From IMG/VR virus record IMGVR_UViG_3300027742_000034, positions 1 through 23,419 of that record: 23,419 nt of DNA. The stretch is one strand, 5' to 3'. The DNA is from a virus. Below the pieces are notes generated by a model, which made no database searches, was not told the origin of the DNA, and worked only from the letters and a program-made list of their open reading frames with translations. The position numbers were made by a program, and so were the translations under genes. Positions 1 through 23,419 of this stretch are shown here, one piece after another; position 1 is the stretch's first letter, and each line of letters opens with the position of its first letter.

Positions 1-422
1 GGTTCGACACCGGTGGTCGTATCCCAGTTCGCTGCGCCCCCAAGCAGGGTGGTTATGGTGGTCGCGGGGTCCGTGTTGATGTCTGTTGTTCGGTCGCCAT
101 ACGGCACGTATTGAGTTGTGAGATACCACGCGTAGTCATAGCCGGTTATGACCGCTTTGTTTGCTGCTGTTGCGAGAACATAATCTGCCCCGGGGAACAT
201 GCCCACAAAAATGTTTTTGGCCGTGTCGGTGTGGTCACGTGCTGCCGCCCGGATCTGCTCGAAAAAAGGTGGTACAGTATGCTTATCGATCTGCCCGGCG
301 AATACCCAAAGGGCATCGTGTATCCCCTTCGATACGTTCCAACTCTCTATATTATAATTATCAATAGTATCTTCCCAGAAGTATGCATCGAAAACCACTG
401 GAAAAATGCTTGGCTGGGTCAT
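1..422 (-). CDS. Tail-region protein, partial (3' end beyond left edge)
   Basis: An open frame starts at 422 and runs off the left edge (about 140 residues visible). It begins MTQPSIFPVVFDAYFWED and includes FAGQIDKHTVPPFFEQIRAA and YDYAWYLTTQYVPYGDR. Its ATG overlaps the stop of the preceding gene as ATGA (422-419), so translation is probably coupled. I do not recognise the family. It follows the tape measure gene and one small gene in the tail operon, where distal tail, baseplate or host-recognition proteins are usually encoded, so a distal tail role is inferred from position only. Codon use resembles the neighbouring tail genes, and no signal peptide or membrane segment is visible. Confidence 0.75.
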   Translation of the reverse strand, partial: MTQPSIFPVVFDAYFWEDTIDNYNIESWNVSKGIHDALWVFAGQIDKHTVPPFFEQIRAAARDHTDTAKNIFVGMFPGADYVLATAANKAVITGYDYAWYLTTQYVPYGDRTTDINTDPATTITTLLGGAANWDTTTGVE

Positions 423-742
423 GCCGTATCCCTCACAAACGTAACATCATATTCCCACTCGTCTGGATACCACTCGCGCTCTGTGAAAGATGAGATATAA
501 CAATTTGTGTACGTGTCACTATCAATCACAAGAGAATATGCAGAGCCAATCTTTGCCCTCAGATTGCTAACATCGCTGTACGTTCCCGTGCGACAACCAA
601 ACGACACACCGATTGCAAGTTCGCTCGATGCCTGCACCGACCGCTTGCCCGAAAGAAGCAGTGTCTGATTGGTTATCACACCCCACGCCTTGCTGAAGAT
701 CTCGGGGTTCTTGAGTTCCACGCTATCAAATGTGATGGTCAT
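419..742 (-). CDS. Small tail protein downstream of tape measure
   Basis: This 107-residue protein lies directly after the tape measure gene, with ATGA overlaps at both ends (742-739 and 422-419). It begins MTITFDSVELKNPEIFSKAW and ends YPDEWEYDVTFVRDTA, a beta-rich pattern with aromatic residues near the C-terminus. Small beta-barrel proteins in this position in phages are often distal-tail or baseplate components. The assignment is positional: I see no diagnostic motif. It could be a distal tail adaptor. Confidence 0.75.
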   Translation of the reverse strand: MTITFDSVELKNPEIFSKAWGVITNQTLLLSGKRSVQASSELAIGVSFGCRTGTYSDVSNLRAKIGSAYSLVIDSDTYTNCYISSFTEREWYPDEWEYDVTFVRDTA

Positions 743-2415
743 GAGGTGACCCCCCGACGTGTTCTCTGTTGTGCCTGATGCCTATTGATCTGCACCATGA
801 GAGCCTCGAAATCGAAATCATTCGACAGATGCACGTCGCCCATGCTCACGCTACTGCTATAGTTATTGTTCGCTGCAGCAGGAACTTGAGACATCCGTGT
901 CGCAAATGCAGCCCCCGGGTCTGCTGAAGATGATACGATACCTTTTTCGAATGTCGCCATGAGCGCTGCACCGGACGCCGTGAGATCAGACAGCGGCCCG
1001 ACTTTCGCATCGGAGAACGGAAGATATGATCTGACCGTGCCGAGCGCCCCCTTCACTGCATCGACGGCTTTGGTCACACCCGACAAGATGCCTTTCGCCA
1101 ATGCGGCCATCAGCGCTTTTCCTGCCGATTTGAACTTGCGATCTAATCCCAATATGAAATCGAAAACTCGCTTGAACACACCCCCAACGACCCCGACAAT
1201 CTCATCCCAATGCTTGAATGCGTAGATCACGGCTCCGATCGGACCGAGAACAAATAATAGTTTGTCACCGAGTCCGATAACGAACTCCGTCGCGGTGGCG
1301 ATCGCCTTCGGCACTGCGTCAGACAGCCACTCGACAAGCTCGCTAAATACCCCGGTCACGATCTCAATGACCCTTGTGACCAGCCCAAACTTCTTTTCGA
1401 GGATATACAGAACAGCGATCACAGCAATTATGGGGGCTGCGATCGCCAGATAAGGCGCAACCGCCGCCCATGCGCTTGCGGCATGCGCCCAGTTCATCGT
1501 ACTCGCCATTATCATGATCGGACCAAGTGTTGTCATGATCGGACCCAGTGCCTCGATTGGCTCAAGCAGAGACCCGTATTGCAGGGTCGCCTCTGACAAT
1601 GCATGCTTGAGCTTATCCATCGTGGTATATTGTTCGTTCTGTGCATCTGCAAACTCCTGCGTCATGCCTCCCGCATTCTCGACTTTCTCAACGTAGGATG
1701 CAACCTCTTCTGTTGTGAGTCCAAGTGCCTCATAGAACTTACTTGTATCCCCTTCGGCAGCGGTTACCGCCGTCCTAAATTCTCTCGTTGCTGCCGATCC
1801 CTGGATACCCTTATCCGCCATCGCCTCCATGACTGCCACCGAATCCTCAAGCGACAAGTCCATTGTGTCGAGGTCAGCAGCAAGATAATTGACCATTCCC
1901 GAAAAATCGGATAGCTCAACGGTGGTGTTTCGCATCAGATGCGTGAACGTGTCCGTGTGCTTTGCGGCGTCCTCGAGTGGGATGTTGAAAGCGTTGAACG
2001 CCGGGATTAGGCGGGTTGTGACCTCGCTTGCAGGCAGTCCTATTGCATCGCCGAGCGTGTCGAAAGCCGTCGCGGTTGCTGCGATGTTGTCTGCGTTCTC
2101 CATCCCCGCCCGGGCAAGCAAGTCAAAGGATGCCGTGACCTCGCCCAATGGAAATGTGACGTTTGCGGTCTCGAGCGCAAGCCCACGCATCGCTTCTTTG
2201 GTGATTCCAAGCTGCAAGGCGGTTGTGCCTAGTGCGGCGTTGGTCTTCATGCTCGAATCAGTCACCGCCATCATGCCAACCCCCGCAACTGTCATGCCTG
2301 CACCAATTGCTTTGCCGGCTGCCCCAAACTTTGCGCCTAATCCGGATACCTGCTTCTCGGCGCCATCAAGCCCCTCCTTCAGACCTGACGTGTCGGCGCC
2401 GATCTCAACAAACAT
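739..2415 (-). CDS. Phage tail tape measure protein
   Basis: This protein sets tail length and is threaded through the tail tube. The 558 residues show the expected layout: an N-terminal segment (FVEIGADTSGLKEGLDGAEK), a TP901-type core at about residues 60-290, a strongly hydrophobic stretch at about 290-340 rich in Ala/Ile/Val, and a C-terminal SYLPFSDAKVGPLSDL motif typical of tape measure proteins. By the rule of thumb of about 0.15 nm per residue the tail would be near 80 nm (inference). The first ATG is at 2415, but a perfect Shine-Dalgarno sequence lies 26 nt upstream and in-frame codons between them encode ALGSL, which normally follows the start Met in this family. The true start may therefore be upstream on a non-canonical codon. 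The frame upstream is closed by TAA at 2460-2458. Confidence 0.95.
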   Translation of the reverse strand: MFVEIGADTSGLKEGLDGAEKQVSGLGAKFGAAGKAIGAGMTVAGVGMMAVTDSSMKTNAALGTTALQLGITKEAMRGLALETANVTFPLGEVTASFDLLARAGMENADNIAATATAFDTLGDAIGLPASEVTTRLIPAFNAFNIPLEDAAKHTDTFTHLMRNTTVELSDFSGMVNYLAADLDTMDLSLEDSVAVMEAMADKGIQGSAATREFRTAVTAAEGDTSKFYEALGLTTEEVASYVEKVENAGGMTQEFADAQNEQYTTMDKLKHALSEATLQYGSLLEPIEALGPIMTTLGPIMIMASTMNWAHAASAWAAVAPYLAIAAPIIAVIAVLYILEKKFGLVTRVIEIVTGVFSELVEWLSDAVPKAIATATEFVIGLGDKLLFVLGPIGAVIYAFKHWDEIVGVVGGVFKRVFDFILGLDRKFKSAGKALMAALAKGILSGVTKAVDAVKGALGTVRSYLPFSDAKVGPLSDLTASGAALMATFEKGIVSSSADPGAAFATRMSQVPAAANNNYSSSVSMGDVHLSNDFDFEALMVQINRHQAQQRTRRGVTS

Positions 2416-2436
2416 TTTGCCCAGCGAACCTAACGC

Positions 2437-2450
2437 GATATGATCACCTT
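2437..2450 (-). promoter_or_regulatory. Strong ribosome binding site without a usable start codon
   Basis: AAGGTGATC (2450-2442) matches the archaeal Shine-Dalgarno complement perfectly, but no ATG, GTG or TTG follows in the tape measure frame until ATG 2415, which is too far away. The closest in-frame candidate is ATC at 2439-2437, which would give I/M-A-L-G-S-L, the usual start of such proteins, although it sits only 2 nt from the motif. An out-of-frame ATG at 2453-2451 encodes only seven residues. Confidence 0.45.
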
Positions 2451-2457
2451 CATATTG

Positions 2458-2607
2458 TTATCCCGCCTTTTTGATTGCTTCGTTTGCGCGTCTCGTCTTT
2501 TCGTTCCACGCCGCCTTCAGATACTCGAACTCTTCATCCTGACATGCCTTGAATTCGTGGGGGAACTTTCCCAACTCCGCGCAGAGCTGGAAGAGTCCCT
2601 GCCCCAT
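2458..2607 (-). CDS. Tail chaperone extension (GT-type 3' segment)
   Basis: A 49-codon frame lies between the tail chaperone and the tape measure gene. It begins MGQGLFQLCAELGKFPHEFK and contains EYLKAAWNEKTRRANEAIKK, a charged helical ending. It is in the +1 (equivalently -2) frame relative to the 140-residue chaperone and stays open upstream to 2640, overlapping the chaperone's last ten codons. The ATG at 2607 has no spaced ribosome binding site. In long-tailed phages this position holds the T segment, translated by programmed frameshifting as a G-T fusion that binds the tape measure protein. I infer the same here. An independent small protein is the alternative. Confidence 0.6.
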   Translation of the reverse strand: MGQGLFQLCAELGKFPHEFKACQDEEFEYLKAAWNEKTRRANEAIKKAG

Positions 2608-2608
2608 C

Positions 2609-3031
2609 TCACTTGTTGCGAAAGGACTGCGCGGCTTTCACCTGCTCCACGAGTGATTCAAAGAGCTTCTGTACGATCTCTATCAGATCGCTCATGCTGT
2701 AGTTGCCTTCCAGCCAGAAGGATGTGGTTAGACTTTCATCAAGACAGAGATCACCAAGCACCGCACAAAGCCGCTCGTTCGCCTCGTCTTGGGTGTCCTC
2801 CTTCTGAATTGCCAGCTGCATCTTCTGCAGCTCTTCCATCTCTGCCCGCATCGGTCGGCGCATCTCGATGATGAATTCGCCACCTTCGTCTTCACGCGCG
2901 AGTTTCACGGTCTGCGCCCTCGCCCTGCGGGTAAGCCGTTCGGCGATGGTGAGCCCGGCGGCATCATCAGCCGCCTTCTTCACATGTCGCGCTCGTCTGC
3001 GCTCTGCAATGCCGGTGTCGTCTTGCATCAT
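2609..3031 (-). CDS. Tail assembly chaperone (G-type)
   Basis: This 140-residue charged helical protein lies between the tail tube and tape measure genes, the fixed position of tail assembly chaperones. It begins MMQDDTGIAERRRARHVKKA. The C-terminal half carries DESLTTSFWLEGNYSMSDLI followed by EIVQKLFESLVEQVKAAQ, resembling phage tail chaperones. Its start overlaps the upstream stop by one base (TAATG at 3033-3029), and two consecutive ATG codons (3031, 3028) are possible starts. It ends SFRNK at 2609. A second frame overlaps its last ten codons and continues another 49 codons, consistent with a frameshifted longer product. The function is assigned from position and composition rather than from a catalytic motif. 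Confidence 0.75.
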   Translation of the reverse strand: MMQDDTGIAERRRARHVKKAADDAAGLTIAERLTRRARAQTVKLAREDEGGEFIIEMRRPMRAEMEELQKMQLAIQKEDTQDEANERLCAVLGDLCLDESLTTSFWLEGNYSMSDLIEIVQKLFESLVEQVKAAQSFRNK

Positions 3032-3750
3032 TAGTTCGGCACCATGGTCGTACTCACCATATAATCAACCAGAAAATCCATCGACTTCGAATAGTAGTCG
3101 GCAGTCGGGAATGAACTGTCGATCTTTGAAACCTGGCATCCCATCAGATACCATTTCTTGATCAGGACGCCACCCTGATATTGTTTTCCAACCAGTGCAG
3201 AGATTTTCTTTGATCCCGTGAAATTGTCTGTCCACTTCACATCGCCGGCGACCGGAGAATCCGCTATTAGATCACCGAATATTGCGCCGACCAGCGTATC
3301 ATTATAATCGACCTCTTCCAGTGATGCTGTCCGGGTTGCTGCACCGGTCTTCTGCAACTTCTGTGTCTGGCCATGAACCTCGGTCTCCTTCGTGTCGATT
3401 GACAGGTTTGTAGAGACATCCTTGCATGCCATGACCTGTGACAGTGCGGTAGTCTCGTTGTCAATGTAATACGCCGTAACTGTCCCGGTCGATGTGCCGA
3501 CATCCACCGCAAACGTACCGAGCGTTTCATCTGCTGCGGCAGTCTCTGCTTCGTTGAGTTCGAGCATCTCATTTGTCATGTTGCCGTCCGAATCCACGAC
3601 AACTACGCTGCCGAACTCTGCTGTCTTGGTTAAGGTGATCTTCTCGGAAGCCACTACCAAATCTTCTTGTATCAGCGTCGCTTCTGCACCGCCCATATAC
3701 CATTTCACTTCATCCCCGGTCGGGATGTCGCTTCCTACTATCGTTGTCAT
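3031..3750 (-). CDS. Major tail tube protein
   Basis: This 239-residue, beta-rich protein is the likely tail tube subunit. Diagnostic context: it sits directly upstream of the tail chaperone and tape measure genes. It begins MTTIVGSDIPTGDEVKWYMG, has Ig-like alternating strands (KITLTKTAEFGSVVVVDSDG, TVTAYYIDNETT) and ends YYSKSMDFLVDYMVSTTMVP. It is preceded by a strong Shine-Dalgarno GGAGGT (3764-3759) with 8 nt spacing, as expected for a highly expressed structural protein. That site lies inside the last codons of the preceding 51-residue gene. Tail tube is the best call, but without a profile comparison a sheath or decoration role is not formally excluded. Confidence 0.8.
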   Translation of the reverse strand: MTTIVGSDIPTGDEVKWYMGGAEATLIQEDLVVASEKITLTKTAEFGSVVVVDSDGNMTNEMLELNEAETAAADETLGTFAVDVGTSTGTVTAYYIDNETTALSQVMACKDVSTNLSIDTKETEVHGQTQKLQKTGAATRTASLEEVDYNDTLVGAIFGDLIADSPVAGDVKWTDNFTGSKKISALVGKQYQGGVLIKKWYLMGCQVSKIDSSFPTADYYSKSMDFLVDYMVSTTMVPN

Positions 3751-3754
3751 ATTA

Positions 3755-3910
3755 TCATACCTCCATTATATTATTCTCACGCATTATAACGTATCCATTC
3801 TTCGGCGCAACCGGCATGCATACCCGATCGATGAATTGCTGCGCCGCCTCCATCGATCGAAAGCCCCTTTCACTCGTACTATTCCAGCGTACTATATATG
3901 TTTGTTTCAT
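3755..3910 (-). CDS. Small basic protein in virion operon (51 aa)
   Basis: The frame starts with MKQTYIVRWNSTSERGF, contains EAAQQFIDRV and ends VIMRENNIMEV. Its ATG overlaps the upstream stop (ATGA, 3910-3907), and its last codons contain the tail tube gene's ribosome binding site, so it fits the coupled operon exactly. No family is recognised. The beta-strand opening followed by a helix and a second strand resembles small alpha/beta nucleic-acid or tail-associated proteins, but no role can be assigned. Confidence 0.7.
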   Translation of the reverse strand: MKQTYIVRWNSTSERGFRSMEAAQQFIDRVCMPVAPKNGYVIMRENNIMEV

Positions 3911-4374
3911 TGTGTTGTGTGGTAGTTGCACCTGAACCCGAGCCGTACGTGGATCAGTGTAGCTTCTCGCATAGGGGTATTGCCTATCATCGTTACGTTT
4001 TTCACGCCCGCCGTATTAAGGGTTGCGTCGTCTCCAAGCAGAATATCCATTATTTTTCCCGCTATTGCAATCGCATACTGCTCGCTACGATGGAATACTG
4101 ATACCTGCAGCACATCATCCACTTTCGTAATGCCACCACTCTTTGCGCCCGCATACTTCTCTTCTGTGTACGCCACCCTGAAGATGTCCACAGCCGGGAT
4201 TTCGGTTTTCTCATTACGCAGCCCGGCATAGATATTCACCGCCGGGACAAGGGTGAGAAGGGTCGCGTTCGCCACCAGGGCATCCCGGAATGCCTTGAGA
4301 ACGTCGAATATCACAGGCATATCCGATGGGTATAGGGTGGCGGATGGATGCAGGGTGTCGGTTGGTAATAGCAT
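3907..4374 (-). CDS. Tail completion/terminator-like protein
   Basis: This 155-residue protein lies between connector and tail tube genes, the slot of tail terminator or tail completion proteins (DUF3168/gpU-like). Features consistent with that are FRDALVANATLLTLVPAVNI, then YAGLRNEKTEIPAVDIFRV, and the ending ATLIHVRLGFRCNY, which matches the small alpha/beta fold in which a last strand carries a rrdfrv-like ending. The N-terminus carries LHPSATLYPSD, seen in some archaeal virus proteins. The ATG (4374) follows the upstream stop by 2 nt. The role is inferred from order and general pattern. Confidence 0.65.
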   Translation of the reverse strand: MLLPTDTLHPSATLYPSDMPVIFDVLKAFRDALVANATLLTLVPAVNIYAGLRNEKTEIPAVDIFRVAYTEEKYAGAKSGGITKVDDVLQVSVFHRSEQYAIAIAGKIMDILLGDDATLNTAGVKNVTMIGNTPMREATLIHVRLGFRCNYHTTQ

Positions 4375-4376
4375 TT

Positions 4377-5009
4377 TTATGGGTATCCCATCGGGTTTGT
4401 TGATGCGTGCTTATCCAGCTTCCAGCGAGAGTCCCAGTGCCAAATAATAACCTCATTCGACACAGATGACGCAGATGCTGCTATCCGGCGTAACCGTAGT
4501 TGCAGGTTCTGTCCTGACACCAGTGTCGCCGCGTCAAGCTCGAAAGATAGGCTTTCTGCATAGAACGCTGTGCCATCCGCAACCGTCACCTCATCAGTCA
4601 CGGTCTCCTGTATCGTGTCTGGGATCACGTTCCCAACGTCTCTAGACTGCCACTCGAGCTGGAACTTGTACTTGTCGCCGACGTCTTCCGCCCCGGATAT
4701 GGAGGAGATCGCAATAAAATATGGGTTTGTTGTGCCATCCCACCTGTGCGGTACGCGCATCCTGAACAGCAACTCTTCGCCCACCGAATACTCGGGCATA
4801 GAATATCCTCCGAACACGCCTCTTGTTATCAGTGACGGCTTGTTAGCGAGGTTCGATGAGTTCTCGTCTAAAAAGGGGGGGCGCGATGCCCACCCTGGCA
4901 GATTGACCACCGAGGTCACCTCATCGATCCCGGTTTCGATATTATTCAAGTTCGATGCGTTGATAGCGGGTACTGCGTCGTTTATCCATGCGGTTTTTGC
5001 ATATGTCAT
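4377..5009 (-). CDS. Virion protein with fibre-type N-terminus
   Basis: The first 28 residues include KTAWINDAVPAINASNLNNI, the W-x(n)-A-x-N-L-N-x-I-E motif that opens many phage tail fibre, baseplate and receptor-binding proteins. The remaining ~180 residues are predicted beta-rich (EELLFRMRVPHRWDGTTNPY, KYKFQLEWQSRD, LSFELDAATL, LQLRLRRIAASA), as in jelly-roll or Ig-like domains, and end IIWHWDSRWKLDKH. A decoration or host-binding protein is the likely role. Its location among connectors rather than at the distal tail end is unusual. The ribosome binding site (GGAGAT) lies in the last codons of the preceding HK97-gp10-like gene. Confidence 0.7.
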   Translation of the reverse strand: MTYAKTAWINDAVPAINASNLNNIETGIDEVTSVVNLPGWASRPPFLDENSSNLANKPSLITRGVFGGYSMPEYSVGEELLFRMRVPHRWDGTTNPYFIAISSISGAEDVGDKYKFQLEWQSRDVGNVIPDTIQETVTDEVTVADGTAFYAESLSFELDAATLVSGQNLQLRLRRIAASASSVSNEVIIWHWDSRWKLDKHASTNPMGYP

Positions 5010-5010
5010 A

Positions 5011-5379
5011 TTATCTTATCTCCGCCTGCACGTCTTCGATTATCATATTAGGATACCTTATTTTCACGAGTTCAACAGCAGGCTGTAGAAACGGCCGTGC
5101 TGCTTGTTTGCTCGTGCCGAATTCCACCTTGTGGGCATATTCGACCTCGGACCCGGCTTTCACGCCAGAACCAACCTCGATAGTGTCAGCGCTAACCTCT
5201 TGCGTCATGATGCTGCCTTTGAGCCGTCCAGTGTCCACAGGCACCCGCACAACCGCCTCACGCTCGATCTCGAATGCTGCCCGCAGTCGTGCCTTGCGCG
5301 CACCGTCCTTGATCTTCTCGTCGAGTGATTCGATGTTCCGCACAACAGCATTAACCCCTCTCACATTCGCTGGCATCAT
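5011..5379 (-). CDS. HK97 gp10-like head-tail connector protein
   Basis: This 122-residue protein matches the HK97 gp10-like family: a helical N-terminal region (ARKARLRAAFEIEREAVVRV) followed by the hallmark VPVDTGRLKGSI, a beta hairpin (ADTIEVGSGVK), the YAHKVEFGTSKQAARPFLQP motif and a terminal helix. It joins the capsid connector to the tail. It overlaps the preceding gene as ATGA (5379-5376), and its final codons hold the next gene's ribosome binding site. The protein is full length for the family. Confidence 0.92.
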   Translation of the reverse strand: MMPANVRGVNAVVRNIESLDEKIKDGARKARLRAAFEIEREAVVRVPVDTGRLKGSIMTQEVSADTIEVGSGVKAGSEVEYAHKVEFGTSKQAARPFLQPAVELVKIRYPNMIIEDVQAEIR

Positions 5380-5717
5380 AACACCCTCCTCAAATACAAT
5401 GATAAGTATCGCGTTGTCCCGCCTTGCTTCATCCGCCAGTCTGGGAGAGAACCATAGAGATCGTACATTATGCCGCCGATCTCGAGTCTGTCGCCGGTTG
5501 CGATACTGGCGTCTGACGGTGCTATGAGCGTCTTATCCGTGTCTGCCAGTTTGCCACCAGCGAACAGAACATCGTTCGCCTTGGGTCGCCCCACGACGCC
5601 GGTGAATGTACCCTTATCCTGATCCCACGTCTTGGTCGGGTTTCCGAGCGTGTCGGTGGATGAGGATGTACCCCAGATTTGGATTGTCTCGCCTAATCGG
5701 TTGATCGCGCTGTTCAT
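5376..5717 (-). CDS. Head closure (head-tail joining) protein
   Basis: This 113-residue protein resembles the SPP1 gp16-type head closure/head-tail adaptor family: RLGETIQIWGTSSSTDTLGN, then KTWDQDKGTFTGVVGRPKAN, DRLEIGGIMYDLYG and the ending RYLSLYLRRVL. It plugs the connector after DNA packaging. It is the first gene of the leftward tail operon. A TATA-like element (5753-5744) lies about 30 nt upstream of its ATG. In most head-tail viruses the major capsid gene would be just upstream, but here a non-coding stretch follows. Confidence 0.85.
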   Translation of the reverse strand: MNSAINRLGETIQIWGTSSSTDTLGNPTKTWDQDKGTFTGVVGRPKANDVLFAGGKLADTDKTLIAPSDASIATGDRLEIGGIMYDLYGSLPDWRMKQGGTTRYLSLYLRRVL

Positions 5718-5743
5718 GTCAATAATATGTTTGCGCCCGGGGT

Positions 5744-5753
5744 GTTATAAATT
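5744..5753 (-). promoter_or_regulatory. TATA element of the connector/tail operon
   Basis: The minus strand reads AATTTATAAC. Its centre is about 31 nt from the ATG of the head closure gene, so with archaeal spacing (~25 nt) the transcript would start about 5-8 nt before the ATG, nearly leaderless. There is no convincing Shine-Dalgarno sequence before that ATG. Confidence 0.5.
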
Positions 5754-5888
5754 GTCGGTTCGTGGGCGGTTGCATTTTTCGATATATATTTTTTTCTGTT
5801 ATGTCAGATTTCTGGAAACGTCTAAATTTCGTGAGTGGTTGCGATTATTGGACACACCCAACCATTTTCTTACTTTTTCATGCTCCAA

Positions 5889-6142
5889 AAGTGGGATGCT
5901 TCTCACTTATGGATTCAAACACAAGTAATGCACAGGGATTGCACAGCCAAAAAAATGCGTTTTTTCGATAGCAGTACGTGACTTTGGGTTTCGCTGCACA
6001 AGCAAAATGCCCTATCCTTTCTCTATTTCTTTTACATCTTCTTTTTCTCTCTCTTTCTTCTTTTGACTTTCAAAGGTTTAAGGAAAAGTAGTTGTTTAAG
6101 TTGTGAATCAGTAGCAGTAGACTGTTTTTTAGTTGTGCATTG
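5889..6142. repeat. Duplicated non-coding element, copy A
   Basis: This copy contains a hairpin (stem AAGTGGGA/TCTCACTT, loop TGCT, 5889-5908), the shared phrase cacaagtaatgcaca, a long pyrimidine tract, then a 23-nt stretch (6067-6089) identical to 21356-21378, followed by about 50 nt of closely similar sequence to 6142. The aligned differences from copy B are mostly amino-acid changing in the only shared open frame, so conservation is at the nucleic-acid level. Candidate roles are a replication origin, control region or small RNA. Confidence 0.7.
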
Positions 6143-6282
6143 CCTGTGCAGCACCTGTGCTTTATATACTGTTTTTGTGCAGCTTAATGAGAATTGATTT
6201 AACAATGTCAAATAATACAATCACGTCATGAATATAATGTGGCAAATTCTTAAGTAGTATGTAAGCATGTATGTATGTAACC

Positions 6283-6414
6283 ATGAAAATGAACTGCCCG
6301 AATAAAGAATGTAACTGGACATGGACTTATCACGGAAAAAAGAAATATCCTGCGTGGGTGTCATGTCCTAACTGCCTGCACAAAGTGAAACTTCCACATG
6401 AGGTAGAAGTATGA
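6283..6414 (+). CDS. Small zinc-ribbon protein (43 aa)
   Basis: The frame starts MKMNCPNKECNWTWTYHGKK and continues with WVSCPNC. Four cysteines in two CxxC-like knuckles (C5/C10 and C28/C31) indicate a zinc ribbon. Its TGA overlaps the ATG of the next gene (ATGA, 6411-6414), so the two form a coupled pair. It is a probable nucleic-acid or protein-binding accessory factor. The sequence gives no specific role. Confidence 0.75.
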   Translation: MKMNCPNKECNWTWTYHGKKKYPAWVSCPNCLHKVKLPHEVEV

Positions 6415-6650
6415 AATACACCCCGTCTATACAGGACTATGCCGAAATTGCTAAAACGCTCGATCGTATCCGAAACGAGCTTATAGATATCGACATTCGT
6501 GTTACAAACACGTTTGGAAAGAAATACGATCTTCGCAAAACACACGAAACTGTTGATAAAATACGCTCATTGCTCGAGGATAAGATGTATGTGGACTTTC
6601 CAGATGATGCATCTGTCCACATATTTTATCCGCGCGACAAGGATGAGTAA
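6411..6650 (+). CDS. Conserved-looking 79-aa acidic protein paired with zinc ribbon
   Basis: The protein begins MKYTPSIQDYAEIAKTLDRI, is predicted helical through about residue 60 (RNELIDIDIRVTNTFGKK, ETVDKIRSLLEDK) and ends with HIFYPRDKDE. It is translationally coupled to the zinc-ribbon gene upstream. I do not recognise the family. A two-gene zinc-ribbon/helical pair next to the MuF gene could be a regulator or toxin-antitoxin-like cargo, which is speculation. Confidence 0.65.
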   Translation: MKYTPSIQDYAEIAKTLDRIRNELIDIDIRVTNTFGKKYDLRKTHETVDKIRSLLEDKMYVDFPDDASVHIFYPRDKDE

Positions 6651-6684
6651 GGCACATTATTAATCACGCACAAAACAAAGTCTG

Positions 6685-7596
6685 GTGATACCCATCAAAG
6701 CATTAGAATTCAAGTGTGATAGCATACTGCGTGCTGGACTGCGTCAGAGCCTGCGTGGCGCCGATCCCCGCGACATCACAACATCACTACGTGAAGCAGG
6801 GGATCGGCTCACCATCTCCCTCTATGTGCCTCTGTACGCACAAATTCAGAAGACATACCGCGAGGGATACATCTCTGGCGGCAACCTGATAATGCGCCAT
6901 GCCCCCCGCGGCACGATGCTGACCGCAGCCGCACCACTCCCGGCAGAAGACCCGCGGATCGCAAAGGCAACCCGGGATGTGATCTACGGTCTGAAAGATT
7001 CACTCGGCAATCACAAGAACGAGATACAAGCAACCATGCGCGCAGGGTTCGAGCAGGGCGAGTCCATCCCGAAACTGTCTCGCCGCCTCAACCGATACTT
7101 CGACAATAACCGTGCAGCCACGACCCGCATGGCGAGGACAACCACTAATGACGTGTTTAACCGGGCTCACATTGATCGATATGAAGATAGCGGTGTGGTT
7201 GAGGGTGTCCAATACTCGGCTCACATTGACGACCGGACATCAGACATCTGCGAGATGATGAATGGCACCATTTATGGTTTGGGTGATCGTGATATTCAGG
7301 TCCCGCCGCTCCACTTCAATTGTTTGGTTGCCGGGACTCAGGTCCTAACCATCACTGGAATGCAGGATATTGAATCACTGCAAATCAATGATGTGGTTCT
7401 GACTCATCGAAATCGGTACATGCCAGTTACGGATGTTATGAACCGCGTACCGGATGCACTCATCGAAATCAAGACTGCTAATCGCTCCATCCGAGTTACA
7501 CCGAATCACCCAATACTGGTTCAACGAGATGGTGGTTCTGAATGGGTAGCTGCAGGCGATTTGAAAGAAGGCGATTCTGTGGTTGTGGCAGACTGA
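6685..7596 (+). CDS. MuF head morphogenesis protein, N-terminal half fused to split-intein N domain
   Basis: Residues 1-212 are the N-extein of a Phage_Mu_F/SPP1-gp7-type minor head protein: helical region, then ARTTTNDVFNRAHIDRYEDS, YSAHIDDRTSDICEMMNGTI and VPPLHFN. At residue 213 an intein begins: block A CLVAGTQVLTI, block B VTPNHPILV (T272, H275), then WVAAGDLKEGDSVV, ending VVVAD-stop. The 91-residue intein segment lacks block F/G and ends about where natural split inteins (DnaE-like) are cut. The rest of the intein and the protein are encoded at 8289-9155. The annotated start is GTG 6685. An SD-like GGTGAT overlaps it, so initiation may be leaderless or slightly downstream. MuF proteins are packaged in or near the portal. 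Confidence 0.9.
   Translation: MIPIKALEFKCDSILRAGLRQSLRGADPRDITTSLREAGDRLTISLYVPLYAQIQKTYREGYISGGNLIMRHAPRGTMLTAAAPLPAEDPRIAKATRDVIYGLKDSLGNHKNEIQATMRAGFEQGESIPKLSRRLNRYFDNNRAATTRMARTTTNDVFNRAHIDRYEDSGVVEGVQYSAHIDDRTSDICEMMNGTIYGLGDRDIQVPPLHFNCLVAGTQVLTITGMQDIESLQINDVVLTHRNRYMPVTDVMNRVPDALIEIKTANRSIRVTPNHPILVQRDGGSEWVAAGDLKEGDSVVVAD
7321..7596 (+). mobile_element. Split intein, N-terminal fragment
   Basis: Cys213 follows the conserved MuF PPLHFN motif. Blocks A and B are intact (C1; TxxH), with a DLKEGDSV segment near the end. The stop codon is at 7594-7596. Together with the 38-residue C fragment it would make a ~129-residue mini-intein without an endonuclease domain. Confidence 0.88.
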
Positions 7597-8189
7597 TTCC
7601 GTAAAGTATCACAACAGGTCGATACTTTAGAAATATCAAGTTTATATTCATCCCACTTTGATAAAGTGCCCTGTCGGATAGATGCCCCCCCTAAATGGTT
7701 CACTACATCGCCGGGGATAAGCCAGACATGCAAAGGCGTTAGGTCTTTTCGATTGTCAAATGCAAGACATAAAAAGAAGTCTGCTGTGGTATTGTGTTTA
7801 ATTACGAATATCCAATGGCCTCGCTTCCCAAAACATGAGCTCTTAACGTCGATCTTCTTGCCATGATTACAGATGAAATCGTAGCCGGGATTGGTTATTG
7901 GCATTCGTTTAACATCTTTGAATACTTGACTCAAAACGCGTTCCGCAACATGAACGCCGAGATACATTGAACATTCTTTGTTCTCACTCATAGGAAGCTG
8001 CCCTCTTTTGCGGTTCGCCTTCGTCCAGATCGCTCTTACTTTTTCGGGATTTGCTTTTTGCCACAAACGGGTTTGTATACAATTACATTTTACACATATA
8101 TACTCATGTTTTTTCTGACGTGATGCACTCCAATTCTCATCATTTAATACTGCGCCGCACACTCTGCATACTGAATTTGTTTTTGACAT
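7521..8189 (-). CDS. PD-(D/E)XK-type putative homing endonuclease inside split intein, antisense
   Basis: This 222-residue protein is encoded opposite to the MuF halves it separates. The N-terminus has a zinc finger (C8, C11, C32, C35). The core has AERVLSQVF (E83), NPGYDFIC (D104) and KKIDVKSS (D114, K116), a PD-(D/E)XK signature, followed by ADFFLCLAFDNRKDL, VWLIPGDVVNH, GTLSKWDEYKLDISKVSTCC. It is a clear paralogue of the protein at 18966-19592. Homology ends at about residue 199 (nt 7593), exactly where the intein N fragment ends. The last ~23 residues are antisense read-through of intein sequence, so the original stop has been lost. The ATG at 8189 lies ~30 nt after a TATA element, so expression is independent. 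The nuclease role is inferred from motif and location. Confidence 0.82.
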   Translation of the reverse strand: MSKTNSVCRVCGAVLNDENWSASRQKKHEYICVKCNCIQTRLWQKANPEKVRAIWTKANRKRGQLPMSENKECSMYLGVHVAERVLSQVFKDVKRMPITNPGYDFICNHGKKIDVKSSCFGKRGHWIFVIKHNTTADFFLCLAFDNRKDLTPLHVWLIPGDVVNHLGGASIRQGTLSKWDEYKLDISKVSTCCDTLRNQSATTTESPSFKSPAATHSEPPSR

Positions 8190-8216
8190 GGTAACAAAGT
8201 TTAATTAGTCTCGAGA

Positions 8217-8227
8217 CCATATAAATG
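8217..8227. promoter_or_regulatory. TATA element between endonuclease and MuF C-terminal half
   Basis: The minus strand reads CATTTATATGG, centred ~33 nt from the endonuclease ATG (8189), giving a near-leaderless transcript. The plus-strand reading CCATATAAATG could serve the rightward MuF C-terminal gene, with a start near 8250. Confidence 0.5.
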
Positions 8228-8231
8228 TTAT

Positions 8232-8276
8232 GATGGCAGTGCATCCTTTTAAAAGGCATGGTAACACGCTGCCATC
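8232..8276 (+). repeat. Inverted repeat upstream of intein C fragment
   Basis: Perfect 8-nt arms GATGGCAG (8232-8239) and CTGCCATC (8269-8276) enclose the 12-nt palindrome CCTTTTAAAAGG (8245-8256). The right arm ends 6 nt before the GAGG ribosome binding site of the downstream gene, so an RNA stem could influence its translation. Alternatively it is an operator. Confidence 0.55.
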
Positions 8277-8288
8277 TTCTTTGAGGAA

Positions 8289-8402
8289 ATGATGAATACT
8301 GAAACAATCACATCGGTCAAACCGGTTACACCAGAACCAGTTTACAATATCTCCGTAGCAATCGAAGAAAGTTATACAGCTAATGGTGTTGTGGTTCACA
8401 AT
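8289..8402 (+). mobile_element. Split intein, C-terminal fragment (38 aa)
   Basis: The length (38 residues) is close to the ~36-residue C fragments of natural split inteins. The penultimate His, terminal Asn and +1 Cys are all present, so splicing chemistry appears intact. Confidence 0.88.
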
Positions 8403-9155
8403 TGCAGATCCCGATTGGTCCCTTACTTCGGGCGAATTCCTGGAGCCAGAGACTTCAAAAAGGAATTTGATGCCGAGTTTATCAAGCGCGCCGAATCCAC
8501 GCGAGACGTGTTCCGAAAACGCTTCTGGTCGCCCATGCCGCACACAAAGGCATCCGCACCATATCAGCGATCATATTTCCAGAAATCCGACATCAAGACC
8601 ATCACGAACGGACTGAACCTGGCGATCAAAGAAGAGCGCACCGCAAAAGCCGTCCCTGACATTGTGCCGCTTGAACGACTTAAAACGGCGCTACGATACC
8701 GAAAGAGTGACCCAGATAAAACCGTGATCATCGATCGGTTTGGAAAATCACTGATGCTCGATAAGTTTGAAGAGCGCGACATCGTCCGCTCGATCAAATT
8801 GCTGATCGGGCAAACCGACGACAAGCTTGCACGTGAAGCCGTGAAACGGAAAAAGACGATTGAAGCAGCGTGGAAAGATGTTCTCACCACCCGGAAAGGG
8901 ATTGCACGTATGGAAAAAGATGTGGCATATTACGAGAAACAGATCGTGAAGTATCCGGATCGTGCGGTTGAGTATCGAAAGTATGTAGCGCAGGACAAGC
9001 GTGTTATCGAGACCGCCCGGGCGCAGGAGGCGGGACAGATTCGAGAATGGAACCGGTACAAGAGTATGAAGCCATCTGCCACCACATCATCGCTCGAATC
9101 CGAAAAGGAGAGATACAAAGACATGCTCGATGAATTCAAGTTCCAGAAGAGATAG
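8289..9155 (+). CDS. Split-intein C domain fused to C-terminal half of MuF head protein
   Basis: Residues 1-38 are a split-intein C fragment: block F VYNISVAIEESYTANG and block G VVVHN (H37, N38), followed by Cys39 as the +1 extein residue. The extein continues CRSRLVPYFGRIPGARDFKK, which joins the VPPLHFN end of the N half to restore the MuF signature P-P-x-H-x-N-C-R-S. The following ~230 residues are charged and largely helical (KDVAYYEKQIVKYPDRAVEY, EKERYKDMLDEFKFQKR). A GAGG ribosome binding site precedes tandem ATGs (8289, 8292), the second with better spacing. A functional head protein would need trans-splicing with 6685-7596. No frame on the plus strand bridges 7597-8288. Confidence 0.9.
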   Translation: MMNTETITSVKPVTPEPVYNISVAIEESYTANGVVVHNCRSRLVPYFGRIPGARDFKKEFDAEFIKRAESTRDVFRKRFWSPMPHTKASAPYQRSYFQKSDIKTITNGLNLAIKEERTAKAVPDIVPLERLKTALRYRKSDPDKTVIIDRFGKSLMLDKFEERDIVRSIKLLIGQTDDKLAREAVKRKKTIEAAWKDVLTTRKGIARMEKDVAYYEKQIVKYPDRAVEYRKYVAQDKRVIETARAQEAGQIREWNRYKSMKPSATTSSLESEKERYKDMLDEFKFQKR

Positions 9156-9174
9156 ATCGGAAAGGAGAGAAGGT

Positions 9175-9199
9175 GGCGCGGGACGAACAAACCCGCGCC
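9175..9199 (+). terminator. GC-rich hairpin after MuF C half
   Basis: A perfect 8-bp stem GGCGCGGG/CCCGCGCC with a 9-nt loop lies 20 nt after the MuF stop codon, in the convergent gap. On the minus strand it is followed by a pyrimidine-rich run. It could be a terminator or a transcript-end stabiliser. An SD-like GGAGAG and GTG just before it also open a 76-codon frame, which is not supported further. Confidence 0.45.
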
Positions 9200-9246
9200 A
9201 ACGATAACCACACCACGCCCCAAAACCCTACAGTGGATACAAATGG

Positions 9247-9282
9247 CAAACTATACTCTGTTCCGTGGGGTCTTATAGTTTG
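9247..9282 (-). terminator. Hairpin over the end of the small-gene operon
   Basis: The perfect 9-nt inverted repeat CAAACTATA/TATAGTTTG (9247-9255 and 9274-9282) spans the stop codon of the last gene of the leftward small-gene cluster, with an 18-nt loop. It is a plausible transcript end for that operon. Confidence 0.45.
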
Positions 9283-9416
9283 TGGTCATCAACAAGTTTC
9301 AAGAACACTTGTATCCTGTCGCCTTCCGCGATGCCGTGCGCCTTGCACGCCTGGTATATGTTTGCCCGAAACTGTTTCTGAACGAACGTCGTTCCGGCGT
9401 TGATCATCTCAGTCAT
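9273..9416 (-). CDS. Small hypothetical protein (47 aa), last of small-gene cluster
   Basis: The protein begins MTEMINAGTTFVQKQFRANI and ends GDRIQVFLKLVDDHKL. The start at 9416 is chosen because AGGAGG lies 9 nt upstream. A longer frame extends further upstream, but that part is antisense to nothing and overlaps a better-supported gene in another frame. It overlaps the upstream gene by 8 nt. The family is unknown. The strand-rich end with a GDRIQV phrase is reminiscent of AbrB-like swapped hairpins, but this is weak. Confidence 0.65.
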   Translation of the reverse strand: MTEMINAGTTFVQKQFRANIYQACKAHGIAEGDRIQVFLKLVDDHKL

Positions 9417-9579
9417 TCTTATGTGCCTCCTTGTATTTTGCCAGTCCTGCGCGCATGGCTGCAGAATACGCCGAGAAGCCAACGGCGTTCTCGACGTATG
9501 CCTTTGTTGATTTGCGTGTTGCCCTGCCGTGCTTCGCGAACTCTGCACGAATTATGTTCAGTGCCGTGTCCCGGTTCAT
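9409..9579 (-). CDS. Small basic hypothetical protein (56 aa)
   Basis: The protein starts MNRDTALNIIRAEFAKHGRA, continues TRKSTKAYVENAVGFSAYSA and ends KYKEAHKND. It is basic and predicted helical throughout. Its ATG follows the upstream stop directly (GTGTGAATG), its end overlaps the next start, and its last codons contain the AGGAGG site of the next gene. The tight packing supports a real gene of unknown function. Confidence 0.7.
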   Translation of the reverse strand: MNRDTALNIIRAEFAKHGRATRKSTKAYVENAVGFSAYSAAMRAGLAKYKEAHKND

Positions 9580-9690
9580 TCACACCACCTGCTCGAGCAC
9601 GACGTCATCGCCAAGCATCCTGTGTATCTGCTCTGTGATCCATGGAAGCGATGCGCCGTCGGGTATGTTGCTTATGACTATTTTAGGCAT
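9580..9690 (-). CDS. Very small hypothetical protein (36 aa)
   Basis: The frame begins MPKIVISNIPDGASLPWITE and ends MLGDDVVLEQVV. It starts 6 nt after the preceding stop, with GGCGGTGAGT as the ribosome binding site, and its stop abuts the next ATG. Support comes from packing only. Confidence 0.55.
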   Translation of the reverse strand: MPKIVISNIPDGASLPWITEQIHRMLGDDVVLEQVV

Positions 9691-9696
9691 TCTTAC

Positions 9697-9831
9697 TCAC
9701 CGCCCGTATACGGTCATTTCGATTTCCTCGCCGCTTTCGGTTGTTGCGATTATCTTCTTGTACCGCCCATGGTTAGGGATGTCCTTCGCGTATTCGGAAA
9801 TGGATTCGTTCCCGGTGTCTATTTGTGTCAT
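9697..9831 (-). CDS. Small hypothetical protein (44 aa)
   Basis: The frame begins MTQIDTGNESISEYAKDIPN, contains RYKKIIATTESGEEIEM and ends VYGR. AGAAGGAGTAG precedes its ATG at good spacing. It is acidic, with an alpha/beta pattern, and belongs to no family I recognise. Confidence 0.65.
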   Translation of the reverse strand: MTQIDTGNESISEYAKDIPNHGRYKKIIATTESGEEIEMTVYGR

Positions 9832-9844
9832 CGCTCTACTCCTT

Positions 9845-9982
9845 CTAGAAAAGCTCGTCGCGCAGTTCTGCTATCCGCAGCAATTTTTGTTGTGCGAGCG
9901 TGTAACTGCCGTTTTCGATGTCGATGATGGTGCAAGCGGCGAGATGGTCGATTTCTCTTATGGCGTCGGATGTTTGTGTCAT
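9845..9982 (-). CDS. Small helical hypothetical protein (45 aa)
   Basis: The frame begins MTQTSDAIREIDHLAACTII and ends QQKLLRIAELRDELF, a likely coiled helix. It is preceded by the recurrent leader AGGACGTGAAACAACA (AGGACGTGA at 9998-9990). It shares the MTQ opening with the next gene downstream. Function unknown. Confidence 0.7.
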   Translation of the reverse strand: MTQTSDAIREIDHLAACTIIDIENGSYTLAQQKLLRIAELRDELF

Positions 9983-9996
9983 TGTTGTTTCACGTC

Positions 9997-10344
9997 CTAA
10001 AAAGTGATCTCTCGACCTATCTCTATGATTTCGTCTCGTTTTGAGATTAGCTCATCATAATAATCGTCCTCGTCGCTGATGGCTGATATGGATTCTCCGA
10101 GATATTCGTCGTCGGTTTCGGTGATGGTAATGTTTCTCCAGCTGCCGCCCATCTGCCCATGCTCCGTCTCTTCGATCAGAACGAATGGTTCAAAAGGGAC
10201 ATGTTTGACAGTCGTGATTACGAGATTCCCATCACGATACCGGTCTTCTCGCCTCCATATCTCGTGTTCTACGATGCTTATCTTTATCTCGACAGCGACA
10301 TGGTCTGAAGTGTCGATATATGAGTTTGTGTGAATATAGTTCAT
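9997..10344 (-). CDS. Acidic hypothetical protein (115 aa)
   Basis: The start at 10344 (MNYIHTNSYIDTSDHVAVEI) is favoured by GAGGTG placed 6 nt upstream. Earlier in-frame GTG/ATG codons at 10353 and 10347 are too close to or inside that site. The protein is beta-rich with EIKISIVEHEIWRRED and LVITTVKHVPFEPFVLIEET, then a very acidic segment (SAISDEDDYYDELI). It follows the 72-residue gene directly. The strong acidity would fit a DNA-mimic or anti-defence protein, but this is speculation. No family is recognised. Confidence 0.7.
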   Translation of the reverse strand: MNYIHTNSYIDTSDHVAVEIKISIVEHEIWRREDRYRDGNLVITTVKHVPFEPFVLIEETEHGQMGGSWRNITITETDDEYLGESISAISDEDDYYDELISKRDEIIEIGREITF

Positions 10345-10354
10345 CATTGCCACC

Positions 10355-10573
10355 TCAAAAGTTTCGCTCGAGTTCAGAGAGATGTTCGATCGCGTCCTGA
10401 ATCTCTCTTATCTTTTTCAGCTCGCTTTCGTAGTATGCCTGCGTCTCCCGCTTCTGCAGTTTCTCTTCGTCTGTGCTCACTTTCGTGTACTGGTGCTCAA
10501 TCTTCCGGGTCTGCGTCTTTGCCTGAAGATCGTTCCAGTACTCGGTTTTCTGTTCGATTGTTTCGGTTGTCAT
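10355..10573 (-). CDS. Charged coiled-coil hypothetical protein (72 aa)
   Basis: The protein begins MTTETIEQKTEYWNDLQAKT and is almost entirely charged helix (EKLQKRETQAYYESELKKIR, EIQDAIEHLSELER). Its ATG overlaps the upstream stop as ATGA (10573-10570), and the AGGACGTGA leader (10589-10581) forms the last codons of the upstream gene. Function unknown. Confidence 0.75.
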   Translation of the reverse strand: MTTETIEQKTEYWNDLQAKTQTRKIEHQYTKVSTDEEKLQKRETQAYYESELKKIREIQDAIEHLSELERNF

Positions 10574-10797
10574 TGTTGATTCACGTCCTGTTCATGTCTG
10601 CAGCGGTTCATGTCTGCAGCGCATTCGTAGATTGTCTCGATTGCTTTATCAAGAATCAGGCTTTGCGTGAAAGGTGATGCCTGCGCAAATCCTATGGTGT
10701 GAAGACCTTTGCTTCTTGTTGAGAGTGCAAGCGCAAAGCCGTGTTGGTTTGCGTATGCCTGTATGTGTGCTATCCGATTGTTTGCTGTTGTTGTCAT
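10570..10797 (-). CDS. First gene of small-gene cluster (75 aa)
   Basis: The protein begins MTTTANNRIAHIQAYANQHG, includes FALALSTRSKGLHTIGFAQA and ends MNRCRHEQDVNQQ. It is the first gene after the operator-like promoter at 10798-10877 and carries the AGGACGTGAATCAACA leader. No family is recognised. The cluster it opens is probably early-expressed (inference from small genes plus regulated promoter). Confidence 0.75.
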   Translation of the reverse strand: MTTTANNRIAHIQAYANQHGFALALSTRSKGLHTIGFAQASPFTQSLILDKAIETIYECAADMNRCRHEQDVNQQ

Positions 10798-10877
10798 TGT
10801 TGATTCACGTCCTATATCAGTATCGTACTGATATAGTATTACATTGTATCTGATACTATATAAAGGTATCGGATACC
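10798..10877 (-). promoter_or_regulatory. Operator-like promoter with 5' hairpin and AGGACGTGA leader
   Basis: A TATA box TTTATATA (10864-10857) is flanked by two palindromes of the form GTATC-n-GATAC (10846-10856 and 10865-10877). About 26 nt downstream, where the transcript should begin, lies a perfect 11-bp hairpin (10812-10836, 3-nt loop), followed at once by AGGACGTGAATCAACA and the ATG. The palindromes suggest repressor binding across the TATA box. Confidence 0.7.
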
Positions 10878-10967
10878 AATACCAAACTAAAGATGTTTAG
10901 CAAGTGATAAAAGTAAAACCACTAATATTACTATACTATATAATATAATACTATTTTGATTATAAGG

Positions 10968-11528
10968 TTAGTATGGCATGAATCGAGACGATCCACCCGA
11001 CGGCACCGGTAACGGAGAATCAAACTGCAGCGGCTGCTCGATGAACAATTCGGTCAATGCCCACACAAGCGCATCAATCCTATTCGGTGAATACTTCGAT
11101 TCCCCTGGCACCCACGACACCATCTCATCCTCCAACGCCGAAAACTCTCCAACGTGATGGACGACGCCCTTCTCGTAGCGCGCAACGATTGGCTCTGCCC
11201 TAACCGCCTTTCCCCGGGACGCATGGACATTCTTATATCGGCATACCTGGTCCGAAGCCGCCGCCGCTCCGATGATTGTCGCTTCAACCATCAAGCCTCC
11301 AAAGTTTGCCTCTGCAACAATACAATCCGCTCGCCAGCTGGTAAAAGCATTTATCACAGTGGATGACCATTCTCCGGGTGTGCCTGTCATGCTTTTATCA
11401 TCCAGCACATACCCGTGCTCATCAAAACCTTTTCCGGCGACTACAATTCCACACTCAGTAATAATTCCCCCGGGCGGGTCTACACCAACAACGATTCGTT
11501 GCATGTCTGATAATTTTATTGTTCTCAT
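10968..11528 (-). CDS. terL: Terminase large subunit, C-terminal nuclease half
   Basis: These 186 residues form the RNase H-like nuclease domain that cuts packaged DNA. Motifs: RIVVGVDPPGG (D17), DCIVAEANFGG (E73) and PNRIDALVWA (D152), plus the typical SRGKAVRAEPIVARYEKG segment. The ATPase half is encoded separately at 12255-13010. The ATG (11528) overlaps the stop of the HNH gene as ATGA, so translation is probably coupled to the inserted cassette. The first few residues (MRTIKLSDMQ) correspond to the inter-domain linker. All acidic catalytic residues are kept, so the half-protein may be active if it pairs with the ATPase half. Confidence 0.92.
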   Translation of the reverse strand: MRTIKLSDMQRIVVGVDPPGGIITECGIVVAGKGFDEHGYVLDDKSMTGTPGEWSSTVINAFTSWRADCIVAEANFGGLMVEATIIGAAAASDQVCRYKNVHASRGKAVRAEPIVARYEKGVVHHVGEFSALEDEMVSWVPGESKYSPNRIDALVWALTELFIEQPLQFDSPLPVPSGGSSRFMPY

Positions 11529-12097
11529 TTCGTAGCTTCCGTTAACTGTTGCTTGAGTGCGGCAACTTGTTTTTCTAAATCAACTATTTTATTATCCCGT
11601 TTTATTATTTCATGTTCCCACATTTTAGACGGACAGTGATGTGCTTCCGAGGGCAGCAATTCCAAATTCCCAATGCGATTATCATCTCTAATTCCATTCT
11701 TATGGTGAACAATTTCCCATTTCTTGAGGCAACGATTAATATGTTTTGCCATGACTAATCTGTGCTCGCGCACGTATCCCCTCACACCGACCATTGAAGA
11801 AAAAAGAACTTGTTCATCAGGGGTTAAACGAACATTAATATAACCATCTTTTCGCCATATACCACCATTCCATCTTACGTTTTCCACTCCCTGCTTTGTT
11901 GCACGCCTAACGTTCTTTTTGGCAGAGCATGATTTACAAATTACATTACGCGGTTTCTTTTTATAAACGATGTACTGTACCCATCGTTCCTTACCGCATT
12001 CCTCACAAGCTTGCCAAATATAACTACCGCTCCCCCTATCTCCATATTTTTTCCCTATCTCGCTTGCTCTTCGGATTTCGTTTATTTCAGGCATCAT
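11525..12097 (-). CDS. HNH endonuclease in terminase-splitting cassette
   Basis: This 190-residue protein has an N-terminal zinc-binding segment (CEECGKERW, then CKSC, C31/C34/C54/C57), a WNGGIWRKDGYINVR region, the HNH core VREHRLVMAKHI, VHHKNGIRDDNRIGNLEL (H131, H132, N140, N144) and a C-terminal coiled coil (KIVDLEKQVAALKQQL). This is the HNH_3 type frequent in free-standing homing endonucleases of phages. It overlaps the DUF2080-type gene upstream by 11 nt and the terminase C half downstream as ATGA. It is more AT-rich and Lys-rich than the terminase halves, consistent with acquisition. A second ATG at 12094 is an alternative start. Confidence 0.9.
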   Translation of the reverse strand: MMPEINEIRRASEIGKKYGDRGSGSYIWQACEECGKERWVQYIVYKKKPRNVICKSCSAKKNVRRATKQGVENVRWNGGIWRKDGYINVRLTPDEQVLFSSMVGVRGYVREHRLVMAKHINRCLKKWEIVHHKNGIRDDNRIGNLELLPSEAHHCPSKMWEHEIIKRDNKIVDLEKQVAALKQQLTEATK

Positions 12098-12218
12098 CTT
12101 TAAGTACCACTACAACGGTTTTTCCAATCCATGCTTTTGGCACATATAACCGACCACTTGCGCCGCCATCTCCAACAACCTTCTCTCGCGCTTCGACACC
12201 TTTCAATTTGAATTCCAT
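12087..12218 (-). CDS. DUF2080-type transposon-associated small protein (43 aa)
   Basis: The frame begins MEFKLKGVEAREKVV and carries GRLYVPKAWIGKTVVVVL, the signature of the archaeal DUF2080 ('transposon-encoded') family, a small AbrB-like fold. The ATG lies 25 nt from a strong TATA box, so the message should be leaderless. It overlaps the HNH gene. Its presence marks the interruption between the terminase halves as a mobile cassette. Its function is unknown, with DNA binding possible. Confidence 0.8.
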   Translation of the reverse strand: MEFKLKGVEAREKVVGDGGASGRLYVPKAWIGKTVVVVLKDDA

Positions 12219-12237
12219 ACTTATAGTTAGTAATTGG

Positions 12238-12254
12238 TTATATATAAGCTTTTC
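12238..12254 (-). promoter_or_regulatory. BRE/TATA promoter of the terminase-splitting cassette
   Basis: The minus strand reads GAAAAGC followed by TTATATATAA, a textbook archaeal BRE-TATA arrangement. Its centre is ~25 nt from ATG 12218. It lies immediately after the stop codon of the terminase N half (12255), inside the inserted segment. Confidence 0.75.
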
Positions 12255-13010
12255 TCATCCATGTATTAAAGTAACACGACTCTCGGATAATATCTTCCGA
12301 GTCCACAGCGCGCCCGGGACCTCCTCAATGTCCTCTGCAAGGATCTCCTGCCGATATGCGAGGTTGGTCATATCACCCGTGATCTCTTCCAGCGCATTCT
12401 TTGAAATATGCGGATTATCGAATGAGGTGAAATGAAACGCCCCCCATCTGCCGGACGTGTCTTTCTGTGCCATCTGAAACATCTTTGCCGCGTGCTGCGG
12501 GTCTCTGGCTTTCGTGATGGACCGCGTGGATAGGGACGGCGGCGTATAAATAAAACAAGCATCACCGTCATTATCAAGCAGCATCGGCGCACCCACAACG
12601 CCCCAAGTGTCTTCATTCATCAGTTGAAACTCATCCAGAACCAGATAATCAGTATAATCGCCTCTTAAGGTGTTACTGTCCCAAGCAGTTTTTCCCTTGA
12701 TACGGTTCTTTGTACCGGGTCGCTCAATGGTGTGATCGGTCTCGTTCTTTTTGAAGACCCCAGCGTCTATAGGCTCCTGCAACGCCTTCTTTACCTCGAA
12801 CCAGAAGGTATCCAGTTGATCGGATGTGGGCGCGGCATAAAGCGGGCGGAGTCCCTGCAAGAACTTCTCAACACAAATAGTAGCGGCGATAACGGTCTTT
12901 CCCCCTCGCCTACCTGCCCGAATAATCTTTCGCTTCGCTGGACTATTCCGGATAAGTTGCTGTACCGGATGCGGTCTGCGCAGGATGACAGCATGCTCAA
13001 TCTCGGTCAT
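12255..13010 (-). CDS. terL: Terminase large subunit, N-terminal ATPase half
   Basis: This is the DNA-packaging motor ATPase domain, 251 residues. Walker A AGRRGGKT (32-39), Walker B YLVLDEFQ (catalytic E127), motif III FIYTPPS (153-159) and the ending EILAEDIEEVPGALWTR are all present. Intact large terminases continue from this LWTR segment through a short linker into the nuclease domain. Here the frame ends after SRVTLIHG. The nuclease half resumes 727 nt downstream at 11528. The start overlaps the small-subunit gene by 14 nt. The break sits exactly between the two domains. Confidence 0.93.
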   Translation of the reverse strand: MTEIEHAVILRRPHPVQQLIRNSPAKRKIIRAGRRGGKTVIAATICVEKFLQGLRPLYAAPTSDQLDTFWFEVKKALQEPIDAGVFKKNETDHTIERPGTKNRIKGKTAWDSNTLRGDYTDYLVLDEFQLMNEDTWGVVGAPMLLDNDGDACFIYTPPSLSTRSITKARDPQHAAKMFQMAQKDTSGRWGAFHFTSFDNPHISKNALEEITGDMTNLAYRQEILAEDIEEVPGALWTRKILSESRVTLIHG

Positions 13011-13515
13011 CGCTCGGGGGGTCCTCGTATTTCACATTAATTGTCGTGTTGAGATCGACCTTGTCCGACTCCCCCCTGATCTTCCGCGCCGTCTCAACAA
13101 TCTTAACCTGCACCGAGTCCAGCCGTGACAATGCATTGTAGAGCGCCGCCACCTCCTGCGTGGTTTCCGGCATGATCTTTGCCACATGCTTCGATTGTAG
13201 TGCAGAAACGATCAGTGGCTTAACCGCCTCGATCTCACTATATGCTGTGTCGAGCTGCTCAAGCTCCTTGATCTTCGCTTCGACCACCACCGCCGAAACG
13301 GACGCTTGCACCCCCTCTCGAACGGCGTTATCTCGAAGCAATATCCGATCCTGCCAGTTGTACTTTATCGACCAGCGTTTCAATGAATCGTAGCTCGGTG
13401 TAGTCTTCGGTGTAGCCTTGCGTAATATTTCGTGTAGTCTCGCTATGCTGCGACCGCCTCCGATGGTGTAGTATTTCTCAAACGCTTTATCAGGATCGAT
13501 TAATTTCTTTGTCAT
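12997..13515 (-). CDS. terS: Terminase small subunit
   Basis: This 172-residue protein lies directly upstream of and overlaps the large subunit ATPase gene. The N-terminal ~60 residues form a helix-turn-helix-like region (SIARLHEILRKATPKTTPSY, SLKRWSIKYNWQDRI), and the middle is helical (KIKELEQLDTAYSEIEAVKP), as expected for the DNA-binding and oligomerisation parts of small terminases. The C-terminus is acidic (YEDPPSDDRD), a possible large-subunit contact. It is well within the usual length range. Confidence 0.82.
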   Translation of the reverse strand: MTKKLIDPDKAFEKYYTIGGGRSIARLHEILRKATPKTTPSYDSLKRWSIKYNWQDRILLRDNAVREGVQASVSAVVVEAKIKELEQLDTAYSEIEAVKPLIVSALQSKHVAKIMPETTQEVAALYNALSRLDSVQVKIVETARKIRGESDKVDLNTTINVKYEDPPSDDRD

Positions 13516-13542
13516 GGCTTATGTTCTGTTTTGGTTGGCATA

Positions 13543-13977
13543 TTAAGGTTTCCGAGAAGATGGTCGCTTCCAGTCCTTGAACCCAACCTGCGTGAGATTG
13601 ATTCCAAACGACTTATGGATATACGGCTGCAAATCCCAGTAGCGCATGATCAATCCCCGATCATAGATATTATCCACGTAATACCGGCTTCCGTTATATG
13701 TAAAATAATTGATTCGGTGCCCACAGCAGACCGTCTGCCGGACCCGGGAGGCATCATAATCCCGGATCGTTACCGCTCCAAGCGAGATATTCATTTTTTC
13801 TGCCTCGAGATACGTGTATCTCGAGTACATGCCACATGCACCGCCCCATGTCGAATTAGGGATTTCATCGAGGAATTGTCGCACCGTGTCTGGCGTGGTC
13901 TCATTATACTGCGCTGTTGCCACGCTGCAAAGAAACATGATGGTGACGATTCCAAAAAGAATGTGGTGGGGTTTCAT
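13543..13977 (-). CDS. Secreted transglutaminase-like protein (144 aa)
   Basis: The start at 13977 is preferred over an upstream in-frame ATG at 14052 because it gives a signal peptide (MKPHHILFGIVTIMFLCSVA, likely cut after TAQ) and an ATGA overlap with the preceding gene. The mature part has GGACGMYSRY (C48), CCGHRINYF (H87) and YYVDNIYDRG (D102), the Cys-His-Asp order of transglutaminase-like/cysteine protease folds. The exported location and position beside the terminase suggest attack on the host envelope for exit or entry (inference). It forms a tandem pair with the gene upstream. Confidence 0.75.
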   Translation of the reverse strand: MKPHHILFGIVTIMFLCSVATAQYNETTPDTVRQFLDEIPNSTWGGACGMYSRYTYLEAEKMNISLGAVTIRDYDASRVRQTVCCGHRINYFTYNGSRYYVDNIYDRGLIMRYWDLQPYIHKSFGINLTQVGFKDWKRPSSRKP

Positions 13978-14855
13978 TCTGCCCACCACCCATATTCCTG
14001 CAAGAACGTGTCTCTCATAACAGTTTCTTGCATGGTGTTTCCACTGGCGCATTGCTTATAATACGCCCAGACATCGTGGATGCTCTCGTATTGCACACCC
14101 GCCGTATAAAAGCTCGGGTTCCAGTGCACATAGCTGTATGGCTCATAGCTTCTCGCTACTGCCTCGTTCGGATACACCCAGTATCTTCCAGTGCATTCGT
14201 AGGCGAGCCAGCCCTGCTCGAACTCGACGAGAATCCATGCGTGCCCATAGTCTTCGCCTTCCACGTCTGCATGTCTGATCACCACATGATACCCACAGTT
14301 TTCGAGCATGTATTCCATGTACGAGGACATCTGTGAACAATCCCAACTACCCGCCTCGTAGTCGTCGATCCACTCGCTGTTTGCGAGATATTCCTGCATC
14401 GACTGATCCGCCGGAAGTTCGCAATCCTGCGCATAATAATCGCGCGGTATGGGTGATGTGACTGTTGTCGGGCGAACGATATAGGTTCGGGGGGCATCGT
14501 CTGGCAAGGGTAGGATCGGTGCCCGTGTTGGTGTCGGTGTTGGTATCTGTTTTGAAAACGATCCTTCCGCCAAATATGGATCATTATTTGCGTCAAACAG
14601 CGGGTACCGATGACAATTCCCACACTGCTTCCGGTTGCCCGCTGCATGGTCAGGGATATGTCGCCCGGGGATCGATATTATCGCTTGTGTTGGGACCTGC
14701 ACCGGTGTTGAAATCTGCGTTGGAATCTCTGTTGGAATCTCTGTTGGTGGCTGCGCTGGAAGCCATACTATTGTTGCCACGAATGCGGGAATGCAGCATA
14801 GCAGTATTAGTGATATGCCACGTACCAGCATCTGCGTTGTTCCTCCAAGTTTCAT
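13974..14855 (-). CDS. Membrane-anchored transglutaminase-like protein with CxxCH motif
   Basis: The start at 14855 (ATGA overlap with the zinc-ribbon gene) gives 293 residues. An N-terminal membrane segment (about 11-31, GISLILLCCIPAFVATIVWL) is followed by a Pro/Thr-rich stalk (PTEIPTEIPTQISTPVQVPT), a QCGNCHRYP segment (C78, C81, H82) matching a c-type haem motif, a second Pro/Thr stalk (IPTPTPTRAP), and a C-terminal transglutaminase-like domain: WDCSQMSSY (C173), YGHAWILVE (H205), AYECTGRYW (E220). It is likely exposed outside the cell membrane. With the gene that follows it may form an envelope-degrading lysis or entry module. The CxxCH could instead bind metal or form a disulfide. Confidence 0.78.
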   Translation of the reverse strand: MKLGGTTQMLVRGISLILLCCIPAFVATIVWLPAQPPTEIPTEIPTQISTPVQVPTQAIISIPGRHIPDHAAGNRKQCGNCHRYPLFDANNDPYLAEGSFSKQIPTPTPTRAPILPLPDDAPRTYIVRPTTVTSPIPRDYYAQDCELPADQSMQEYLANSEWIDDYEAGSWDCSQMSSYMEYMLENCGYHVVIRHADVEGEDYGHAWILVEFEQGWLAYECTGRYWVYPNEAVARSYEPYSYVHWNPSFYTAGVQYESIHDVWAYYKQCASGNTMQETVMRDTFLQEYGWWAE

Positions 14856-15151
14856 CGTCTTCCCCCCTCGAATGCTTCCAGAAACGCTGTCTCCTTCGTA
14901 GTGTGTGTTGTTACGACGAAATATGTCCGGCATTTCGTGCACCGGACCATGCCCCACGCTGCTCGCGAACGGTGTACCCGGTGCTCGGTGCCACATGCAG
15001 GGCAATTTGTCAGAAGATGTGTATCTACCCTTCTGTGCGTTTTCACAGAGGCTCTCATAAGCTTCCTGATGCCATATCTGCGCAGCAAGGAGATCACTAT
15101 CCTAACCCGATTGCACATCACCACAGCCTTCTGCTTGAGGGTGTGAGCCAT
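14852..15151 (-). CDS. Zinc-ribbon protein (99 aa)
   Basis: A basic N-terminal helix (VRIVISLLRRYGIRKLMRAS) is followed by a zinc ribbon with CPAC (50-53) and CTKC (71-74), as in MJ0042-type or archaeal zinc ribbons. Its TGA overlaps the ATG of the transglutaminase-like gene. It could be a small DNA- or RNA-binding regulator. The specific role is unknown. Confidence 0.7.
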   Translation of the reverse strand: MAHTLKQKAVVMCNRVRIVISLLRRYGIRKLMRASVKTHRRVDTHLLTNCPACGTEHRVHRSRAAWGMVRCTKCRTYFVVTTHTTKETAFLEAFEGGRR

Positions 15152-15153
15152 CC

Positions 15154-15345
15154 CTACTCCACCCCCCGCTCATTGAGATATGCACGCCACAGATGAGTAT
15201 CGCTCATTATCACGTCCAATGCAGAACTTTGCGTCCATTTCCGCTTATGGGGGTAATTGTAATTCAGCCATGCCTGGAAGTGATCCAGACGTGTCTTGTT
15301 GTCTGCGCGAATCTTCAGATTGATTGCCGTGAATTCTTTAGTCAC
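15154..15345 (-). CDS. Small hypothetical protein (63 aa), GTG start
   Basis: GTG at 15345 overlaps the preceding stop (GTGA). The protein reads MTKEFTAINLKIRADNKTRL, then DHFQAWLNYNYPHKRKWTQS and SALDVIMSDTHLW. A beta-strand followed by two helices would suit a ribbon-helix-helix DNA-binding protein, a weak suggestion only. It ends 2 nt before the next ATG. Confidence 0.65.
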   Translation of the reverse strand: MTKEFTAINLKIRADNKTRLDHFQAWLNYNYPHKRKWTQSSALDVIMSDTHLWRAYLNERGVE

Positions 15346-15509
15346 TGTCTCCGCCTCCGATTGTCTATCTTATTTTGTAGTTCCGCGATCTTGTAATTGG
15401 TCCGCTTAAAGTCGATGCCGACCGAGTTTTCCCGCATTCTCACGAGTCGCTCCAGTTCTGCATCATCGCTGCTCGTTCTCATCATCTGCTCTGTTGTTGT
15501 TGTGTTCAT
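15342..15509 (-). CDS. Small charged hypothetical protein (55 aa)
   Basis: The frame begins MNTTTTEQMMRTSSDDAELE and ends KIAELQNKIDNRRRRQ, a helical, strongly charged sequence. The leader AAGGAATCAAT precedes the ATG, resembling the leader seen elsewhere but lacking the CGTGA part. It is stop-start coupled to the next gene. Family unknown. Confidence 0.65.
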   Translation of the reverse strand: MNTTTTEQMMRTSSDDAELERLVRMRENSVGIDFKRTNYKIAELQNKIDNRRRRQ

Positions 15510-15519
15510 ATTGATTCCT

Positions 15520-15615
15520 TCATATCGATTGTGACGTGTACCCTGTCCATTTCACGGTTACAGCTCGTTCTTTGCCTTTCGTGAACGAATCTCGGAGTGA
15601 CCGAATGTATTTCAT
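15520..15615 (-). CDS. Very small basic protein (31 aa)
   Basis: The frame reads MKYIRSLRDSFTKGKERAVT followed by VKWTGYTSQSI. A GAGG site lies 8 nt upstream, and the frame neatly fills the gap between two better-supported genes. Support is otherwise weak. Confidence 0.45.
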   Translation of the reverse strand: MKYIRSLRDSFTKGKERAVTVKWTGYTSQSI

Positions 15616-15631
15616 CGAATCATCCTCGATT

Positions 15632-16051
15632 TCACTCCCAATTTGGGATAATCGCTGATAGCTTCTTTTTCAAGTCATTGTACTCTTTTTTCCCAAAAAC
15701 GAGTATCTTAACGTTCGGATAATACTTTGCCATCCGCTTAAGTTTCGTTTTGCTTTTCGCATCCATCCAGCCCTTCACTTCATAGTAATATGGCTCTGCG
15801 TCCTCTTGATCCCACACCTTAAAATCTGGCATATATGATCGAGTGCCGCGCTTTATTTCAGTGAACTCGAATCGATCTGGTTCATACTCCCAACGATGGA
15901 TATCTCCGTTCTTAATCAGAAAGTTAAGATACCTGGCAAAGTTCGCTTCCCATGCCGACCTGAAAAACTGGTCGTTGAGGTCTGTACGTTTGCCGCTTTT
16001 GGTTCGGCTGTATGGATTGCTCTGTGTATGTGTCGCTCTAAATCGGGTCAT
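15632..16051 (-). CDS. Phage PD-(D/E)XK endonuclease
   Basis: This 139-residue protein has the order of a common phage nuclease family (DUF1064/T7 endonuclease I-like): FFRSAWEANFARYLNFL (E35), WEYEPDRFEF, RGTRSYMPDFKVW (D76), YYYEVKGWMDAKSKTKLKRM (E91, K93) and KYYPNVKILVFGKKEY. It likely acts on branched or nicked DNA during replication, recombination or packaging. The ATG overlaps the preceding stop (ATGA, 16051-16048). It is unrelated in sequence to the two PD-(D/E)XK proteins at the intein loci. Confidence 0.85.
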   Translation of the reverse strand: MTRFRATHTQSNPYSRTKSGKRTDLNDQFFRSAWEANFARYLNFLIKNGDIHRWEYEPDRFEFTEIKRGTRSYMPDFKVWDQEDAEPYYYEVKGWMDAKSKTKLKRMAKYYPNVKILVFGKKEYNDLKKKLSAIIPNWE

Positions 16052-16332
16052 ATTATCACTTCTTTTTTGGATTGATCCATCGGAATTATATACGCTATCC
16101 GGATTATTCCAATCTCTTCGTACACGCTCCGATATCTTTGTGCAGCGATCCGCTCGATCTTCATGATCTCCGCGCCGCCCGGATTAGCTGCTTTCAGCTT
16201 CTCGACATCGTCATACACTGCCAGGAACCCTACTGAGCCATCATCAAGCCCAACAAATGTCCTGACTGGTAGCCAAGTGTCGCAGTCGCTCCAGTGATGC
16301 AAAGCCATGTTAGCGTATAATATATCTGCCAT
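16048..16332 (-). CDS. Hypothetical protein (94 aa)
   Basis: The start at 16332 (MADILYANMALHHWSDCDTW) is chosen because GAGAGGTGA lies just upstream. The in-frame GTG at 16341 is within that site. The sequence continues LPVRTFVGLDDGSVGFLAVY and RIAAQRYRSVYEEIGIIRIA, a mixed alpha/beta pattern. No family is recognised. It is coupled to the nuclease gene. Confidence 0.7.
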   Translation of the reverse strand: MADILYANMALHHWSDCDTWLPVRTFVGLDDGSVGFLAVYDDVEKLKAANPGGAEIMKIERIAAQRYRSVYEEIGIIRIAYIIPMDQSKKEVII

Positions 16333-16333
16333 A

Positions 16334-16504
16334 TTATTCACCTCTCAAATGAAATCGGAAGTGTACGTTTCCCTGCTCCCTGCAGATCATATTGACAATT
16401 GCGTCCCTTAGCGTCTCTGTTTCGCTGTACCATATCGTGTCTTCCACATCGATTGCGTCAGAAAACAACTCGTCAAGTTTATCTTCGATTGCTTCAATAT
16501 TCAT
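16334..16504 (-). CDS. Small acidic hypothetical protein (56 aa)
   Basis: The frame begins MNIEAIEDKLDELFSDAIDV and ends NVHFRFHLRGE. Its ATG overlaps the SNF2 stop (ATGA, 16504-16501), and its end holds the GAGAGGTGA site of the following gene. The C-terminal codons fit the overlap well. Function unknown. Confidence 0.7.
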   Translation of the reverse strand: MNIEAIEDKLDELFSDAIDVEDTIWYSETETLRDAIVNMICREQGNVHFRFHLRGE

Positions 16505-18969
16505 TTCATTATCAACTCCTCTAAAGCATCAATCCCCTTTTCATCCATAATATCATTGATAACCTTCTTTTTGTCTACTAACATGGCTCCGATTGATTGA
16601 TCAATGGTATCCGCACCTAAAATATAATAGATGTTTACGGCATTCTTTTGACCAATTCTATGGCAATTATGAACTACCGCGGTACCTACCACAAACGAAT
16701 GTCCTTCGTCTACGGTAAGATCATATATTCGTTCGGTTTTGGTGCATGTTCGGTGAGTTGTGCTTGTTACAACCAACGATTGCATTGTGCCATCTGTCCA
16801 TCCTATTGTATATGCTTGAGCCTGCTTTCCGTAATTTATACACGGCTTTTTACCAAGACCCATGAGCAATCGCGATGCGTCCGCGGCTAATCTATAAGAA
16901 GCGGTAACGATTTCATTGCGTGTGCATCCGCTTTTGCATCGAACATATCCATCCGATGCAATCCACCCAGATAAGAAATTGATTCGTTGTTCGAATGATG
17001 TGTGGTATAGCCATTCTGGCAGTCGTTTTTCCTTTAACTTTGCTCCAAACTCCCCTATAAACAACTTCGCCAGTTCACTCGAATACATCCGTAACTCACA
17101 TCCTTCGCTGTCTGTATCATATCGAATCGTTCCATTGACCGAATAGCCGTTCAGCCAACGCTGGATGCGCTTAACGTGATGAAGTTTCGTTGTTCGATTT
17201 CCCGCAAATGATACATATCGTCCTTTTTCCTGCCCAGCGTATGCGTGACCATCACCAATATAATACCCAAAGGCGAACATAGCCACATCGGTCAGATCGA
17301 TTATATCTGGCAATTTTATTGCCCGTGTGTTTTTTTGTGTGGTCGCTGGTTTTATACGTGGTTCTGCATAATGCTCACCAAATATCTGATGCTGTGGCGT
17401 TTTAAATGTGAGGGCACACCTATACTCACCACGCATCGGCAGTTCGTTAAAACCGCCCCCCACCACACGAGATGGCATTAAAATCTGATCGCGTGGGCGT
17501 ATGTCCTGCGCTTCTACCCATCCACGACTCATCAATATTCGATGATCTGCTGTGACCTTAATCACTTCTTGCCACCCACGAACATGTATCTCGACAATAT
17601 CTTTGCTTTTTGCTGCATGACTTGACCTCGCAAGTCTATTCCATGCATCAATTACTTGATGAGGTGATCCGTCACCCCCGATAATATAATCGCCAACACG
17701 GATGTCTTCGATAGGTCGCCACCCATCAACAGTCATAATTGGCTGTCCTTCCAATACACATCTGTCCTCAGCCTGCTCAAGCAATGCTGGAGTCCACGGG
17801 ACTTCCAGAAACACCACATTAGACGCTGCCGTAAGCGTTATGCCCACGCCTGCCGCCTGAATGTTTCCGATGAATAGCCGGACACCGGGATCGTTCTGGA
17901 ACTTATCGACCGCATCCTGTCGCTTCTCGCTCGATACACTGCCGTCGATTTTGACCGCCGTCGTCCCATATTCTCGCTCGAGTGCGTGTATGGTCTCCTT
18001 GTGTGTTGCGAAAACAACCAGTTTCTCGCCTGATTCCAGGAAGTTCCCTATCCATGCAAGAGCCTGTTTCATCTTACCCCTGACTGCGATCTGTCTCAAA
18101 TACTCGATCTTCGCTAGCTGCTCGACAGCAGACGCTCGCTCTGCTGCCTCTGCGCCCTTCTGTTCTGTCAGCCACTCGGCGAACTCATTGTCTGCCCGAT
18201 CATATTCTTTCCGGTTGTCGATCTGCACCAGAACGGTTGATCGCCGCTTTGCCGGGAGTTCGGGCAGGACTTGATCCTTTGTGCGCCTGATCATGATCGT
18301 CTTGAGCGACTGTGCAAGCTCATCGAGATTGCTTGCTCCAGAGAAGTCCCATACCGTTTTTCTTCCGAAATGGAGCTGTTTTGCATCAGCATATCGCTTA
18401 TGCCACTGAAAGAACCGCTTATCCGGATATCCGAACGGATCAATTATCTGCAACTGGTTCCAGAGTTCCTCCGGTCGATTCAAGACCGGTGTGCCTGTCA
18501 GAAGTATCTTATGTGCTACAGTCTCGGAAAGCGTCTTTGCCGCTTTGCTGCGCGCCGCGGCTTTTGATTTTATATAATGACTTTCGTCATATACAATTAC
18601 TTCTGGATTAATGCGCTGCAATTCTGGCAGCCACTTGCGAAATATAGCATAGTTCAGGATAATGATGCTAACGTCGTCCGTGAGCGGATACACTTTTCCA
18701 CTATTTATGATTTCAACAACATCTTTGGTTTTCATCCACGATTCGATCTCTCGCGCCCAATTCAACTTAAGTGATGCCGGGCACACAATTACTGCAGGAC
18801 GCATTTCGGGATGCAATGCGAGATATGCCATAGATTGTATAGTTTTACCTAATCCCGGCTCATCTGATATTAACACATTTCCATCGTGTTTATTGATAAA
18901 GTCAAGCCCCTCTATTTGAAATGACATCATCTCTTTACCGTTCCCGAAATTAACCGGTTGCAGTATCAT
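16501..18969 (-). CDS. SNF2-family DNA helicase/translocase containing an intein
   Basis: This is a superfamily 2 ATPase of 822 codons, about 457 after intein removal. The N-terminal RecA lobe has SFQIEGLDFI (Q motif), SDEPGLGKT (Walker A, 35-43), VYDESHYIKS (DESH box, 128-131) and KILLTGTPVLN (motif III). The second lobe has KLVVFATHKE (motif IV), GITLTAASNVVFLEVPW (motif V) and, after splicing, QAEDRCHRIGQKN (motif VI). An intein interrupts motif VI at residues 404-768. Phage SNF2 proteins probably remodel DNA-protein complexes or assist replication forks. The ATG (18969) overlaps the stop of the endonuclease gene upstream (ATGA). The reading frame and all helicase motifs are intact, so function should depend on splicing. 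Confidence 0.95.
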   Translation of the reverse strand: MILQPVNFGNGKEMMSFQIEGLDFINKHDGNVLISDEPGLGKTIQSMAYLALHPEMRPAVIVCPASLKLNWAREIESWMKTKDVVEIINSGKVYPLTDDVSIIILNYAIFRKWLPELQRINPEVIVYDESHYIKSKAAARSKAAKTLSETVAHKILLTGTPVLNRPEELWNQLQIIDPFGYPDKRFFQWHKRYADAKQLHFGRKTVWDFSGASNLDELAQSLKTIMIRRTKDQVLPELPAKRRSTVLVQIDNRKEYDRADNEFAEWLTEQKGAEAAERASAVEQLAKIEYLRQIAVRGKMKQALAWIGNFLESGEKLVVFATHKETIHALEREYGTTAVKIDGSVSSEKRQDAVDKFQNDPGVRLFIGNIQAAGVGITLTAASNVVFLEVPWTPALLEQAEDRCVLEGQPIMTVDGWRPIEDIRVGDYIIGGDGSPHQVIDAWNRLARSSHAAKSKDIVEIHVRGWQEVIKVTADHRILMSRGWVEAQDIRPRDQILMPSRVVGGGFNELPMRGEYRCALTFKTPQHQIFGEHYAEPRIKPATTQKNTRAIKLPDIIDLTDVAMFAFGYYIGDGHAYAGQEKGRYVSFAGNRTTKLHHVKRIQRWLNGYSVNGTIRYDTDSEGCELRMYSSELAKLFIGEFGAKLKEKRLPEWLYHTSFEQRINFLSGWIASDGYVRCKSGCTRNEIVTASYRLAADASRLLMGLGKKPCINYGKQAQAYTIGWTDGTMQSLVVTSTTHRTCTKTERIYDLTVDEGHSFVVGTAVVHNCHRIGQKNAVNIYYILGADTIDQSIGAMLVDKKKVINDIMDEKGIDALEELIMK
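16666..17760 (-). mobile_element. Intein with LAGLIDADG endonuclease in SNF2 gene
   Basis: These 365 residues run from Cys404 (CVLEGQPIMTVDGW, block A) through block B (VTADHRIL, T473/H476) to block G (VVGTAVVHN, H767/N768), with +1 Cys769. In between lie two LAGLIDADG-type motifs, FAFGYYIGDGHA (about 565-576) and FLSGWIASDGYV (about 665-676), each with its acidic residue, so the homing endonuclease looks intact. The insertion lies between R403 and the CHRIGQ segment, one of the most conserved sites of the host protein. Confidence 0.95.
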
Positions 18970-19592
18970 TGTGTTTTACCTCTCATAGCATCACAACATG
19001 CTGATACTTTGTTAATGTCAAGAGCATATTCATCCCATTTCGCGAGTGTTGTTTCACTAATTGATGCAAGCATTAAATGATTGGTTTCATCTGCCGGAAT
19101 GAGCCAAATATATTCAGGATCTAAATCATTACGATTATTGAATGCCAACATCAAGAAGTATTGTGCGATCTGGTTTCTACGGATAGTGAATGTCCAGTTG
19201 TCTGCACATTTTTTATGATGATGGCGACATGAACTCTTAACATCAACCATATAATCATGCCCACATATAAAATCATATCCAGGATTATTCATGGGCATTC
19301 GTTGCACATTCTTAAAAACGTGCGACAGGACGCGTTCAGCCACAACAACCCCCAGATATAGGGAGCATTCTCTGTGTTCACTCATTGGTTTACTGCGTCC
19401 TGTGCGGTGACGCCATTCCTGCTGATATTCGCGCTGATACGCACATTGTTGATCATGATGCTCTTGCATCCATCCACGATGATAATCTCTCACGCAACTT
19501 CGACAAACGTAGCAAGAATTATCAATCCTGCCTTGTGTGATGTTTTCACCAACAATGATATCATCACCACAATGTATGCATTTATGAGTCAT
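18966..19592 (-). CDS. PD-(D/E)XK-type putative homing endonuclease next to SNF2 intein gene
   Basis: The start at 19592 (MTHKCIHCGDD) is preferred over an upstream in-frame start because it overlaps the preceding stop as ATGA and is followed by the zinc finger (C5, C8, C30, C33). The 208 residues include VVVAERVLSHVF (E86), NNPGYDFICGH (D107), YMVDVKSSC (D117, K119), IAQYFLMLAFNNRNDL, YIWLIPADETNHL and LAKWDEYALDINKVSACC. It is a clear paralogue of the endonuclease inside the split intein at 7521-8189. It sits between two ATGA junctions, directly upstream of the intein-bearing SNF2 gene. The nuclease call is based on the PD-(D/E)XK pattern. Confidence 0.8.
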   Translation of the reverse strand: MTHKCIHCGDDIIVGENITQGRIDNSCYVCRSCVRDYHRGWMQEHHDQQCAYQREYQQEWRHRTGRSKPMSEHRECSLYLGVVVAERVLSHVFKNVQRMPMNNPGYDFICGHDYMVDVKSSCRHHHKKCADNWTFTIRRNQIAQYFLMLAFNNRNDLDPEYIWLIPADETNHLMLASISETTLAKWDEYALDINKVSACCDAMRGKTQ

Positions 19593-19867
19593 CCGAACAC
19601 CTGTGCGCACCATACTGCGCCTTCTTGCTCGGGCAACTGGATCATTGCCTTCCGCCCGCAAAGGTTGCCTGCTGCTTTGAGTTGTGTGACTACCTGCCGG
19701 TGATATAGTTCAAGACGACGCGTGTCGCCCCCGATCCGTGCGTGGATGTAGTATATGGGGGTGCCATACATGGTCTTCTCGGGTTCTTCAGGGAAGTCTT
19801 CCAAAAACTCGACCGCCAGATCTCGAATTTCGGTGATGCTGACCGTTTGCGTTAGTTCTGTTGTCAT
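19589..19867 (-). CDS. Hypothetical protein (92 aa) behind structured leader
   Basis: The start at 19867 follows the AGGACGTGAATCAACA leader. An in-frame upstream ATG (19906) would lie in the predicted 5' hairpin and is unlikely. The protein reads MTTELTQTVSITEIRDLAVE, then FLEDFPEEPEKTMYGTPIYY, IHARIGGDTRRLELYHRQVV and ends EGAVWCAQVFG. It is a mixed alpha/beta protein of unknown family. It shares the MTTE opening and leader with the 72-residue gene at 10573, but not the rest of the sequence. Confidence 0.72.
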   Translation of the reverse strand: MTTELTQTVSITEIRDLAVEFLEDFPEEPEKTMYGTPIYYIHARIGGDTRRLELYHRQVVTQLKAAGNLCGRKAMIQLPEQEGAVWCAQVFG

Positions 19868-19874
19868 TGTTGAT

Positions 19875-19942
19875 TCACGTCCTGTAAGTTTGCGCGTCCC
19901 GCGCATCTTACATATATACTATTGCATCTAATAGCTTATAAA
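19875..19942 (-). promoter_or_regulatory. Promoter with 5'-terminal hairpin and AGGACGTGA leader
   Basis: TTTATAA (19942-19936, preceded by AACC) is followed ~26 nt downstream by a hairpin at 19911-19884 (GTAAG/CTTAC plus TGCGCG/CGCGCA stems, small bulges, 3-nt loop). The hairpin is followed directly by AGGACGTGA (19883-19875) and the ATG of the 92-residue gene. The layout matches the promoter at 10798-10877, with a different stem sequence. Confidence 0.65.
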
Positions 19943-19966
19943 GGTTTCTACTTCACATAATCAAAA

Positions 19967-20701
19967 CTATTTCGATACGTATGGTTGCACATACATCTCT
20001 ATGTCTCCTTTTTCCAGCCATGCTTTCAGCTCGGCATCTGAATAGAACAATCCCACCAAATACCTGCCGATGTGCTCCGTATATGCGGGCGGAATCGCCT
20101 GCTTGATCTCTTCCCTGGTCATCCAGTCGATCCCCATCGCCACCCTCCAATCAGCGACACGACATGACCAACCGTCTGCGCCGTTCCCAGCAACCGAACA
20201 ATACGCCGACTTCTGAATGAAGATTCTTGGATCCCGCTTGCTTTGTTGCATTATCGGTGGTTTTCGGGGCATGCTCATCGGCTGAGGAAGCCACCAGTTC
20301 GTCTCAAAGCATCGCCTCCGGATAACTCCGAGATGGAACATCGTGCCCTCCAGGCACGTCGGGGAAATCAATGGTGCTGTAGGCACGTTCTCGATCACAT
20401 AAGGTTTGCCCGATTCGACGAGAATTTTTCGCACCGGTTCAATTAAATCCGGGTAGGCCTTTCCATTTGCCCGATGCTTTGCTGTACTCCAGCAATAGTT
20501 CTGACAGGGTGGGCTCGCATGAATCACATTATAATCATCGATGAAATGTATATTTAGAGCATCTGCTTGTACGAACCGAAAAGGATAATTCGGTTGATCA
20601 TACAGGTCAACACCGGTGACATCGAACCCTGCTCTATGATATCCGGAAGAACACCCACCGGCACCACAAAACAAATCCAATAATTTTGGCTTGTTAGTCA
20701 T
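19967..20701 (-). CDS. DNA C5-cytosine methyltransferase
   Basis: This 244-residue enzyme transfers a methyl group from S-adenosylmethionine to cytosine C5. Motif I LLDLFCGAGGCSSGYHRAGF (8-27), motif IV ASPPCQNY (catalytic C66), motif VI YVIENV (101-106), motif VIII RRRCFETN (128-135) and motif X IPPAYTEHIGRY are present in order. The space between motifs VIII and X is short, so the target-recognition domain is small. No restriction enzyme is adjacent, so self-protection against host restriction is likely (inference). It overlaps the preceding gene by 8 nt and ends just before the promoter at 19936-19942. Confidence 0.92.
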   Translation of the reverse strand: MTNKPKLLDLFCGAGGCSSGYHRAGFDVTGVDLYDQPNYPFRFVQADALNIHFIDDYNVIHASPPCQNYCWSTAKHRANGKAYPDLIEPVRKILVESGKPYVIENVPTAPLISPTCLEGTMFHLGVIRRRCFETNWWLPQPMSMPRKPPIMQQSKRDPRIFIQKSAYCSVAGNGADGWSCRVADWRVAMGIDWMTREEIKQAIPPAYTEHIGRYLVGLFYSDAELKAWLEKGDIEMYVQPYVSK

Positions 20702-21167
20702 AACAATCCCATCGACGATTGCGTCTTATTTTCTCCGCATCTCTGAGCAGCTCGCTTTCATACCACTCCTTGAGCTCGTCTTTCGATGCAAGTATCCGCC
20801 ACCGCATCGGCGGATACGCCCTCATTGGTTCTATCAACCTGTCCCTGTGCAGACGCACCGAAACGATCGACCAACTCGGTCCGTGCAATCGGAGATTATT
20901 GATCGTGAAAGTCGGGGTATCATATTCCAATAATGCGTTGATGTATATCCGTGCTTTCGCTGCATATCCCTTCACCGGCTTAATTTCGTGTAGCCGGGTC
21001 ACAAGGTTGTTCGTGGCGACGTAATACCGTAACTGGTCATAAGTCGCATCGATCCCCTGGTCGTTCAGCCATGCCACGATAACACCGTAGTGCTGTGTTT
21101 TCGCCGCCGCCGCGATATGGTCTTTGATGTGCTGTGGCTGCCGGTTCAAGAGCGTTCCTGGTTTCAT
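20694..21167 (-). CDS. Predicted helix-turn-helix protein (157 aa)
   Basis: The protein begins MKPGTLLNRQPQHIKDHIAA and contains GVIVAWLNDQGIDATYDQLR followed by YYVATNNLVTRLHEIKPVKG, a probable helix-turn-helix. A second possible winged-helix-like part is FTINNLRLHGPSWSIVSVRL, and the C-terminal helix (KDELKEWYESELLRDAEKIR) is charged. It has the AGGACGTGAAACAATATG leader and overlaps the methyltransferase gene. A regulator or DNA-binding accessory protein is plausible. The family is not recognised. Confidence 0.7.
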   Translation of the reverse strand: MKPGTLLNRQPQHIKDHIAAAAKTQHYGVIVAWLNDQGIDATYDQLRYYVATNNLVTRLHEIKPVKGYAAKARIYINALLEYDTPTFTINNLRLHGPSWSIVSVRLHRDRLIEPMRAYPPMRWRILASKDELKEWYESELLRDAEKIRRNRRWDCYD

Positions 21168-21205
21168 ATTGTTTCACGTCCTAAAATGTAAAATGCATTC
21201 CAATA

Positions 21206-21432
21206 ATGAGAAGCATCTCATAAATGGATGTCTGCACAAGTAATACACACTCCAAACACAGGTATGAAAACGATAACAGTAGGCTTGATACACAACCTGC
21301 ACGACCATTTTGGTACATCCTACTCTATACTCCTTTATTCTCTTCTTTTTCTTATCTTTCAAAGGTTTAAGGAAAAGTGGTTGTGTAGGTTGTGTATCGA
21401 TACCAGTAGACGTTTTTTCATCTGTGCATTGG
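21206..21432. repeat. Duplicated non-coding element, copy B (in 21168-21487 gap)
   Basis: This lies in the 320-nt gap between the primase-helicase stop and the HTH gene. It has a hairpin ATGAGA-AGCA-TCTCAT (21206-21221), the phrase cacaagtaatacaca, a pyrimidine tract (about 21330-21358), a 23-nt stretch (21356-21378) identical to 6067-6089, then GGTTGTGTAGGTTGTGTAT direct repeats and TGTGCATT words to 21432. Other TGTGCA-like words continue to about 21473. No convincing gene is seen here. Confidence 0.7.
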
Positions 21433-21487
21433 CGGGGATTAGGTTGTGTTTGCTCATTTGCCTGTGCATTAAAATGAGAGAAAAATA

Positions 21488-23419
21488 TTAAATACATGCT
21501 TGCCTCCCCGTTTTCATTCTAACGCCCACATAAGCTCGGTATCTCATATTATCATCGTCAGTGAATTGCCGTACCACACAGCCGAGCCCTTCAAGGTGTG
21601 TGGTCAAAACGCCCTTCGTTTTCACCCGGAAACAATTACCCCGTGACCACATCACATACTGATTATATAATTCGTTCTTACTAATATAATCGTCCGGGTC
21701 GCTAAAACTGCAATACTCATCACAGAACCGTGCAGCAGGGTTGCTGGCATAGAGATACGCTTGTTTCCGATCCTCAATCGTTCCGACACACGTGAATTTA
21801 CCATCATCCAACAAAACAGACACAGCTCCCATCGCCTTGTTAAAAAGTCCTGATAACTCAGCTGGTGTCGTCAATTTGCTAAACAGGTTCTTATCAGCGG
21901 TGTCTCCATCGAATTGTTGTAAGAACGGAACCGTTATCATCCGCCTGAAAAAACCATCTGATGTGTCGGTTGTCACCGGCACTTCGTTGCAGCCAAAAAC
22001 ACATAGTACGGTCGGCGTGAATTTGAACGCCTTCTCATATTTGTATTGCCCACGTTGCTCCGCACCGCTAATAATCGACTTAAACACCCCCAAATTTTTA
22101 AGCGGGGTATTGCCTAAATCATCGATAGTATTCAGTAGTTTTCCGAACAGGTCCGCCACTGCAAACTTGTCCTCTCCGCTCAACTCTGACGGAGTTACGT
22201 GAGCCGTAACACCGCTTCCCGCAAACGCGTCTAATAGTCCGATCATACGGGACTTGCCGTTTGCACCGCTCCCCTCAAAAAGCACCGCCGTATCTAACTG
22301 CTTTTCCTTTAATAACGAATATCCAAAGAGTTCGTACATGAACGGAACGTGTTTTTCGAGCAGCACTTCTTCAAAAAACCGATCGATGCGTGGGCAGGTT
22401 GCCTCCGGGTCGTACACCACCGGGCTTTTGTGCATCGATAAATGTTCTGAAGTGTGTGGCATTAGTGTACCGGTTCTCATGTCGTATAACCCGTTTGCGA
22501 GGTTTATTACGTTCTTATCGCTGTCAAATTCCACGCGTTCGACGTATGTGCGGCGGCGCACATGCCCAATAATCTCATTCACAGCGTTTTTCGTTACTTT
22601 GTACCCGTCCATGATATGTTCAACAAGCTTTCCAATTTCTATGTCTCCCCCATGCTGATAAATCCCGTCCCCATATTGCAACACTTCTTCCGTATCTGAA
22701 AACGTTGCAAACGTGCGTCCGGATTCATATATCAGCCACTTTGAAAACCCGTTTACGTCGAATACCTTCTGGTCCCCAACCAAAAACATGTCCGGCGATA
22801 CACCGTTTTTTTCACTCGCTGTCTCTGGTGCGGATGGTGCCTTCGTCCGTCCCGATGATATACCCTCCTTCGTTTCGACAAGTGCGAGAGTCTGTTGATA
22901 CGCTTCAAATGGAAGTTTCCATCCATCTGTAATCTCCTCTGCCTTGCATATTCCCTGGTCGACAGCGCACCACCGCAATGCACCGCTTGGTATCGGGTCA
23001 TCTTTTGGTATCATCCCTTCATGCTTCGCAAACGCCCACATCTTCCATAATGTCGCGCCATCAGCATAATCGATACACGAAGACTTGCCGCGGTTAAACC
23101 CCTGCCCTGCGCTGTTGCAATCAGAGACACCAGCCAAAACCGCCAATGCCGATAAGGGAGTATGGGTTACCAGATGCCGCCAGCACGTTAGCCCACCATC
23201 ATCATTGAGTGCTGTGTTCTTTCCGGTAGTTGATTCGTGAAAAAGAGATTTGAACCTGGTCTTGTTCGGAATGCTCATTATGTCTTCAATCGACAGATCC
23301 CACATCACCGACCGGTTTTTATCATTGCCTTGCGCCGGCTTCTTATCTTTGCGCGCCTTCGCCGTTTCCTCACGTCTCTTTTTCGTTTCCCGCTCTGCCT
23401 CACGGTTCTTTTTCGCTTG
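21488..23419 (-). CDS. Primase-helicase (D5_N/P4-type SF3 helicase), partial at 5' end
   Basis: The frame is open to the right edge. Upstream of the first GTG/ATG codons (23308/23305) there are 37 more in-frame codons of charged linker (KKNREAERETKKRREETAKA), so the start and probably an N-terminal primase domain lie outside the window. Counting from 23308: a PriCT/D5-type linker region (about 1-150, GLTCWRHLVTHTPLSALAVL), D5_N region (about 180-330, DVNGFSKWLIYESGRTFATF), then SF3 helicase with Walker A GSGANGKS (346-353), Walker B LLNTIDDLGN (391-400), motif C CVFGCNEVP (436-444), arginine residues DGFFRRMITVPF, and a C-terminal winged-helix region. It is the replicative helicase of the element. 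Confidence 0.93.
   Translation of the reverse strand, partial: QAKKNREAERETKKRREETAKARKDKKPAQGNDKNRSVMWDLSIEDIMSIPNKTRFKSLFHESTTGKNTALNDDGGLTCWRHLVTHTPLSALAVLAGVSDCNSAGQGFNRGKSSCIDYADGATLWKMWAFAKHEGMIPKDDPIPSGALRWCAVDQGICKAEEITDGWKLPFEAYQQTLALVETKEGISSGRTKAPSAPETASEKNGVSPDMFLVGDQKVFDVNGFSKWLIYESGRTFATFSDTEEVLQYGDGIYQHGGDIEIGKLVEHIMDGYKVTKNAVNEIIGHVRRRTYVERVEFDSDKNVINLANGLYDMRTGTLMPHTSEHLSMHKSPVVYDPEATCPRIDRFFEEVLLEKHVPFMYELFGYSLLKEKQLDTAVLFEGSGANGKSRMIGLLDAFAGSGVTAHVTPSELSGEDKFAVADLFGKLLNTIDDLGNTPLKNLGVFKSIISGAEQRGQYKYEKAFKFTPTVLCVFGCNEVPVTTDTSDGFFRRMITVPFLQQFDGDTADKNLFSKLTTPAELSGLFNKAMGAVSVLLDDGKFTCVGTIEDRKQAYLYASNPAARFCDEYCSFSDPDDYISKNELYNQYVMWSRGNCFRVKTKGVLTTHLEGLGCVVRQFTDDDNMRYRAYVGVRMKTGRQACI

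What the first reader, a model, noticed from the sequence alone, without database searches (positions are those of the whole stretch)
6685..9155. Fractured head-protein gene: split intein with an antisense endonuclease gene between the halves
The MuF head protein is encoded as two separate genes. The first ends PPLHFN plus an intein N fragment (C1 and TxxH intact). The second starts with a 38-residue intein C fragment (HN, +1 Cys intact) and then CRSRLVP. Joined, the exteins restore a normal MuF signature. Between them, on the opposite strand with its own TATA box, lies a PD-(D/E)XK protein. Split inteins with an endonuclease gene in the break are known as 'fractured genes', where a Vsr-like (EDxHD) endonuclease family was described. 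An antisense PD-(D/E)XK-type member in a viral head protein looks different and could be a new arrangement. It implies the virion needs protein trans-splicing.
Basis: partly seen in the sequence, partly recalled or inferred. Interest (0 to 1): 0.92.

Follow-up and report, generated by a model that had tools for sequence, protein, structure and literature searches.

The report
Split head-protein intein with antisense endonuclease
A virus of (probably archaeal) microbes keeps one of its head-protein genes in two pieces, each carrying half of a self-splicing protein tag that should weld the halves together, and a DNA-cutting gene that probably spreads the whole insert sits backwards in the gap; related viruses show this backwards placement is a recurring, apparently undescribed habit of inteins at this one spot.

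Summary
Confirmed. The MuF gene is two ORFs: N-extein plus a 91-aa intein-N fragment (6685-7596), and a 38-aa intein-C fragment plus C-extein (8289-9155). Both halves pass curated intein models and lie in different frames with 6-15 stops between. Joined exteins match uninterrupted MuF genes in related viruses. The antisense gene (7521-8189) encodes a zinc-ribbon-like N-terminus plus a PD-(D/E)XK nuclease, modelled at modest confidence, closest to NhoI/Eco15I and the homing endonuclease I-Ssp6803I. Best reading: a "fractured gene" whose two products trans-splice and whose nuclease homes into the empty MuF site. Splicing and cleavage are untested. It is not unique. I found four further split MuF inteins with an antisense Vsr-like nuclease in the break, a group with a sense HNH fused to the C-half, a nuclease-less contiguous sister (L274), and a large class of contiguous MuF inteins whose Vsr-like nuclease is encoded antisense in codon register (79 of 80 nuclease-selected loci; 93 cultured-phage records match). 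In that class substitutions fall mainly on sense position 1, the antisense wobble. New variant of a known kind; the antisense class looks undescribed in the papers I could search, but the key 2009 paper on fractured genes was unavailable.

The parts
6685..7320 (+). MuF-like minor head protein, N-extein (212 aa, ends PPLHFN)
   Evidence: Phage_Mu_F 50.1 bits; TIGR01641 phageSPP1_gp7 72.9 bits; 70-77% identical to uninterrupted MuF of L004-L006 up to the junction
7321..7596 (+). Intein N fragment, 91 aa plus stop (C1, TPNH block B, ends GDSVVVAD)
   Evidence: TIGR01445 26.3 bits > cut-off 24.5; PDB intein matches
7521..8189 (-). Antisense gene, 222 aa: N-terminal CxxC..CxxC zinc-ribbon-like region (1-45) plus PD-(D/E)XK nuclease domain (about 69-190); candidate homing endonuclease; last ~25 codons are antisense of IntN
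   Evidence: AF2 model with core pLDDT about 70-82 but overall 64.8; NhoI Z 12.5 and I-Ssp6803I Z 11.0, rmsd 2.5 over 109 residues; Foldseek E 1e-5 to 9e-5; D104, D114-x-K116 invariant in five relatives, E83 in the four that cover it
8190..8288 (.). 99-bp divergent region between the nuclease start (-) and the IntC start (+); GAGG just before ATG 8289; 8-bp inverted repeat GATGGCAG/CTGCCATC at 8232-8239/8269-8276
   Evidence: sequence; inverted repeats; promoter function not tested
8289..8402 (+). Intein C fragment, 38 aa, ends VVVHN
   Evidence: TIGR01443 27.4 bits > cut-off 15.6
8403..9155 (+). MuF C-extein, starts with the +1 Cys (CRSRLVPYF)
   Evidence: 63-65% identical to MuF of L004-L006, contiguous with the N part there
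18966..19661 (-). Free-standing paralogue of the nuclease (Nuc2), 48% identical, next to the helicase gene

Best explanation
This is a fractured viral head-protein gene. Two separately translated proteins, MuF-N::IntN and IntC::MuF-C, associate through the split HINT intein and trans-splice to intact MuF (inferred). The gene in the break, on the opposite strand, encodes an I-Ssp6803I-like PD-(D/E)XK homing endonuclease that would cut the uninterrupted MuF site (HFN|CRS) of a co-infecting virus, so that repair copies in the split-intein-plus-nuclease cassette (inferred). Antisense placement lets the nuclease be expressed independently of the MuF message. The intervening DNA also supplies the start, and perhaps the promoter, for the C-half. 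Shown: split halves with intact splicing motifs, extein completeness, the nuclease family by predicted fold, empty-site relatives, and the same layout in independent viruses. Inferred: splicing, cleavage, homing, promoter function.
For: Curated intein models on both halves; joined halves match solved split and mini inteins; different frames and many stops; uninterrupted MuF in L004-L006 and L197; lower GC of the insert (IntN 0.48, nuclease 0.41, IntC 0.39) than of the exteins (0.55, 0.51); nuclease model matches I-Ssp6803I, an intron homing endonuclease, and NhoI/Eco15I; catalytic residues conserved; recurrence of split MuF inteins with an antisense nuclease in the break in L194, L280, L299 and L304/L305; contiguous nuclease-less sister L274 at the same site.
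Against: No biochemical data. The nuclease model rests on 3 sequences (pLDDT 64.8). The nearest relatives of the nuclease (Nuc2, L003, L178, L179) are not in inteins, and the only other family members found are few, so site-specific homing is not shown by a distribution at this site. Host attribution is weak.
Confidence: 0.78

Rival explanations
1. The nuclease is a passenger: a free-standing phage nuclease that inserted into an already split or mini intein and has another role or another target; the intein halves splice but do not move.
For: Its relatives are free-standing, including Nuc2 in the same genome; L287-L289 show a related split intein with no nuclease.
Against: Same position and orientation as the antisense Vsr-like nucleases of the other split MuF inteins; a known homing endonuclease is among its top fold matches.
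Confidence: 0.15
2. A broken, decaying intein: the halves no longer splice and the virus is defective or MuF works as two pieces.
For: The gene is interrupted; no portal or major capsid gene was recognised in this 23-kb contig; terminase is also in pieces without any detectable splicing element.
Against: C1, TPNH, HN and +1 Cys all intact; both halves pass intein cut-offs; C-half has its own start and GAGG; the halves have no internal stops.
Confidence: 0.1
3. Assembly artefact created the break.
For: Single metagenomic contig; reads not available here.
Against: Junctions sit exactly at intein borders; the same layout occurs in L194, L280, L299 and L304/L305, assembled from other samples.
Confidence: 0.02

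Closest known systems
'Fractured genes' (Dassa et al. 2009, NAR 37:2560, doi 10.1093/nar/gkp095; paper not held, features from my own knowledge and from citing papers)
   Same: Conserved gene broken by a split intein with a separate endonuclease gene in the break, in phages; a phage PolB example with HNH is described in PMC6892783.
   Different: Host gene here is a head protein (the 2009 genes, as I recall, were DNA synthesis and repair enzymes); nuclease is PD-(D/E)XK, not Vsr-like or HNH; it lies antisense. Orientation in the 2009 loci could not be checked.
I-Ssp6803I (PDB 2ost), PD-(D/E)XK homing endonuclease of a bacterial group I intron
   Same: Predicted fold of the nuclease domain (Z 11.0, rmsd 2.5 over 109 residues).
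   Different: Lives in an intron, not a split intein; no sequence match found; the window protein has an added N-terminal CxxC..CxxC region.
ShiLan 'hidden' HNH endonuclease (PMC11855218, 2025)
   Same: A mobile endonuclease hidden in an alternative reading frame of an insertion in a phage gene.
   Different: Same strand, out of frame, no splicing element; here the strand is opposite and an intein is present.
Antisense homing endonuclease genes in nuclear rDNA group I introns (PMC9548176, title and abstract only)
   Same: Homing endonuclease gene opposite to its host gene inside a self-splicing element.
   Different: RNA intron, eukaryotic rDNA, His-Cys box nuclease.

Membership tests
naturally split intein | N fragment with C1 and blocks A/B on one polypeptide | tested here: met
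   TIGR01445 26.3 bits > 24.5; TPNH present
naturally split intein | C fragment with blocks F/G, HN and a +1 nucleophile on another polypeptide | tested here: met
   TIGR01443 27.4 bits > 15.6; HN then Cys
naturally split intein | halves are separate genes, not one readable frame | tested here: met
   frame offset 2, 6-15 stops per frame in the gap
naturally split intein | exteins together make one complete protein | tested here: met
   contiguous MuF in L004-L006
naturally split intein | trans-splicing activity | not testable with these tools
   needs expression
fractured gene (Dassa 2009) | free-standing endonuclease gene between the split-intein halves | tested here: met
   ORF 7521-8189(-), PD-(D/E)XK fold
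PD-(D/E)XK homing endonuclease, I-Ssp6803I-like | PD-(D/E)XK core fold | tested here: met
   Z 11.0 to 2ost, Z 12.5 to NhoI, on a modest-confidence model
PD-(D/E)XK homing endonuclease, I-Ssp6803I-like | conserved catalytic residues | tested here: met
   D104, D114-x-K116 in all five relatives, E83 in the four that cover it
PD-(D/E)XK homing endonuclease, I-Ssp6803I-like | detectable sequence kinship to I-Ssp6803I | tested here: inconclusive
   phmmer found no such match; fold only
PD-(D/E)XK homing endonuclease, I-Ssp6803I-like | cuts the intein-less site | not testable with these tools
   needs biochemistry
Vsr-like (EDxHD) homing endonuclease | Vsr/DUF559/MTES_1575 domain with EDxHD-type active site | tested here: not met
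   window nuclease has no such Pfam match at E<=1 and keeps a D-x-K motif
bacterial intein-like (BIL) domain | lacks the +1 nucleophile or C-extein joining | tested here: not met
   +1 Cys present and exteins rebuild MuF

The most novel reading that the evidence does not exclude
Inteins at the MuF HxN|C site form a broad class whose homing endonuclease is written on the antisense strand, either wholly inside a contiguous intein in codon register (the sense linker being little more than the readable back of the nuclease gene, with block F serving as the nuclease's start codon) or, as in the window, in the break of a split intein after the sense frame was lost. This would be a new organisation of mobile inteins and a route from contiguous to split inteins.
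Probability: 0.65. Interest if true: 0.88.

Novelty: new variant of a known kind. Interest (0 to 1): 0.78.

Why it matters
It puts a fractured, trans-splicing gene in a structural virion protein, adds a second nuclease superfamily and the opposite strand to such breaks, and with the relatives found here gives a natural series at one site: empty gene, contiguous nuclease-less intein, contiguous intein with antisense nuclease, split intein with antisense nuclease, split intein with sense nuclease. That makes the open question of how split inteins arise testable in cultured Salmonella, E. coli and Vibrio phages that carry the contiguous antisense form.

Tried and rejected
Group I/II intron at MuF or terminase: no Rfam match at gathering threshold in the window, nor at E<=5 apart from one weak snoRNA chance hit in the terminase insert. 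Readthrough or frameshift to make a contiguous intein: rejected by stops in all frames. Antisense similarity in the contiguous inteins as a mirror of sense conservation: rejected by Pfam and PDB profile matches of the antisense protein, its fold (Vsr Z 12.2 and 11.6, I-Bth0305I Z 10.6, pLDDT 89.7) and the codon-position shift. A common origin of the window's break and the antisense-Vsr split clade: not in the best tree, not rejected (p-AU 0.098). Window nuclease in cultured phages: no match; in genomes of its order only one. Literature for antisense endonuclease in inteins: none found in the held papers; Dassa 2009 not held.

Full report
Setting. The window is a whole IMG/VR virus record, 23,419 bases, classed as linear. 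It encodes tail proteins, a terminase, a SNF2 helicase and a D5-type primase, mostly on the minus strand; MuF is on the plus strand. Relatives L004 and L274 also carry MuF opposite to the tail genes, so this orientation is not a local artefact.

The observation. MuF-N plus intein-N is 6685-7596, intein-C plus MuF-C is 8289-9155, and the antisense ORF 7521-8189 lies between. MuF is recognised by Pfam and NCBIfam, and both intein halves pass NCBI cut-offs. The joined 91+38 residue intein aligns to solved inteins, including gp41-1 and NrdJ-1. The halves are out of frame with 6, 13 and 15 stops in the gap. Close relatives L004, L005 and L006 have one uninterrupted MuF gene across the junction, as does L197. 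Insert GC (0.48, 0.41, 0.39) is lower than extein GC (0.55, 0.51).

The nuclease. It has an N-terminal CxxC..CxxC region and a core with the order helix, strands, helix seen in PD-(D/E)XK enzymes. Foldseek and VIA-align put NhoI/Eco15I and the homing endonuclease I-Ssp6803I on top. The model used only three sequences and has overall pLDDT 64.8, so the fold call is good but not certain. D104 and D114-x-K116 are kept in five relatives. Those relatives are the paralogue at 18966-19661, L003, and loci in a Planctomycetota and a Methanosarcinales MAG; none lies in an intein. The window protein runs about 25 residues past where its relatives end, into antisense of intein-N, as expected if the gene was inserted in intein DNA and lost its stop. 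Host: an archaeal host is suggested by the Methanosarcinales relative (64%) and by a DUF2080 ORF; not established.

Relatives with the same layout. A scan with the intein-N of the window's type and a profile classification show split MuF inteins with an antisense nuclease in the break in L194, L280, L299 and L304/L305; in L194 it is DUF559, 30.7 bits against a cut-off of 20.6. The L299 protein was assigned by eye from its sequence; it did not reach the profile threshold used. L287-L289 are split with a 100-base gap and no nuclease. L195/L275, L196/L276, L277, L282/L284, L283 and L310 are split with a sense nuclease ORF that continues into intein-C; Pfam finds HNH in L195 and L196. L274 is a contiguous nuclease-less intein at the same site, 46% identical to the window's IntN, with a Met codon preceded by GGGGG at the place where the window's intein-C begins. 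In a tree of 38 intein halves, the window and L274 pair without support, and the antisense-Vsr split group plus L288 is a supported group (99/92) that excludes the window; forcing them together is not rejected (p-AU 0.098). Independent fracture of the window is therefore likely but not proven.

The larger class. L007, another MuF intein at the same site, is contiguous, yet carries a 257-aa antisense ORF, and so do Vibrio, Salmonella and E. coli phages. The antisense protein has 93 matching records among cultured phages, 78 with at least 80% coverage. A scan for it gave 80 loci; in 79 the nuclease lies opposite a stop-free sense ORF, always in the codon-aligned phase. These 80 loci were selected by the nuclease, so this is not its frequency among MuF inteins. 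Of 40 members scanned, 24 match MTES_1575 and 14 HTH_7. A profile of five antisense sequences finds a DUF559-type structure (3hrl, 1e-6) and I-Bth0305I (1e-3). The model (pLDDT 89.7) aligns to Vsr (Z 12.2, 11.6) and I-Bth0305I (Z 10.6). Substitutions by sense codon position are 0.26/0.18/0.56 of the total in exteins but 0.57/0.13/0.30 in the overlap, where sense position 1 is the antisense wobble: the antisense frame is the constrained one. In 61 of 68 loci the block F His codon is an antisense ATG, and 30 of 68 have a Shine-Dalgarno-like core upstream against 8 of 97 control CAT codons; near-copies inflate these counts.

Mechanism. I take the window as a fractured gene with trans-splicing halves and an antisense homing endonuclease. 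Everything about activity is inference. Nearest known systems are the fractured genes of 2009 (not readable here), the MIJ3 split PolB intein with HNH, and the hidden out-of-frame HNH of phage methylases. No held paper describes antisense endonucleases in inteins, but preprints and most subscription papers are not held, so novelty is provisional.

Verdict.

Noticed in passing
L007:3248-4021, L012:4103-4879, L013:4313-5080, L014:3475-4290, L015:3355-4113, and 79 of L018-L097: Contiguous MuF inteins with a Vsr-like endonuclease encoded antisense, in codon register, inside the intein; conserved and constrained on the antisense strand, mostly unannotated in cultured phages.
   Followed up: yes
L195:5362-6186, L196:5411-6121, L277, L282, L283, L310: Split MuF inteins whose second ORF is a sense nuclease (HNH by Pfam in L195 and L196) running into intein-C and the C-extein; in L195 and L196 its start overlaps the stop of the N-half (ATGA).
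   Followed up: partly
10968-13010: Terminase large subunit in two ORFs (ATPase 12255-13010, nuclease 10968-11528) with an HNH gene (11525-12097) and a DUF2080 ORF between; intact in L004; no intron family match.
   Followed up: partly
16501-18969: SNF2-type helicase with a contiguous LAGLIDADG intein.
   Followed up: no
whole window; L004: No portal or major capsid gene recognised between terminase and head-tail genes, and MuF lies on the strand opposite to the late genes; same in L004.
   Followed up: no
L158, L132, L133: Inteins with an antisense zinc-finger plus Vsr-like nuclease in other contexts; L158 has two inteins in one ORF, one with an antisense and one with a sense nuclease.
   Followed up: no
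6032-6220 and 21174-21497: Two minus-strand low-complexity ORFs with similar Lys-rich peptides (LFLKPLKxKxxKR), perhaps a repeated intergenic element.
   Followed up: no
7602-7629: Perfect 9-bp inverted repeat with a 10-base loop just past the intein-N stop, inside the nuclease 3' end; possible terminator for the convergent genes.
   Followed up: no
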